From Vulcanimicrobiota bacterium (GTDB taxonomy: Bacteria; Vulcanimicrobiota; Vulcanimicrobiia; Vulcanimicrobiales; Vulcanimicrobiaceae), in assembly GCA_027307235.1 (NCBI GenBank), contig DAHUXH010000012.1, positions 124,001 to 188,000 on the forward strand: 64,000 nt of DNA. Direction: 5' to 3'. The position numbers and the translations under genes are program-made. Position 1 is the stretch's first letter; every line of letters begins with the position of its first letter. This document shows, in pieces, positions 1 to 64,000 of the stretch. Under the pieces are notes generated by a model. The model saw only the letters and a program-made list of their open reading frames with translations. It did no database searches and had not been told where the DNA came from.

Positions 1-2498
<2,498 letters not shown>

Positions 2499-2562
2499 GG
2501 GGCGATCCTCCAATTCGCCTACGAACTCGGCCGTTCGGCTGCCGCACTCCTTCTTCGCCGGC

Positions 2563-2949
2563 TCAAAGGTTTCTCACAAGGGCAGCCCCGGCGAACGCGG
2601 CGGCCAGACCGAGGACGACGCTGGTGCCGGCATACGCGAGCGCGAGCGCCGCGGCGCGATCGTTGATCAGCGTCACGGCGTCGAAGGAGAACGTCGAAAA
2701 CGTCGTGTACCCGCCGAGCACTCCGACCGCCAGAAACAGCCGCGCCTGCGGGCCGATGCCGAGCGCACGCGTCTGCGCGAGTTCGGCGACGATGCCGATG
2801 ACGAGGCTGCCCGTGACGTTGATGAACAGCGTCCCCCACGGAAAACCCGCGCCGAACCGCTGCGCGAACGCGAAGCCCACCACATAGCGCAGCACCGAGC
2901 CGAGTCCACCGCCGAGCGCGACGGTGAGCAGCGTGCGAACGTCGAGCAC
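2563..2949 (-). CDS. crcB: Fluoride ion channel CrcB/FluC
   Basis: A 128-residue, four-helix inner-membrane fluoride exporter, the usual length for the family. Diagnostic motifs are present: G-G-x-G-S-x-x-R-Y near residues 14-22, F-P-W-G-T-x-x-x-N-x-x-G-S around 41-53, and G-G-Y-T-T-F-S-T-F-S around 98-108, the region that forms the dimeric pore and Na-binding site. It starts 4 nt after the DUF190 stop, so it is the last gene of a three-gene unit. CrcB next to a DUF190 protein is a recurrent bacterial arrangement. I see no fluoride riboswitch upstream. Confidence 0.95.
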   Translation of the reverse strand: MLDVRTLLTVALGGGLGSVLRYVVGFAFAQRFGAGFPWGTLFINVTGSLVIGIVAELAQTRALGIGPQARLFLAVGVLGGYTTFSTFSFDAVTLINDRAAALALAYAGTSVVLGLAAAFAGAALVRNL

Positions 2950-2953
2950 GCGG

Positions 2954-3298
2954 TTATGCCTTGGGTTCGCCCGGGCTGTAGCGAATGATCTCCACGCTCT
3001 CCATCGTGATGAGACCGTCCTTCACCATGCCGTCGAGCGTGGGGAGAAATGCGCGCACCTTCTCCTCGGTGTCAACGATCTCGATCAGCAGCGGCAAGTC
3101 ACTGGAAAGATCGAAGACGCGCGCGGCGTGGACGACCGAGCGCGCACCGTATCCCTCGATGCCTTTGAACACGGTCGCGCCCGCGATGCCGGCGCTGCGA
3201 GCGGCCTCGACAATCGCGACATGCAACGGCGCCATTCCGGCGCGATCGCCCTCGCCAACGAAGATGCGCAGCAGCTTGCCCGTGCCTTCGAGTTTCAT
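2954..3298 (-). CDS. DUF190 (PII-like) protein linked to fluoride channel
   Basis: A 114-residue cytoplasmic protein of the DUF190 family, which has a PII-like ferredoxin fold and often sits beside crcB. The start at 3298 (M-K-L-E-G-T-G-K-L-L-R-I-F) matches the usual DUF190 N-terminus. It is supported by an ATGA overlap with the stop of the upstream small membrane gene. A TTG start 14 codons earlier is possible but less likely. The central G-I-E-G-Y-G and the D-L-P-L-L-I-E-I-V-D segment are typical. The role is unproven; the link to fluoride export is by context. Confidence 0.85.
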   Translation of the reverse strand: MKLEGTGKLLRIFVGEGDRAGMAPLHVAIVEAARSAGIAGATVFKGIEGYGARSVVHAARVFDLSSDLPLLIEIVDTEEKVRAFLPTLDGMVKDGLITMESVEIIRYSPGEPKA

Positions 3299-3453
3299 TT
3301 GGCCGTACCATACGGACAAGACGGGAGGTGCTGCTGACAAGCGGGCACGTTCCTATAGACGGCCCACCACTGCGAAAATCCGATCGCTCCGCACATCACC
3401 ACGAAGAAAACGATTAATCCGATACCCCAGGCGCGGCGCTTCCCGGGGGACAT
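3295..3453 (-). CDS. Small single-helix membrane protein
   Basis: About 52 residues with a short basic N-terminus (S-P-G-K-R-R), one strong transmembrane segment (residues 9-27) and a tail with two Cys. I chose ATG at 3453; GTG at 3468 or TTG at 3498 would extend it. Its stop overlaps the DUF190 start (ATGA), implying translational coupling with DUF190 and then crcB. I do not recognise the family. Because it is the first gene of the fluoride unit it may be an accessory subunit, but that is only context. Confidence 0.6.
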   Translation of the reverse strand: MSPGKRRAWGIGLIVFFVVMCGAIGFSQWWAVYRNVPACQQHLPSCPYGTAK

Positions 3454-3535
3454 TCCTGAATAGCGGCTCACGGGTGCAGAAGTGCATCCTCTCCACAAGG
3501 AGCACCTGCCGGGGACGAGAACCTGACGGCCCTAT

Positions 3536-4165
3536 ATGCGACAGATATGTATGTCGATGCTGGTTGCCGTGCTGCTGGCCGCCGGCCTGACGCCGCGCGC
3601 CGCCGATGCGTCCGCGCGCGTCGCCGCCACCGCCACCAACGTCCGTGCGTACGCACGCGTGCTGCGCACCATCAACCCGCAGTTGCCGGATTGGGAGAGC
3701 CGCGACTTCGCCAAGCGCGTGCTCGTCAACGCCGGCAAGTGGCGCATCGAGCCGAACATCCTGGTCGCGATCGTGACCGTCGAATCGGCCTGGCACACGC
3801 AGGCGCGCTCGTGGGCGGGCGCAATTGGGCTCGGTCAGTTGATGCCGTACACGGCCGCGACGCTCGGTGTCGATCCGCACGATCCCGCACAAAATCTTTC
3901 CGGCGCGGCACGCTATTTGAGCGCGCTCATTACGAAGTTCCGCCACCAGCCGAATTGCTTCACGCTCGCGTTCGCCGCCTACAACGCGGGCCCGCATGCG
4001 GTCGAGATGTACGGCGGCGTTCCGCCATACGCGCAGACGCAACGTTACGTCGTCAAGGTGATGACGGAATGGCACAAACTCAATAAAACCGTGCGCGTCG
4101 TCGCGCCGCAACTGCAGGTCGGCGATGCAGAGATTGCCTTCTGGAACGCCGACGTCCAGAACTAG
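3536..4165 (+). CDS. Lytic transglycosylase (SLT domain)
   Basis: A 209-residue exported peptidoglycan lytic transglycosylase of the Slt/MltE type. A signal peptide covers about residues 1-25. The SLT domain runs from about 70 to 185, with catalytic Glu83 in T-V-E-S-A-W-H, the substrate-groove motif I-G-L-G-Q-L-M-P (97-104) and A-Y-N-A-G-P (148-153). It cleaves the MurNAc-GlcNAc bond, giving 1,6-anhydro ends. Its stop overlaps that of convergent gmhB by 4 nt. The start could instead be the ATG at codon 6 or 8. Confidence 0.92.
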   Translation: MRQICMSMLVAVLLAAGLTPRAADASARVAATATNVRAYARVLRTINPQLPDWESRDFAKRVLVNAGKWRIEPNILVAIVTVESAWHTQARSWAGAIGLGQLMPYTAATLGVDPHDPAQNLSGAARYLSALITKFRHQPNCFTLAFAAYNAGPHAVEMYGGVPPYAQTQRYVVKVMTEWHKLNKTVRVVAPQLQVGDAEIAFWNADVQN

Positions 4166-4653
4166 CGCGACTCCATTCGAAGAATCTCCGCGACGGCGTC
4201 CGTAACGGTGCGGGCGCCGTCGATGTGTATGCCGGCCGCGCCGGCATTGCGCGCGGCTTCGAGGTCGCTCTGCTTGTCGCCAAGCGCATAGCAGCGTGAC
4301 GGTTCGACACCAAGCGCCCGCGCGGCGTCCAGCAGCAGTTTCGGCTTGGGCTTGCGGCACTCGCATCCGTCACCCGGCGCGTGCGGACAGATGAACCACC
4401 CGTCGAACGGTCCGAGAAGCTCTTCAACGCGCGCGTTGACCTCGCGCACCTGCTCGATCGTGATCAGGCCGCGCCCGACGCCGCTCTGATTGGTCACGAC
4501 AGCGATCGGAACGTGCGCCGCCCGCAGCCGATCCAGCGCCTGCGCGACGCCGGGGATCGGCTGCACGAACCGCGCGTCACCGTTGTACGGCACATCGACG
4601 ATGAGCGTGCCGTCACGGTCGAATAGCACGGCGAACGCTGGCCGGCCGGTCAT
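4162..4653 (-). CDS. gmhB: D-glycero-D-manno-heptose 1,7-bisphosphate 7-phosphatase (HAD family)
   Basis: A 163-residue HAD-superfamily phosphatase of the GmhB/HisB-N type. The nucleophile motif D-R-D-G-T is at 12-16, T-N-Q-S-G at 54-58, the zinc loop at C89-x-H91 to C97-x-C99, and G-D-K-Q-S-D at 125-130. It removes the 7-phosphate during ADP-heptose synthesis for LPS, which fits a diderm cell. HisB-type histidinol phosphatase is the main alternative, since no his genes or other heptose genes are linked here. It begins 4 nt after the BNR gene upstream. Confidence 0.88.
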   Translation of the reverse strand: MTGRPAFAVLFDRDGTLIVDVPYNGDARFVQPIPGVAQALDRLRAAHVPIAVVTNQSGVGRGLITIEQVREVNARVEELLGPFDGWFICPHAPGDGCECRKPKPKLLLDAARALGVEPSRCYALGDKQSDLEAARNAGAAGIHIDGARTVTDAVAEILRMESR

Positions 4654-4657
4654 CGCG

Positions 4658-7600
4658 TCACGGCGTTACCGTCTTGGCACCGGCGACCGGTTGCACGCCG
4701 GCCGCCTGAAGCTGGTGCGAGAGCGCCGCAAGCGATGCGACGTACGCATTGTATTTCGCCATCGCCGCTTGATACGCGTCGTCGAAGCGTGCCGCATATT
4801 CGCTGACGGCAGCGGTCGGCGGCAACGTCCCGAACGAGCGCGGCAAGTCTTCGCGCAGCTGCCCCGGATGCTGGATCGAGTCTTCGTCGTTGTGGTAGTC
4901 CGCGGTGAAGATCGAGAAGACGTCGTCATGGGCATGCAGGGCGTCGTCGATCTTCGCGACCAGCGCCGAGTTGTTTGCCGCCGCCTTGCGAGCCGCGCCG
5001 AGCGACGTGCGGATCGCGTCGAGGTTATTGAGCACCTCGTCGATCTTGCCGTACACCGCGTTGTACTTCTTGGCGAACGCCTGCGCCGCGTCGTAGTCGG
5101 CTTGCGTCGTCGAATCACGCGGGTCGGGTTTTACCACGACCGGTTGCGAGAGCGTCGTGCCGCCGAGTAGGACGCGCACCGTGTAGGTGCCCGGCGCGAC
5201 CTGCGGGCCTTCGAGCGGGCCGCGATAGGACTCTTTGGCCGCTCCCATCCACAGCGTCGGACCGTCTTCGCGGAAGTCCCACTGCACGCGATTGACGCCC
5301 GCCTTGTTGGAAACGTTGGGCACGTCTTTGTTGTTGACTTTGCGCGTGCCGGCGATCGTGCGAATCACAGCGCCACTCGCGTCGACGATCTCGATCTTCG
5401 GCAAGCTCTTCTGCGGTGCGGCTTGATAGAAGTTGATGATCGCACCGCCCGGCGGATTCGCACCGGCAAAGCGCGTGTAGGTGCCTTCGTCGTTGGAATG
5501 CGCATGGTACTCGTACGCCGTGCGGATCGGGAACAGATACGTTCCGGCAGCCTGTGCTTGCGCGAGTTGCTGCACCGGCGTGGCGTCGTCGAGCACCCAG
5601 ATCGCGCGACCGTGCGTGGCGAGCACGATGTCGTTGAACTCCGGCTGAATGCGCACGTCGCGCACCGAGACCGGCGGCAAGTTCAAGCGGAAGTTCCGCC
5701 AGTGCGCGCCTTCGTCGTACGAAAGGAACAGACCATTCTCCGTTCCGGCGTAGACCAGCTTGGGGTTGTGTGCGTCGGGGCGAATCGTGCGCACGTATTG
5801 ATCGCCCGGCAGGCCGTTGACGATCTTCGTCCACGTCTTGCCGTAGTCGTGGGTGACGAACGCGTAGGGCGCATAGTCGCCCGAACGATGGCGGTCGATG
5901 TTGACGTACGCGGTGCCCGCGACGAGCGGTGACGGCGAGGTCGCTTCAACCCGGCCGAACGGTGCAACGCCGGGCGGCGTGACGTTCTGCCACGATGTTC
6001 CGCCGTCGCGCGTGAGCTGCACTAGACCGTCGTCGGTGCCGACCCAAATCTCGCCGCGCGTGCGCTGCGAGCCTTCGATGTAGAGAATCGTGTCGGAGTA
6101 CTCTGCTCCCGACACGTCGAGCGCGAGCGGACCGCCCGCCGGTTTCTGATGATCTTTGACGTTGAGGGTGAGGTCGGGGCTGATCGGCGTCCAGTGCTCG
6201 CCTTTGTCGGTGGTTTGGAAGACGACGTCGCCGCCGTACCATGCGACGTTTCCGTCCCAGGGCGCGAACGCGATCGGAGAATCCCAATTGAATCGATACT
6301 TCGTGTTGCGCGTATCGAAGGTGTTCACCGAAAAATCCGAGTACGGCGCGATCGAATGGCTCGATTGCGTCTTGCGGTTGAAGATCGAGACGTGGCCGTC
6401 TTGCGAATCCGCCCAGATCAAGTTCGGGTCGGTCGGATCGGGAACGGCCCACATGCCGTCGCCGCCGACGACATTGGACCAGTGTTCGTCTTTGATGCCT
6501 TCGCGGTCGAGTGAGTTCGAGGGTCCGCAGAAGGCGTTGTTGTCTTGCAGACCGCCGCAGATGAAGTACGGATTTTCGTTCGAGAGCCCGATGTGGTAGA
6601 CCTGACCGATCGCAAGGTTGCGCGCGAACGACCAGTTCTTGCCGCCGTCGATGGTGATCGCGTTGCCGCCGTCTTCGCCGACGATCAGACGCTTGGCGTC
6701 GTTGGGCGCAATCCAGATCGCGTGATAGTCGACGTGAACGCTATCGGCGATCTCCTTGAATTTCTTCCCGCCGTCGGTGCTCTCGGCCAGCATCTCGGAG
6801 ACCGCGTACACGTGATCGGCGTTGCTCGGATCGACGTCGATGTGCGAGAAGTAAAATGGACGCTGATCGACGAGCGTGTCGTTCGACATCATCTTCCAGC
6901 TCGCGCCCGCGTCGTCGGAGCGCCACAGGATGCCGCTCTTGGCTTCGATGAGCGCGTACACGCGATTGGGTTCGCTCGGTGCGATCGCCAAACCGATGCG
7001 GCCGGTGATGCCGTCGGGCAATCCGCCGCCGGTGAGCTTCTTCCAGGTCTTGCCGCCGTCGGTTGACTTGTAGAGGCCGTCGGCGGCGCCGCCGCTGGTG
7101 AACGTCCACGGCTGACGGCGGAACTGCCAAATGCCGGCGTAGACGACGTTGGGATCGGCCGGATCCATCGCGACGTCGCTCGCGCCACTGGCCGGACCGA
7201 CATACAGCGACTTCGTCCAGGACGCGCCGCCGTCGAACGTCACGTAGACGCCGCGATCGGTGGAGTCGCCGAAGAGGTCGCCGAGCGCGCCGACGACGAC
7301 GTGATTGGGATTCTTCGGATCGATGCGCACGCGGGAGATGTGGCGCGTCGCCGCAAGCCCAACCATCTTCCACGTCTTGCCGCCGTCGGTCGTCTTGTAG
7401 AGACCGTCACCGTAGCTGACGTCGTTACGCGGATTGGTCTCGCCGGTGCCGGCCCAGACGACGTTCTTGTTCGTCGGATCGATCGCCACCGCGCCAATCG
7501 CGGAGACCGGCTCCTTATCGAAGACCGGCGTCCAGGTGGCGCCGCCGTTCTCGGATTTCCAGACCCCGCCGCCGGCTGTTCCGACGTAATAGAGGTTGGG

Positions 7601-7762
7601 ATCCTGGGGCGTCCCGGCGACGGCGGCGGTGCGGCCGCCGGAGACCGCGGGACCGATCTCGCGCCATTTCATGTTCGCCAGCGGCTGATCGGCCGCGAAT
7701 GCCGAGACAGTAAGGATTCCGGCCACCGCACAAGCGGCAACGGCAGAAAGAAAGCTCTTCAT
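4658..7762 (-). CDS. Sortilin/VPS10-like BNR beta-propeller protein
   Basis: A 1034-residue secreted protein. A signal peptide ends near A-F-A-A (about residue 24). At least ten Asp-box repeats follow, such as T-T-D-G-G-K-T-W, T-F-D-G-G-A-S-W, T-R-D-G-G-T-S-W and T-H-D-Y-G-K-T-W, forming the propeller over about residues 30-740. The C-terminal 250 residues include a beta domain and a charged helical tail. ATG at 7762 was chosen over the GTG one codon earlier. It lies 58 nt downstream of thiC and 4 nt before gmhB on the same strand. It is a paralog of genes at 1-2498 and 54339-57305; function unknown. Confidence 0.9.
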   Translation of the reverse strand: MKSFLSAVAACAVAGILTVSAFAADQPLANMKWREIGPAVSGGRTAAVAGTPQDPNLYYVGTAGGGVWKSENGGATWTPVFDKEPVSAIGAVAIDPTNKNVVWAGTGETNPRNDVSYGDGLYKTTDGGKTWKMVGLAATRHISRVRIDPKNPNHVVVGALGDLFGDSTDRGVYVTFDGGASWTKSLYVGPASGASDVAMDPADPNVVYAGIWQFRRQPWTFTSGGAADGLYKSTDGGKTWKKLTGGGLPDGITGRIGLAIAPSEPNRVYALIEAKSGILWRSDDAGASWKMMSNDTLVDQRPFYFSHIDVDPSNADHVYAVSEMLAESTDGGKKFKEIADSVHVDYHAIWIAPNDAKRLIVGEDGGNAITIDGGKNWSFARNLAIGQVYHIGLSNENPYFICGGLQDNNAFCGPSNSLDREGIKDEHWSNVVGGDGMWAVPDPTDPNLIWADSQDGHVSIFNRKTQSSHSIAPYSDFSVNTFDTRNTKYRFNWDSPIAFAPWDGNVAWYGGDVVFQTTDKGEHWTPISPDLTLNVKDHQKPAGGPLALDVSGAEYSDTILYIEGSQRTRGEIWVGTDDGLVQLTRDGGTSWQNVTPPGVAPFGRVEATSPSPLVAGTAYVNIDRHRSGDYAPYAFVTHDYGKTWTKIVNGLPGDQYVRTIRPDAHNPKLVYAGTENGLFLSYDEGAHWRNFRLNLPPVSVRDVRIQPEFNDIVLATHGRAIWVLDDATPVQQLAQAQAAGTYLFPIRTAYEYHAHSNDEGTYTRFAGANPPGGAIINFYQAAPQKSLPKIEIVDASGAVIRTIAGTRKVNNKDVPNVSNKAGVNRVQWDFREDGPTLWMGAAKESYRGPLEGPQVAPGTYTVRVLLGGTTLSQPVVVKPDPRDSTTQADYDAAQAFAKKYNAVYGKIDEVLNNLDAIRTSLGAARKAAANNSALVAKIDDALHAHDDVFSIFTADYHNDEDSIQHPGQLREDLPRSFGTLPPTAAVSEYAARFDDAYQAAMAKYNAYVASLAALSHQLQAAGVQPVAGAKTVTP

Positions 7763-7820
7763 CACGCGCCCGTCTTCGCGGCCTTGCCGCCGCAGTCATA
7801 CCGGCGGGGAGCGAAATTCC

Positions 7821-9668
<1,848 letters not shown>

Positions 9669-9670
9669 TC

Positions 9671-10873
9671 ATGCGACAGCTTCTCACCGCCGGCGCGGCG
9701 CTCGCGCTCCTCATCACTCTCTCGCCCAGCGCGCAAGCGGGCGACGCCCCGCCCGGCGTGATCGGCGCTGCATCCACGTCGATACCGTTCACCTACGTCG
9801 ACAACCGGATGATGGTGCGCTGCACGGTCGATGGGCAGGGACCGTTCACATTCATGATCGACACCGGCGCGAGCGACGCCGTCATCACGCCGCAGCTGGT
9901 GCGCATGCTGCACCTGCGCGACACACCGGCCGGCAAGACCGGCGGCGTCGGCAACGGTGTCGTCGACACCGGTTCGGTGGCGCTCGAGTCGATTGCGCTC
10001 GGCGATCTGCGTTTCACGCACCTGCCGGCCCTCGTCCTCGACTTCTCCGCGATCGACCGCAACATCGGCTTCACGCACTTCGACGGTATCCTCGGATACT
10101 CGCTGCTCAAGACGCTCAACCTCGCCGTCGACGTCGATCATCACATGCTGACGTTCAGCCGCGCCACGATCCCGCCGCCGCGTTCGGCACACGTCGTGCC
10201 GTTCACCGTCAAAGACGGGCTGCTGCATGTTGACGCGCGTATCGACGGGATCGCGGGAAGCACGATCATCGACACCGGGGACCGTTCGTCGGTGACGATC
10301 TTCAATCGCTTCGCGGCTGCGCACGGATTCGCGACGCGCTATCGCGCATTGCGCAACGCGGTGACCGGCATCGGCATCGGCGGTCCGGTCTACGCCGACG
10401 TGTTTCGTCTTCCGCACCTGCGGCTCTTCGATTGGCAGTTGGACGATCTGGTGGCGCGCGCCTCACGCCAGCACGCGGGCGCGTTCGCGACCCAGACGGA
10501 AGCGGCCAGCATCGGCGGGGGCGTGCTCAAACGCTTCAACATGATCTACGACTATCCGCACGGGCGCTTGGCGTCGTGGCCGAGCACGCTCTACGGCACG
10601 CGCGACGCCTACGACACGACTGGCATGTGGCTCTCGCAGAGTGCGCGCGGGCCGGTGGTCGCCGCCGTCATGGCGGATGCTCCCGCGCAACGCGCGGGCT
10701 TGCGCACCGGTGACGTTCTTCTCACGGTCAATGGACGGCGCGCCGGCGGATGGACGATCCCCGGTCTGCGCGCATATCTGGGCGCGCTTGCGCCGGGAAC
10801 GCGCGTGACGCTCACCGTTCTCTCACACGGTGCGACCACGACGCGACGGCTGACGTTGCGCGAATTGGTATAG
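9671..10873 (+). CDS. Double-lobed retropepsin-like aspartic protease with C-terminal PDZ domain
   Basis: A 400-residue exported protein. A signal peptide ends near A-Q-A-G (residue 23). Lobe one has D-T-G-A-S at 64-68; lobe two has D-T-G-D at 201-204 within a hydrophobic I-I-D-T-G context. A PDZ domain occupies about 325-395, with the R-A-G-L-R-T-G-D-V-L carboxylate-binding region. Two DTG motifs in one chain suggest an intramolecular pseudodimer, unlike homodimeric retropepsins. ATG at 9671 was chosen because it gives a clean signal peptide. The DMT gene follows 3 nt after the stop. Confidence 0.85.
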   Translation: MRQLLTAGAALALLITLSPSAQAGDAPPGVIGAASTSIPFTYVDNRMMVRCTVDGQGPFTFMIDTGASDAVITPQLVRMLHLRDTPAGKTGGVGNGVVDTGSVALESIALGDLRFTHLPALVLDFSAIDRNIGFTHFDGILGYSLLKTLNLAVDVDHHMLTFSRATIPPPRSAHVVPFTVKDGLLHVDARIDGIAGSTIIDTGDRSSVTIFNRFAAAHGFATRYRALRNAVTGIGIGGPVYADVFRLPHLRLFDWQLDDLVARASRQHAGAFATQTEAASIGGGVLKRFNMIYDYPHGRLASWPSTLYGTRDAYDTTGMWLSQSARGPVVAAVMADAPAQRAGLRTGDVLLTVNGRRAGGWTIPGLRAYLGALAPGTRVTLTVLSHGATTTRRLTLRELV

Positions 10874-10876
10874 TCG

Positions 10877-11785
10877 TTGCCGTACGTCTTGCTCGGCATC
10901 GCGCAACTCGCGGTCGGAGCGGCCGCGATCTTCGCGCGCTATGCGCTCGGGGGCGCCGCGCCGCTCGCAGTCGCGGCCGGGCGACTCACCATCGCGACGG
11001 CCGCGATCGCGCTCGGCTTCGCACTGCATCCGGTGCGCGTGCCGACGACACGGCGGCAACGCCTGCTCTTGGCTCTGGCGGGCGTGATGCTGGCGGCACA
11101 TTTTTCCACGTGGATCATGTCGCTGGATTACACCAACGTCGCCATATCGACGCTGCTCGTGACCACGACGCCGATCTGGACGGCAACCTACGATGCGATC
11201 GTCCTCAAACGTCCGCTCACCGCCGCGGCACTGGCGGCGTTCGTGACCGGCGGCATCGGCTTGGTGCTGGTCGTCGGCTTCGACCGTACCGCGCCGCCGT
11301 TTCCGGGGCATGAAGTGCTGGGCGCGTCGCTCGCGCTGATCGGCAGCGTCGCGATCGGCGCTTACTTCACCATCGTGCGCGAGGTGCGCGAAGCGCTGCC
11401 GACACGAACCATCGTGTCGCATACGTACTCGTGGGCATCGGTGGTGCTGATCGCCGCGGCTCTGATCGCACGCCAGCCGCCGCCGCCGCTCGGCAATGTG
11501 CCGGCCTGGGGCGGGATCATGGCGATGGCGCTCGTTTCGCAACTGCTCGGCCATACGATCCTCAACGCCTGCGTGCGCTGGTTTTCGCCCAGCGCCATCG
11601 CGTTCGCAACCTTGATCGAACCGGTGATCGCCGCCTCGCTTGCACTGGTTATCTTCGCGGAACCGGTGCCGCCGCTCGCGATCACCGGCGGCGTCATCGT
11701 GCTGCTCTCAATCGGCGTCGTGCTGCGCGAGGAGGCCCGCTCAAAATGGACTGGTCCTAGGCTAGATTTGGATCGGTCCATCTGA
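10877..11785 (+). CDS. DMT-superfamily (EamA) transporter
   Basis: A 302-residue inner-membrane protein with about ten hydrophobic helices in two EamA halves, the second half beginning near residue 155. The substrate cannot be read from sequence; relatives export amino acids or metabolites. It starts with TTG 3 nt after the protease stop, in phase with an N-terminal helix (P-Y-V-L-L-G-I-A-Q-L). That suggests co-transcription. The C-terminal tail is polar. Confidence 0.88.
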   Translation: MPYVLLGIAQLAVGAAAIFARYALGGAAPLAVAAGRLTIATAAIALGFALHPVRVPTTRRQRLLLALAGVMLAAHFSTWIMSLDYTNVAISTLLVTTTPIWTATYDAIVLKRPLTAAALAAFVTGGIGLVLVVGFDRTAPPFPGHEVLGASLALIGSVAIGAYFTIVREVREALPTRTIVSHTYSWASVVLIAAALIARQPPPPLGNVPAWGGIMAMALVSQLLGHTILNACVRWFSPSAIAFATLIEPVIAASLALVIFAEPVPPLAITGGVIVLLSIGVVLREEARSKWTGPRLDLDRSI

Positions 11786-11822
11786 AAGGGTTCCCCGCGG
11801 CGCCGGGAATAGCCGCAACGCT

Positions 11823-14483
11823 ATGACGACGCTTGCGCACGACACGGATCCCCAAGAGACTCAGGAATGGCTCGACTCCATGCGCGGGGTGCTCGCGGCC
11901 GAGGGGCCTGAGCGCGCGCGCGACCTGATCGGGGCGATTGTCGGCGAGGCGCGGCGCGGCGGCGCTCATGTCTCCCTTGGGCTGGAAACGCCGTACATCA
12001 ACACGATCGCACCGGATCTCCAAGCACCGTTCCCCGGTGACCGCGAGCTGGAAGCGCATCTGCGCCACTACGTGCGCTGGAACGCCATGGCCATGGTGGT
12101 GCGCGCCAATAAGGAATCGAGCGAGTTGGGCGGACACGTCGCATCGTTCGCATCGGCGGCAACGCTGTACGACGTCGGCTTCAATCATTTTTTCCGCGCG
12201 CCCTCGGCAACGTTCGGCGGCGACTTGCTGTTCCTGCAAGGACACTCGTCACCGGGCTTCTACGCGCGCGCATTTCTCGAAGGCCGCATCACCGAACAGC
12301 AACTCGAACACTTCCGTCAAGAAGTGGACGGGCACGGCTTGTCGTCATATCCGCATCCGTGGTTGATGCGTGACTTCTGGCAGTTTCCGACGGTCTCGAT
12401 GGGACTTGGCCCCATCATGTCGATCTACCAGGCGCACTTCATGCGTTATCTGCACGACCGCGACCTGATCGATGCGAACAACCGCAAAGTGTGGGCGTTC
12501 GTCGGCGACGGGGAGATCGATGAACCTGAATCCCTGGGCGCGATTTCACTTGCCGGCCGCGAGAAGCTCGACAACTTGATCTGGGTGATCAACTGCAATC
12601 TGCAGCGTCTGGACGGCCCGGTGCGCGGCAACGGCAAGATCATTCAAGAACTCGAACGCGTCTTCAAAGGCGCGGGATGGAATGTGATCAAGGTGATCTG
12701 GGGCACCGCCTGGGATCGTCTGCTCGCGGCCGACACCACCGGACGTCTCGTGCAATTGATGAACGAATGCGTCGACGGCGACTATCAAACGTTCAAGTCG
12801 CGCGATGGAAAGTACGTGCGCGAGCAGTTCTTCGGGCGCTATCCCGAGACCGCGGCGCTCGTCGCCGACATGACCGACGAAGAAATTTGGGCGCTGCAGC
12901 GGGGCGGCCACGACCCCGCCAAGGTCTACGCCGCATACAAAACGGCGTTCGAACACACCGGCCAACCGACGGTCATCCTGGCGAAGACGATCAAGGGCTA
13001 CGGCATGGGTGAGGCAGGCGAAGCACGCAACATCGCCCACCAGGCGAAAAAAATGGATATCGACGAGATGCGCGCGTTTCGCGATCGCTTCTCGATTCCA
13101 ATCTCCGACAGCGATATCGAGAAAGTTCCGTTCTTCAAACCTGCCGAGAACAGCCCCGAGATGCGGTATCTGCGCGAGTGCGTGGAACGGCGCGGCAGCC
13201 TGCCGGCGCGCCGCACGTCGTCGGTGTCGCTCGCGGTGCCCGAACTCTCGGCGTTCGAGGGACAATTGCAGTCTAGCGGCGAGCGCGAACACTCCACCAC
13301 GATGGCGTTCGTGCGTATCTTGAGCACGCTCGTGCGCGACCCGGAGATCGGTCCGCGCGTCGTGCCGATCGTTGCCGACGAATCGCGCACGTTCGGCATG
13401 GAAGGCATGTTTCGCCAACTCGGCATCTACTCGTCGGTCGGTCAGCTCTATCATCCGCAAGATTCGGAGCAATTGATGTGGTACCGCGAGGACAAGCACG
13501 GCCAGATTCTGCAAGAGGGCATCAACGAAGCCGGTGCGCTGTCGTCATGGATCGCGGCCGGAACGTCGTATGCCAATCATGACTTGCCGATGATTCCTTT
13601 CTACATCTTTTACTCGATGTTCGGTTTTCAGCGCATCGGCGATCTCGCGTGGGCGGCGGGCGACAGCCGCACGCGCGGGTTCTTGCTCGGCGGCACGTCC
13701 GGGCGAACCACGCTCAACGGTGAAGGATTGCAGCACGAGGACGGGCACAGCCAAGTGTTCGCCTCGTTCATCCCCAACTGCGTCAGCTACGATCCGACCT
13801 TCGGATACGAGGTCGCGGTGATCATTCAAGACGGCTTGCGTCGCATGCTCACCAATCAAGAAGACATCTACTACTACATCACGCTGCTCAACGAAAACTA
13901 CAACCATCCCGCGATGCCGCAAGGCGCCGAGAACGGCATCTTGCGCGGCATGTACCTCTTTCGTGACGGCGGCGGCGACGCTGCCGCGCCGCGCGTGCAG
14001 CTCTTCGGCTCGGGCGCGATTCTGCGCGAAGTCATCGCGGCCGCCGACCTGCTGGCGAGTGATTGGAACGTGCTCGGCGACGTGTGGAGCGTCACGAGCT
14101 TCAACCAACTGCAGCGCGACGGCGTCGACACGCAGCGCTGGAATCTGACGCACCCCGAACAACCGGCGCGGCGCTCGTTCGTCGAGGAATGCTTGGCGAA
14201 CCATCGCGGGCCGGGCGTGGCCGCCACCGACTACGTTCGCACCTTCGCCGAGTCGATTCGTCCGTTCGTGGGGCGGCGCTACATGACGCTCGGCACCGAC
14301 GGATTTGGACGCAGCGACTACCGGCGCAAACTGCGGCGGTTCTTTGAGGTCGATCGCTTCTATGTCACGCTGGCCGCGCTAAAATCGCTTGCCGACGAAG
14401 GAACGATTCCCGCCAAGACCGTCAGCGACGCAATCGCGAAGTACGGCATCGATCCCAACAAACCCAACCCCATCACCGTTTGA
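11823..14483 (+). CDS. aceE: Pyruvate dehydrogenase E1 component, homodimeric type
   Basis: An 886-residue single-chain E1 of the AceE type, which uses thiamine diphosphate to decarboxylate pyruvate and reductively acetylate E2. The ThDP motif begins G-D-G-E (228-231) and continues through E-P-E-S-L; H-S-S-P-G-F (141-146) and the P-H-P-W region are typical. The length matches family members of about 880-890. aceF follows with its GTG about 20 nt after the stop. No lpd (E3) gene is adjacent. Confidence 0.98.
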   Translation: MTTLAHDTDPQETQEWLDSMRGVLAAEGPERARDLIGAIVGEARRGGAHVSLGLETPYINTIAPDLQAPFPGDRELEAHLRHYVRWNAMAMVVRANKESSELGGHVASFASAATLYDVGFNHFFRAPSATFGGDLLFLQGHSSPGFYARAFLEGRITEQQLEHFRQEVDGHGLSSYPHPWLMRDFWQFPTVSMGLGPIMSIYQAHFMRYLHDRDLIDANNRKVWAFVGDGEIDEPESLGAISLAGREKLDNLIWVINCNLQRLDGPVRGNGKIIQELERVFKGAGWNVIKVIWGTAWDRLLAADTTGRLVQLMNECVDGDYQTFKSRDGKYVREQFFGRYPETAALVADMTDEEIWALQRGGHDPAKVYAAYKTAFEHTGQPTVILAKTIKGYGMGEAGEARNIAHQAKKMDIDEMRAFRDRFSIPISDSDIEKVPFFKPAENSPEMRYLRECVERRGSLPARRTSSVSLAVPELSAFEGQLQSSGEREHSTTMAFVRILSTLVRDPEIGPRVVPIVADESRTFGMEGMFRQLGIYSSVGQLYHPQDSEQLMWYREDKHGQILQEGINEAGALSSWIAAGTSYANHDLPMIPFYIFYSMFGFQRIGDLAWAAGDSRTRGFLLGGTSGRTTLNGEGLQHEDGHSQVFASFIPNCVSYDPTFGYEVAVIIQDGLRRMLTNQEDIYYYITLLNENYNHPAMPQGAENGILRGMYLFRDGGGDAAAPRVQLFGSGAILREVIAAADLLASDWNVLGDVWSVTSFNQLQRDGVDTQRWNLTHPEQPARRSFVEECLANHRGPGVAATDYVRTFAESIRPFVGRRYMTLGTDGFGRSDYRRKLRRFFEVDRFYVTLAALKSLADEGTIPAKTVSDAIAKYGIDPNKPNPITV

Positions 14484-14503
14484 ACGCTAGGCAAGGAGCA
14501 GGA

Positions 14504-16048
14504 GTGAGCGACACGCTGGAAGTTCGCGTTCCCGACATCGGCGACTTCAAAGACGTTCAAGTCATCGAGGTGATGGTCAAACCTGGCGATCGCATCGCCA
14601 AGGACGCATCGCTGATCACGCTCGAGAGCGACAAGGCGTCGATGGAAGTGCCATCGACGGCCGCAGGCATCGTGCAAGACGTACGCGTCAAAGTCGGTGA
14701 CAAAGTTGCCAAAGGCAGCGTGATCGTGACGCTGGCCGCGAGCGAGACCGCCGCACCGGCTGCGAACACCGCGCCGGCGCCGGCGAAGCGGGAGACCACT
14801 GTTGACGTGGTCGTTCCGGACATCGGTGATTTCAAAGACGTGCAGATCATCGAAGTGCTGGTGAAACCCGGCGACACGATCGCCAAGGATGCATCCGTCG
14901 TCACCCTCGAGAGCGACAAAGCCTCGATGGAAGTCCCGGCGAGCGCCGGCGGCACGATCGTCGAGGTGCGCGCGAAGGTCGGCGATCGCGTTTCCAAAGG
15001 CTCCGTGCTCGCCACCATGAGAACGTCGGAATCGGCGACGGTACAGGCGCCGCCCGCCGCGGCGGCACCGGCGGTGGCACCGGCACCGGTCAGCGCACTT
15101 CCCGCGAAGGCACCGCCCGTCGCACCGATCAAGACCAACGGCATCGTGCACGCGAGTCCGGCGATTCGCCGGTTCGCGCGCGAACTCGGCGTCGATCTTC
15201 AAGGGCTTTCCGGCAGCGGACCGCACGGGCGCGTCACGCGCGAGGACGTGCAGAGCTTCGTCAAGCGCGCGCTCCAGGGAGACGGCGCATCCGCCGGCGG
15301 CGGAATCGGTGTCGCCGGACTTCCTCCGTGGCCGGTCGTCGACTTCGCGCAGTACGGCGAGATCGAACGCAAGCCGCTCTCACGCATCAAGAAAGTCTCC
15401 GGACCGAATCTGCACCGCAACTGGCTGCAGATTCCGCACATCACCAACTACGACGAAGCCGACATCACCGATCTGGAAGCCTTCCGCCTTGCGCTGAGCG
15501 CCGAACAAACGAAAAAGGGCGGACCGAAGGTGACGATGCTGGCGTTCTTGATGAAAGCCTGCGTCGCGACATTGCAGCAATTTCCCGATTTCAATGCATC
15601 GCTCGACGGCGACTCGCTCGTCTACAAGAAGTATTACAACATCGGTTTCGCCGCCGACACGCCCAACGGTCTGGTGGTGCCGGTGATCAAGAACGCGGAC
15701 CGCAAGGGGCTGATCGAGATCGCGCATGAATCCGCGGAACTCGCGGGCAAGGCGCGCGAAGGGAAACTCGGATTGAGCGAAATGCAGGGCGGGACGTTCA
15801 CCATCTCATCGATCGGCGGCATCGGGGGAACGCAGTTCACCCAGATCGTCAACGCACCCGAGGTCGCGATTCTCGGTGCGACGCGCGCGGCGATGCGTCC
15901 GGTGTGGAACGGCAAGAAATTCAAAGCGCGCTTGATGCTGCCGATCAGCGTCAGCTACGACCACCGCGTAATCGACGGCGCCGCCGCCGCCCGTTTCCTC
16001 GTCTACCTCAGCAACCTGCTAGCCGACTTCCGCCGGGTTCTTCTCTAG
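14504..16048 (+). CDS. aceF: Dihydrolipoyl acetyltransferase, E2 of pyruvate dehydrogenase
   Basis: A 514-residue E2 with two lipoyl domains, each opening V-P-D-I-G-D-F and carrying the lipoyl lysine in E-S-D-K-A-S (Lys44 and Lys139). Ala/Pro linkers, an E1/E3-binding domain (about 214-250) and the acetyltransferase core follow; catalytic His is in D-H-R-V-I-D-G near residue 487. GTG at 14504 was chosen because AAGGAG lies directly upstream; a TTG overlapping the aceE stop is the alternative. A palindromic repeat begins 5 nt after the stop. Confidence 0.97.
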   Translation: MSDTLEVRVPDIGDFKDVQVIEVMVKPGDRIAKDASLITLESDKASMEVPSTAAGIVQDVRVKVGDKVAKGSVIVTLAASETAAPAANTAPAPAKRETTVDVVVPDIGDFKDVQIIEVLVKPGDTIAKDASVVTLESDKASMEVPASAGGTIVEVRAKVGDRVSKGSVLATMRTSESATVQAPPAAAAPAVAPAPVSALPAKAPPVAPIKTNGIVHASPAIRRFARELGVDLQGLSGSGPHGRVTREDVQSFVKRALQGDGASAGGGIGVAGLPPWPVVDFAQYGEIERKPLSRIKKVSGPNLHRNWLQIPHITNYDEADITDLEAFRLALSAEQTKKGGPKVTMLAFLMKACVATLQQFPDFNASLDGDSLVYKKYYNIGFAADTPNGLVVPVIKNADRKGLIEIAHESAELAGKAREGKLGLSEMQGGTFTISSIGGIGGTQFTQIVNAPEVAILGATRAAMRPVWNGKKFKARLMLPISVSYDHRVIDGAAAARFLVYLSNLLADFRRVLL

Positions 16049-16052
16049 AAGA

Positions 16053-16150
16053 AAGCTCTGATTTCCGCCAGGCCGTCGTTGCGGAGAGGCTCGTGTACCG
16101 TATAGTACACGTCGCCTCTCCGCGCCTCGGCCTGACGAAAATCAGGGCTT
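16053..16150. repeat. 98-bp imperfect palindromic repeat, copy A
   Basis: Two 46-nt arms (16053-16098 and 16105-16150) flank the loop CGTATA. The arms are mostly complementary: both begin AAGC(T/C)CTGATTT, contain CAGGCCG and GCGGAGAGGC, and end GTGTAC. An inverted copy lies at 51634-51735. The element sits between the convergent 3' ends of aceF and the small ORF at 16162-16281. It resembles a REP/BIME unit or a miniature palindromic element. It could act as a terminator or mRNA 3' stabiliser, though it lacks a T-tract. Confidence 0.9.
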
Positions 16151-16161
16151 CCTTAAGGGCA

Positions 16162-16281
16162 TTATGCTTTGGGGCCCCAGCCGGTGAAGACTCCCTCGAC
16201 GGCGCCCTCTGACAGTTGGCGGGGGAGGACGCGGGGCTGGCTCACGGGGAGCGGAGGCGGAACAAACGGGAATCTCGTCAT
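16162..16281 (-). CDS. 39-codon proline-rich small ORF
   Basis: An ATG at 16281 is preceded by GAGAGG with a 7-nt spacer and by a near-consensus sigma70 promoter 40 nt upstream. The predicted 39-residue peptide starts M-T-R-F-P-F-V-P-P-P-L-P, is rich in Pro and Arg in its first half and ends G-W-G-P-K-A. The P-P-P run would slow ribosomes without EF-P. No minus-strand gene follows, so it is not an obvious leader peptide. I do not recognise the family. The same transcript could instead be a non-coding RNA ending in the palindromic repeat. Confidence 0.5.
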   Translation of the reverse strand: MTRFPFVPPPLPVSQPRVLPRQLSEGAVEGVFTGWGPKA

Positions 16282-16319
16282 GGCGGTGCCTCTCGGGCGA
16301 TTCTTAATTTCTTAGTTGC

Positions 16320-16348
16320 ACTATACAAAGCCAGATTGAGGCTGTCAA
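16320..16348 (-). promoter_or_regulatory. Near-consensus sigma70 promoter for the small ORF
   Basis: On the minus strand a perfect -35 TTGACA (16343-16348) and a -10 TATAGT (16320-16325) are separated by exactly 17 nt. Transcription should start near 16313, giving a leader of about 32 nt before the ATG at 16281. The surrounding 60 nt are AT-rich compared with the genome. The stretch 16049-16439 holds only the repeat, this small unit and the leader of the VOC gene. Confidence 0.75.
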
Positions 16349-16439
16349 CTAATATTTTAAGACTAACGAGCAGGCGTGCAGTCGGTGGGCGCGTGGCGCA
16401 CGGAAGGCAACGACAGCACACCGCATAATCCAGAACACT

Positions 16440-16802
16440 ATGAGTGACAAAGCGACCGGCGTGGATGCCATCTTCTTTTCCGTCAAAGACGTTCCGCGCG
16501 CGATCGCGTTCTATCGCGAGCTGCTCTCCATCGCCGAAACGTCGTGGGAAGCGGAGTACGGCGCCGAGTGGATTCTCGGCGACGGCACGGCGTTCGGCGT
16601 CGGCGCGTATTCGAGCGGCGAGTACAAGCCGTCCGGCTGCGTGCTCTTTGCCGTGCCCGACGTAGAAACGCTTGCCAAGCGTGTGCCGCAGATCGGGGGC
16701 ACGCTGATCGAAGGCGTTCGCGACTTCCCCAACTGCCGGGCGCAATGGTGCGAGGACCCCGATGGAAACTCATTCGTCCTCCATCAACGCACCGCGCCCT
16801 AG
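16440..16802 (+). CDS. VOC-family (glyoxalase/bleomycin-resistance fold) protein
   Basis: A 120-residue protein with one vicinal-oxygen-chelate domain built of two beta-alpha-beta-beta-beta modules. The first opens I-F-F-S-V-K-D-V-P-R-A-I-A-F-Y-R-E-L-L; the second ends W-C-E-D-P-D-G-N-S-F-V-L-H-Q. Family members include isomerases, dioxygenases and resistance proteins; the metal ligands and substrate cannot be assigned here. It is isolated, with nothing recognisable between its stop and the convergent gene 116 nt away. Confidence 0.85.
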   Translation: MSDKATGVDAIFFSVKDVPRAIAFYRELLSIAETSWEAEYGAEWILGDGTAFGVGAYSSGEYKPSGCVLFAVPDVETLAKRVPQIGGTLIEGVRDFPNCRAQWCEDPDGNSFVLHQRTAP

Positions 16803-16918
16803 TTTGGTGACCGTTCTCTCCTAAGCAGAAAATATTCGCGAAACCGGGCCAGGTTCAGTTCGATTCTACACCCGTCCGTGGACTTGGCCTCGCCATTTTT
16901 CAGCAGCCTGCTAAGAAG

Positions 16919-17410
16919 TCAGAAAGTACCGAACGTCCTATGGGCATCTTTCTTAGATTGAAAATCAAATTCCATTATATTGTTTTTAGAAATAATGCTT
17001 TTCCTCGTGCATTTTGGCGACTCGCTGAGTATTACTTTGTAGGATTCTCTTATGGCCCCCGTTTTCAATAACTTCCATTTACCGCATCCCATTTCTTTAA
17101 CCGCATGTACGTAGATATTTTGAATGTTTCCACTCGGAAGCGTGGCCCGTGTCGTTGCTGGCACCACGAGATCCGCGATCCTCACCCCGGCAAGAGCCCG
17201 CGCTTCGCTGGTAGTGTCATACCTAATCTCTTCAAGAGTCTCATTTTGCCTAACAAGCAACAGGTGCGTTCGCTCACGGCTATACAAAATCAAGGCATCT
17301 TGTTTGGTCGGCCAGGCCACCGACGTGCGCTCGATCCCGGCACTGCCATTGGTACCCATGAAAGTAAGAAGCATGCTGATCAATACGATCGCGGCGAAGA
17401 ACCCACTCAT
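16919..17410 (-). CDS. Low-GC hypothetical secreted or membrane-anchored protein
   Basis: A 163-residue protein with a hydrophobic N-terminus (residues 3-20) that could be a signal peptide or anchor, and a basic, Lys/Asn-richer C-terminus. I do not recognise a domain. Base composition is far lower in GC than its neighbours, and codons such as AAA, AAT and ATA are common, suggesting recent acquisition. AGGAG lies 13 nt before ATG 17410, which is long spacing. A 32-codon ORF ends in an ATGA overlap with this start. Confidence 0.6.
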   Translation of the reverse strand: MSGFFAAIVLISMLLTFMGTNGSAGIERTSVAWPTKQDALILYSRERTHLLLVRQNETLEEIRYDTTSEARALAGVRIADLVVPATTRATLPSGNIQNIYVHAVKEMGCGKWKLLKTGAIRESYKVILSESPKCTRKSIISKNNIMEFDFQSKKDAHRTFGTF

Positions 17411-17505
17411 TGATCTATTGGAACTCCTATCAGGATCGCAAAATAGATCAGAGATGCATCTTGCGCCGATCTGAGGCTACCTCTTTTTCGGATCAGGTTA
17501 TCCAT
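17407..17505 (-). CDS. Possible 32-codon upstream ORF coupled to the low-GC gene
   Basis: ATG at 17505 opens a 32-residue frame (M-D-N-L-I-R-K-R-G-S then a hydrophobic stretch). Its TGA overlaps the ATG of the next gene as ATGA. It could be a small coupled peptide, or the N-terminal part of an ancestral longer protein now in another frame. There is no clear ribosome site, and the 163-residue ORF has its own plausible start. Confidence 0.25.
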   Translation of the reverse strand: MDNLIRKRGSLRSAQDASLIYFAILIGVPIDQ

Positions 17506-17556
17506 ACCATCGCTCACGGATACTGTTTGGTAAACCCGGCGTCCGTTCAGCGCAGT

Positions 17557-20301
17557 CTATTTTGTTTTTAGCTGACGCAGTACGTACTGCAGGATGCCGC
17601 CGTGGCGGTAGTACTCGGCTTCGTCGGGTGTGTCGATGCGCACCAGCACCTTGAATTGCAGTGATTTGCCGCTCGCCGCATCGGTGGCTTTGACGTGCGC
17701 ATGCATGCGCGGCGTCACGCCGTCCGCGATGCCGGTGATCTCGAAGATCTCCTCACCGGTGAGCGCGTAGGTCGTGCGATTCGCGCCGTCCACGAACTGC
17801 AGCGGTAGAATCCCCATACCGATCAGGTTGCTGCGATGAATGCGTTCGAACGATTCAGCGATCACCGCTCGAATGCCGAGCAGATAAGGTCCCTTCGCCG
17901 CCCAATCGCGTGACGAGCCCGATCCGTACTCCTTACCCGCGAGCACGATCAGCGGCGTGCCGTCGGCCTTGTACTTCACCGCCGCATCGAAAATCGACAT
18001 CTGCTCGCCGGTCTTCAGGTAGCGAGTGACGCCGCCTTCGACGCCGGGCACGAGCAGATTCTTCAAGCGCACGTTGGCGAACGTGCCGCGCATCATTACC
18101 TCATGATTGCCGCGGCGCGCGCCGTAGGAATTAAAGTCCTTCGGTTCGACCCCGTGCTCCATCAAATATTTCGCGGCGGGCGACGCCTTGGCGATGTTCC
18201 CGGCCGGTGATATATGATCGGTCGTGATCGAATCTCCGAACATCGCAAGCGCGCGCGCGTTCGTGATGTCGCGCAGGGCCGGCGGCTGCGCCGGCATGTT
18301 CTCGAAGTACGGCGGGTTCTTGACGTACTCGCTCTTGGGGTCCCATGCGTAGCGCTCGCTCTTTGAGACACTGAGTTTGGCCCAGTTGTCGTCGCCTTTG
18401 AACACGTCGCTGTAGCGCGCTTTGAACAAATCGTCGCTCACGCACGCGGCGACCGTCGCGCCGATTTGCGCGTTGGTCGGCCAGAGGTCTTTGAGAAAGA
18501 CCGGCGTGCCGTTGCGATCGGTGCCGAGCGGTTCGGTCGTCAGGTCGATGTCCATGCGCCCGGCCAGCGCATACGCGACGACGAGCGGCGGTGACGCGAG
18601 ATAGTTGGCACGCACCTGCGGATGGATGCGGCCTTCGAAGTTGCGATTGCCGGAGAGCACGGCGGCCACGACCAGATCTTTTTCGGCAACGCATTCCGCC
18701 ACGTCGGCCGGGAGCGGACCGGAGTTGCCGATGCAGGTCGTGCATCCGTACCCGACCGTGTTGAAGCCGAGTTGGTCGAAATAGGTCTGCAAACCGGCTT
18801 TGGCAAGATAGTCGGTGACGACTTTGCTGCCCGGTGCGAGCGACGTCTTCACCCACGGTTTGCTCGTGAGGCCGCGTTCGACCGCATTCTTGGCGAGCAA
18901 TCCCGCGCCGATCAAGACCGATGGATTGCTGGTATTCGTGCATGACGTGATCGCCGCGATCACGACCGAACCGTCAGCGACGTCGGACGCACACGGAATC
19001 GTCTCGACGGCGGTGCCGCCGCCCTCGCCTTCGAAGCGCGCGACCGCGTTGTTCTTGCCTTCGCGCGCGGCAATCCATTCATCCATCGCGGCGATGAACG
19101 ACGGTTTCACGTCGTTGAGCGCGACGCGATCCTGCGGACGGCGCGGGCCGGCGAGATTGGGAACGACCGTACCGAGGTCGAGGTGCAGCACGTCACTGTA
19201 TTCGGGATCGGGCGTCGCGTCGGTACGGAAGAGGCCTTGCGCCTTGGCGTAGGCTTCGACGAGCGCGACGTGCTCGGCGCTGCGTCCGGTCAAGCGCAGA
19301 TAGTCGAGCGTGCGATCGTCGATCGGGAAGATCGCGATCGTCGAGCCGAACTCCGGCGACATGTTGCCGATGGTCGTGCGATCCGCAACCGCGAGGTTGC
19401 TCAATCCTTTGCCGAAAAACTCGACGAACTTGCCGACGACGCCGCGCTTGCGCAGCATCTCCGTCACCGCGAGCACGAGGTCGGTCGCGGTGACGCCTTC
19501 ACCTAACTCGCCGTCCAAACGCACGCCGACAACTTCGGGAATCAGCATCGTCACCGGCTGCCCGAGCATCGCCGCTTCGGCTTCGATGCCGCCGACGCCG
19601 AATGCCAGCACGCCCAACCCGTCGACCATCGTGGTATGCGAGTCGGTGCCGACTGCCGTGTCGGGATATGCAACCGCGTTGCGTGCGTCAAACGCGACGC
19701 CCGCGCCGCCCGCGCCGAACACCACACGCGCGAGATATTCGATGTTGACTTGATGCACGATGCCCGTGTCGGGCGGGACCGCGCGGAAACCGTCGAGCGC
19801 CGACTGCCCCCACTTCAAGAATGCGTAGCGCTCCTGATTACGTTCGAATTCGAGGTCGGCGTTCTTCGCAAGCGCCTGCGGCGACCCGAAATAATCGACT
19901 TGCACCGAATGATCGATCACGAGTTCGACCGGCTGCAACGGGTTGATCGCCTTCGGATCCCCGCCCATCGCGGCCATCGCATCGCGCATCGCGGCGAGAT
20001 CGACCACGCACGGCACGCCGGTGAAATCTTGCAACAGCACGCGCGCCGGACGAAACGCAATTTCTTTCTCGGAAGCCTCGCGCGCGCTCCACTTGGCGAG
20101 TGTCTCGATGTCGGCTTTGGTCACCGAGCGTCCGTCTTCGAAGCGCAGGAGGTTCTCCAGCAGAATCTTCAGCGAATACGGCAATCGCGCGAGTTTCGTG
20201 AGGCCGGCGCGTTCGAGCGCATCGAGACGATAGTACGTGTAGGAGCGATCGCCGACGCGCAGCGTGTCGGCGGCATTGAAGCTGTTGTTATTCGTGCTCA
20301 T
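17557..20301 (-). CDS. acnA: Aconitate hydratase A
   Basis: A 914-residue monofunctional aconitase of the AcnA/IRP type, interconverting citrate and isocitrate in the TCA cycle. The three 4Fe-4S ligands are Cys454 (in T-S-C-T-N-T-S), Cys520 and Cys523 ([10 protein letters not shown]). The domain order, with a C-terminal swivel domain (F-G-D-S-I-T-T-D-H and G-S-S-R-D-W-A motifs), is complete. Its ATG overlaps the rnd stop (ATGA), so translation is coupled to rnd. Confidence 0.98.
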
Positions 20302-21470
20302 GGGGATAGGTGTATTTTGGGATCGCCGGTCTGGTAGCCTTCGACGCGGAGCGACGATTCTCCCGACAAAAGTCGCGCGATCGGCTCGGCGACCACGCCG
20401 ATGCGCCAGGCCGAGAGATCGAGACAGTCTTCCAGCGCTTGGGTGCCGACCGGGATCTCACGGGCGACGCGTTCGAGCGCGGCCCGCGGCACCAGCAAAC
20501 TGGGGGGCAGGTTCAAGTCGCGCGCGATCTCGCCCACGATGACGGACATCAACGTCGCCAGCGTTTCGCGCGCGTTGCCAAGCGGTTTCGCGGGTTTGGG
20601 CGGAAGCTCGTCGTCGGGAATCTGCTCGCCGCGCGCAACTGCCGCGAGAATCTGCGTGCCGTGCGTGCGTCGCGCGCCTGCATCGAGCCGGCGCAACTGC
20701 GCGAGATCGTCCTCGCGCTTGGGACGCAAGCTTGCGATGCCGGCGATGACGTCGTCGGAGAGCACATACTTGGGCGGCAGATCGCGTTCGCGTGCGACAC
20801 GGTCGCGCCATTGCACCAACTCATTGAGAATCCCAAGTTCGCGGCGGTTCATCTTGGTCACGCCGGGGATACGCAAATACAGTTTTGCCGCATCGGCACG
20901 ATAGCGATCGATGTTGGCGAGCAGCGCGCACTCTTCTTGCGCCCAGTCGCGGCGGCCGGCACGCTCCAACCGTTCGAGCAAATTGTCGTGCATCGGCAAG
21001 AGATGCGCGACGTCGTCAACGAGATATTCGATTTGACGCGCCGTGAGCGGCCTCGTCGACCAATCGCTGACCGTCTGCGATTTCGTCAAGCGAACATGCT
21101 GCACGTCGCGCACCAGATCCGCCAGCGACACCTGCATGCCGTACCCCAGAAACGCCGCCGCCACCTGGCAATCGAAGACCGTGCGCGGCACGCGATCGAA
21201 GCGGTCGGCGAAGATCTTCAAGTCGCTGGAGAGCGCATGACCGACGACGGTCGTTTCGTGCAGCGCGCCGGCGAGGGGCGAAAGGTCGGCGATCGTCAGC
21301 GGATCGACGATCGCGGCGCCGTCTTCAAACGCGATCTGCACGACCATCAGGCGCGCGGCATAGGTGCGCTCGGAATGAAACTCCGTGTCGATGCCGACAC
21401 GGTTCGCGGCACGAATACGCTCGCACAGTTCATCGAGGCTGCGCGCATCGGCGATCATGGTCACGGTCAT
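20298..21470 (-). CDS. rnd: Ribonuclease D (3'-5' exoribonuclease)
   Basis: A 390-residue RNase D. The DEDDy exonuclease domain comes first (Asp28 and Glu30 in G-I-D-T-E-F-H, then G-H-A-L-S-S-D and Y-L-V-D-D-V-A-H-L), followed by HRDC-type helical domains. It trims 3' ends of structured RNAs such as tRNA precursors. It overlaps both neighbours by ATGA: the membrane protein upstream and acnA downstream. Pairing an RNase with aconitase in one coupled unit is unusual. Confidence 0.95.
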
Positions 21471-22111
21471 GGTTTGGGGGTTTCCGTTTTATGAAGATGT
21501 ACAAAAAAGGAACGCATTTGAAAGCGCGGGTGGTGCCGATGCATGTAGTCGCCCGCGCGACGCTCCTGCATGTGCACGAAGGCCGTCACTCGATCGCCGC
21601 CGATGGCAAGCGCCGTGCAAATGGGAACGGCAACCACACACATGCACAGCACGTGAATCCACATCGGCACCCGCATCGCCGCCGCAGTCGCGGTTGCGAT
21701 GGTGCCGCCGAGACCGGGAATAATGCGCACCGAGATGAGAAAGCCGGGCGACCCGACCGGAAAACGCTTGGCCCACTTCGGCAATCGTTCGAGAGCGCGG
21801 TCGAGGTCCATCAAGCGCGTCGCATGCAGGTTGATCCAGTAGCCGAACATACCGGCGAGCACCAAGCCAACGGCGTTGACGAGCGAACCGCGCACCGGTC
21901 CGAAGATCACGCCGTTCATAATCGCGAGCGCATCGGTCACCGAGAACGGCGCGCTCGCCACCAGCGCGAAGACGGCGATCGCGAGTGGATATGCGAATGG
22001 ACCGAGCGTGCGAATCTCATGCTCGACCCAGGGCTTGTCGCGGATGACCAGCGCCGCCAGGGCAAACGATGCAACCAGCAGCAAGATACCGATGAGCCGC
22101 CGAAAGAGCAT
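21467..22111 (-). CDS. TVP38/TMEM64 (DedA-like) membrane protein
   Basis: About 214 residues with several hydrophobic helices and a VTT/SNARE-associated-type core: F-G-P-V-R-G-S near residue 70 and F-L-I-S-V-R-I-I-P-G-L-G around 125-137. Relatives are implicated in lipid scrambling and envelope homeostasis. ATG at 22111 was preferred; GTG at 22117 adds two residues. It heads the rnd-acnA unit and lies 9 nt from the divergent VKOR-like gene. The His-rich C-terminus (M-H-R-H-H-P) is notable. Confidence 0.85.
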   Translation of the reverse strand: MLFRRLIGILLLVASFALAALVIRDKPWVEHEIRTLGPFAYPLAIAVFALVASAPFSVTDALAIMNGVIFGPVRGSLVNAVGLVLAGMFGYWINLHATRLMDLDRALERLPKWAKRFPVGSPGFLISVRIIPGLGGTIATATAAAMRVPMWIHVLCMCVVAVPICTALAIGGDRVTAFVHMQERRAGDYMHRHHPRFQMRSFFVHLHKTETPKP

Positions 22112-22120
22112 GCTCACGCG

Positions 22121-22519
22121 ATGACGCTGCTGCTCGTGCGCTTGGGAATGACCATCGTCTGCGGTGTTGGTTTCTACGCCTCCGTTTTCATGCTTCGCAA
22201 GGGAGGTCTCGCCCGCCGCGGGCTGCTGCGCGCCCCGAGCATCGCGTCGCTGCCGACGGCTCGGCTGGCATTCGGCCTGCCCAACGCCGCCTTCGGCGCC
22301 GCCTACTACCTGGCGCTGGCCCTGTCCGCATGGCTCGGCTGCCGCGTCTGGCCGCCGGCGCCGATCGCGGCCTCGCTCGCTGCGGCGCTCATGTCAGCCG
22401 TCCTCGCCCGCTCGCTCGTCGTCAACGCTCGCGAGTGTCCCGTCTGCTGGACCGCGCACATCGTCAATTTCTTGCTCGTCCCGGCGACAGCCGCATTATT
22501 TCTTTTATCATATTGCTGA
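22121..22519 (+). CDS. Vitamin K epoxide reductase (VKOR)-like membrane protein
   Basis: A 132-residue protein with four predicted helices. A C-x-x-C pair (Cys106 and Cys109 in E-C-P-V-C-W) sits at the start of the last helix, and an F-G-L-P-N-x-x-F-G-A helix resembles VKOR helix 2. Bacterial VKORs use quinone to reoxidise periplasmic DsbA-like proteins. The paired loop cysteines of typical VKOR are not evident (only Cys14 and Cys74), so the electron path may differ. No Trx-fold partner is linked. Confidence 0.65.
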   Translation: MTLLLVRLGMTIVCGVGFYASVFMLRKGGLARRGLLRAPSIASLPTARLAFGLPNAAFGAAYYLALALSAWLGCRVWPPAPIAASLAAALMSAVLARSLVVNARECPVCWTAHIVNFLLVPATAALFLLSYC

Positions 22520-22607
22520 AGCGATGCGGATTTGGTATCCTCTCGCCTATCTTCTCGAACCAGCGAACGGCGTAATTGCGCCGGCTCGCCGGGAAGAAAC
22601 AGAAAAC

Positions 22608-22641
22608 AAGGGACCGCGCGTGTGCGCGGTCCCTTCTGCTT
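22608..22641. terminator. Bidirectional Rho-independent terminator
   Basis: A perfect 12-bp stem AAGGGACCGCGC/GCGCGGTCCCTT (22608-22619 and 22624-22635) with a GTGT loop is followed by CTGCTTTTT on the plus strand and by TTGTTTTC on the minus strand. It separates the convergent VKOR-like gene and the secreted orphan at 22656-23270. Confidence 0.9.
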
Positions 22642-22655
22642 TTTCTGCCGGCGCC

Positions 22656-23270
22656 TTAGCTCAGCTTGTACACGGATGCGAGATCGTGCATCGCCTGATT
22701 GAGCACCGCATGATAGTCGGCATCTTGCGCGATGCCGTACTTCGCATCGACGTCCTTCATCACTTGAACGTGAATCGGATGTGACACGGCGCGATCGAGC
22801 ATGACTTCGACATTGAAGCCGCTGCCGGTTTGGCCGGCGTCCCAGAGCGCCTTCGAGAGCGCGGCTCCGTCCTTGGGATCGGGCTGCGGCGTCGACGGAA
22901 GCGCGATGCCCTTCGCCTTGACGATCTTCAGCGAATCAGCGACGACGAAGTTGAAGACCTTGAGGAAGTTGCCGACTTTGTCTTTTCCAAACTTGGCGTT
23001 GAGCGCACCGACTTCGGCGGTGAACTTCGCGCCCGTCAGTGTCTTGACCAGCGCAACCGAGTCGAATGCGGAGGGGCCTCCGCCGGCTTCGATCATCGAG
23101 AGGGTGACCGCGAGGGCAGGTTGACCGGTGTAGACGCCGGGGCCCGAGAAGCGCGAAGCCTGCATGGTCACCTGCGGCATCGGCGTGCCGCTCATCTGGT
23201 CGGCAAGAGCGGCGCCGCTCCCGCAAAGCAGGGCGGAGGCGACCAGCGCCGCGAGCGTACGGAATTTCAT
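22656..23270 (-). CDS. Hypothetical secreted protein
   Basis: A 204-residue protein with a signal peptide of about 24 residues (cut near A-L-A-D). The mature part is soluble and largely helical, with two similar-looking halves ending D-A-K-Y-G-I-A-Q and a tail of A-S-V-Y-K-L-S. ATG at 23270 has AAAGGA 9 nt upstream. I do not recognise the family. It is flanked by a terminator downstream and stands 95 nt from the isomerase gene. Confidence 0.75.
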   Translation of the reverse strand: MKFRTLAALVASALLCGSGAALADQMSGTPMPQVTMQASRFSGPGVYTGQPALAVTLSMIEAGGGPSAFDSVALVKTLTGAKFTAEVGALNAKFGKDKVGNFLKVFNFVVADSLKIVKAKGIALPSTPQPDPKDGAALSKALWDAGQTGSGFNVEVMLDRAVSHPIHVQVMKDVDAKYGIAQDADYHAVLNQAMHDLASVYKLS

Positions 23271-23365
23271 GAACTGCGATCCTTTCAAAAGTGCATCCCC
23301 GTTTCCGGGGGTTCGCCCGTACAACGGCTCGGCGCCCCGTTCGGATGTCTCTTGGCTCTGCGCGG

Positions 23366-23800
23366 CTACGTCGACCGAAGCCGGTCGATCATCGCGGCGA
23401 GCGCGGCATCCCGCGTCGGCGTGCCCGACTGCCACGCATCGAGAATCTCGCGAGCGAGCGGAATCGATGTGGAACGCAGACTCAAGGCGAGCACGTTGGC
23501 GTCGTTCCACTCGCGCGCGCCGGCGGCCGTCTGCGCGTCGCTGCAGAGCGCGGCGCGAACACCCGGTACCTTGTTGGCGGCGATGCTCACGCCGGTGCCG
23601 GTCCAGCAGCAGACGATGCCCCACGCGCACCGGCCGCGAGCGACTGCTTCGCCGACGTCGCGACCAACCGCGGGCCATGCATCGTCGCGTCCGGGCTCGA
23701 GCGCGCCGAACGCGTCAACCTCGAAGTGGTGCGCGCGCAACCAGTCTTCGAGCGCGTCGGTCAACGCGGTTTTCTCATCGCTTCCGATGGCGATGCGCAC
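23366..23800 (-). CDS. RpiB/LacA/LacB-family sugar-phosphate isomerase, divergent subfamily
   Basis: 144 residues. GTG at 23800 follows GGGAG with a 7-nt gap; upstream ATGs give non-homologous extensions. The fold motifs I-G-S-D (5-8), C-C-W-T-G-T-G (Cys65 at the RpiB nucleophile position) and S-I-A-A-N-K (72-77) are present. The His after I-G-S-D in classical RpiB is Glu9, and the H-N-D-A-N motif reads W-N-D-A-N (Trp98). So the substrate is probably not simply ribose 5-phosphate. From memory, similar sequences occur in actinobacteria. Confidence 0.85.
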   Translation of the reverse strand: MRIAIGSDEKTALTDALEDWLRAHHFEVDAFGALEPGRDDAWPAVGRDVGEAVARGRCAWGIVCCWTGTGVSIAANKVPGVRAALCSDAQTAAGAREWNDANVLALSLRSTSIPLAREILDAWQSGTPTRDAALAAMIDRLRST

Positions 23801-23911
23801 GGACCGCTCCCGGTTTTCGGATGTCACGATGAGGATCGCGATACGCATCGCGCCGCGCACGCACCTGCACGTCGCGGGGCATCCGGCGGCGCTCATGGAA
23901 GGGTTGCCGGG

Positions 23912-24709
23912 ATGAAACCGGTCTCCTCAATGCGGCTGGCGGCGACCGTCATGCTGGCGCGGTCCGGCGCGCACGGCGGCGTCGAAGTCTTCATGGTGCG
24001 GCGCAGCGCGCGCAGCGCGTTTGCTCCCGACGCGTTTGTCTTTCCCGGGGGAACGCTCGACGCGCAGGACGTCGCGGACGCCGCGTTCGAGCGCACGATC
24101 GGCGCGGACGACGAGCGCGTCGCTCGCGAGTTTCGAGCGATGCCGGCGCCGTTGTTGCCGCGCGACGGTGAGGCGCCGACGGCGCGCGAGCGTGCCGGAT
24201 TGTTCGTCGCCGCGCTGCGCGAACTGTTCGAGGAAGCCGGCATTCTGCTCGCGCGCGATACGGTACCGGCCGAAACGCTTGCGCGGCTGCGCGAGGACGT
24301 GCGTGCCGGAAGCACGACCTTCGCGCAGGCGCTTGCGACGATGGGCGTCTACAGCGATGCGAGCGCGCTGCACCTGTTTTCACATTGGATCACGCCGCCG
24401 AGCGAGCCGCGCCGCTACGACACGCACTTTTTCGTTGCGCGCGCTCCGCACGGCCAAATCGCCGGTGCCGACGCGAGCGAAACGCATGACGGACTCTGGA
24501 TTGCACCGCACGACGCACTCGCACGCTACCGCTCGGGCGAGTTCCATCTGATATTTCCGACGATCAAGCACCTCGAGCGCATCGCACCGATAGAGACCGT
24601 CGACGCACTGCTCGCGTTCGCACGCTCGAAACCGATTCTCACCATCGTTCCCGACCGCACGCCCGACGAAGGCTTCGAGCTGCCCGCTTCACTCGACAAC
24701 GCATGGTAA
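23912..24709 (+). CDS. NUDIX hydrolase, NUDT19/CoA-pyrophosphatase-like
   Basis: A 265-residue enzyme. The N-terminal V-R-R-S-A-R-S-x-F-x-P-x-A-F-V-F-P-G-G segment (29-47) and a long insert precede a NUDIX box with R-E-L-F-E-E-A-G (103-110). This split layout is characteristic of NUDT7/NUDT19-type hydrolases, which cleave CoA or acyl-CoA diphosphates. The last codons overlap the start of the metallo-beta-lactamase gene by 7 nt, indicating an operon. Confidence 0.88.
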   Translation: MKPVSSMRLAATVMLARSGAHGGVEVFMVRRSARSAFAPDAFVFPGGTLDAQDVADAAFERTIGADDERVAREFRAMPAPLLPRDGEAPTARERAGLFVAALRELFEEAGILLARDTVPAETLARLREDVRAGSTTFAQALATMGVYSDASALHLFSHWITPPSEPRRYDTHFFVARAPHGQIAGADASETHDGLWIAPHDALARYRSGEFHLIFPTIKHLERIAPIETVDALLAFARSKPILTIVPDRTPDEGFELPASLDNAW

Positions 24710-25620
24710 GCCGCATCACCCTGGTGCGCGCGCCCAATCCGTCAGCGCTGACGCTCGGCGGGACGAACTCGTACCTGATCGATTGCGGCGATGGAACGAC
24801 GGTGTGCGTCGACCCGGGTCCCGCCATCGAACGTCATGTCGATGCGCTGGCGCGCACGGTGCGGGAACGGGGTATGCGGCTGACCGCGATCTTCGTCACG
24901 CACGGTCATCCCGATCATTATCCGGCGGCGATGCCGCTCGCGCAGAAAACCGGCGCAACCATCTACGCGCACCATGACGCTGAGTTCTTCCATGACAAGG
25001 GCCTGCACGACCGCGACGCGCTGACGTTCGGCGACCGCACCTTCGCCGTCGTCGACGCGCCCGGCCATACGTTCGATCACGTCGTGCTCTACGAACCGCA
25101 GGAGCGCACACTCTTCACCGGCGACGTCGTACTCGGCGAAGGCACGGTGGTGATCGCACCGCCGGGCGGCGCGATGCGTCCGTACATGAACACGCTGCGG
25201 CGGCTCAAGCGCGAGTTTCCCGATGCGCAGCGCATCTGCGGCGGCCATGGTCCGATCGTCGAAGACGCGCAAGCCAAGCTCGATGAGTACATCGCCCACC
25301 GCGAACGGCGCGAAGCCGAACTGCTGGCCGCCCTCGCTACGGGCCCGCAGACGATCCCCGAACTCGTCACCCGCATCTACGCCGGCACCTCACCGATGCT
25401 CTGGACGGCAGCCGCGCGACAGATGCTCGCCTACCTCATCGCGCTCGAAGACGAAGGACGCGTGCGCTCCAGTGCGCTCGATCGCCCGCTGACGCGCGAG
25501 GAGGAAGCGATCCTCAATCCCGATTGGCGAACGATCGTCGGCACCGAACAGGCCGCCACCATCGAAGCCGAACTCGGCGCACTCCTGCGATTAGACGCGA
25601 TTCGGGAGTACCGAGTTTAG
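24703..25620 (+). CDS. MBL-fold metallo-hydrolase (LACTB2-like)
   Basis: A 305-residue metallo-beta-lactamase-fold enzyme. The metal motif T-H-G-H-P-D-H is at 66-72, further ligands lie in A-P-G-H-T and F-T-G-D-V-V, and G-G-H-G-P closes the site. A winged-helix-like C-terminal domain (about 205-300) matches the LACTB2 architecture; LACTB2 relatives include endoribonucleases and thioester hydrolases. It is coupled to the NUDIX gene and its stop overlaps the convergent oxidoreductase. Confidence 0.9.
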   Translation: MVSRITLVRAPNPSALTLGGTNSYLIDCGDGTTVCVDPGPAIERHVDALARTVRERGMRLTAIFVTHGHPDHYPAAMPLAQKTGATIYAHHDAEFFHDKGLHDRDALTFGDRTFAVVDAPGHTFDHVVLYEPQERTLFTGDVVLGEGTVVIAPPGGAMRPYMNTLRRLKREFPDAQRICGGHGPIVEDAQAKLDEYIAHRERREAELLAALATGPQTIPELVTRIYAGTSPMLWTAAARQMLAYLIALEDEGRVRSSALDRPLTREEEAILNPDWRTIVGTEQAATIEAELGALLRLDAIREYRV

Positions 25621-26618
25621 CCGATGCGCAGAATGACTTTTCCGAATTGGGTGTTGCGTTCGACGGCTTCGGCGGCGGCGGCGACGTTTTCCATATCGTA
25701 GACGGAATCGACGGCGGGCTCGAGTTTTCCGGCGTTGACGACGTTGAGCATACTGGCGAAATCCTGCGGGCTGCCCATCGACGTGCCCATGATGGTCAGA
25801 TGCTTCCAGAAGATCGGAAACATGCGGACCGTCGCATCGCCGGTCGTTCCGCCGTAGGTGACGATGCGTGCGCCGGGGCGGACGATCTCGATGCAGCGGG
25901 CGAACGTCTCGCCGCCGGCGGAATCGACGACGACGTCGATCGGACCGGCTTTGCGCGCGGTCTTGTGCCAGTCGGCATCGGTGCGGTAGTTGATCGCGAC
26001 GTCCGCACCGAGCGCCTTCGCGCGTTCGAGCTTCTCGTCGCTTCCCGACGTGACGATCGTTCGTGCGCCGATGTGTTTTGCGAACAGCAGCACAAAGGTT
26101 TGCACGCCGCCGCCGATGCCGGTGATAAGGATGGTTTCATCTTTACGTAGCTGTGCTCGCGTGAACACCGCGCGATAGGCGGTCAATCCGGCCAACGGCA
26201 GTGCTGCCGCGCTTTCGTTGGAGAGATGCTCGGGCGCGGGATGAACATTGCGCGCCGGCACACAGACGTACTGCGCGAACGTTCCCGCTTGCGGCATGCC
26301 AAGAATCGTCGCGTCGTCGCCCCACACGCGCGGATCGGCGCCCCAGCACAGCATCGGATCCACAATCACACGCGCGCCGATCGGCGGTCCCGCGGCGCCG
26401 TCGCCGACCGCCGCCACCTCGCCCGCTCCGTCGGAGCCAAGAATCGCCGGCAGCGCGATGTTGGGATAGCGGCCTTGCGTGATGAACACGTCGCGCCGGT
26501 TGAACGCCGCCGCGCGCACGCGCACCACCATCTCGCCGGGTTGCGGAACCGGTGCGTCAACCGTCTCGACGGTGAGATTCTTCGGTCCGCCCACGGCGTG
26601 CAGACGAACGGCGCGCAT
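25617..26618 (-). CDS. NAD(P)H:quinone oxidoreductase-like MDR enzyme
   Basis: A 333-residue medium-chain dehydrogenase/reductase. The N-terminal GroES-like domain has G-S-D-G-A-G-E-V and the Rossmann part G-I-G-G-G-V-Q-T, then Y-G-G-T-T-G. The structural zinc Cys cluster of alcohol dehydrogenases is not evident, which favours quinone-oxidoreductase-type activity. ATG 26618 lies 13 nt after the stop of the TonB-receptor gene upstream, so it is probably co-transcribed with it. Confidence 0.88.
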   Translation of the reverse strand: MRAVRLHAVGGPKNLTVETVDAPVPQPGEMVVRVRAAAFNRRDVFITQGRYPNIALPAILGSDGAGEVAAVGDGAAGPPIGARVIVDPMLCWGADPRVWGDDATILGMPQAGTFAQYVCVPARNVHPAPEHLSNESAAALPLAGLTAYRAVFTRAQLRKDETILITGIGGGVQTFVLLFAKHIGARTIVTSGSDEKLERAKALGADVAINYRTDADWHKTARKAGPIDVVVDSAGGETFARCIEIVRPGARIVTYGGTTGDATVRMFPIFWKHLTIMGTSMGSPQDFASMLNVVNAGKLEPAVDSVYDMENVAAAAEAVERNTQFGKVILRIG

Positions 26619-26631
26619 CGTCGCCACGGTG

Positions 26632-28944
26632 CTAGTTACGAACCGTGAGGATGAGACGAATGCCGAGCGGTTCCACAAAACGCGCGTCGGTCGGCAACGC
26701 ACCGTAGACCGGACTGTTGTCGGGATTGAGACCGACCACGCCGCGATACGCCGTTCCGTTGAGCGGCTGCGTGAATCTGCCGGAGACCGCGTTGGTGAGA
26801 TTCGTCGCCGCGAGCGTGAGGTCGAACTTTCCGAACGACTTCCCGATACCCGCATCCACCATCGCGTACGCTCCTTGATTCAAGCCATTGTTCTTTCCGT
26901 ACACGAGCGTGTCGAGCGCGGCATGCCAGCCGGCGTGATCCCAATCCAGACCGAGCGATCCGACTTGCTGCGGGATACCAAGGAACTGCTGGTTGTCGAC
27001 GAGCGCGCCGCCGGAGGTCGGATTCGACACCGTCGCCGGAAGACCGAACGGATACGCGACGTTCAAGCCGTACGACGCCGAGACGAACAGACGTCCGACT
27101 TGCTGCACGAGTCGCGCTTCCGCTCCCTTGTAGACCGCGTTGGCGGTGTTGATCGGAAACGACTGCAACGGCGGCGTCGGTCCCGGACAACTTGCGCCGA
27201 GCGGATAGAAGTTCTCGATCGGATCGCGCAGATTCGTCCAGTACGCGGAAAGATCGAACGTCGCGCGATAGTTCAGTTTGCGAGAATACCCGAGTTCGTA
27301 TTCGGTCGATCGCTCGGGTTGTTCGTTCGGATTGCCCTGACCGGTCAGCACACAGTTTTGGTCGGGCACGAGGTTGGCGAGCGGCACTACGTAGCGTTCG
27401 ATCAACAACGGCGCGCGAAATCCGGTTCCGACGGAGGCGCGCAATACGCTCTGCGCATCGAGATCGTAGGTTCCTCCGGCACGCCAGTCCGTCGATACGC
27501 CGAAGGTCGAGTAGCGCGTCGAGTAGATGCCGCCGTCCAGGCGCAGCCGATCGGTGGGATGCATGCCGCCGCGCACGTACAGGTTGGTCACGTGCTGTGC
27601 GAGCGCGCCGTTGACGCCGTCCTGCGCGAGCGTCTCGTTGCGCGTCGAGGCACCGATCGCGAACTCGCTGCCCGAGAACGTGCGCGACCAGTCGGCCGAC
27701 GCGATGCCGCGGCGATCGCTATGGTTGACGTCGTAGGGCGACGCCGGCGCGCCGCCGGTGAACGTGACGGCGTTATCGGAAAGACTTACTGCGGCACCGA
27801 ATTCGCCCGCGCCCAGCGGCATCTCGCCGCGCACCTGATACGCGCGAACCTCCTGCGCGAAACTCGCCGCACCAACTCCAAGAACATCGCCTGCAGCTTG
27901 CTCGCTCGGCAGGCAGACGCCGGCCAGAACCTGTGCGTTGTCGCACGGCGCATTCACCGCGGCGCTTTCGTCGCGCAGGTTCGTCAAGTCGAACGCGCGC
28001 ACGCTGAGGCCGGCGCGCTGCGAGAACTGCCATTGCAGATTGGCAAGCGCCGTGCGGCCGGCGATCGACGAGCCGAGCGCGAGCGGTTGCGGCGTGCCGC
28101 CGCTCGCCGAAAGAAACGGCACCGTTTGGTGCACGAAGCCGCCTTCTTGCTGATCGTCGAGCGCGAACGCGTAACCCAAACGTCCGCTCGTTCCGGTGTC
28201 GTTAAGCCAGCCTTCGGTGCGGCCGAACGAGCCGCCGCTCAGTTGCAGCGCGGAATGCGGCGTCGCGGTCGGGCGCAGGGACACGAAGTTCACCGCGCCG
28301 CCGAAGGTGTTGCTGCCCTCGGTATCGCGCGGGCCGAGACCTTCGCTCACGTCGAGCGCGGAAAAAGCCGCGACCGGAAACCGGGAGAGATCGATGTCGC
28401 CGGTATTGCCGTCGTTGAGCAACTGTCCGTCGAGCGTGATCTGCGATTCCGATGGATCGGGGCCGCGCAGCGCGGCGACGACCGGCGTCGTGGCATTGCC
28501 GCCATCGGGATGCGCGAATGTGACCGACGGAACTTCCGCGAGCGCGTCGATCACGCGATCGAATCCGCGCCGATCCATGCTCGCGCGTGACACCACCACC
28601 GACGGAACTTCATTACGCACCAGCGCCAAGCGCCCGTTGACGCTCACCGTCGCAATCGTGCGCACTTCCGGTGAATCGACCGGTTCGAGCCCGACGTCGA
28701 CGGCCGTGTCGCGATCGACGACGACCGGACCGACGTCGGCCGAATCGTATCCGGCGGAGACAGCGATGATCTCGTACTTCCCGGGGAGCACCTGAACGGA
28801 GAAATGCCCGCTTGCATCGCTCGTCGTGTCCTTGCGTTCGGGACCGATGGCGACGATGTGGGCATTGGCGAGGGGCGCACCGGCCGGCGTGTGGATCTGG
28901 CCGGAGATGATGCAACAGGCGGCGATGAGTTCTGAGAAGGGCAT
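26632..28944 (-). CDS. TonB-dependent-receptor-like outer-membrane protein with carboxypeptidase-regulatory-like domain
   Basis: A 770-residue protein. Residues 12-90 form a CarboxypepD_reg-like beta sandwich (I-S-G-Q-I-H-T-P-A-G-A-P-L-A). A plug region has V-V-A-A-L-R-G-P-D-P and G-G-A-V-N-F, then a beta barrel ends in L-T-V-R-N. Such receptors import siderophores, cobalamin or glycans; the substrate is unknown. The N-terminus (M-P-F-S-E-L-I-A-A-C-C) is a poor signal peptide and no ribosome site is seen, so the true start may differ. Confidence 0.85.
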   Translation of the reverse strand: MPFSELIAACCIISGQIHTPAGAPLANAHIVAIGPERKDTTSDASGHFSVQVLPGKYEIIAVSAGYDSADVGPVVVDRDTAVDVGLEPVDSPEVRTIATVSVNGRLALVRNEVPSVVVSRASMDRRGFDRVIDALAEVPSVTFAHPDGGNATTPVVAALRGPDPSESQITLDGQLLNDGNTGDIDLSRFPVAAFSALDVSEGLGPRDTEGSNTFGGAVNFVSLRPTATPHSALQLSGGSFGRTEGWLNDTGTSGRLGYAFALDDQQEGGFVHQTVPFLSASGGTPQPLALGSSIAGRTALANLQWQFSQRAGLSVRAFDLTNLRDESAAVNAPCDNAQVLAGVCLPSEQAAGDVLGVGAASFAQEVRAYQVRGEMPLGAGEFGAAVSLSDNAVTFTGGAPASPYDVNHSDRRGIASADWSRTFSGSEFAIGASTRNETLAQDGVNGALAQHVTNLYVRGGMHPTDRLRLDGGIYSTRYSTFGVSTDWRAGGTYDLDAQSVLRASVGTGFRAPLLIERYVVPLANLVPDQNCVLTGQGNPNEQPERSTEYELGYSRKLNYRATFDLSAYWTNLRDPIENFYPLGASCPGPTPPLQSFPINTANAVYKGAEARLVQQVGRLFVSASYGLNVAYPFGLPATVSNPTSGGALVDNQQFLGIPQQVGSLGLDWDHAGWHAALDTLVYGKNNGLNQGAYAMVDAGIGKSFGKFDLTLAATNLTNAVSGRFTQPLNGTAYRGVVGLNPDNSPVYGALPTDARFVEPLGIRLILTVRN

Positions 28945-29000
28945 GGCGTGCGGCTTTTTTCGCGGAGCTGGGCGGTTCCCGCTCGGGATGCGAGAGGCGC

Positions 29001-29333
29001 GTGCTTCCGGTCGAAGAACAGCACGGCGTGGCTAGATCGGAGCTGACTCGCGGCATCGTGCGCGTACGACTGGGACCGTTTTCCGCCAAGGTGGGCGGAC
29101 GGGTGTCGCTCGACTCGTTCGCGCGGCTGGTCGAATCGTTCTCGATCGACTACGGTCCGATCCATGCGCGCGGCGTGCCGGCGATCCTCACAGCCGTGAC
29201 CGGCGTTGTCTGCGCCGGCGCGATCGCGACCGCCGTGGCAAAGAGCGCCGACCGGCTCCCCGAAACCCTGCGCGAAGCGCGCGGGTTGGCAGAGGCGTTG
29301 CGCGACGGCAACCCGCAACGACTGCCTTCATAG
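29001..29333 (+). CDS. Small hypothetical protein upstream of bolA
   Basis: A possible 110-residue protein. The GTG at 29028 would shorten it by nine residues, and no good ribosome site decides between them. A hydrophobic segment (about residues 59-83) is followed by a charged helical tail. I do not recognise it. It ends 16 nt before bolA on the same strand and could be the first gene of the BolA/glutaredoxin/sulfurtransferase cluster. Confidence 0.5.
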   Translation: MLPVEEQHGVARSELTRGIVRVRLGPFSAKVGGRVSLDSFARLVESFSIDYGPIHARGVPAILTAVTGVVCAGAIATAVAKSADRLPETLREARGLAEALRDGNPQRLPS

Positions 29334-29349
29334 CTTGTAGCGAGACTCC

Positions 29350-29589
29350 ATGATCGAAGATGCATCCATCGTCGCGTTGATTCGCGACTCGCTCCCTGAC
29401 GCGCGCGTTGAGATCGTCGACTGGTCGTCGTTTGGCACGCGCGACCACTTCAACATCACCGTGCGATCGCGGGCGTTTGCCGGAAAACCGCTGATCGATC
29501 AGCACCGCATGGTGTACGATGCGATCGGAGCCGCCCTCAAAGACGGGCGCATCCACGCCGCCCAGCTCAAAACCATCGCAGAGGATTGA
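29350..29589 (+). CDS. bolA: BolA-family protein
   Basis: A 79-residue BolA/IbaG-type protein with the family core: D-H-F-N-I-T-V-R-S-R-A-F, the conserved His in L-I-D-Q-H-R-M-V, and a helical end L-K-T-I-A-E-D. BolA proteins bind monothiol glutaredoxins and take part in Fe-S cluster handling. The next gene, starting 4 nt later, encodes just such a glutaredoxin, which supports the assignment. Confidence 0.93.
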   Translation: MIEDASIVALIRDSLPDARVEIVDWSSFGTRDHFNITVRSRAFAGKPLIDQHRMVYDAIGAALKDGRIHAAQLKTIAED

Positions 29590-29593
29590 TGTC

Positions 29594-29950
29594 ATGTCGC
29601 CAGAGTTGAAAACCGAGATCGAGCACGAAGTCGCCGCCCACAAGATTCTCGTATACGGGAAAGGCACCAAGGCCGCGCCGCGCTGCGGGTTCACGCTCGA
29701 AACCATCGAGTTCTTCAATCGCTTCGGCTACCCGTTCGAAGTGATCGACGCCCTCGACAACATGCCCAAGCGCGAAGCGCTCTCCGAACTGACCAAGTGG
29801 CCGACGCTGCCCAAGGTGTTCATCAACGGCACGTTCTACGGCGACACCGACATCCTCGAACCGATGGCGCAGAGCGGCGAGTTGGCCAAGCTGCTCGAAG
29901 CAACGTTCGGCTACGCACCCGCCGACAAGCAAACCATCAACCTTCGCTGA
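29594..29950 (+). CDS. grxD: Monothiol glutaredoxin (Grx4 type)
   Basis: A 118-residue Grx4/GrxD-type protein with a single active-site Cys31 in P-R-C-G-F-T (the usual form is C-G-F-S), then W-P-T-L-P-K-V-F-I-N-G and G-D-T-D-I-L, the glutathione-binding segments. It carries 2Fe-2S clusters between two subunits or with BolA. ATG 29594 is 4 nt after the bolA stop. The Ser-to-Thr change next to Cys is a conservative deviation. Confidence 0.93.
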   Translation: MSPELKTEIEHEVAAHKILVYGKGTKAAPRCGFTLETIEFFNRFGYPFEVIDALDNMPKREALSELTKWPTLPKVFINGTFYGDTDILEPMAQSGELAKLLEATFGYAPADKQTINLR

Positions 29951-29954
29951 CGCC

Positions 29955-30809
29955 GTGTACACGATGATCGTCGACGCGCAGACACTGCACGCGCACCTGC
30001 ACGATTCGTCCTGGCTGGTCCTCGACTGTCGCCACGCGCTCGCCGACTTCGACCTCGGCCGCCGTCTCTACGAGAGCGCGCACATTCCGGGTGCGCGCTT
30101 CGCGAACGTGGAGACCGACTTGTCCGGCGTGAAGACCGGGACGAACGGCCGCCATCCGCTCCCCGATCGCGACACGTTCGTCGAATTTCTGCGAACGAGC
30201 GGTGCGACGGACACGACGCAGATCGTCGCCTACGATGCGGGCGGCGACATGTTCGCGGCGCGCTTATGGACGTTGTGCCGCTGGATCGGGCACGAAGCGG
30301 TCGCGGTCCTCGACGGCGGCATGGCTGCGTGGAACGACGCCGGATTCCCGACGACCGATGCGCCGGCCCCGGTGCGCCAACGCGGAACGATCACCGCGAA
30401 CGCGCCGCTCGATCCGGTTCTGAATGTTGCAGCAACGCTGCCGCGCGTCGGCGCCGGTGCGCTGCTGCTCGACGCGCGCGCTCCCGAGCGCTACGCCGGC
30501 ATCACCGAGCCGATCGATCCGGTCGCCGGTCACATTCCCGGCGCGATCAATCGCCCGTTCAAAGAGAACTTCGACGAACGCGGGCGCTTCAAAACGCCCG
30601 GCCACCTGCGCGCGGAATTCGCGCGCATCGGCATCGACGCATCGACCGCCGGACGCAGCGTGAGCTACTGCGGCTCGGGGATCTCGGCGGCCGTCAATCT
30701 GCTGGCAAGCTTGTACGCCGGTCTCGGCGGCGGCGCGCTGTACGCGGGCGGCTGGAGCGAATGGTGCGCCGATCCGTCACGCCCGGTCGAGCGCTCCGCA
30801 ACGACCTGA
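29955..30809 (+). CDS. sseA: Thiosulfate/3-mercaptopyruvate sulfurtransferase
   Basis: A 284-residue tandem rhodanese. The N-terminal domain is inactive, with Asp (A-Y-D-A-G-G-D) at the loop position. The C-terminal domain carries catalytic Cys239 in Y-C-G-S-G-I-S, the CGSG loop typical of mercaptopyruvate-type enzymes. It moves sulfane sulfur to cyanide or thiols. GTG at 29955, 4 nt after grxD, gives the usual N-terminus Y-T-x-I-V; ATG at 29964 is the alternative. Context links it to Fe-S or sulfur metabolism. Confidence 0.92.
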   Translation: MYTMIVDAQTLHAHLHDSSWLVLDCRHALADFDLGRRLYESAHIPGARFANVETDLSGVKTGTNGRHPLPDRDTFVEFLRTSGATDTTQIVAYDAGGDMFAARLWTLCRWIGHEAVAVLDGGMAAWNDAGFPTTDAPAPVRQRGTITANAPLDPVLNVAATLPRVGAGALLLDARAPERYAGITEPIDPVAGHIPGAINRPFKENFDERGRFKTPGHLRAEFARIGIDASTAGRSVSYCGSGISAAVNLLASLYAGLGGGALYAGGWSEWCADPSRPVERSATT

Positions 30810-30810
30810 T

Positions 30811-32130
30811 TCACGCCTTGCGCGGAAGTCCCGCGCGAAAGAACAGCATCCCCCCGACGATCGCTGCGAGGGCGGCGAGCAGCATCGCCGCAAGCGCGGC
30901 GGCGTGCGCGCCGAATCGCCCAGCTGGACCAAGCGCGGCGCACGTGCGATAGGCGCCGGCGCTTAAGTCCACCGCCGCGCACCAGTACGCACGCCAATTG
31001 CTTTCCGTGATTTCGGCGACGGATGCGTCACCGTCGTAGAGCCGTGCGAAGGCCGCCCGCAGCGCAGGATCGTTTTCCAAGCGATCGTGCAGCGCGCGCA
31101 GTTGCGCGGCATCGAACGCGGTCACGCCAAGCGCGCGCAAGTCTCCGACCCGCTGCCACGCAGCGCCCACCTGAGAAAATTCGGTGACGTCGCGAATGCG
31201 GCCGTCAGGTGCGACGTCGAGCGTCACAAAGGATGGATTGTTGTCGTAGACTGGCGAGATCGACGGAACGAGGAGCAGCGGTATGGAGCCGGCGAGCCGA
31301 AACGCGAACTTGTGCGAGTGTCCGGCGATGACCGTTCCCACATGATACGACGTGTCTTCCAGCAATGCGAGCGCCGCGCGCTGACGATCGTCTTGCAAGA
31401 ACGAGATCGTGATCAACTGGTGCGCGAGCTTCGTCGTCGAGAACGCGTCGATTCCCGGCGGAATGTGCAGGATCACCCACGCCGGCTTTCCGTGGCCGGC
31501 GGCAAGGTCGTCGCGCAGTTCGTTCACGAGCGAAGCCGCCGGGTCGGAAGCGCGCGGGCCGCAGGCATCGCGATAGCGCGGCGACCAATAGACGTCGGCG
31601 AGAACGATCGCACGCGTCGATGGCGACGTCGGGAGCGTGGTCGTATACGATCCGTCGCGTGCGAAGCCGGCTGTGAAATCGGTGGTGACGCCGGGACGCG
31701 CGACCAGCGGACTCCACGCGTGCGCCACGCTGCGCAGAAACGCGTCCGCGGGCTGCAATTCGTAGTCGCCGCACGCCGAATCGTTGTTGCCGAGCGTGAG
31801 CACGAACTGCGCGTGCGGGAACGCCGCACCGAAGCGCTTCGCCAAGTACGCGAAGGTCGCCGCCGCTTGCGATCGATCGAAGGAGTGCGCGAGCAGATCG
31901 CCCGCGATGATGACGACCGGAGGGTTCGGGTCGACGGCGCGCATCTCGGCAAGCGATGCGTCGAGGAGCACGCCGTTGGTGTCGTGCCCGGCGGTCATCG
32001 GCACGGACGGCGAGGCCAGCGGATCGAAGTGGAGATCGCTGACCACGAGCCAGGGGGAACCGGCGAGCAACCGCCCCGGAGCGAGCAGGATCGCCACCCA
32101 AACGGACGCAACGACCAGCCACCGGAGCAT
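30811..32130 (-). CDS. Exported metallophosphoesterase (acid sphingomyelinase-like)
   Basis: A 439-residue calcineurin-like phosphoesterase. A signal peptide covers about 1-23. Metal motifs are S-D-L-H-F-D (31-36), I-A-G-D-L-L, L-G-N-N-D and A-G-H-S-H-K. A C-terminal transmembrane helix and short basic tail probably anchor it facing the periplasm. Similarity is to sphingomyelinase-like phosphodiesterases (SMPDL3); the substrate is unproven. The stop lies 1 nt from the sulfurtransferase stop, and the start is 7 nt from the divergent EVE gene. Confidence 0.87.
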   Translation of the reverse strand: MLRWLVVASVWVAILLAPGRLLAGSPWLVVSDLHFDPLASPSVPMTAGHDTNGVLLDASLAEMRAVDPNPPVVIIAGDLLAHSFDRSQAAATFAYLAKRFGAAFPHAQFVLTLGNNDSACGDYELQPADAFLRSVAHAWSPLVARPGVTTDFTAGFARDGSYTTTLPTSPSTRAIVLADVYWSPRYRDACGPRASDPAASLVNELRDDLAAGHGKPAWVILHIPPGIDAFSTTKLAHQLITISFLQDDRQRAALALLEDTSYHVGTVIAGHSHKFAFRLAGSIPLLLVPSISPVYDNNPSFVTLDVAPDGRIRDVTEFSQVGAAWQRVGDLRALGVTAFDAAQLRALHDRLENDPALRAAFARLYDGDASVAEITESNWRAYWCAAVDLSAGAYRTCAALGPAGRFGAHAAALAAMLLAALAAIVGGMLFFRAGLPRKA

Positions 32131-32137
32131 ACCAAGA

Positions 32138-32608
32138 ATGCTACACTATTGGCTCTTCAAAAGCGAACCAGACGTCTTTAGTTTCGACGATCTCAAGCGC
32201 GACGGCACCACGCCCTGGAGCGGCGTGCGCAATTGGCAAGCGCGGCGGAACATGCAAGAGATGCGCGCCGGCGATCTCGGCTTCTTCTACCATAGCAGCT
32301 GCGCTGTGCCCGGTGCCGTCGGTATCTGCCGCGTGGTTCGCACCGCCTATCCCGACTTCACGCAGTTCGATGCAGCCAGTGAGTATTTCGATTCGACCTC
32401 GCGTCCCGAGCATCCGAAGTGGTACATGGTCGACGTCGAATACGTGGAGCCGTTGCCCAATGCGGTCACGCTGGCGCGCGTTCGCGCGGAACCGCGGCTT
32501 GCCGAGATGACGCTCGTACGCAACTCGCGCCTGTCCGTCCAACCCGTCACGCCCGAGCAGTGGCAGATCATGCTCGAGCTCGCTCGCGAAACGACGCAAC
32601 CAGCTTGA
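32138..32608 (+). CDS. EVE-domain protein
   Basis: A 156-residue single EVE (PUA-like) domain with the hallmark W-L-F-K-S-E-P opening (residues 5-11), W-S-G-V-R-N-W-Q-A-R-R-N-M and F-F-Y-H-S. EVE proteins are thought to bind modified bases in DNA or RNA. GGAG lies 10 nt before ATG 32138. It is divergent from the metallophosphoesterase with only 7 nt between starts, and a strong terminator follows the stop. Confidence 0.95.
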   Translation: MLHYWLFKSEPDVFSFDDLKRDGTTPWSGVRNWQARRNMQEMRAGDLGFFYHSSCAVPGAVGICRVVRTAYPDFTQFDAASEYFDSTSRPEHPKWYMVDVEYVEPLPNAVTLARVRAEPRLAEMTLVRNSRLSVQPVTPEQWQIMLELARETTQPA

Positions 32609-32614
32609 ACGAAA

Positions 32615-32653
32615 GAACGCTCCGATGTCCGAAGACATCGGAGCGTTCCTTTG
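32615..32653. terminator. Bidirectional Rho-independent terminator
   Basis: A perfect 15-bp stem (32615-32629 with 32634-32648, GAACGCTCCGATGTC and complement) with a CGAA loop is followed by CTTT on the plus strand and TTTCGTT on the minus strand. It separates the convergent EVE gene and TonB-receptor gene. Confidence 0.88.
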
Positions 32654-32670
32654 CGACGTGCTCGGTGCGA

Positions 32671-35661
32671 TTATTCGCCGCCGAGGTGCTTGATGAGCAC
32701 GAACCGCCAGGACGCCGGCCCGAGAACGTTGCCCTCGGTGCCGCCGATCTGTCCGTTCGCAAGCGGAATGCCGACGCTCGCCCCGCCATAGACCGGGAAG
32801 AGGCCGCTGTAGGTGTTGGTGACGTTAGAACCCGCGACTTCCGCGTCGAATCCTGCGGCTACCGGATAGCGCAGGCTGACGTTGACGACGCCGAACGGCG
32901 GACGATTCAGCGAGTTGTTCTTGCCGAAGAGCGTTTCGCCGACGGCCACACGCGCGCTGTTCTTGAGCGTGTAGCTGAGTTCACCGTATCCCATCAAGTA
33001 GGGGATGTTTTGGTTGGAGTAGCCCGAACTCGCCGACGCGGCGATCGGGTTGTTGCCATTGACGCCGGGGTACACGACGCCGTTCTGGCCGGCGATCTGT
33101 CCGCCGCCGGTGCCGCCGGTGAAGTTGACGTTCGGAACGATGGCGACGTTCTTATTGAACACGGCGCAATCCGGCACGCCGTTGACGATCTGCGTCGTGT
33201 AGAAGCAGGCCGGGAGGTTGTAGGCGTATCCGCGCATCGTTGCACCCTGAAGCGTGAAGCCCAGACCGGCAGCCGGTTGACGGCGCAACTGAAGCTCGAT
33301 CCCCTGATAGCGCGAATTCGACAAGTTGACATTCGACGTGTAGTAGATCGGTGTTCCGACTGGGCAGGCGGTTCCCGAACCGACCGGCGTGTTGGCATCA
33401 CAGGTCACGCCGCTGTTGTAGAGCTGCGAGATGAAGTGATTCCACAGCGTCGTGCTGTAGCCGTCGATCGACACGGTTGTCGCCGGGTCATGGAAGCGAT
33501 AGCTGGCGCCCAGATCGTATCCGAAGGCCGTCTCCGGCAGCAGCGTTCCAGCATTGACCGTCTGCGTTGCGAACGTGTTGCCGGTGGTGAAGTTCACCAA
33601 GCCGGTCTGCTGATTGAGTTCGGCCAAGAACGGCGGAGCGATCGACGATCCGGCCGAGAAACGGAGCGCAAGATTCGCCGACGGGCGAAGCTCGACGCCC
33701 AGACGCGGATCGAAATGCGAACGCGTCGTCGTTTGGAAGAATGCGTTCGAACCATCGATCGCGCACGTGGCGGTCGTGAACGCGGCGCCGCTTCCCGAAC
33801 CGCAGCGAGCCGCATACGTGCTGCGGTAGCGGTTGCCGTACAGGCTGAGCGTCGTCGAAAGCTTGCTGTTGAGCCTGAACGATCCGCGCACGAGGGCCGT
33901 GCTGAAGATCTGTCCGCCGCCTTGCGGAATCGTTGTGCTCAAGCTGGGAGTCGCTGACGTTCCCGTCGCGTTCGCATTGGCACCGATGTTGTACGACTGC
34001 GTCGTCGATGATGTCGCATCATACGACAGCGTCAACGTATCGTTATCGTTGCTTCCGAACGGATGCGAGTATTCGAGTGAATAGCCGCTCAGGGCGTCGT
34101 TTTCAGCCTGATTGAAGTAGTTGAAGGAGCTCATTGGAACGAGCTGTCCGTTGAACGTGTTCGCCGCCGTGGCGGGACACCCGACCGTGTTGCCGCAGTT
34201 CGTGCCGAACGCCGTCACCATGAAGATCTGCGGCGTGGACACCAACGGCCCGCCTTGGTTGACCAAGCGATGGATGCCGGCCGAATAGTACCGGCCCAGG
34301 ATCGTGTCGTTACCGAGCGTCGTGCGCAAGTCGCCCTCGACGATCGGCTCGCTGTTCACTTCGGTGTCGGTTCCAGGGTGCAGGTTCGTGGTCGTGATCG
34401 GCGATCCGGCCGCGATCGAACCCGTATACGCGCCGCCCGTACCGGGCGTGAACACAGCCAGCGTCTGCGAGGACGTGTTCGCATTCTGATCGGCCGTCGT
34501 TTGCGTGCCGAAGTACGTGAACGTTGCCGTCGTCGCATCGGAGAGCTGATAGCGCACCTTCGCCAGCGCGCTGTAGTTCGAGTAGCCGCCGTTGATCGTC
34601 TGACAGCAGACGACGATTCCTTGTTTTCCGAAGTAGTTCGTATCGGTACCCGCGATCGGCAGGTTGCCGTCGTTGAAGCCGAGCTTCTGGCCGTTGATGA
34701 AGGACCCCGGGCCCGGGTTGAACATGGCTTGGTAGTTCCTAAAGCCGCCGTCGTCGGTCTCATACGAGTAATTGAGTGCGAAACTCAACCGGCCGACCGT
34801 GTTCGAGAATCCAATATTCGACAAGAGGCCGCCGAAATTGCTGATGCCTGCCATGAACTCGCCATCTGGCTTGTACGAAGGCTCGCGCGTGAGGAAGTTC
34901 ACCGTCCCGCCGATGGCGTAGTTGACCTGGGGCGCGTCGGCTCCGGGGCCTTTGACGACCTCGATGCCCCCAAGCGCGAAGCCGCTCAAGAACGTCGAGA
35001 CATAGTCACCGAATGAGCCGACCGAGATCGGATGCCCGTCGATGAGCGACGCCGTCTCGAACGAGAGGGCTCCGCGGATATTCGGAAAGGTGATCGCGCC
35101 GGGTGAGGCTTCGTTCGCGCTCGACTGCGGGAGGCTCGCGACGATACCCGGCGTTTGATTGAGCACCTGGTAGACTTGCGGCGTGGCCTGGTCGCGTAGC
35201 GTCTGCGGCGTGACCGTGTTGATCGCAGCCGGCGTGGTGTTGAACGTCCCTTTGCCGGCTGTGCGAACGACCGCGATCGTCTGCAACGATTGGAAATTGA
35301 GCGCCTGCATACGGATGCTCAGCATCTCAGGTTGTCCTGCCGTGACCGCGAAGAACTCTTGCGTGGCCAGATTGTACCCGGCCTTCGTGATCGTGACCGA
35401 GTAGATCCCGGGGTTGACGTCCGGAATTGAAAAGTTGCCTTGCGCGTCGGTGTCAGCGCTGTACGTGGTGGCGCCGCGCAACTCGACATGGGCTTTGGCC
35501 AGTGGAGCGCCGGTTTGGTCGGCTACGTTGCCGCTGACGACACTACCGGCGTTCTGGGCGACCTGCAACGGCGCGAATAGTGACGTCGTTGCCGCGCTCA
35601 CGGGTCCAACGACGAACAACGCGACGAGCGTAGCCGCCAGCATGCGTAACAATGGGCTCAC
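32671..35661 (-). CDS. TonB-dependent-receptor-like protein, tandem paralog 1
   Basis: A 996-residue outer-membrane protein. The signal peptide ends near V-S-A-A, a CarboxypepD_reg-like domain (about 43-120) opens V-S-G-N-V-A-D-Q-T-G, the plug contains I-E-V-V-K-G-P-G and a 22-strand-type barrel follows. GTG at 35661 has AGGAGG 4 nt upstream. The neighbour at 35836-38769 shares the architecture, signal peptide and promoter motif, so the two are tandem duplicates. No biosynthetic or transport partner identifies the substrate. Confidence 0.9.
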   Translation of the reverse strand: MSPLLRMLAATLVALFVVGPVSAATTSLFAPLQVAQNAGSVVSGNVADQTGAPLAKAHVELRGATTYSADTDAQGNFSIPDVNPGIYSVTITKAGYNLATQEFFAVTAGQPEMLSIRMQALNFQSLQTIAVVRTAGKGTFNTTPAAINTVTPQTLRDQATPQVYQVLNQTPGIVASLPQSSANEASPGAITFPNIRGALSFETASLIDGHPISVGSFGDYVSTFLSGFALGGIEVVKGPGADAPQVNYAIGGTVNFLTREPSYKPDGEFMAGISNFGGLLSNIGFSNTVGRLSFALNYSYETDDGGFRNYQAMFNPGPGSFINGQKLGFNDGNLPIAGTDTNYFGKQGIVVCCQTINGGYSNYSALAKVRYQLSDATTATFTYFGTQTTADQNANTSSQTLAVFTPGTGGAYTGSIAAGSPITTTNLHPGTDTEVNSEPIVEGDLRTTLGNDTILGRYYSAGIHRLVNQGGPLVSTPQIFMVTAFGTNCGNTVGCPATAANTFNGQLVPMSSFNYFNQAENDALSGYSLEYSHPFGSNDNDTLTLSYDATSSTTQSYNIGANANATGTSATPSLSTTIPQGGGQIFSTALVRGSFRLNSKLSTTLSLYGNRYRSTYAARCGSGSGAAFTTATCAIDGSNAFFQTTTRSHFDPRLGVELRPSANLALRFSAGSSIAPPFLAELNQQTGLVNFTTGNTFATQTVNAGTLLPETAFGYDLGASYRFHDPATTVSIDGYSTTLWNHFISQLYNSGVTCDANTPVGSGTACPVGTPIYYTSNVNLSNSRYQGIELQLRRQPAAGLGFTLQGATMRGYAYNLPACFYTTQIVNGVPDCAVFNKNVAIVPNVNFTGGTGGGQIAGQNGVVYPGVNGNNPIAASASSGYSNQNIPYLMGYGELSYTLKNSARVAVGETLFGKNNSLNRPPFGVVNVSLRYPVAAGFDAEVAGSNVTNTYSGLFPVYGGASVGIPLANGQIGGTEGNVLGPASWRFVLIKHLGGE

Positions 35662-35703
35662 GTATCCTCCTGAGGATCGTCGGAGAGCATTTAGATCGTT
35701 TCG

Positions 35704-35727
35704 AGTATACGAAGGCCGGATTAAGTT
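35704..35727 (-). promoter_or_regulatory. Promoter motif shared with tandem paralog 2
   Basis: On the minus strand AACTTAA (35721-35727), seven variable bases and TTCGTATACT (35704-35713) precede the gene. The same motif with the same spacing is at 38854-38877. TATACT fits a sigma70 -10 box. No clear -35 lies 17 nt upstream, so AACTTAA may be an activator or repressor contact. Confidence 0.55.
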
Positions 35728-35761
35728 CAGATTAGATTTTCATTTAGTCAATCCGCGAATA

Positions 35762-35803
35762 AGACAAAAGACACGGGCTCGCATCGCTACGAGCCCGTGT
35801 CTT
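35762..35803 (-). terminator. Rho-independent terminator of paralog 2
   Basis: A 14-bp stem AAGACACGGGCTCG (arms 35768-35781 and 35790-35803) with an 8-nt loop is followed on the minus strand by TTTTGTCTT. It ends the 35836-38769 gene before the promoter of paralog 1, so the two receptors are separate transcripts. Confidence 0.85.
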
Positions 35804-35835
35804 GCATGGAAGCGGCCCCGTGCGGCCGATGGTCG

Positions 35836-38769
35836 TTAGTTGCCGACTCGCTTCACCAGCATGAACCGGTAGCTGGCCGGGCCAACGACGTTTCCGACGG
35901 TCGCCGCCGATTGACCGTTGGCGAGACCGATCGGAACGCCGGTTCCCGCGACGGGAAAGAGCCCCGGATACGCGTTGAAGATGTTGTCGCCGGAGATTTG
36001 CACGGCGAACGAGTCGTTGATCGGGTAACGGATCGACGCGTACGCGATGCCGAACGGCGGCTCGTTGTAGGAGTTGTTCTTCCCAAGCAGCGTTTCACCG
36101 AATTCCGCTTGCGCACCGTTGCGCAGTTTGTACGAAATTCCGATGTTCCCGGTAAGATACGGCACGCTTTGGTTCTGCGAGCTGACGTTCGTTGACGCGA
36201 TTTCGTTATTCGGCAATGGCAAGAAACTCGCGTACCCGCCGTTGAAATTGACGCCGGGGACGACGTTGAGATTCGTGTCGAACTCGTTGCAATTCGCCGG
36301 ATTCGTGGAATAGAAGCACGGCGGCAGGTTGTAGGCGTACGCACGCTGCGTTCCGCCTGAAAACGACCAGCCGAGGCCGACGTCGGGAACGCGTTTGACG
36401 CTCAGTTCGAGGCCTTCAAAACGGACGTTCGCCAAGTTCTGAACTTCGGAGTCGTAGATCGGGATGTTGGGATTGCCGGTGCCCGGACCTTGACATTCGG
36501 TGGGCGTCGAGGCGCAGGTCAAGCCGCTCGGCGTAAGCCGCTGGAAGTACGAGTTGAACAGATTCGTCTGATATGCGTCAAAGCTGACGTAAGTCTGCCC
36601 ACGCATGCGTTTGTCGAAGCCGAGGTCGTATCCGAACGACGTCTCGGGCGCGAGGTGCGGGTTCTTGAAATTGACGGTCTCGAACGCATCGCCGGCGTTG
36701 GTGGCGAACGGCGGTTTGTCGCTCACCGTTGTGAGCAATCCGAGGAACGGCGGTGCGACCGACGATCCGGCGCCCAAGCGCACGGCCAGATCGGACGCCG
36801 GACGCCATTCGAGCCCAAGCCGTGCATCGGCATGCGAGCTCTTCTGCGTTTCGAACGTACAACCCGATCCGTCGAATTGGCAGCTTCCGCTATTGTTGGT
36901 CGTGGTTGCATATTGATTCGAGTACAAGCTGAGGATCGCGTGAAGTCGCGAGCCGATGTCGGCGCTGTCGCGCAACAGGTAGGTGGTGAACGCCTGATTC
37001 GAACCGGGCGGGATCGATGGCGGTCCGATGAACGCCCCGCCCGGGGCCTGACCCGGGAACGGCACGCTCGGGCTGAACACGTCATAGCTCAACGACTGCC
37101 CGATCGAGCGATCGAACGACAGCGTGAGCATGTTGTTTTCCGTCAGCGGATGGTTGTACTGGAACGAATAGCCGCTAAGACTGTCGGATTCGGTAGAGCG
37201 GAAGTAGTCGTAGTTTTGGAACGTGTACATCCCGCCGTTGAACGCCAGTGGCGGATTGTTGAACGACGGGCTGGACTGCTGATTTCCGAACGCCTGAAAC
37301 ACTTGCATGTCCGGCTGGTTGGGATCGTTGGGACCCTGGAACTGCAAGCGCTGGATCGCGGCGTGATAATAGCGCGCATCGACCGTGTCCGATCCAAGCG
37401 TTGAACCGATCTCGCCCATGATGATCGGCTCGTTGTTCGTTTCATAGTCAGTCGGGCTCGGGAACACGAAGGCCACCGGCAGCACCGTGCCGACCGGAAT
37501 GGAGCCCGTGTAGGCGGGCGCGCCGCCGTTCCCGGCCGCGTAGGGAAGAAACGTGGTATTCGTGATGTTCGCGTTATTCGCGAACTGGTCGGCCGTCGCC
37601 TGATTGCCGAGATAGGTCACGGTCGCGTTGGTCGCGTCGGAGAGCTTGTATTTGAGTTTGAGAAGCTCGCTGGACGATTCCAGCGTTCCCTGCGCGATCG
37701 TGCAGCACAAGATCAATGCGGCGCCGTTGTTGACCGACGAAGACGTGCCCGGGATCGGCTGCGTCTGCGTCGTCCCCGAAAAGATCGCGCCTTGATCTTG
37801 GAATCCGATATTTCCGAAATTGTTGAAGTAGAGTTTCTGACCGTTGATCGCCGACGGATCGTTGTTGTACGCGTAATCGGCGACAAAGCCGAGGCGGTTG
37901 TTGATCGTGTTGGAGAAACCGAAATTGAACGCCGTTCCGCCGTGACTCGTGATACCGAAAAAATAGTCCGGGGTCGGAGTGAGTGTGGGGTCTTTCGTAA
38001 TGAAGTTTACCGTGCCGCCGATCGCACCATTGATCTGAGGCGCCGTGGCGCCCGGACCCTTGATGACCTCGACCGAGCCGAAGGTCTCGGCATTCAAAAA
38101 CGTCGTGACGTAATCGCCGAACCCGCCCACGAAGACCGGATGGCCGTCGATCAGCGTCGCGGTTTCATAAGAACGCGCGTCGCGAACGTTGGGAAACGAG
38201 ATCGAACCGGGTGACGCACCGTTCACGCTGTTGCCGACGGTGCTGATCTGCACGCCGGGAAGCTGATCGAGCACATGGTTGACTTGTACCTGGCCCTGAT
38301 CGGTGAACGTCTGCGCCGTCACCACGTTGACCGCGGCGGACGTTGTATTGAACGTGCCGGGACCGACGGACCGGATCGTCGCGATGGTGCGCAACGACGT
38401 GAAGCTGATCGGCTGCAGCTTGGCGTTGATCTGCTGCGCCTGGCCGGCGGTCACCCCGACGAAGTCATCGACCTGGGTGTTAAAGCCCGGCCGCGTGATC
38501 GTGAGCGAATAGATGCCGGGATCGACGTTCGGAAACGAATAGTTTCCTTTGTCGTCCGTGTACGTATCGTATGTTTGATGCCCACGCAATTGTACGTGGG
38601 CGTTGCTGACGGGAACACCGTTCTGATCGTCGACGGTGCCGGATAGGGAGCCTCCGGCATTCTGGGCGACCTGCATCGGCGCGGCCTGCGATGTCGTTGC
38701 CGCGCTCACGGGTCCAACGACAAAAACCGCAACAAACAGTGCGACCAGGATGCGCACGAAATTGCTCAC
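35836..38769 (-). CDS. TonB-dependent-receptor-like protein, tandem paralog 2
   Basis: A 977-residue outer-membrane protein with the same layout as its neighbour: signal peptide ending V-S-A-A, CarboxypepD_reg-like domain with L-S-G-T-V-D-D-Q-N-G, plug with V-E-V-I-K-G-P-G-A, then barrel ending F-M-L-V-K-R-V-G-N. GTG at 38769 has AAGGAGG 6 nt upstream; an ATG 27 codons earlier lies close to the -10 box and is rejected. The signal-peptide region shares an identical 29-nt stretch with paralog 1. Confidence 0.9.
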   Translation of the reverse strand: MSNFVRILVALFVAVFVVGPVSAATTSQAAPMQVAQNAGGSLSGTVDDQNGVPVSNAHVQLRGHQTYDTYTDDKGNYSFPNVDPGIYSLTITRPGFNTQVDDFVGVTAGQAQQINAKLQPISFTSLRTIATIRSVGPGTFNTTSAAVNVVTAQTFTDQGQVQVNHVLDQLPGVQISTVGNSVNGASPGSISFPNVRDARSYETATLIDGHPVFVGGFGDYVTTFLNAETFGSVEVIKGPGATAPQINGAIGGTVNFITKDPTLTPTPDYFFGITSHGGTAFNFGFSNTINNRLGFVADYAYNNDPSAINGQKLYFNNFGNIGFQDQGAIFSGTTQTQPIPGTSSSVNNGAALILCCTIAQGTLESSSELLKLKYKLSDATNATVTYLGNQATADQFANNANITNTTFLPYAAGNGGAPAYTGSIPVGTVLPVAFVFPSPTDYETNNEPIIMGEIGSTLGSDTVDARYYHAAIQRLQFQGPNDPNQPDMQVFQAFGNQQSSPSFNNPPLAFNGGMYTFQNYDYFRSTESDSLSGYSFQYNHPLTENNMLTLSFDRSIGQSLSYDVFSPSVPFPGQAPGGAFIGPPSIPPGSNQAFTTYLLRDSADIGSRLHAILSLYSNQYATTTNNSGSCQFDGSGCTFETQKSSHADARLGLEWRPASDLAVRLGAGSSVAPPFLGLLTTVSDKPPFATNAGDAFETVNFKNPHLAPETSFGYDLGFDKRMRGQTYVSFDAYQTNLFNSYFQRLTPSGLTCASTPTECQGPGTGNPNIPIYDSEVQNLANVRFEGLELSVKRVPDVGLGWSFSGGTQRAYAYNLPPCFYSTNPANCNEFDTNLNVVPGVNFNGGYASFLPLPNNEIASTNVSSQNQSVPYLTGNIGISYKLRNGAQAEFGETLLGKNNSYNEPPFGIAYASIRYPINDSFAVQISGDNIFNAYPGLFPVAGTGVPIGLANGQSAATVGNVVGPASYRFMLVKRVGN

Positions 38770-38853
38770 ACACCCCTCCTTACGTTCATTCCTTAGCTGC
38801 GTGCCGCTCACCCGGGCACAAAGGGGAACCCGCTCCGAGAAGCGGTCCATGGC

Positions 38854-38877
38854 AGTATACGAAACAAACGTTAAGTT
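38854..38877 (-). promoter_or_regulatory. Promoter motif shared with tandem paralog 1
   Basis: AACTTAA (38871-38877), seven bases, then TTCGTATACT (38854-38863) on the minus strand, 85 nt before GTG 38769. It is identical in order and spacing to the motif at 35704-35727, while the seven spacer bases differ, which suggests selection on the two blocks. Confidence 0.55.
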
Positions 38878-38895
38878 TCCGTTATTCGACGAACG

Positions 38896-40998
38896 TCAGA
38901 GCGCTTGGGCTTGTGCTAAGAAAATGCGCTGGGCGTCGATGGGAAGCTCGTCGGCGGCGGGCACGAGACGGCGATACGAGCCGTCGGGTTGGAGTTCGCG
39001 GCTTTTGACGTTGTCGGCCAGCAGCACGGAGAGAATTTCTCGGTCGATCGTCTCGGCGGCGAGCGGGTCGAGCACCGGGATCATCGTCTCCACCCGCCGG
39101 TCGAGATTGCGCCCCATCAAGTCGGCACTGCCGATGTAGACCTCGCGGTCGCCGCCGTTGGTGAATACGAAGATGCGCGAGTGTTCCAAGAACCGCCCGA
39201 CGATGCTGCGCACGCGGATCGTCTCGCTCACGGCAGGCACGGCGGGCCGCATCGCGCACATTCCGCGCACCAAAACGTCGATCGGAACCCCCGCCTGCGA
39301 TGCCCGGTAGAAGGCGCGAATCATGGCCGCGTCCGTGATCGCGTTGAGCTTCGCGCGAATGCCGCTCGGGCGCCCGGCGCGCGCATGCTCGGCCTCGCGG
39401 TCGATCAGCGCTTCCATTTCCCGGCGCAGCGTCACCGGTGCGACGAGCAAGTCTTCGTAGTCGGAGATTCTCGAAAATCCGGTCAGCGAGTTGAAGAGTT
39501 GGCTCGCGTCGGAGCCCAGCTCCGGCCGGCACGTGAACAGACTCAAATCGGTGTACAACCGCGCCGTCTTTTCGTTGTAGTTGCCGGTTCCAAAATGCAC
39601 GTAGCGCCGGATGCCGTCTTCCTCTTCGCGCACCACCAAGATGACCTTGGCATGCGTCTTCATATGCGGAAAACCGTAGACGACGTGTACGCCCGCGCGC
39701 TCCAAACGCCGCGCCCACTCGATGTTGTTCTCTTCGTCGAAGCGCGCTTTGAGCTCGATGAGTACCGCGACTTGCTTCTCGTTTTCAGCAGCCTCCAGCA
39801 ACGCGCGGACGATCGGCGAGTTCTTGCCGGAGGTGCGGTACAGCGTGGCCTTGATCGCAAGCACCCGTTCATCCTCGGCGGCCTGGCGCACGAACTGCAC
39901 CACCGGATCGAACGATTCGTATGGGTGGTGCAGCACCAAATCGCCTTCGCGAATGGTCGCGAAGATGTCGGTGACGCCGATCAAGCGCGTGGGGATGGCG
40001 GACGTGAACGGCTGATCGTGCAGACGCTCGAAGTCGGGAAGATTCACGATCGCGAACAAATCGGCCAATCCCATCAATCCATCGATCTCGAAACAATCGA
40101 GTTCAGAGAGATCGAGTGCCTTGAGCAAAAAGTCGCGCAGATACTCGGGCATCCCGCGTTCAATTTCCAAACGCACCGGTTCGCCGAAACGGCGCTTCTG
40201 CAACTCGGATTCGATGGCACGCAAAAGATCGTCGGCTTCGTCTTCCTGCAAATCCAGATCGGCGTCGCGCGTTACGCGGAAAACGTACGACTCGCGCACG
40301 TGCATGCCGGGGAAGAGCGCGTCGAGGTGATGCGCGATCAGGTCTTCGAGCAACACGAACCACTGCCGTCCGGACGGTGCGCCTTCAACCGGCACGAAGC
40401 GCGGGAGCGTCTGCGGAATCTTCACGCGCGCGAAGTGCAGCTTCACGCCGTCGCGCGTCATCTCTTCGAGTTCGACCGCAAGCGACAGCGAAAGATTGGA
40501 GATGTACGGAAACGGGTGACCGGCATCCACTGCCAGCGGCGTGAGCACCGGAAAGACCCGGTCGTCGAACGTGCGCTCGAGCGACGCCTGCTTGTCGGAA
40601 TCGAGTTCGGCGACGCGCTTGAGTTCGATACCGTGTTTCCCGAGCGCCGGCCATAGATCGTGATTGAGCAACCGCATCTGCTTGGCGAGCGATGAGCGTA
40701 GGCGCGCTGAGATGGCGGCGAGTTGTTCGAGCGGCATGCGCCCGTCGTCGGAGCGGCGCACGATCTGCGCGTCGATCTGCTGCTTGATCGCGGCCACGCG
40801 AATCATGAAGAACTCGTCGAGATTGGTCCCGAAGATCGAGACGAATTTCAACCGTTCGAGCAGCGGGTTGCGTTCGTCCAGCGCCTCTTCGAGCACCCGG
40901 TCGTTGAACTCGAGCCAAGACAGTTCGCGACTGAAAAATAGGACGGCGTCGTCGAGGGGGCGTTCCGCAGCCTGAGGGACTGCTGACTCAGAGATCAT
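38896..40998 (-). CDS. ppk: Polyphosphate kinase 1
   Basis: A 700-residue PPK1, which polymerises the ATP gamma-phosphate into polyphosphate. The N-terminal F-x-S-R-E-L-S-W-L-E-F-N-x-R-V-L is canonical. The two histidines of the active site are His449 (T-H-A-K) and His468 (V-H-F-G-T-G-N-Y-N), 19 residues apart as in E. coli. All four domains are represented. The start is divergent from the osmoprotectant transporter. No exopolyphosphatase gene is adjacent. Confidence 0.97.
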   Translation of the reverse strand: MISESAVPQAAERPLDDAVLFFSRELSWLEFNDRVLEEALDERNPLLERLKFVSIFGTNLDEFFMIRVAAIKQQIDAQIVRRSDDGRMPLEQLAAISARLRSSLAKQMRLLNHDLWPALGKHGIELKRVAELDSDKQASLERTFDDRVFPVLTPLAVDAGHPFPYISNLSLSLAVELEEMTRDGVKLHFARVKIPQTLPRFVPVEGAPSGRQWFVLLEDLIAHHLDALFPGMHVRESYVFRVTRDADLDLQEDEADDLLRAIESELQKRRFGEPVRLEIERGMPEYLRDFLLKALDLSELDCFEIDGLMGLADLFAIVNLPDFERLHDQPFTSAIPTRLIGVTDIFATIREGDLVLHHPYESFDPVVQFVRQAAEDERVLAIKATLYRTSGKNSPIVRALLEAAENEKQVAVLIELKARFDEENNIEWARRLERAGVHVVYGFPHMKTHAKVILVVREEEDGIRRYVHFGTGNYNEKTARLYTDLSLFTCRPELGSDASQLFNSLTGFSRISDYEDLLVAPVTLRREMEALIDREAEHARAGRPSGIRAKLNAITDAAMIRAFYRASQAGVPIDVLVRGMCAMRPAVPAVSETIRVRSIVGRFLEHSRIFVFTNGGDREVYIGSADLMGRNLDRRVETMIPVLDPLAAETIDREILSVLLADNVKSRELQPDGSYRRLVPAADELPIDAQRIFLAQAQAL

Positions 40999-41041
40999 GA
41001 CTGTCGCGGGATTCGCCGCTCGGCAAGAAAACTCTAGGCGC

Positions 41042-41644
41042 GTGGACGCTCACGAGCTGGCCCTCGACGCCGCGAGGCACCTCGAACTCGCCGCCGTGGC
41101 GGTCATCGCCGCCGCCGTGCTCGGCGTTCCGCTCGGGCTGTTCGCAGCCTCGCACCGCCTGGCGCGCGGCCTGATCCTCGCGTTCGTCTCGATCGCCCGG
41201 ACGCTGCCGAGCCTAGCCGTCCTCGCGCTGGCCCTGCCCTTCTTGGGCGTGGGAACGCCGCCGGCGATCTTCGCGCTCTGCCTGCTCGCGATCGCGCCGA
41301 TCGTCGCGAACACCGACGTCGGCCTTCGCGGCGTTCCGCCGGACGCGCTCGACGCCGCGCGCGGCCTAGGAATGAACGCCTTGCAACGATTCGCGCGTGT
41401 GCGCTGGCCGCTAGCATTCCCGACGATCTTCGCCGGCATGCGCACGGCGACCGTTGAAACCATCGCGAGCGCGACGCTCGTCACGTTCGTCGGCGCCGGC
41501 GGCTTGGGCAACGCGATCGTGCGCGGCATGCAGACCGGCGATCAGGAACTCGTGCTCGCGGGCGCCGCCGCCGCCGCCGGGCTCGCGATCGGCGCCGAGA
41601 TGTTCCTCGCACTGCTCCAGCGCCGCATCGAGGCTCGCACATGA
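41042..41644 (+). CDS. Osmoprotectant ABC transporter permease (OpuBB-like)
   Basis: A 200-residue inner-membrane permease with about five helices and the EAA-type loop G-L-G-M-N-A-L-Q-R-F-A-R-V-R-W-P-L-A, which contacts the ATPase. The pattern matches glycine betaine/choline/carnitine permeases. GTG 41042 is preferred; ATG 40997 overlaps the divergent ppk start codon. Its stop overlaps the binding-protein start (ATGA). Confidence 0.88.
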   Translation: MDAHELALDAARHLELAAVAVIAAAVLGVPLGLFAASHRLARGLILAFVSIARTLPSLAVLALALPFLGVGTPPAIFALCLLAIAPIVANTDVGLRGVPPDALDAARGLGMNALQRFARVRWPLAFPTIFAGMRTATVETIASATLVTFVGAGGLGNAIVRGMQTGDQELVLAGAAAAAGLAIGAEMFLALLQRRIEART

Positions 41645-42531
41645 GCGCACGATCGCTCACGCGCCGCGACGCGCTTGCCTTGATCGCTTCGACGGCCGCG
41701 CTGCACGCGTGCGCGAGCCGCCCCACCGCGATTCGCGTCGCGTCGAAGAATTTCACCGAATCGATCGTCCTCGGCGAACTCTATGCGCAGACACTCGAAG
41801 GCGCCGATCTGCCGGTGGAGCGCAAGCTCAACCTCGGCAGCACCGAGATCGCCCTTGCCGCATTGACGCACGGCGACATCGACGTCTACCCCGAATACAC
41901 CGGCACGGCGTTGCTCGACGTGCTGCATCGTTCACCCGTAAGCAACCCGCGCGTCGCACTGGCGATCGTGCGCGGCGGGTTCGCGCAGCGCTATGACGCA
42001 TCGTGGCTGGAGCCCGCGCCGATGAACGATTCGCAGGCGCTCGCGACCACACCCGCGATCGCGCAACAGTATGGTCTGAACACGCTCTCGCAGCTGGCGA
42101 TGCTCGCGCCGAGACTGCGTCTGGCGACGATTCCCGAATTTCTCACGCGCCCCGACGCTCTGCCCGGCTTGCAGCGCGCGTACGGCGGATTTCGCTTCGC
42201 GGACGTGCGCACGTATGACATCGGCATCAAGTATGCCGCACTGCTCGCGGGAAACGCCGATGTCGCCACCGCGTTCACAACCGACGGCGAGATTCTCGAA
42301 TACAAACTGATCGTGCTGCGCGACGATCGTCACTTCTGGCCGCCATACAACGTCGCGCCCGTCGTGCGCAATGACACGCTGCGCCGCTTCCCCGCGATCG
42401 TCAAGCCGCTCAACGCGCTCTCCGCGCGCATCGACGACGCGGCGATGCGGCGCATGAATCTCGCGGTTGTGCGTGACAAGCGCGATCCGGCCGACGTGGC
42501 CGCCGCCTTCATCGCCGGCAAACGCTCGTGA
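41641..42531 (+). CDS. Osmoprotectant-binding lipoprotein (OpuBC-like)
   Basis: A 296-residue solute-binding protein of the OpuAC/OpuBC family, expected to bind glycine betaine, choline or carnitine. The N-terminus has T-R-R-D-A-L followed by a lipobox L-H-A-C, so it may be a Tat-exported lipoprotein. Typical segments are V-A-S-K-N-F-T-E-S, D-I-D-V-Y-P-E-Y-T-G-T and A-F-T-T-D-G-E-I. It overlaps both neighbours by 4 nt. Confidence 0.92.
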   Translation: MSARSLTRRDALALIASTAALHACASRPTAIRVASKNFTESIVLGELYAQTLEGADLPVERKLNLGSTEIALAALTHGDIDVYPEYTGTALLDVLHRSPVSNPRVALAIVRGGFAQRYDASWLEPAPMNDSQALATTPAIAQQYGLNTLSQLAMLAPRLRLATIPEFLTRPDALPGLQRAYGGFRFADVRTYDIGIKYAALLAGNADVATAFTTDGEILEYKLIVLRDDRHFWPPYNVAPVVRNDTLRRFPAIVKPLNALSARIDDAAMRRMNLAVVRDKRDPADVAAAFIAGKRS

Positions 42532-43280
42532 ATGGCGAGGCGCGCGGCTCCGCGATCGCGTTCGACGCGACCACCGTTCGCTACCCGGATGCTACGCGCG
42601 ACGCCATCTCCCAGATCACCTTCGACGTCGCCCCCGGCGAGTTCGTGGTGTTGTTGGGCGCGTCCGGAAGCGGCAAGAGCACGCTGCTGCGCACGGTCAA
42701 TCGCCTGGTCGAACCGACCGGCGGCCGTGTGCTGATCGACGGCGCCGATGCCTCAACGATGGACCCCACCACGCTGCGTCGCGGCATCGGCTATGCGATC
42801 CAAGGTGTCGGTTTGTTCGCGCACATGACGGTTGCCGCGAACATCGCGATCGTGCCGGAGCTGCTCGGATGGCCGCGCGAACGCATCGCCGAGCGCGTCG
42901 ATGAGTTGCTGGCGCTGGTCGATCTTGATCCGCAGCGGTATCGCACGCGCCGCCCCGCATCGCTTTCGGGCGGCGAGGCGCAACGCGTCGGCGTCGCGCG
43001 CGCGATCGCCGCCGAACCGCGCGTTCTGCTCATGGACGAGCCCTTCGGCGCGGTCGACCCGATCGTGCGCGCATCCTTGCAACGCGAATTGCTCGAGATC
43101 GTCGCGCGCATCACGACCACCGTGCTCTTCGTCACGCACGACGTGCGCGAAGCGTTGCATCTAGCAGACAAGATTGCGATTCTGCGCGACGGCCGGCTGG
43201 TGCAATTCGGAGCAAAGAACGATATTCGCGATCGGCCCGCCGACCGCGGCGTCGCCGATTTGATGAGTTTGGCGACATGA
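42528..43280 (+). CDS. Osmoprotectant ABC transporter ATPase (OpuBA-like)
   Basis: A 250-residue ATPase. Walker A is G-A-S-G-S-G-K-S-T (44-52), the signature is L-S-G-G-E-A-Q-R-V, and Walker B is V-L-L-M-D-E-P-F-G-A. The G-Y-A-I-Q-G-V-G-L-F Q-loop is family-typical. It lacks the C-terminal CBS pair of many OpuA/OpuC ATPases, so ionic-strength sensing by CBS domains is not expected. GTG 42528 overlaps the upstream stop (GTGA). Confidence 0.93.
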   Translation: MNGEARGSAIAFDATTVRYPDATRDAISQITFDVAPGEFVVLLGASGSGKSTLLRTVNRLVEPTGGRVLIDGADASTMDPTTLRRGIGYAIQGVGLFAHMTVAANIAIVPELLGWPRERIAERVDELLALVDLDPQRYRTRRPASLSGGEAQRVGVARAIAAEPRVLLMDEPFGAVDPIVRASLQRELLEIVARITTTVLFVTHDVREALHLADKIAILRDGRLVQFGAKNDIRDRPADRGVADLMSLAT

Positions 43281-43888
43281 CGTATCTGGCGACGCACCTG
43301 GGCAGCGTCGGCGCGCTGACGCTCGCGCACCTGGCGCTCGTCGGCGTATCGCTCTGCGCAGCGTGCGCGCTCGCGCTGCCGGCCGGGGTTGCGATCGCAT
43401 ATCGTCCGCGACTAGCGACCGCCGTGCTGGCGCTGCTCGGCGCCGTCTACACCATCCCGAGCTTGGCGCTGCTCGCGCTGCTCGTGCCGTTACTCGGCTT
43501 GGGTCGCGCGCCGGCGTTCGTCGCACTCGTGCTCTACGCGCAGTTCATCCTCGTGCGCAACGTCGTCACCGCGCTGCGCGGCGTGCCGCCCGCGCAACGC
43601 GACGCCGCGGTAGGGCTCGGCTTCTCACCGCGCCAGCGGCTCCTGCGCGTCGAACTGCCGCTCGCGTTCCCGGTGATCCTCGGCGGCGTGCGCCTCGCAG
43701 CGGTGTCGATGATCGCCATCGCCACGCTGGCCGCCTACGTGGACGGCGGCGGCCTCGGCACGCTGATTTTTCGCGGTTTCGCCTTGCAAAACACCGATCT
43801 CGTCATCGCCGGCGCCCTGCCCTCGGCACTGCTCGCCATCGCCGCCGACGCCTCACTACGAGCCCTCGAACGCGCAGTAAGGGTCTAG
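43277..43888 (+). CDS. Osmoprotectant ABC transporter permease (OpuBD-like)
   Basis: The second permease, 203 residues, with the same fold and EAA loop (V-G-L-G-F-S-P-R-Q-R-L-L-R-V-E-L-P-L-A) as the first. Start ATG overlaps the ATPase stop (ATGA). It completes a four-gene unit: permease, binding lipoprotein, ATPase, permease. The stop is 11 nt from the convergent barrel gene. Confidence 0.92.
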   Translation: MTYLATHLGSVGALTLAHLALVGVSLCAACALALPAGVAIAYRPRLATAVLALLGAVYTIPSLALLALLVPLLGLGRAPAFVALVLYAQFILVRNVVTALRGVPPAQRDAAVGLGFSPRQRLLRVELPLAFPVILGGVRLAAVSMIAIATLAAYVDGGGLGTLIFRGFALQNTDLVIAGALPSALLAIAADASLRALERAVRV

Positions 43889-43899
43889 GCTAGGGAAAC

Positions 43900-46041
43900 C
43901 TACGTGCCTTTCTCGGCGCCGATGTAGCGAATCCATTTGAAGTAGACGGCGGGCGTGGTCGCAAGGCTATTCGGACTTCCGTAGACGACGTAGAATTCGT
44001 TGCGCGACGCGAGGAAGTGGAAAGCGAAGGTGGCGTTCCCAGCATTCACGCAATCGAATGGGCTGAAGCCGTTGGGCCTCCCGCACGGCGCGTTCACCGT
44101 CGGAAGGTCAGGCGACTGGAATGCGTTCGGGAGATTGCGCCCGATGATGCGCCGCACGCCGAGGTCCACCGAAGCGTAGCGGTTGAACTGCCAATCCAGA
44201 CTGGTGCGCTCCAGCCATTGCGTGCTGGAAGGCTCGGCCGCAAGTGATGGAGCGTACCGATTCTCGTCGGCTTCGAGCGACACATTCACGTGGCGTTTGA
44301 GCGGCAGCGTCGTGACGTACGACCACGACGTGAGGTGACCGTGCGAATACGGTCCGCCCTGGTAGAAGATCGACGTCGGCGTCGCCGTCTGCGTTTTGTA
44401 ACCGACGAAGAAGCCATTGGTGTTGAACGGCAGGAACTCACCGTTGAAGATTTCGACGCCGCTCGGGTTAGTGAAGAGATGGACCGTCATCAAATTGCGG
44501 AAGTCGAAGTTGATTTGCGCGTTCCCACCCGCCTGAGCCAAATTGGAGCGGTGGTCGTTGAAACGGCCGTACGTGCCGCTGACCGCGATGTCACGGAGCG
44601 CCGCCCCCGGAGAGAAGTTCAGCGTCCGTCTGAAGAACGCATCATACCCCGCAATGTCTGTTTGGGAAACGAAACCGTCGACCGGTTGAAATTGCTGACC
44701 GACGCTTTGAAGGTCGAAGATGGCGGCTGTGTTCTGCGATTCGTATCCGCCGCCGTATTCGATGTAGTTCGCCAGAGCCGGATCAGTTACGTTACTTCCA
44801 CGATCCTCACCGGAGTTGAGATAGCCGAAGAAGTGCGTGCGCTGGTCGCGGTATCCGGCATTGAACGTGGTTGCGTCGTCGTGCACGCCGCCATAATCGA
44901 CTGCGACACGCTGGAGCGCCGCTGCGGCACGCGTCTGCGGGGTCGCAATCACATAATCGAGCGATTGCGCGCTGTCGCTGCGCGCAAATCCGAGAGCATC
45001 GAATGCGGTGAAGGTCAGATGCCCTTGCGCTCCCTCGTAGGCATAGCCTGATCGGAACGTGGGGATGGCGGGCGTATATAACGTCACCGGACAATTTTCG
45101 CAGCTCACGTCATAGTTGACATTATTCGCGGCTTGGGTGAAGAACGGGCGGACTTCGCTGAGGTAGCGAGCGAATGCGGTCGGCGCAATGCTCTGCTGGT
45201 CGACCTCGACGTTGGAGTAATCCGGATGAAACGTCGTGAGCAGCGATGACGTAGACGTGACCGGCAGCGCAACGTCCGCCCCGATGCGCGACGTGTCGCC
45301 GCCGAACGCGCGCGGCGCGGCTATGCCAAGGCCATAGACCTGCACGCGCGGCTTCGGCCGTGCCGATGCGACACTGCCGGCGGCTTCGATGTTTTCGAGT
45401 GTCGCTGCAAAGGCGACGTCGCGAGCTTGGGACTGCGCGATGTTGTGTTCCCACACTTGCGTGCCGTTCGTCGCGACCGTCGAGCGCAGGAACTGCACTT
45501 TCCATGCCGTCGCACCGCCACCGCGCATCACACCGAACGGAATCCGCATGGTAACAACGTAGCCCGATGGCGACCTGCGGCCGACCGCCGTCCACTGCGG
45601 CGAGTAGGCCGTGTTCTCGGTGGAGGTCTGATACCGCGCGCCCTGCGGGTTTGCGGCAAACTCGTACGCGAAGCCATTTGCACCCTGCGGCCACAATGCC
45701 ACGGTGACGTTGTCGTCGTTGAGCACGCCCGCGCCGTTGGTCTCTTGCACGCCCGTGACCGGTTCTTTCTGGGTCACCACGAAGGCCACGTCGAGAGCCG
45801 AGGCATCCTGCGCGATGTACGCCACCGTCGGCTCGCCTTCGCGCTGAAAGGTGAAATCAAAGGTGACCGGCACTTGAGCGGCCTTACTCCACGAGTCGTC
45901 GATGCTGCCGTTCATAGTGGGCGGCTGCGCCAACGCGGGCACGGTGATCGACTCACCACCCGCGGCCATCGCGGATGAGCAAACGTCCGCGACCATGAGC
46001 GCCGCGAACAACGCAACAACGAGAAAACGAAGGGGTTTCAT
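43900..46041 (-). CDS. CBM9-like/DUF5916-type outer-membrane barrel protein
   Basis: A 713-residue exported protein. A signal peptide ends near A-M-A-A (about residue 27). A carbohydrate-binding-module-9-like domain follows (about 32-220; M-N-G-S-I-D-D-S-W, then W-T-A-V-G-R-R). The large C-terminal part is beta-rich, with H-P-D-Y-S-N-V-E-V-D-Q and alternating strands as in DUF5916 barrels. ATG 46041 has AGGAG 5 nt upstream. Glycan binding is an inference from the module. Confidence 0.8.
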   Translation of the reverse strand: MKPLRFLVVALFAALMVADVCSSAMAAGGESITVPALAQPPTMNGSIDDSWSKAAQVPVTFDFTFQREGEPTVAYIAQDASALDVAFVVTQKEPVTGVQETNGAGVLNDDNVTVALWPQGANGFAYEFAANPQGARYQTSTENTAYSPQWTAVGRRSPSGYVVTMRIPFGVMRGGGATAWKVQFLRSTVATNGTQVWEHNIAQSQARDVAFAATLENIEAAGSVASARPKPRVQVYGLGIAAPRAFGGDTSRIGADVALPVTSTSSLLTTFHPDYSNVEVDQQSIAPTAFARYLSEVRPFFTQAANNVNYDVSCENCPVTLYTPAIPTFRSGYAYEGAQGHLTFTAFDALGFARSDSAQSLDYVIATPQTRAAAALQRVAVDYGGVHDDATTFNAGYRDQRTHFFGYLNSGEDRGSNVTDPALANYIEYGGGYESQNTAAIFDLQSVGQQFQPVDGFVSQTDIAGYDAFFRRTLNFSPGAALRDIAVSGTYGRFNDHRSNLAQAGGNAQINFDFRNLMTVHLFTNPSGVEIFNGEFLPFNTNGFFVGYKTQTATPTSIFYQGGPYSHGHLTSWSYVTTLPLKRHVNVSLEADENRYAPSLAAEPSSTQWLERTSLDWQFNRYASVDLGVRRIIGRNLPNAFQSPDLPTVNAPCGRPNGFSPFDCVNAGNATFAFHFLASRNEFYVVYGSPNSLATTPAVYFKWIRYIGAEKGT

Positions 46042-46169
46042 CGATTCTCCTAACGTGATGCAAGGGCCGCGCAGGAACCCAATCTGCAACGTAAACCCAG
46101 CGAGCATAAGGCGTTTTTGTCCCTGACGACTATGCCGTTTGTCTTAGGGTGTCGTACCGGTCCGATTGC

Positions 46170-47171
46170 CTAAGGTTTCACCAAGAGGTTCACGCTGAAG
46201 CGCTGCGCGCCGTCAAACCACGACCGGCGCAGCTTGAATCCCGCCTCGCGGGCGAGGCGCTCGATGCCGGCAGGATCGTACTTGTACGACGATTCGGTGT
46301 GGATGCGTTCGCCGCTCGCGAACACGATCCGTGATTGTGTTGCCGCAATCTCTACCGTGACGTTGCGCTGCGCTTCTAAAAACGAATCGACGCGCCCGCA
46401 CTGTTCGTCGTAGACCGCGACGTGACGAAAGTCGGCGAGGTCGAAGGTGCCGCCGAGTTCGCGGTTGATGCGGCCGAGCACGTTCTTGTCAAACGCGGCG
46501 GTGACACCGGCCGGATCGTCGTACGCGAGTTCGAGCGTGCGGCGGTCTTTCTTCAGATCGACGCCGAGGAGCAGTCCGTCACCGGAGCGCAAACGCCGTC
46601 CGAGCGCGCCCAGCAGCGCGGCGGCATCGGCGGGATCGTAGTTTCCGATGTTCGATCCCAAGAAGAGCGCGAGCACGGCGCGCGTGAACGTCAACGTGTC
46701 CGACGCGAGCACCGTGAAGTAGTCGGCGGCGTATGCGGTGATCGCGATCCCGTCATACGCAGCGATCAGTGCGTCGGCCGACGCGCGTAACGCCTGCGGC
46801 GAGATGTCGATCGGTGAGTAGTGTAACCGCCCCTGCACGCGCAGCGCTTCTTCGATGAGGATGCGCGTCTTTGCCGCGCTGCCGCTCCCGAGTTCGAGCA
46901 GTTCGATCGGAGCGTCGAGCGCGCGCACCATCTCCCAGCCCCATTCACGCAGAATTTCGGTCTCTGCCCGCGTCAAGTAGTATTCGGGCAGGAGCGTGAT
47001 CGCGTCGAACAGCGTCGATCCGAGCGCATCATAGAAGTACTTTGACGGCAACGTCTTTGGGGTGGCGAGCAGCCCGCGCTCCACGTCCTGCGCGAACGTC
47101 GGCACGTCCGCCGGGTGCGGCAGCTCGACAATCCTCAATCGTTCGGCGCGGCCGGTCTGAACGAAGCCCAT
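46170..47171 (-). CDS. egtD: L-histidine N-alpha-methyltransferase EgtD
   Basis: A 333-residue SAM-dependent methyltransferase that trimethylates histidine to hercynine in ergothioneine synthesis. The family block K-Y-F-Y-D-A-L-G-S-x-L-F-D-x-I-T (44-59), L-P-E-Y-Y-L-T-R-A-E (61-70) and the SAM motif E-L-G-S-G-S-A-A-K-T (93-102) are intact. EgtB, EgtC and EgtE are not in the window. It is the last gene of an operon that starts at 49851, 17 nt after the APC permease. Confidence 0.95.
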   Translation of the reverse strand: MGFVQTGRAERLRIVELPHPADVPTFAQDVERGLLATPKTLPSKYFYDALGSTLFDAITLLPEYYLTRAETEILREWGWEMVRALDAPIELLELGSGSAAKTRILIEEALRVQGRLHYSPIDISPQALRASADALIAAYDGIAITAYAADYFTVLASDTLTFTRAVLALFLGSNIGNYDPADAAALLGALGRRLRSGDGLLLGVDLKKDRRTLELAYDDPAGVTAAFDKNVLGRINRELGGTFDLADFRHVAVYDEQCGRVDSFLEAQRNVTVEIAATQSRIVFASGERIHTESSYKYDPAGIERLAREAGFKLRRSWFDGAQRFSVNLLVKP

Positions 47172-47188
47172 CTCGCTACCAACGCCGA

Positions 47189-48625
47189 TCAGCGGCGCAA
47201 AGATGCACCCAGGCGCGATTTTCTAAATCCATAGAGCGCATATACCCCGATTCCGATGCAGAACCAAATGACGAAGCGCAGCCACGTCGGCAGGGACAGT
47301 CCCGAGATGAGGTAGATGCAACCGAGCGCACCGGCGATTGTGAACAACGGTGCGATCGGCGTCTTGAACGGCCGGTGCGCGTCCGGCTGCACGACGCGCA
47401 ACACCAGCACGCCGGTGCAGACGATCGCAAACGCCGAGAGGGTTCCGATGTTGACGAACGTCAGCAGATCGGCGAGCGGCAGCACCGCGGCGAGGACCGC
47501 GACGATGATGCCGGTGATCGCCGTCATGCGCGCGGGCGTGCGAAAGACCGGATGAATGCGCGCAACGCCCGCCGGCAACATGCGGTCGCGCGCCATCACG
47601 TAAAAAATTCGGATTTGTCCAAGCAGCGAGGTCAGCATCACCGTTGTGTTTCCGGCGACACCGCCAAGCGCGACGACGGCGTACACCCAAGGGTTGCCGC
47701 TCGCGGCTTTGAGCGCATCGAGCATCGCCGCGCCGTCGCTCAGTTTGTCGAAGCGTAACGCGCCGACCGTCACGAACGTCAGCGCCACGTACAAGATCAG
47801 GCCGAGCGCAAGCGCGAGCATGATGCCGATCGGCACGTCGCGCTCGGGGCGATGCGACTCTTCCGAGGCGACCGTTACCGTGTCGAAGCCGATATAGGCG
47901 AAGAACACGAGCGCCGTGCTGCTGACGATGCCATTCCATCCGTGCGGCGCGAACGGCGTCAAATTCGTCAGGTGCACCGCAGGCGCGGCCGCCGCGATGA
48001 ACACGATCATCGTCGCCACCTGAAAGACGACCAGCACGCCGTTCACGCCGGCCGATTCGCGGATTCCGATGGCGACGATCAGGGTCACCGCGAGCGTGAT
48101 CGCTGCAGCGATCAGATCGAATTGCAGATGTCCCGAGAATGGATGCGCAAGCGACGGCGATGCCGCGAAGACGTTCGCGGTCCGCGCCCAAGCCGGCAGC
48201 GTGATGCCGAGACTCGCGAGCAGGTGCTGCGCGTAGTCGGACCACGACGACGCGGTCGGCGCAACGGACAAACCGTATTCGAGAATGAGATCCCAGCCGA
48301 TGATCCACGCGACGAGTTCGCCGAGCGTCGCGTAGGCATACGTGTAGGCGCTTCCGGCCACCGGCACCATCGACGCGAATTCCGCGTAGCACAGTGCAAC
48401 GCAGACGCTGATGAGTCCGGAAAACGTGTAGGCGAGAATGACCGCCGGACCGGCCGCGTGCGCGCCGACGCCGATCGTCGGAAAGATGCCGCCGAGCATG
48501 GTGCCCAGGCCAAGCGCAGTGAGCGCTGGCCAGCGCAGGGCGCGCCGAAGACCCGGGCCTTCACCCGCTTCGCGCGCCCAATCCACCGGCTGTCGCGCGA
48601 GCAGACGGCGCACCACGCCTTTCAT
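47189..48625 (-). CDS. APC-family amino acid permease
   Basis: A 478-residue inner-membrane permease with about 12 helices. The first helix carries G-L-G-T-M-L-G-G-I-F (unwound substrate site), and Y-A-E-F-A-S-M-V-P-V-A-G-S-A-Y-T-Y is the cationic-amino-acid-transporter signature. The substrate is unknown; histidine or hercynine is conceivable given egtD 17 nt downstream. It starts 9 nt after the lipoprotein stop. Confidence 0.9.
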   Translation of the reverse strand: MKGVVRRLLARQPVDWAREAGEGPGLRRALRWPALTALGLGTMLGGIFPTIGVGAHAAGPAVILAYTFSGLISVCVALCYAEFASMVPVAGSAYTYAYATLGELVAWIIGWDLILEYGLSVAPTASSWSDYAQHLLASLGITLPAWARTANVFAASPSLAHPFSGHLQFDLIAAAITLAVTLIVAIGIRESAGVNGVLVVFQVATMIVFIAAAAPAVHLTNLTPFAPHGWNGIVSSTALVFFAYIGFDTVTVASEESHRPERDVPIGIMLALALGLILYVALTFVTVGALRFDKLSDGAAMLDALKAASGNPWVYAVVALGGVAGNTTVMLTSLLGQIRIFYVMARDRMLPAGVARIHPVFRTPARMTAITGIIVAVLAAVLPLADLLTFVNIGTLSAFAIVCTGVLVLRVVQPDAHRPFKTPIAPLFTIAGALGCIYLISGLSLPTWLRFVIWFCIGIGVYALYGFRKSRLGASLRR

Positions 48626-48634
48626 TCGAGTGAT

Positions 48635-49159
48635 TTACGAGGTGGTCTTGTTCAAGCAGAGATGATGAATGGCGTCCACCGCTTGGGAGTCGGCGGGGAC
48701 GCTCAACGGGCGCATGTAGGTGGCCGCGAACGCACCTTGCGGATATTGCACGATGACGATCTCGACGAACTGCTTGGTGTCTTTCACAACGCCGCCCTGG
48801 CCGAAGTCGTAGTTCGTCTTGACCGAGCCGGTCATCGTCACGTCGGTCGCTGCACGGCCGTCACAGATCGAAATCTGCCGAACCTGCATCTCTTGCGGCA
48901 CATCGGTTTGCGAATGCGCGAAATCCTTGGGGTCGAGGTGACTCGCGAACGGAACCTTTGAAAAGGCGATCAGCTCGCCGTGGCGTCTGGGCGAGAAGAA
49001 CACCTGCGTGCCGGCCAGCGACATGAGCGTAGCGGCGGCCGAATTGCTGAGCGGCGTCCACCCGTTCGGGGCCGCGAACGACACCGTGGCTGAGTGACGC
49101 GAGCACGCCGCGAGCATGGCGGCGACGATCAGCCCAGTGAGAGCGGTTCTCCTCATCAT
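48635..49159 (-). CDS. Hypothetical lipoprotein
   Basis: A 174-residue protein. The signal ends in lipobox L-A-A-C (Cys19); the mature domain is small and beta-rich (N-G-W-T-P-L-S, V-F-F-S-P-R-R-H-G-E-L-I). I do not recognise the family. Its start overlaps the transglycosylase stop (ATGA), implying coupled expression. Confidence 0.75.
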   Translation of the reverse strand: MMRRTALTGLIVAAMLAACSRHSATVSFAAPNGWTPLSNSAAATLMSLAGTQVFFSPRRHGELIAFSKVPFASHLDPKDFAHSQTDVPQEMQVRQISICDGRAATDVTMTGSVKTNYDFGQGGVVKDTKQFVEIVIVQYPQGAFAATYMRPLSVPADSQAVDAIHHLCLNKTTS

Positions 49160-49851
49160 GGGCCGTAGTTCGCGCGTGTGGGCCGAGCCCCCCGTGGGGC
49201 GGGCTCGAGCGCGTACATCCTGGTCATACGATCGAAGATGTCGTCAATGTACCCGCGCGTTTCCGTGTACGGCGGAATGCCGCCGTAGCGATCGACCGCA
49301 CCCGGACCGGCATTATAGGCGGCCAGCGCCAGCATCCATGCACTCGGCTTGCGCCCGGCATAGGCGTTCATGTACGACGCCGTCAATCGCGCCGAACCGT
49401 CGATGGCGTCATACGGATCGAACGGATCGATCCCATGCGCCGCGGCGGTGTCCAACTCGAACTGCGCGATGCCGACGGCACCGGCCGACGACAGCGCATC
49501 CGGGTCGAAAGCGGATTCTTGCAGGAGTAGCGCGCCGAAGAACTCAGGCGCGAGACCGTAGCGATGCGCGGCGTCGACCGCGGCGCGTGCCAGCACCATC
49601 GCGTCACCCGGCGCGAGGCGCGGATTGATGCGCAGCGCCTCGCGCGCGAGCGAAATCCCCGCCGACGGCGCCGAGCTTCCATCACGGATCGGGTCCAGGC
49701 CGCGGACGATCTGCGCGGGCGGGCGTTCCTTCCAACTCAAAGCGCGATCGAGCAGCATCGGCATGACCGGCGCTTGCGGGCGAACGCCGGTTGCCCCGAA
49801 GGTCCCCGACCGGCAGGCGCACAAGAGACCGGCTGCACTCACGAGTACCAT
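49156..49851 (-). CDS. Lytic transglycosylase lipoprotein (SLT domain)
   Basis: A 231-residue SLT-domain protein with a short lipobox-like N-terminus (L-L-C-A-C). The domain runs from about 95 to 215, with catalytic Glu112 in L-Q-E-S-A-F-D, G-A-V-G-I-A-Q-F and A-A-Y-N-A-G-P-G. It cleaves peptidoglycan glycan strands. It heads the operon with the lipoprotein, APC permease and egtD, and lies 23 nt from the divergent hydroxylase gene. Confidence 0.9.
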   Translation of the reverse strand: MVLVSAAGLLCACRSGTFGATGVRPQAPVMPMLLDRALSWKERPPAQIVRGLDPIRDGSSAPSAGISLAREALRINPRLAPGDAMVLARAAVDAAHRYGLAPEFFGALLLQESAFDPDALSSAGAVGIAQFELDTAAAHGIDPFDPYDAIDGSARLTASYMNAYAGRKPSAWMLALAAYNAGPGAVDRYGGIPPYTETRGYIDDIFDRMTRMYALEPAPRGARPTRANYGP

Positions 49852-49874
49852 CCCCGTGCGAAGGAAAGAAATCG

Positions 49875-50402
49875 ATGGCAGCAGTTTGGGCAGCGCTGAT
49901 CGTCCTCGTTGTCGGTGATTTTGGATCGACGTTCTTTTATCACGTGCCGCAGCATCTGTGGTTTACCCTGCATTTGCGCACGCACCACGACCGGCGCCGC
50001 TCGTTCTGGGATCATGCCGTGCTCTCGATCGATCCGGCCGTGCTCGCCGACGGCCTGCTCGGCGCGGTACCGTACCTCGTCGTCGCTGCATTGGTGTGGC
50101 AGATATCGTGGCAAGGAGCGCTCATCGGCCTCCTGCTCGGCCAATTCCACGTCTGGTGGCGCCACACGACTGAGATCGGCTACCGCACGCCGGCTGCGCT
50201 CAAAACGCCATTGCGGCTGCTCTGGGTCGTGCTTCCCGAGGACCATGACGGCCACCACCGAAACCCTGACATAGAATTCGGCGACATCTTCCGCTTCTAC
50301 GATGCGCCGGCACGGGCGCTGTTGCGCCTGCTCGAACCGACGAGCCGAAAGGCCAGAAACGCGGCGTCGCGCCGCGTCAAGCGACAGCCGGTTCGTGTCT
50401 AA
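49875..50402 (+). CDS. Fatty acid hydroxylase/sterol desaturase-family membrane protein
   Basis: A 175-residue membrane protein with the diiron histidine clusters of the family: H23-x3-H27, H33-x3-H37-H38, H92, H97 and H124-x2-H127-H128. These enzymes hydroxylate or desaturate lipids using O2. It is shorter than typical members (about 250), so it may be a minimal form. ATG 49875 has AAGGA about 9 nt upstream. A lipid glycosyltransferase gene follows after 20 nt, suggesting a joint lipid-modification role. Confidence 0.8.
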   Translation: MAAVWAALIVLVVGDFGSTFFYHVPQHLWFTLHLRTHHDRRRSFWDHAVLSIDPAVLADGLLGAVPYLVVAALVWQISWQGALIGLLLGQFHVWWRHTTEIGYRTPAALKTPLRLLWVVLPEDHDGHHRNPDIEFGDIFRFYDAPARALLRLLEPTSRKARNAASRRVKRQPVRV

Positions 50403-50422
50403 CCATCGCAGGCGGGGTACGG

Positions 50423-51616
50423 ATGACCAAACGGGCTCTCTTTCTCATCTCTGATACGGGCGGCGGACACCGCAGCGCCGCCAATGCCATCACGGCCGCG
50501 CTCGGCGAAGTCGCTGAACCCCGCTTCGAGCATCGCATTGACGACGTTGCCGCACACTGCTCGTTTCCGCTCACGCAACTGGGCTTGGGCTACTCGATGG
50601 CCCTGCGCTACGCGCCGCCGGTCTACGGTGCGCTGTACTACGCCACCAACGGACGCCGCCGCTACCGCGCGCTGGTTCGCTTCTGCGAACCGCTCTATCG
50701 CGAACGCCTGCGCGACTTGTTTCTCGAGTACAACCCCGACGTGATCGTTTCCGTGCATCCGCTGCTCAATCACGCGGCACTGCGGGCGCGCGCCGATGCC
50801 CGCATGTGGGCGGTTCCCATCGTCACCGTCATCACCGACCTCGGCAAAGTGCACGAGTCGTGGCTGACGCCCGAAGCCGATTCGGTCGTCGTGCCCGCGC
50901 GTGAAGTCTATCAACGCGCGCTCTCGCGCGGCGTCTCCCCGTCGCGCCTACGTCTGCTCGGTCATCCGATCCATCCGCGCTTCGACGACGTCGTCGGAAC
51001 CAAGGCAGAGCTGCGCGAGCGGCTGGATATTCCGCAAGACGCGCTCATCACGCTGTTGATGGCTGGCGGTGAAGGCGGCGGCAAACTCTTGCCGACCGCG
51101 ATCGCTCTAGCCAAGGCGCGCTTGCCGATGCACCTCGTGGTCGTGTGCGGACGCAACGAACCGCTGCGAGAAAAACTCGCCGAGATGTCGGCGCACCTGC
51201 CGACGCCGATGACCGTGCTCGGCTTCACCGAGAAGATTCCCGAACTCTACCGCGCCGCCGACCTGCTGGTCACCAAAGCCGGACCCGGCGCGCTCGCCGA
51301 AGCCAACGCCGCGCAGTTGCCGGTCGTCGTCTATGACTACGTGCCCGGACAAGAGCGCGGCAACGTCGATTTCGTGCGCACCAACGCGATCGGTGAGGTC
51401 GCTTTGAACAGCGCCGGGCAAGTTGTGGCCGCCGTCGAGCGCATGATCCGTAACCCGGCACGCCTGAGCGCGATGCGCGAGCGTCAAGAAGCGATCGCGC
51501 CGCGCCGCAGTTCACGCCGGATCGCCGCGCTCATCGCCCAAATCGCCACCGAAGGCACGATCCCCCCGCAAGAAGACTTAGCTCCCGCCCCCCTACGCGA
51601 AGCCGCCGGCGTCTAA
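50423..51616 (+). CDS. Diacylglycerol glycosyltransferase-like (MGDG synthase/UgtP family)
   Basis: A 397-residue GT28-type enzyme. The MGDG-synthase N-terminal domain opens F-L-I-S-D-T-G-G-G-H-R-S-A-A (7-20). The C-terminal UDP-sugar half has M-A-G-G-E-G-G-G-K, L-G-F-T-E-K-I-P-E-L and K-A-G-P-G-A-L-A-E-A. It probably transfers glucose or galactose to diacylglycerol on the inner membrane face. The lipid acceptor is inferred. Copy B of the palindromic repeat begins 17 nt after the stop. Confidence 0.88.
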   Translation: MTKRALFLISDTGGGHRSAANAITAALGEVAEPRFEHRIDDVAAHCSFPLTQLGLGYSMALRYAPPVYGALYYATNGRRRYRALVRFCEPLYRERLRDLFLEYNPDVIVSVHPLLNHAALRARADARMWAVPIVTVITDLGKVHESWLTPEADSVVVPAREVYQRALSRGVSPSRLRLLGHPIHPRFDDVVGTKAELRERLDIPQDALITLLMAGGEGGGKLLPTAIALAKARLPMHLVVVCGRNEPLREKLAEMSAHLPTPMTVLGFTEKIPELYRAADLLVTKAGPGALAEANAAQLPVVVYDYVPGQERGNVDFVRTNAIGEVALNSAGQVVAAVERMIRNPARLSAMRERQEAIAPRRSSRRIAALIAQIATEGTIPPQEDLAPAPLREAAGV

Positions 51617-51633
51617 TCTCGTCACGATTCTTC

Positions 51634-51735
51634 GGGAAGCTCTGATTTTCGTCAGGCCGAGGCGCGAAGAGGCGAAGTGTACTACGGTACACGAGCCTCT
51701 CCGCAACGAAGGCCTGGCGGAAATCAGAGCTTCCC
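51634..51735. repeat. 102-bp imperfect palindromic repeat, copy B (inverted)
   Basis: The reverse complement of this segment aligns along its whole length with copy A at 16053-16150, sharing AAGCTCTGATTT, CAGGCC, GTTGCGGAGAGGC, GTGTAC and the other arm. Its outer ends form a perfect GGGAAGCTCTGATTT inverted repeat. It lies between the convergent glycosyltransferase and glucokinase genes and supplies the glucokinase stop codon. Confidence 0.9.
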
Positions 51736-52659
51736 GTGAAAAACCATGGTGGCGGCGCCGACTTGTCCGGCGTCGTTTCCTAGGGTGGCGCAGAGGAGGC
51801 GAGTGGTGCCTTTGGGGACCATCGTCGTCAGTTCGTCGACGCGTGCGCGGACGGAGTCGAGCAGAAAATCGCCGGCGCTGGATACCCCGCCGCCGAGCGC
51901 GATCACGTCGGGATTCACGCACGCGATCACGTTGGCGAGACCGGTCGCCAGATCCGCGCAAAAGTTCTTCCACGCGGCGAGCGCGTGAAGATCGCCGGTT
52001 TGCGCCGCCTTACGAATCTTCTTTGACCCGATGTCGCTCTTGTCGAGCAAGCGGCTGCGTGGAAACGAGTGCGCGATCGCCAGCGCATGACGGATGAGTC
52101 CAGTGCCCGACGCTTGCGCTTCGAAGCATCCGATTTTCCCGCACCCGCAGACAAAGCCGTCGGTTGCGCGAATTTGATGGTGCCCGAATTCACCGGCGCC
52201 CCAACGATTGCCGAGGATCAGTTTGCCGTCGGCCACGATGCCGCCCCCGATGCCGGTTCCCAGCGTCAGCATCACGAAGTCGCGCGACTCGCGCCCGGTG
52301 CCGAAGGTGTACTCGCCCAGCGTCGCGCAGCGTGCGTCGTTGGCGATGAAGACCGGCTGCTTGAAGCGCGCGCGCAACCGCTCGCCGAGCGGCGCGCCGG
52401 TCCAGCCGAAATTCGGCGAGTAGAGGACCGTGCCGCTGGCCGCATCGATGTTTCCCGGTGAGCCGATCCCGACGCCGACGACGTCGCTGCCGGCCGCATA
52501 GACCGCTTTTTCAATGACGTCCACGACGAGGTCGATCACCGCATCGAACGAGCGGTTCTCGATGTCGTGCTCGTGTTGAGAATGAATGACGCCGTCGTCG
52601 GTGACGACGGCCGCGGTGACGTGCGACCCGCCAAGATCGACACCGATAGCTGTTTTCAC
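51724..52659 (-). CDS. ROK-family glucokinase
   Basis: A 311-residue ROK kinase. The ATP motif is V-D-L-G-G-S-H (7-13), the catalytic Asp108 is in A-N-D-A-R, G-T-G-I-G-G-G binds phosphate, and the ROK zinc cluster is G-H-H (159-161) with Cys171, Cys173 and Cys178. It phosphorylates glucose or a related sugar with ATP. GTG 52659 lies inside a palindrome; AGG 4-5 nt upstream is the only ribosome-site candidate. The last three codons and the TGA come from repeat copy B. Confidence 0.92.
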   Translation of the reverse strand: MKTAIGVDLGGSHVTAAVVTDDGVIHSQHEHDIENRSFDAVIDLVVDVIEKAVYAAGSDVVGVGIGSPGNIDAASGTVLYSPNFGWTGAPLGERLRARFKQPVFIANDARCATLGEYTFGTGRESRDFVMLTLGTGIGGGIVADGKLILGNRWGAGEFGHHQIRATDGFVCGCGKIGCFEAQASGTGLIRHALAIAHSFPRSRLLDKSDIGSKKIRKAAQTGDLHALAAWKNFCADLATGLANVIACVNPDVIALGGGVSSAGDFLLDSVRARVDELTTMVPKGTTRLLCATLGNDAGQVGAATMVFHGKL

Positions 52660-52673
52660 GAACCTGGGGTTCG
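52659..52673. promoter_or_regulatory. Perfect palindrome between divergent ROK and Cys-cluster genes
   Basis: CGAACC-TGG-GGTTCG overlaps the first base of the ROK GTG codon. On the plus strand it lies between TTTTCA and TATGTT, a weak -35/-10 pair with about 17 nt spacing. It could be an operator for both genes or an RNA hairpin masking ROK initiation. Confidence 0.5.
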
Positions 52674-52683
52674 GTATGTTATC

Positions 52684-53376
52684 ATGGACGTCATGCAAAC
52701 GATCGACCTCATCGCCCTTCGCGACTACTCGCGGGAGACCGGTCAGCCGACCCATCCCGAACTGCTCGACACGGTGCCGTTGGAGCACGTGAAAGAGATC
52801 GAGATCGACGAAGAACACGTCACGATCACGTACAACCAAACGACGACGCACTACTACAACACCAATGAGATTACCGAACGCGAATGGGTGTACAAGTACA
52901 ACGACGACGCGGAGATGGTCAAGGCGATCGCGCGCGTGATTGATCTCGCGCGCAAAAAGTTGAAAGACATGCCCGAGAACGTGGCGTGTCCGCCGGGATG
53001 CGCCGAATGTTGCAGCGGATATGAACCGTTCGTCAGCAAGCGCGACGTGCAGCGCATCGCCGATCACCTCGGCATGACGTTTGACGACGTGATGCACGAA
53101 TACATCGTCGAGCGCAAGTCCGCTGACGGTTATCATCTCGGCTGGGTGCGGAAAGTTACCGAAGACGTCGAGGACAAGTGCGTCTTCCTCATGGGATCGC
53201 GCAGCGGTCGCTATTATTGCGGTATCTACGAAGCACGCCCGCAAGATTGCCGCGACTTCACGCCGATCGGCTGTGACGACGTCGATCGCTCGCTGTCGCG
53301 CACGTCCAAGTTCGCACCGGGAGCACCGTTCGCGCCCAAGCGACGCGGCGTGCGCAAACGCCGCTCGTCCTCGTGA
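52684..53376 (+). CDS. YkgJ-type cysteine-cluster protein
   Basis: A 230-residue soluble protein of the Cys-cluster (CxxxCxxCC) family, thought to bind zinc or iron-sulfur. Cysteines are at 102, 106, 109 and 110 (C-P-P-G-C-A-E-C-C), then 166, 179, 189 and 197 (Y-Y-C-G-I-Y, D-C-R-D-F). The N-terminal 95 residues are unlike short YkgJ proteins, and the C-terminus is strongly basic. ATG 52684 or 52693 may be used. The next gene overlaps by GTGA. Confidence 0.85.
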   Translation: MDVMQTIDLIALRDYSRETGQPTHPELLDTVPLEHVKEIEIDEEHVTITYNQTTTHYYNTNEITEREWVYKYNDDAEMVKAIARVIDLARKKLKDMPENVACPPGCAECCSGYEPFVSKRDVQRIADHLGMTFDDVMHEYIVERKSADGYHLGWVRKVTEDVEDKCVFLMGSRSGRYYCGIYEARPQDCRDFTPIGCDDVDRSLSRTSKFAPGAPFAPKRRGVRKRRSSS

Positions 53377-54305
53377 GCTTTCAGGCACGCGCGGCGCGCG
53401 CGCTCTTGCGCGTGACGACGCGACTGCCGCTCTCACGCGCGCTCGGCACGCCGCGCGTCGTCGCCGCCACACGGTCGGCATTCAACCGCGGAGGCCTGAC
53501 GTTCGGCCGCGCCTCGCGACGCGTGCGCATCGAGTCGATCGACGTCGACGGGATGCGCGGCGAGTGGACAATTCCGCGCGCACGACCCACCCAGCGCGTC
53601 ATCTATTATCTGCACGGCGGCGGCTTCGTGGCATGCGCGGTGGCGACATATCGCACGCTCACGAGCGCCCTTGCCCTGCACGCGAATGCGAGCGTCTGCG
53701 CCGTCGACTACCGGCTCGCGCCCGAACACCCATTCCCGGCGGCGCACGACGACGCGTTGCGCGGTTACCGGTGGCTGCTCGCCCAGGGAATCGCGCCCGA
53801 ACAGATCGTGATCGCGGGTGATTCGGCGGGTGGAAATCTCGCGCTCGCCACCGCTATCGCGGCGCGCGATCGCGGTGAACCGTTGCCCGCGGCGCTCGTG
53901 CTGTTCTCACCGTGGACCGATCTGGCGGGCACGGGCGCGTCGGCGCGAGAGAACGCCGCCACCGACGATCTGATCGTGGACGACGGCTCGCACGCCGTCG
54001 CACGTGCCTACGCCGGCGATCGCGACCTCGACGATCCGGCGATCTCGCCGCTGTACGCCGATCTCGACGGCCTTGCGCCCATGCTCGTGCATGCCAGCTC
54101 CATCGAGATACTGCGCGACGATGCGATTCGTCTGGTCGAACGCGTGCGCGAGCGCGGCGGCGACGCCCGCATCCGGCTGTGGGACGGCGTACCGCACGTC
54201 TGGCAGCTCTTCGCATCGTTGCCCGAGTCGCGCGCATCGTTCGAAGAGGCCGGCCGATTCGTCACCGCCTGTTGCGATAGAGGACCCGTCAGCGTCAGTG
54301 CGTAG
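53373..54305 (+). CDS. Alpha/beta hydrolase, hormone-sensitive-lipase (acetyl esterase) family
   Basis: A 310-residue esterase. The oxyanion motif H-G-G-G-F is at 81-85, the nucleophile Ser151 in G-D-S-A-G-G, and the acid/base pair is Asp250 and His275. This is HSL family IV, acting on short acyl esters. GTG 53373 overlaps the upstream stop (GTGA), so it is coupled to the Cys-cluster gene. It ends 33 nt before the third BNR gene. Confidence 0.93.
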   Translation: MSFQARAARALLRVTTRLPLSRALGTPRVVAATRSAFNRGGLTFGRASRRVRIESIDVDGMRGEWTIPRARPTQRVIYYLHGGGFVACAVATYRTLTSALALHANASVCAVDYRLAPEHPFPAAHDDALRGYRWLLAQGIAPEQIVIAGDSAGGNLALATAIAARDRGEPLPAALVLFSPWTDLAGTGASARENAATDDLIVDDGSHAVARAYAGDRDLDDPAISPLYADLDGLAPMLVHASSIEILRDDAIRLVERVRERGGDARIRLWDGVPHVWQLFASLPESRASFEEAGRFVTACCDRGPVSVSA

Positions 54306-54308
54306 CTA

Positions 54309-54330
54309 GACCTCCAATTGAAGTGGAGGT
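54309..54330 (+). promoter_or_regulatory. Hairpin enclosing the ribosome site of the third BNR gene
   Basis: ACCTCCA-ATTGAAG-TGGAGGT forms a 7-bp perfect stem whose 3' arm contains the GGAGG (54325-54329) of the gene starting at ATG 54339. Folding would hide the ribosome site, so translation may depend on an upstream ribosome or on a factor that opens the stem. Confidence 0.5.
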
Positions 54331-54338
54331 CTCTGTTC

Positions 54339-57305
54339 ATGCGTTCTTTTCCGCTACGCACGGCGGCCGTTGTGCTCGCTGCCGCGTTACTGTCCCAGGG
54401 TGCGCTGCAGCCGCCGGCGGCTGCGCGTTCTACCATCGATCCGACCTCGGCGCTGCAGTGGCGCTATATCGGCCCCGCGCGCGGCGGCCGTACGGTCGCG
54501 GTCGCAGGCGTCCCGTCGCAGCCGAATCTGTACTACATCGCGGCCGTCAACGGCGGCATCTGGAAGAGCGACGACTACGGGCGCACCTGGGTGCCGGTCT
54601 TCGACGGACAGCCGACGCAGTCGATCGGCGCGCTTGCGGTCGCTCCAAGCGACCCGAACGTGATCTACGCCGGTAGCGGAGAAGGTTTGCGCCGTCCTGA
54701 CCTCGCGGTCGGCGACGGTATGTACAAATCCACCGACGCGGGCAAGACCTGGACGCACCTCGGTTTGCGCGACGGGCAACAGATCAACGGCATCGCCGTC
54801 GATCCGCGCGACCCCAATCGCCTGTTCGTCGCCGTCGTCGGACATCCGTACGGACCCAATCCCGAGCGCGGTTTGTATCGCTCAACCGACGGCGGCGCGA
54901 GTTTCCAGCGCGTGCTCGGCAACGACTCCGACACCGGGGCGGTCGCCGTCGAGATCGATCCGAACGCGCCCGACACCGTGTACGCGGCACTGTGGCTCTC
55001 GCGCCGTCCGCCGTGGACCACCGGCGATCCGCTGCAGATTTGGAAGGGCGCGCTCTACAAATCGACCGATGGCGGCTCAACCTGGAGCAAAGTCATCACC
55101 GGGATGCCGGCACGCATCGGCCGCATCGGTTTCGACATCGCGCGCAGCGATTCGTCGCGGCTCTACGCCGTGGTCGATTCACCCGACGGCTGCGGCATCT
55201 ATCGTTCGAACGACGCCGCCGCAACCTGGACGCGCACGAACACGGAAGGTCGCGTCTGCGGTCGCGGTTCCGACTTCGCGGGCATCACCGCCGATCCGGT
55301 CGACGAAAACGAGGTTTACGTCGCGAACACCTCGACGTACCGTTCGACCAACGGCGGTTCCACATTTGTCGCGATCAAAGGCGCACCCGGCGGCGACGAC
55401 TATCACACCGTCTGGATCAATCCGCTCAATCACAATCTGATCTTCCTCGGCAGCGATCAAGGCGCGACGCTCTCGGTCAACGACGGGCGCACGTGGAGTT
55501 CGTGGTACAACCAACCAACGGCGCAGATGTATCACGTCACGGCCGATAACCGGTTTCCGTATTGGGTGTGTAGCGGCCAGCAAGAGAGCGGCACGGCTTG
55601 CGTGCGCACGCGCGGCGACATGGGTGAGATCACCATGCGAGAATGGCATCCGGTCGGCGGAGAAGAGTACGGATACGTCGCACCCGACCCGTTGCATCCC
55701 GGTATCTTCTTCGCCGGAAAGGCGTCGCGCTTCGACGAACGCACGAGCCAATTCCAAGACGTTTCGCCGGTCATCGGCCGCAACGCCGACTATCGTTTCG
55801 ACCGCACCGCGCCGTTGATCTTCAATCCGGTCGATCCGCACATTCTGTATTTGGGATCGAGCGTCGTCTTCGCAACCCGCGACGGCGGCATGCACTGGAA
55901 GGTGATAAGCCCGGATCTCACGCGCCCGAACCCGGGCACGCCGTCGAAGCTCGGCGCCTTCGCGAACCAAGATCCGCGCAAGGGACAGCATCGCGGCGTC
56001 GTCTACGCGCTCAGTCCGTCGTACGTGGACAAAGACACCATCTGGGCCGGAACCGACGACGGTTTGGTGTGGGTGACGCACGATCAGGGAGCGCACTGGA
56101 AAAACGTCTCGCCGCAATTGACCGCATGGAGCAAGGTCGCGCAGATCGACTCCTCGCACTTCGACAATCACTCAGCATACGTCGCGGTCAATCGTTTCCG
56201 CCTCGACGACCTGCATCCGTACATCTACCGCACGCACGACGACGGCAAAACCTGGACGCCGATCGTCAACGGCCTGCCGAATGCACCGGTCAACGCGGTG
56301 CGCGAAGACCCGGTTCGCCGCGGATTGCTCTACGCATCGACCGAAACCGGCGTCGACGTGTCGTTCGACGACGGTGATCACTGGCAGTCGCTCACACGCA
56401 ACTTGCCGCCCACCTCGGTGCGCGACATCATCGTGCATGGCGACGATCTCGCCGTCGGCACGCACGGCCGCGGCTTCTGGATCCTCGACGACGTTGAACC
56501 GTTGCGCGAATACGCAAGCGCGATCGGCACGCAGGCCCTGCACCTCTTCGCGCCGGCCAGCGCGTACCGCGTGCGGCGTTCACTCGGCAACGACACGCCG
56601 TTGCCGCCCGAGGAGCCGATGGGACAGAACCCGCCTGACGGAGCGATCTTCGACTACTCTCTCGCTCGCGACGTCACGCATGTCTCGATCACGATCAGCG
56701 ACATGGCGGGCCGCATGATTCGCCGCTTCCAAAGCGACGATCCGGCGCAAGCGGAAATTCCGGGTCTCGACAAACCAACCTACTGGGAACGCGTGCCGAG
56801 CAACCCGCAAACGTCGGCGGGAATGCATCGTTTTGTGTGGGATCTGCACGGCACCACACCGCGCACGATGAACGTCGATCTGTCGTTCGGCGCCGTTCCG
56901 CATGACACGCCGCATGAACCGCTCGGCACATACGTGCCGCCCGGACGCTATACCGTGCGCGTCGTGGCCGACGGTGCCGCGCAGACGCGTACGTTCACGG
57001 TTCGCCCCGACCCTCGCGTGAATGCAAGCGTGGGAACCCTCCGCGGCGTCGCCGCCATCTCCGACCATCTGGTCGATTTGCTCGACCGCACGTTTGCGGC
57101 AGCCGCGCGCGCGCACGCGCGGAACAACGACACGGTCGCTTCAGGCTTCGCGCGGCTCAACGGTCAACTGCAAGCGATCTACGCCGTGATCGAGGGCGTC
57201 GACGCCCAGCCGACTGCCACCGCGCTCGCCGCGTATGAACGCCTGCGCAGGGAAGCGGAGACTGCCCTTGCGAACGGTAAACCCTCGCATTCATCTGGAG
57301 GATAA
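54339..57305 (+). CDS. Sortilin/VPS10-like BNR beta-propeller protein
   Basis: A 988-residue secreted protein; the signal peptide ends near A-A-A-R-S (residue 31). Asp-box repeats occur throughout (S-D-D-Y-G-R-T-W, S-T-D-A-G-K-T-W, T-R-D-G-G-M-H-W, T-H-D-D-G-K-T-W, S-F-D-D-G-D-H-W). The C-terminal region has the same helical tail as the 4658-7762 paralog. ATG 54339 has GGAGG 9 nt upstream; the TTG at 54318 is rejected because it precedes the ribosome site. Confidence 0.9.
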   Translation: MRSFPLRTAAVVLAAALLSQGALQPPAAARSTIDPTSALQWRYIGPARGGRTVAVAGVPSQPNLYYIAAVNGGIWKSDDYGRTWVPVFDGQPTQSIGALAVAPSDPNVIYAGSGEGLRRPDLAVGDGMYKSTDAGKTWTHLGLRDGQQINGIAVDPRDPNRLFVAVVGHPYGPNPERGLYRSTDGGASFQRVLGNDSDTGAVAVEIDPNAPDTVYAALWLSRRPPWTTGDPLQIWKGALYKSTDGGSTWSKVITGMPARIGRIGFDIARSDSSRLYAVVDSPDGCGIYRSNDAAATWTRTNTEGRVCGRGSDFAGITADPVDENEVYVANTSTYRSTNGGSTFVAIKGAPGGDDYHTVWINPLNHNLIFLGSDQGATLSVNDGRTWSSWYNQPTAQMYHVTADNRFPYWVCSGQQESGTACVRTRGDMGEITMREWHPVGGEEYGYVAPDPLHPGIFFAGKASRFDERTSQFQDVSPVIGRNADYRFDRTAPLIFNPVDPHILYLGSSVVFATRDGGMHWKVISPDLTRPNPGTPSKLGAFANQDPRKGQHRGVVYALSPSYVDKDTIWAGTDDGLVWVTHDQGAHWKNVSPQLTAWSKVAQIDSSHFDNHSAYVAVNRFRLDDLHPYIYRTHDDGKTWTPIVNGLPNAPVNAVREDPVRRGLLYASTETGVDVSFDDGDHWQSLTRNLPPTSVRDIIVHGDDLAVGTHGRGFWILDDVEPLREYASAIGTQALHLFAPASAYRVRRSLGNDTPLPPEEPMGQNPPDGAIFDYSLARDVTHVSITISDMAGRMIRRFQSDDPAQAEIPGLDKPTYWERVPSNPQTSAGMHRFVWDLHGTTPRTMNVDLSFGAVPHDTPHEPLGTYVPPGRYTVRVVADGAAQTRTFTVRPDPRVNASVGTLRGVAAISDHLVDLLDRTFAAAARAHARNNDTVASGFARLNGQLQAIYAVIEGVDAQPTATALAAYERLRREAETALANGKPSHSSGG

Positions 57306-57308
57306 CTG

Positions 57309-57725
57309 ATGTCATTCATTCGTACCGCGATGGCGGCCGCCGCAATCGCCGCCCTCGCTCTCCCCGCCTATGCCGACACCATGTCGTCGTCGATGTCGAA
57401 ACCGCTGACCGTCGCCCTCAAGGCACAAAACGGCAGCGGCGAGACGGGAACGGCCACGCTCACGCAGGCCGGCGCTAATCTCAAGGTCGTGATCAAGATC
57501 GACAAGCCCGTGGCGGCTGCGCAGCCGGTCCACATTCATCCGGGAACATGCGCGAAACTCAATCCGGCTCCGCAGTGGGCGCTCATGAACATCGTCAACG
57601 GTATGTCGACGACGACGCTCAAAGGCGTGAAGCTTGCGACCCTCACCGCCGGCTCATTCGCGATCAACGTTCACAAGAGCACGGCCGACCTCAAGACCTA
57701 CGTCGCGTGCGGCGACATCAAGTAA
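57309..57725 (+). CDS. Small secreted protein, Cu/Zn-SOD-like fold
   Basis: 138 residues. A signal peptide of about 22 residues is followed by a single beta domain with H75-I-H77-P-G-T-C81, His122 and a C-terminal Y-V-A-C134-G-D-I. The His pair, the Cys81-Cys134 pairing and the ending resemble SodC/CHRD-type domains. Several canonical SodC metal ligands are not evident, so activity is doubtful. ATG is 3 nt after the BNR stop, indicating an operon. Confidence 0.65.
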   Translation: MSFIRTAMAAAAIAALALPAYADTMSSSMSKPLTVALKAQNGSGETGTATLTQAGANLKVVIKIDKPVAAAQPVHIHPGTCAKLNPAPQWALMNIVNGMSTTTLKGVKLATLTAGSFAINVHKSTADLKTYVACGDIK

Positions 57726-57749
57726 CACCCTCGCGTTTTTCGTAACATG

Positions 57750-57784
57750 AAAAACGGCGTCGAGTCATTTCGGCGCCGTTTTTC
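57750..57784. terminator. Rho-independent terminator
   Basis: AAAAACGGCG (57750-57759) pairs with CGCCGTTTTT (57774-57783), a 10-bp stem whose A- and T-rich ends make it effective in both directions. It lies between the convergent SodC-like gene and the solute-binding lipoprotein gene. Confidence 0.88.
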
Positions 57785-57828
57785 TGTCCAAGACTCAGGC
57801 GACGGAAACGGCCATACTCCGACGGCTC

Positions 57829-59424
57829 CTAGATCGACCACTGATAGGAGTTCCAGGACGGCGTTACCGGGTTGGGCGCGAAGCCTTTGAGATCGTTGCT
57901 AATGGGTTGGGCTTGCTTGACCCACCATAGGAAATCTTCCGGCACGTCGCGCGCCAGATCTCGTTCGATACGATGATACGCCTGCGCGCGCGTCGGCACA
58001 TCGTAATGCGTGAGCGCAGCCTCCTGCGCGGCGCCGACGTCGTTGTTGCAATAGCGCGTGTAATCGTAGCCGCCCGGCGGAATGCTGGTGCAGGCGTACT
58101 GCGCTGAATCGTCCGGGTCGAGTCCCGCGTACCACCCGCCGAACATCACGTCGAACTTCCCGAGTTGCAGAATGCCGCCGTCGCCGGCGGCACCGAACAG
58201 TTGCGCTCCGGGGTAAGAGCGCAACTGGAGGTCGATGCCGACCTTCCGCAGCATCGCTTGAACGAGGATCGCGCTTTGCCGGCGGGTCAGATTTCCGTTG
58301 TTCGTGACCGCCGCGAGTGAGAGCCGGATGCCGTTCTTTTGCAGTATCCCATCGCGGCCGGGAGTGAATCCGGCTTGGGCGAGCAGCCGCCGCGCTTCAT
58401 GCAGATCGAACGCGTGCCGTTTTACGCTCGGATCGTGCGCCCACATCCAGGCTGGATGGTCCTCCGTGGCGATCTCCTGCATGCCGCAGGTGAGCGTATC
58501 GACCAATTCCTTCTGGTCGATCGCGTCGGTGATGGCCCGACGCACACGGACGTCGTCGAGCGGCGCCCGGCGCAGATTGAAGCGAATCGATTCGTAGGCG
58601 TTTTGCTCGACGTACACGACGTGACTGCCGGGAACATGCGGCAGTTGCCGGCACGTGTTCGGAGAAGCTTGGAACATCCAGTCGATTTCGTGCGTCGTCA
58701 ATTCATTGATCGCGGTATTCTCGTTCGGAACCACGCGAATGATGATGTGCTTCAATTTCGGAGCACCCATGAAGTATGCGTCATTCGGGATCAATGAGAT
58801 ATGATCGCCTCTGACCCACTCCGCAACTTTGAATGGCCCCGTCCCGATGGGCATGTTGTTGAACGCCACGCGGTTGAGGTCATGATAACGGCCCAAGAGA
58901 TGTTCGGGGAGAATTCGCGTCGGACTGTCGCTCTCCCCGAACAAGGCAGTGACCGCGGGTGCGAAGCGATGCTTGAGATGGAAGACGACGGTGAAGTCGT
59001 CAGGCGTGTCGACGCTGCGCACCTGATCGTACCCGTTGCGCGACGGCGTGTCGTTGGCTGGATTCATGATGGCTTGCCACGAGAACTTCACGTCTTTGCT
59101 GGTGAACGGCGCGCCGTCGTGCCAGCGTACGTTCCGCCGAAGGTGATACGTGATCGTGAGCCCGTCCCGGCTGATGCCGCCATTCCGCAATGTCGGAACG
59201 GTCTGCGCCAGATCAGGCAGAAGCTTGCCATGCTCGTCCGCCGTCACTAGCAAATCGAAGATGAAGGCATGCACCATCGCATCGGTCGTGTTCGACGCCA
59301 TGATCGGATTCAACGTGGCCGGCTCAAGCGGAATCGCGATGCGCAGAGTGCCCGGGATCGTTCCGGCTTTCGTGCAGCCGGCAAGAACACAGGCGATCAG
59401 CGCCATCGTCAACACGCGTTTCAT
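57829..59424 (-). CDS. Peptide/nickel-type ABC solute-binding lipoprotein (family 5)
   Basis: A 531-residue SBP_bac_5 protein. ATG 59424 has GGAGG 9 nt upstream and gives a clean signal with lipobox L-A-G-C (Cys17); ATG 59430 is only 4 nt from the ribosome site. The fold shows L-R-R-N-V-R-W-H-D-G-A-P-F-T-S-K-D-V and G-T-G-P-F-K-V. No permease or ATPase is adjacent, so it is an orphan that must pair with a distant transporter. Oligopeptides are the usual ligand. Confidence 0.92.
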   Translation of the reverse strand: MKRVLTMALIACVLAGCTKAGTIPGTLRIAIPLEPATLNPIMASNTTDAMVHAFIFDLLVTADEHGKLLPDLAQTVPTLRNGGISRDGLTITYHLRRNVRWHDGAPFTSKDVKFSWQAIMNPANDTPSRNGYDQVRSVDTPDDFTVVFHLKHRFAPAVTALFGESDSPTRILPEHLLGRYHDLNRVAFNNMPIGTGPFKVAEWVRGDHISLIPNDAYFMGAPKLKHIIIRVVPNENTAINELTTHEIDWMFQASPNTCRQLPHVPGSHVVYVEQNAYESIRFNLRRAPLDDVRVRRAITDAIDQKELVDTLTCGMQEIATEDHPAWMWAHDPSVKRHAFDLHEARRLLAQAGFTPGRDGILQKNGIRLSLAAVTNNGNLTRRQSAILVQAMLRKVGIDLQLRSYPGAQLFGAAGDGGILQLGKFDVMFGGWYAGLDPDDSAQYACTSIPPGGYDYTRYCNNDVGAAQEAALTHYDVPTRAQAYHRIERDLARDVPEDFLWWVKQAQPISNDLKGFAPNPVTPSWNSYQWSI

Positions 59425-59479
59425 TACCATGGGACCTCCGTACAAGACACAGTGCTCGGAACACCGTGGGCCGAGGCAC

Positions 59480-60082
59480 TTACCGTGTGGCGCGAAATGT
59501 CTTTCCTAGATGTTCGCTGCGGCCGAAATAGTGGCGAAACTTGTACGTGAGCGGATGCCATTGCTCAACGTCGACGTGATCGTGCTCGAGTACGATCGAT
59601 TCGTGCGCGTGCACGCGCTCGACATGCGCTTGGACGATGGCAAATGGCTCGTCGTCTCCTGTTGAGGTCTGAATATCGACGACCCGCGCTTCGAATTGTA
59701 ACGGGCACTCTTCCACGCGCGGCGGCGCCACGATCTCGCTCGGGATGGGCGTGAGCTGCGCCTCTTTGAACTTTTGTGCCTCATGGCGGAACCGGTTGGC
59801 CAGCTTTGCCTCCGGCACCGGCGTGCGGCCGGTGAGCGGCGCAAGCCGCTCGACGTGCTCCCACAGTTCGGGGCTTGGAAAGTTGATCGTCAATTCCGGG
59901 CGCAGGCGCAGATTCGCGATCGTCTGTCCGGCTAGGCCGAGCCCAAGGACGATCGTCTTGTGCAACGCCCACGTCGATGACATGGGCGCTAGGTTCGGGC
60001 TTCCATCGTCATTGACGGTGGCGAGCAGCGCCACTGGCGTTCCGTAATACAAAATCGGCGGTGAAATCACAACGGTCTTCAT
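59480..60082 (-). CDS. Flavin reductase-like FMN-binding split-barrel protein
   Basis: A 200-residue protein with the flavin-reductase-like domain: P-V-A-L-L-A-T-V-N-D-D-G-S-P-N-L-A-P near residues 16-33, then strands and F-K-E-A-Q-L. Relatives reduce FMN for monooxygenases or bind FMN. ATG 60082 is the conserved start; ATG 60100 adds six residues. It is divergent from an ArsR-type regulator with a perfect palindrome in between, so it is the likely regulated target. Confidence 0.85.
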   Translation of the reverse strand: MKTVVISPPILYYGTPVALLATVNDDGSPNLAPMSSTWALHKTIVLGLGLAGQTIANLRLRPELTINFPSPELWEHVERLAPLTGRTPVPEAKLANRFRHEAQKFKEAQLTPIPSEIVAPPRVEECPLQFEARVVDIQTSTGDDEPFAIVQAHVERVHAHESIVLEHDHVDVEQWHPLTYKFRHYFGRSEHLGKTFRATR

Positions 60083-60106
60083 CGCGGACCAGTCTACCAT
60101 GCGGAA

Positions 60107-60126
60107 AGTTCGGTATTGGCCGAACT
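60107..60126. promoter_or_regulatory. Candidate ArsR operator
   Basis: AGTTCGG-TATTGG-CCGAACT is a perfect inverted repeat with 7-nt arms and a 6-nt spacer. It is placed 24 nt upstream of the flavin-reductase ATG (60082) and 12-24 nt upstream of the ArsR start candidates. Position and symmetry suit a dimeric winged-helix regulator acting on both promoters. Confidence 0.65.
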
Positions 60127-60137
60127 ATCATGGTGGT

Positions 60138-60869
60138 ATGATCCGCAGTATGGCGCGACCCGACCTGGCGCGAATCGGCGCGGCGATCGGTGACCCTGCA
60201 CGAGCCGCGATGCTCTCCGCGTTGCTCGGCGGAGAGCGTTTGCCCGCCGGAGACCTCGCGAAGGTGGCCGGTATCGCACCGCCGACGGCGAGCGAGCACC
60301 TCGCCCGATTGCTCGACGCGGGGCTCGTCGTCTGCATCCCCAGCGGCCGGCACCGCTACTACGGTCTTGCCGGCGCGCACGTTGCCGGAGTTCTCGAAGC
60401 ACTCGATGCGATCGCTCCGCCGCGCACGGTTCGCACGCTCGCCGACAGTCAGGCAGATGAAGCGCTGCGCTTCGCCCGGACCTGCTGGGATCATCTCGCC
60501 GGCCGTCTCGGAGTGGCGTTAAGCGAAGCACTGCTCTCGCGCGGCGTCCTCCGCGTCGAACACGATGAATTTTTGTTGACGCGCGCCGGGGAGGACTGGT
60601 GCGGCGCCATCGGCGTCGACTTGGGTGAATTACGGCAACGGCGTCGGCGCTTCACACGCGCGTGCATCGACTGGAGCGAGCGGCGTCCGCATCTTGCGGG
60701 TGCGCTCGGCGCCGGGCTCGCGCAGGTGTGTTTTCATCGGGCGTGGATACGGCGCATCCCCGGCGGCCGCGCGCTGCGCGTCACCGAGAGCGGCACGGCC
60801 GCATTCTCCGAACACTTCGGTCTGCTCGTCGAAGCGCGAGCAAAGCGTATTCTCTCGGCTACGAAATGA
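60138..60869 (+). CDS. ArsR-family transcriptional regulator
   Basis: About 243 residues. The winged helix is N-terminal (about 10-85; I-A-P-P-T-A-S-E-H-L-A-R-L as recognition helix, then R-H-R-Y-Y wing). The 150-residue C-terminal extension makes it longer than typical ArsR (about 110) and probably senses the signal; it has no obvious metal Cys cluster. ATG 60138 or 60150 is favoured, because ATG 60099 precedes the palindrome. The stop overlaps the convergent dehydratase by 11 nt. Confidence 0.85.
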   Translation: MIRSMARPDLARIGAAIGDPARAAMLSALLGGERLPAGDLAKVAGIAPPTASEHLARLLDAGLVVCIPSGRHRYYGLAGAHVAGVLEALDAIAPPRTVRTLADSQADEALRFARTCWDHLAGRLGVALSEALLSRGVLRVEHDEFLLTRAGEDWCGAIGVDLGELRQRRRRFTRACIDWSERRPHLAGALGAGLAQVCFHRAWIRRIPGGRALRVTESGTAAFSEHFGLLVEARAKRILSATK

Positions 60870-61809
60870 GTTCGGCGTAGCGGCGCGGATCGACGTTGCC
60901 GCCGCTTAAGATAATACCGACGCGTTTATCGGCAAGCGCCATGCCGGCGTAGAGCACGGCCGCGAGAGCGGCGGCTCCGCTGGGTTCGAGCACCAGCTTG
61001 AGGCGCTCGAAGGCAAAGCGCATCGCGTCGCGGAGTTGATCGTCGGTCACCGTTACGATGCCGCGCGCATGACGGCGGATGATCGACAAGGTGAGATCGC
61101 TCGGCGACTGCGTCTGCAGGCCGTCAGCGATCGTGCGCGGCACGTCGATGACGACACGCTCGCCGCGATCGAGCGATTGACGCACGTCGTCACCGGCCTC
61201 GGGCTCGACGCCCCACAACTCGATCCCCGCATCGAGGCCGTGCGCTGCCAGGCACGTGCCCGAGAAGAGCCCGCCGCCGCCGACCGGCGCGACGATCGCG
61301 TCGAGCGGCGCGGCATCCTGGAGTAATTCGAGGGCCGCCGTGCCCGCGCCGGCGATGATGCGTTCGTCATCGTAGGGCGGCACGAGCGTCGCACCGCGCT
61401 CTTCGCAGAGGCGCTGTGCGATCACGGCCCGGTTCTCCTCGGAGCGCTCGTAAAGAACGACCTCGGCACCATAACCGCGTGTCGCCGCGAGTTTCGATTC
61501 CGGCGCATCGCGCGGCATGACGATCGTCGCGGGAACTTGCAGCAACTGTGCGGCTAGCGCAACGCCCTGTGCGTGGTTGCCGCTCGAATAGGCGACGACT
61601 CCGCGCGAGCGCTCGCCGGCATTCAATTGCGCGAGCCGATTGTACGCCCCGCGAAACTTGAACGCTCCCATACGCTGCAAGTTCTCGCACTTGACGAAGA
61701 CGTGTGCCTCGACGCGCTCGTCGAGCGTGCGCGACGTCACGACCGGAGTTCGATGTGCGACCCCTCGTAGGCGTTGCGCGGCGGAACGAACGTCTTCGAA
61801 TGCGACCAT
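60859..61809 (-). CDS. Threonine/serine dehydratase, PLP-dependent, without regulatory domain
   Basis: A 316-residue fold-type-II PLP enzyme. The Schiff-base Lys51 is in G-A-F-K-F-R-G-A-Y-N, S-S-G-N-H-A-Q-G grips phosphate-side residues and the G-G-G-G-L loop binds PLP phosphate. It deaminates Thr or Ser. It lacks the C-terminal ACT domain of biosynthetic IlvA, so it resembles catabolic TdcB; serine racemase is an alternative. It begins 3 nt after the lipoprotein gene. Confidence 0.92.
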   Translation of the reverse strand: MVAFEDVRSAAQRLRGVAHRTPVVTSRTLDERVEAHVFVKCENLQRMGAFKFRGAYNRLAQLNAGERSRGVVAYSSGNHAQGVALAAQLLQVPATIVMPRDAPESKLAATRGYGAEVVLYERSEENRAVIAQRLCEERGATLVPPYDDERIIAGAGTAALELLQDAAPLDAIVAPVGGGGLFSGTCLAAHGLDAGIELWGVEPEAGDDVRQSLDRGERVVIDVPRTIADGLQTQSPSDLTLSIIRRHARGIVTVTDDQLRDAMRFAFERLKLVLEPSGAAALAAVLYAGMALADKRVGIILSGGNVDPRRYAELIS

Positions 61810-61812
61810 CGG

Positions 61813-62196
61813 CTACAGCGCGGCTCCCGGCGGCGCCACGTGGTATTGCCAGCGCACGACCTTCCCATGGTCGTCGAGTTGTAGACGCTCGTGGTAGAGC
61901 GCGTTCTCGAACTTCACGCTGAAGCAATACCAACTGGGCTCGCATCCTTGCGTCACTTGTTTGACCGAGACCAATTTTCCGAGGTGGCTCAGTTCGTCGG
62001 CCATCGCACCGATCTGCGCGTCGGTGGGACGCATGCCGGGCGCGATCTCAGTCTCCACGGGCGAGAAGTTGTCGCTCATCGCGGCGCGTGTGAATTGATC
62101 GGCCAGCGACTCGTAATGATTCTCGAATGAGCACGCGGCGAGTGCGAGCGATGCCGCGAGCGCGGTGAGCGCGGTGAGCGCGAGACGGTAGTTCAT
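61813..62196 (-). CDS. Hypothetical lipoprotein
   Basis: 127 residues with a signal ending in lipobox L-A-A-C (Cys22). The mature part has a helical first half and a strand-rich second half, with an internal Cys pair (C-E-P-S-W-Y-C) that could form a disulfide. I do not recognise it. Its ATG overlaps the prfC stop (ATGA) and its stop is 3 nt before the dehydratase, giving a tightly coupled but functionally mixed string. Confidence 0.75.
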   Translation of the reverse strand: MNYRLALTALTALAASLALAACSFENHYESLADQFTRAAMSDNFSPVETEIAPGMRPTDAQIGAMADELSHLGKLVSVKQVTQGCEPSWYCFSVKFENALYHERLQLDDHGKVVRWQYHVAPPGAAL

Positions 62197-63815
62197 GATG
62201 CGACGGTCTCCTCTGCATCGACGGCGGTACCTTCGACAAAGCCGACGGCCGGGTTCCATTCCCGCGCGAGGCGCAGGCTCCATTCGCTTTCGAAAAGCAC
62301 GACCGGCCGGCCGCTCCAGTCTTCGACGAGCTTGGCATTCGACGGCAGTTGCATGCGGGCAGCGGCATCGGAGTCGAGCTGCACGCGGCACGCCAGCGAA
62401 TAGGGCAACGCGGTGAAATGCGTCTTGACGTTGTACTCCGACTCCAAGCGATACTTCACCACTTCGAACTGCAGCGCGCCGACCGCGGCCAGTATCGGCT
62501 CGGTGCGCGGCGATCCGAACGGATACATCACTTGGATCGCCCCCTCTTCACGCAACTGCTCGATGCCCTTTCCGAACGACTTGTAGCTCGAAGTGTCGAT
62601 ACTCCGAACGCTCGCGAAATGTTCCGGCGCGAACGGGGGGATGGGATCGAAGCGCACGAGCGCACCTTCGCACAGCGTGTCGCCGATCGCGAACACGCCG
62701 GGATTCGCCAAGCCGACCACGTCGCCCGCGAACGCCGTCTCCAGCGATTCGCGCTCGTCCGCGAAGAGGCGCATCCCGCGCGACAAGCGCACCTCTTTGC
62801 CGGTGCGAGCGTTGCGTACCACCATGTCGCGCTCGAACTTCCCCGAGCAGACGCGCACGAACGCGATCCGGTCGCGGTGGCGGGGGTCCATGTTCGCCTG
62901 CACTTTGAAGACGAACCCGGTGAAGCGCTCGTCGTCGGGCGCAACCTCGCCGTGCGCGGCGCGACGTGCATGCGGCGACGGAGCCAACGTCACAAAACGA
63001 TCGAGGAAGAGCTGCACGCCGAAGTTCGTCCCGGCACTGCCGAAGAACACCGGCGACACGTCGCCGCGCAGCATCGCATCGCGATTGAAGTCCGCCCCCG
63101 CGCCGTCGAGTAATTCGATGCCGTCGATGAACTGCCGGTAGGTTTGGTCATCGACCAGTTCGCGCAACTGCGGATCGCGTGCATCGGCCGTCTGCACGGC
63201 CGCACGCTTGCTGCCGTGAGCCGAACGCTCGAACAAGTGCAACTCGCGCGTCTGGCGGTCGTAGACGCCTTTGAACGTTTCGCCGTTCCCAAGCGGCCAA
63301 TTCATCGGATAGACACCGATGCCGAGTACGTTCTCCAATTCGTCGAGCAGTTCGAGCGGATCGCGGCTGGGGCGATCCATCTTGTTGATGAACGTGAACA
63401 GCGGCAAGCGCCGCGCACGGCAGATCGCAAACAACTTTTTCGTCTGCGGCTCGACGCCCTTGGCGGCATCGATCAGCATGACCGCGGCATCGGCCGCAAG
63501 CAGCGTGCGATACGTATCCTCGCCGAAGTCTTGGTGGCCGGGTGTGTCGAGCAGGTTGACGACGAAGCTCTCGCCGCCGGAGATCGCGTAAGGAAACTGC
63601 AAGACCGTCGAGGTGATCGAGATGCCGCGTTCGCGTTCGAGCGCCATCCAATCGCTGGTCGCTTGGCGCTGGCGCTTGCGCGCCGACACTTGACCCGCGA
63701 CTTGAATCGCACCGCCGTACAACAGCAGTTTTTCCGTGAGGGTGGTCTTGCCGGCGTCGGGATGCGAGATGATCGCGAACGTCCGGCGCTTGCGAACTTC
63801 GGGCGTGATGCTCAT
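62193..63815 (-). CDS. prfC: Peptide chain release factor 3
   Basis: A 540-residue translational GTPase that recycles RF1/RF2 after termination. G1 is S-H-P-D-A-G-K-T-T (17-25), G3 D-T-P-G-H-Q-D-F (90-97), and G4 N-K-M-D (144-147). The RF3-specific switch region R-K-R-Q-R-Q-A-T-S-D-W-M is present. It follows a partial gene by 6 nt and is coupled to the lipoprotein downstream. Confidence 0.97.
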   Translation of the reverse strand: MSITPEVRKRRTFAIISHPDAGKTTLTEKLLLYGGAIQVAGQVSARKRQRQATSDWMALERERGISITSTVLQFPYAISGGESFVVNLLDTPGHQDFGEDTYRTLLAADAAVMLIDAAKGVEPQTKKLFAICRARRLPLFTFINKMDRPSRDPLELLDELENVLGIGVYPMNWPLGNGETFKGVYDRQTRELHLFERSAHGSKRAAVQTADARDPQLRELVDDQTYRQFIDGIELLDGAGADFNRDAMLRGDVSPVFFGSAGTNFGVQLFLDRFVTLAPSPHARRAAHGEVAPDDERFTGFVFKVQANMDPRHRDRIAFVRVCSGKFERDMVVRNARTGKEVRLSRGMRLFADERESLETAFAGDVVGLANPGVFAIGDTLCEGALVRFDPIPPFAPEHFASVRSIDTSSYKSFGKGIEQLREEGAIQVMYPFGSPRTEPILAAVGALQFEVVKYRLESEYNVKTHFTALPYSLACRVQLDSDAAARMQLPSNAKLVEDWSGRPVVLFESEWSLRLAREWNPAVGFVEGTAVDAEETVAS

Positions 63816-63821
63816 GCTAGG

Positions 63822-64000
63822 TTAGAAGATCTTCGCTGCGGCATAGCTGCGCAACTGCGCGCCGCTCGCGTCGACGCGCAGCAAGAACAGCCGGTCGGAC
63901 GAGCGATAGAGCCGCGAGACGGGCGGAATGTGAAACCGATCGCGGCCGCGAGCGACGTCGACGGTGTCACCGTGCACCATGATCGTGCAGGCGCCATAGC
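63822..64000 (-). CDS. C-terminal fragment of an unidentified protein (5' end outside window)
   Basis: The last 58 codons are visible in the frame ending TAA at 63822-63824. The segment reads Y-G-A-C-T-I-M-V-H-G-D-T-V-D-V, then R-L-Y-R-S-S-D-R-L-F-L-L-R-V-D, and ends A-A-A-K-I-F. This frame is preferred over the overlapping ATG frame at 63812-63997, which is Arg/Ser-rich shadow sequence. The family is not recognisable from this piece. It is 6 nt upstream of prfC and probably in the same operon. Confidence 0.6.
   Translation of the reverse strand, partial: YGACTIMVHGDTVDVARGRDRFHIPPVSRLYRSSDRLFLLRVDASGAQLRSYAAAKIF

Follow-up and report, generated by a model that had tools for sequence, protein, structure and literature searches.

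A dispersed palindromic hairpin with its foot on stop codons in a Vulcanimicrobiota genome, and a core shared with other phyla

We found that two long palindromes in a 64,000-nucleotide stretch of DNA from a Vulcanimicrobiota bacterium (the window) belong to a dispersed repeat with about 70 copies in the genome. The repeat forms a single hairpin with a conserved two-loop core and is placed in sense orientation with its foot on the stop codon of the upstream gene. With moderate confidence, we interpret it as a palindrome that was amplified in this lineage, would act as a 3'-UTR hairpin and would spread non-autonomously. The same core occurs in other phyla, and the nearest known element by this core is the Correia element of Neisseria (CREE/NEMIS) rather than REP/BIME.

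Copies A and B and the anatomy of the hairpin

The initial annotation described the two palindromes as near-perfect hairpins of common descent that align end to end as reverse complements. The alignment was confirmed (98% identity in a 50-nt segment and 91% in a 55-nt segment), and both common descent and membership of a dispersed palindromic repeat are supported. Repeat search, folding and sequence place the full hairpin of copy A nearer to 16048-16156 on the plus strand, and that of copy B nearer to 51631-51737 on the minus strand, a shift from the boundaries first given. The folding energy of each is about -70 kcal/mol (z about -11, equalled by none of the shuffles), so the description as hairpins holds, but calling them near-perfect overlooks two conserved internal loops in both. 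The core of copy A spans 16075-16128 (+), where stem II, internal loop B and the apical stem lie inside internal loop A (GTCGTT at 16075-16080 opposite GCCTC at 16124-16128, from the sequence and the conservation across 68 copies). The sequence of copy B has the corresponding core at 51659-51710 (-), made up of a TTCGTT/GCCTC loop A, stem II, loop B and the apical stem. Elsewhere in the window, 1711-7085 and 54710-56279 share several long inverted matches (71-88%) on opposite strands, which from their sequence look like related repeat-containing genes.

Further copies were sought, as the initial annotation had proposed, in the genome of the window (2.41 Mb in 20 contigs, 96.6% complete). Using copy A as a query, about 45 full-length copies were found, mostly 87-97% identical, and a covariance model built from Eremiobacterota only (R1) brought the number to about 70. 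The palindromes are thus not confined to the two sites, and the copies are alike end to end rather than over a short stem only.

The element is about 107 nt long and runs from outer stem I through internal loop A (KTCGTT on the 5' side, facing GCCTC), a stem II of some 10 bp and internal loop B to a 5-bp apical stem (TGTAC/GTACA) capped by a small loop. Conservation is concentrated at its centre: across 68 copies, most of the unpaired columns in the core show 96-100% conservation, whereas columns of the outer stem fall to 30-80% and the terminal columns to 28-53%. Among copies the stems differ in sequence and keep their pairing. In the copies from this genome, changes on both sides were found at 27 of 37 pairs, compared to 14.7 in shuffles, and the covariation score was 0.330 versus 0.099 in shuffled alignments, with 0 of 500 as high and slid registers reaching at most 0.087.

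Two features expected of a structured RNA, covariation and conserved unpaired positions, are therefore present, without an excess of G.U pairs over A.C mismatches. A function purely in the sense RNA predicts more G.U than A.C, yet the counts run in the opposite direction (30 versus 40 in the genome's own copies, 10 versus 24 for stem II in a taxonomically diverse set), which counts against a sense-RNA function. Either the structure matters as DNA, or the arms are mutually corrected during replication; DNA-level correction of this kind could generate covariation without RNA selection. The marked strand orientation of the copies, on the other hand, argues for a role in the transcript or for oriented insertion.

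Placement on stop codons

We mapped the copies relative to open reading frames (ORFs) using our own simple ORF caller rather than an annotation. Among sense ORFs of at least 60 codons, one ended between -5 and +2 nt from the 5' foot in 50 of 71 copies, a rule satisfied by 3.6% of random positions (p = 1e-55), and the bias towards gene 3' ends suggested by the initial annotation is thus supported genome-wide. Among the remaining 21 copies, 10 had ORFs that stop 6-15 nt inside the hairpin and 4 had ORFs that end slightly upstream of it, with the 5' arm tandemly half-duplicated in 3-4 of these. The antisense control (opposite strand, other foot) gave 17 of 71, likewise above random owing to the many convergent sites. 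TAG was the stop codon at the foot in 35 of 50 cases, as opposed to 126 of 398 genes (Fisher p = 2e-7). The upstream genes are intact housekeeping genes, including those for E2, a ROK-family protein, a ClpC-type AAA protein, sigma-70 and TldD/PmbA and, in other genomes with the core, GroES and GroEL.

Tandem half-copies were seen at four places (L059 3432-3590, L065 10725-10883, L050 5954-6112 and C10:307928 in L234). In these the 5' arm is doubled over the stretch between the base of the hairpin and roughly its apex, the full copy restarts after it, and the stop codon lies at the foot of the half-copy. At a further locus (L048 3590-3869), three element-derived repeats of about 87 bp follow one gene head to tail.

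With respect to neighbouring genes, 38 of the 71 copies are convergent, 20 lie between genes co-directional in the orientation of the hairpin, 12 between genes in the opposite orientation and 1 between divergent genes. The rule is therefore sense orientation with the foot on a stop codon; convergence is common but secondary, a partial by-product of the tighter stop-codon rule. The window itself illustrates this. The gene for the E2 acyltransferase of a 2-oxoacid dehydrogenase (14480-16048, +) ends at the foot of copy A, its stop codon abutting the hairpin rather than lying 5-17 nt away as first described. The next sizeable ORF past copy A, of 120 aa (16440-16802, +), is co-directional, with just one 39-aa antisense ORF seen by eye in between, so copy A does not lie between convergent genes and the claim that the palindrome is always found at convergent 3' ends fails for it. 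Copy B does have a convergent partner, a 397-aa ORF (50423-51616, +) that ends 14 nt short of its other foot. The ROK-family gene that is read in the orientation of copy B (51724-53481, -; Pfam match at 51727-52818) extends about 14 nt into the hairpin, and the element therefore supplies its stop codon.

The sequence beyond the hairpin was also informative. Just 2 of 71 copies have TTTT within 10 nt past their end, and the element does not qualify as an intrinsic terminator, which would carry a U-tract directly after the hairpin. At convergent gene pairs such as L065 3555/3731 and L056 3591/3731, both genes are followed by a copy of their own, with a T-run hairpin in the space between the copies. 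This arrangement puts the element within the 3' UTR, before the terminator, and speaks against its being the terminator itself.

The element in sister genomes and in other phyla

The catalytic domain of the E2 protein is matched as far as profile position 231/232, so its C-terminus is native, and orthologues in 25 sister genomes have a C-terminus of the same kind (e.g., LLADFRRVAL-TAG). No element was detected at the fetched E2 loci of these 25 genomes (model R2, described below; E<=0.1), a few of which were incomplete or had a gene end that was not located (L348, L352). From this comparison, copy A was probably gained at the native E2 stop codon on its own lineage; loss in all of the other sister genomes is possible but less parsimonious.

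Turnover was seen in a sister genus of four genomes whose genes are 81-92% identical. Orthologous sites are common to G037-G039, and one pair of orthologous copies (L308/L318) differs by a compensatory change, GGTAATC/GATTACC to GGCAATC/GATTGCC. At one site the outer hairpin alone is left in G038, apparently owing to a deletion between TCTGA repeats, and a 5' remnant is left in G037; at a second site, the stop codon in G037 is followed directly by the next sequence. The elements are thus old in places and have been lost by deletion, and none is essential. In G037 and G039, contigs break at a copy (L313, L323, L319, L324); these contig-end copies are identical in two species with flanks that are 83% identical, and L313 and L323 were left out as possible assembly artefacts. 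By eye, the foot sequences form inverted, not direct, repeats, and flanks of congeneric empty sites were mostly not alignable. A reading of the palindromic feet as target-site duplications was dropped because the 3' foot is an inverted copy of the 5' foot.

We ran a core pattern (TCGTTGC-N7-CTYRTGTRC-N2-12-GYACACNNCG) over a species-level genome collection and obtained at least 80 matches, with fewer than one expected by chance in the whole collection according to a rough estimate of our own. The matches fold to the same architecture. Reversed-pattern controls gave no matches, and neither did viral contigs searched with the core pattern. Among the matches listed, the titles include Eremiobacterota, Burkholderiales, Rhodocyclales, Azospira, Cupriavidus, Rheinheimera, Rhodospirillales, Fibrobacter, an archaeal metagenome-assembled genome (MAG) and a MAG labelled Moraxella. 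Many carriers are MAGs, and their labels and possible contamination therefore call for caution; carriers in culture include Azospira oryzae DSM 21223, Cupriavidus pauculus UM1 and Rheinheimera riviphila KYPC3. In a random sample of Pseudomonadota the strict pattern was found in 1 of 398, namely the centre genome only, and occurrence in this phylum is thus sporadic.

Placement after genes extends to these genomes. A sense ORF ended 8-50 nt before the core in 59 of the 79 non-Moraxella matches listed, compared to 14% at random, and in this set the spacing was most often 23-29 nt. Upstream families confirmed elsewhere include GroES, GroEL, an ABC ATPase and E2, and the core is often found behind groES, groEL or tRNA-Ile. 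In the rRNA operons of three genomes (L090, L117, L121), the hairpin begins directly behind tRNA-Ile; its core is located in the spacer before tRNA-Ala, 15-16 nt past the tRNA-Ile end, with the CCA end in the stem. Five Rhodocyclales-type genomes (L110, L127, L136, L141, L153) carry it at one site after an ABC-type ATPase gene, where the arms differ and remain complementary and, in some, the TGA stop codon is paired with TCA. In Burkholderiales (L284-L303, from G604, G603, G390 and G595), the core hairpin and a second, related hairpin are part of repeats some 275 bp long that are bounded by terminal inverted repeats (e.g., AGGGCCTGTTAAC...).

A second covariance model (R2) was built from 58 sequences of many taxa, with no CREE in training. 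Covariation in this set was 0.500 versus 0.161 when shuffled (0 of 500 as high; slid versions at most 0.203). R2 gave at least one match at 1e-5 in 76 of 147 Eremiobacterota genomes and in 19 of 100 genomes from the order to which G158 belongs. No Rfam family was recovered at gathering thresholds for the element in relatives or at diverse loci, and copy A gave sub-threshold microRNA matches only. Our literature search returned nothing direct on stop-codon hairpins near groEL, Correia elements outside Neisseria or repeats of Eremiobacterota.

CREE have been called unique to Neisseria (PMC5039591). The element is similar in length to their short form of about 106 bp and has in common with them CGTTGC, the GTAC...GTAC apex and the 3' GCGCC/GTCGCCTTG loop strand. 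It differs in lacking the TATAGTGG termini and TA flanks of CREE and in its GC-rich outer stem set on stop codons; the termini TATAGTGG...CCACTATA with a TA target were absent from the listed copies of this genome. These termini are present in L259, and a variant form occurs in the Moraxella-labelled MAG, JAUNUB01, which carries at least 28 Correia-like elements of 107 bp (L079-L156) with Correia-like ends (TATAGTCAATTAAAA...TTTTAATCGACTATA) flanking the core. Some of them lie mid-way in a larger palindrome (AGGGTCTGTTGACATTTCG...CGAAATGTCAACAGACCCT). The JAUNUB01 elements were detected by R1 at E-values of 9e-12 to 3e-9, models without Correia training gave 1e-9 to 1e-16 for Moraxella-labelled elements, and against a 106-bp Neisseria CREE 81 of 117 positions were identical (z = 10). 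R2 matched Neisseria CREE at two loci (L265, 3e-6; L259, 7e-4), and 3 of the 5 CREE loci searched had no match at E<=1. The direct link is weak, with a pairwise z of 3.1 between the element of this genome and CREE. Kinship with CREE through the Moraxella-labelled intermediate is probable, though not proven.

Possible modes of action and spread

According to our preferred explanation, transcripts of the upstream gene would include the element at the start of their 3' UTR, ahead of the terminator. The resulting hairpin at the mRNA 3' end may slow 3'-to-5' decay and/or serve as an RNase III-type processing site, the latter by analogy with CREE, which is bound and sometimes cleaved by RNase III (PMC2649163). 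It might be tuned by the terminating ribosome, whose footprint would cover the outer stem. Spread would be non-autonomous and biased towards stop codons, particularly TAG; no enzyme that could mobilise the element was found, and no target duplication was evident. A broader version of this explanation, which we regard as unlikely, sees cross-phylum stop-codon palindromes with dedicated placement, of which Correia elements would be a derived branch. On reaching the end of the gene, the terminating ribosome would open the outer stem at the stop codon, and the hairpin would thereby report translation to RNA decay or processing.

The strongest rival, possible but clearly less probable than the preferred explanation, is a purely selfish mobile palindrome with insertion specificity for TAG-rich stop codons and no host function, whose arms would be kept complementary through template-switch correction of quasipalindromes or because transposition requires it. 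The excess of TAG at the foot, the E2 site unmatched in sister genomes, the missing bias of G.T over A.C and the Burkholderiales core hairpin within repeats bounded by terminal inverted repeats all agree with it. CREE are likewise documented as mobile, with the mobilising mechanism undetermined (PMC2649163), and the half-copies in tandem, with their restart at the apex, point to errors in copying. Against it, no transposase was identified in the genome and no target-site duplication was seen by eye, orthologous copies persist across genera or species with compensatory changes, and the mismatches of the internal loops are conserved, although correction of the arms by itself would remove them.

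We consider it improbable that the element is a vertically inherited functional RNA whose high copy number reflects retention rather than mobility. The sites common to G037-G039 and the shared ABC-type ATPase site of the five Rhodocyclales-type genomes, with the TGA stop itself paired, are consistent with inheritance, but copies within the genome are far closer to each other (87-97%) than to those of relatives, and copy A is unmatched in the 25 sister genomes. More improbable again is a bidirectional transcription terminator: a very stable hairpin at gene ends, in 38 of 71 cases between convergent genes, would suit such a role, yet TTTT follows so rarely, convergent pairs have two copies and a separate T-run hairpin between them, and 20 copies lie between co-directional genes.

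Several known repeats were compared with the element. REPs are palindromic, dispersed and extragenic and lie 3' of genes; those tagged GTAG have a unit of 20-40 nt with an unpaired GTAG end, and those tagged CGTC have stems of 8-9 bp and loops of 4-5 nt and no known dedicated transposase (PMC3733652). The element resembles REP/BIME in being a dispersed extragenic palindrome at gene 3' ends, but differs in its 107 nt, its conserved internal loops, its far tighter stop-codon placement and the lack of a GTAG tag and a RAYT transposase. It resembles CGTC-tagged REPs in that no dedicated transposase is known; assignment to these was rejected, as it has neither the terminal CGTC nor such a stem and loop and forms one long three-stem hairpin. 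A genome search for the Y1 transposase (PF01797) gave nothing over the cut-off, and the best match (14.9 versus 23 bits), antisense within a long ORF, was judged a false positive. The proposal of the initial annotation that REP/BIME elements, with a RAYT as one possible mobiliser, are among the nearest analogues was therefore not supported: despite the likeness in dispersal and position, a RAYT-moved REP/BIME is largely refuted by a 107-nt single hairpin with internal loops, variable ends and no GTAG tag in a 96.6% complete genome without a Y1 transposase over the cut-off. With no RAYT above the cut-off and no U-tract, the element fits neither of the tested classes, REP/BIME or intrinsic terminator.

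As for miniature inverted-repeat elements (MITEs) flanked by terminal inverted repeats, the Burkholderiales core sits within repeats flanked in this way, but the copies in this genome lack such repeats and their outer arms vary. Diversity-generating retroelements (DGR) and integron-type systems also place a hairpin near a stop codon. The attC sites of integrons have conserved outer ends and a variable inner part, whereas here the inner core is conserved and the outer ends vary.

If our interpretation is correct, a repeat described as restricted to Neisseria belongs to a wider family, present in half of the sampled Eremiobacterota and in scattered Pseudomonadota, in which a mobile-looking palindrome is set on stop codons with near single-codon precision. 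It would then become testable how Correia-type elements spread without an obvious transposase, and what effect a stop-codon hairpin has on mRNA ends and translation.
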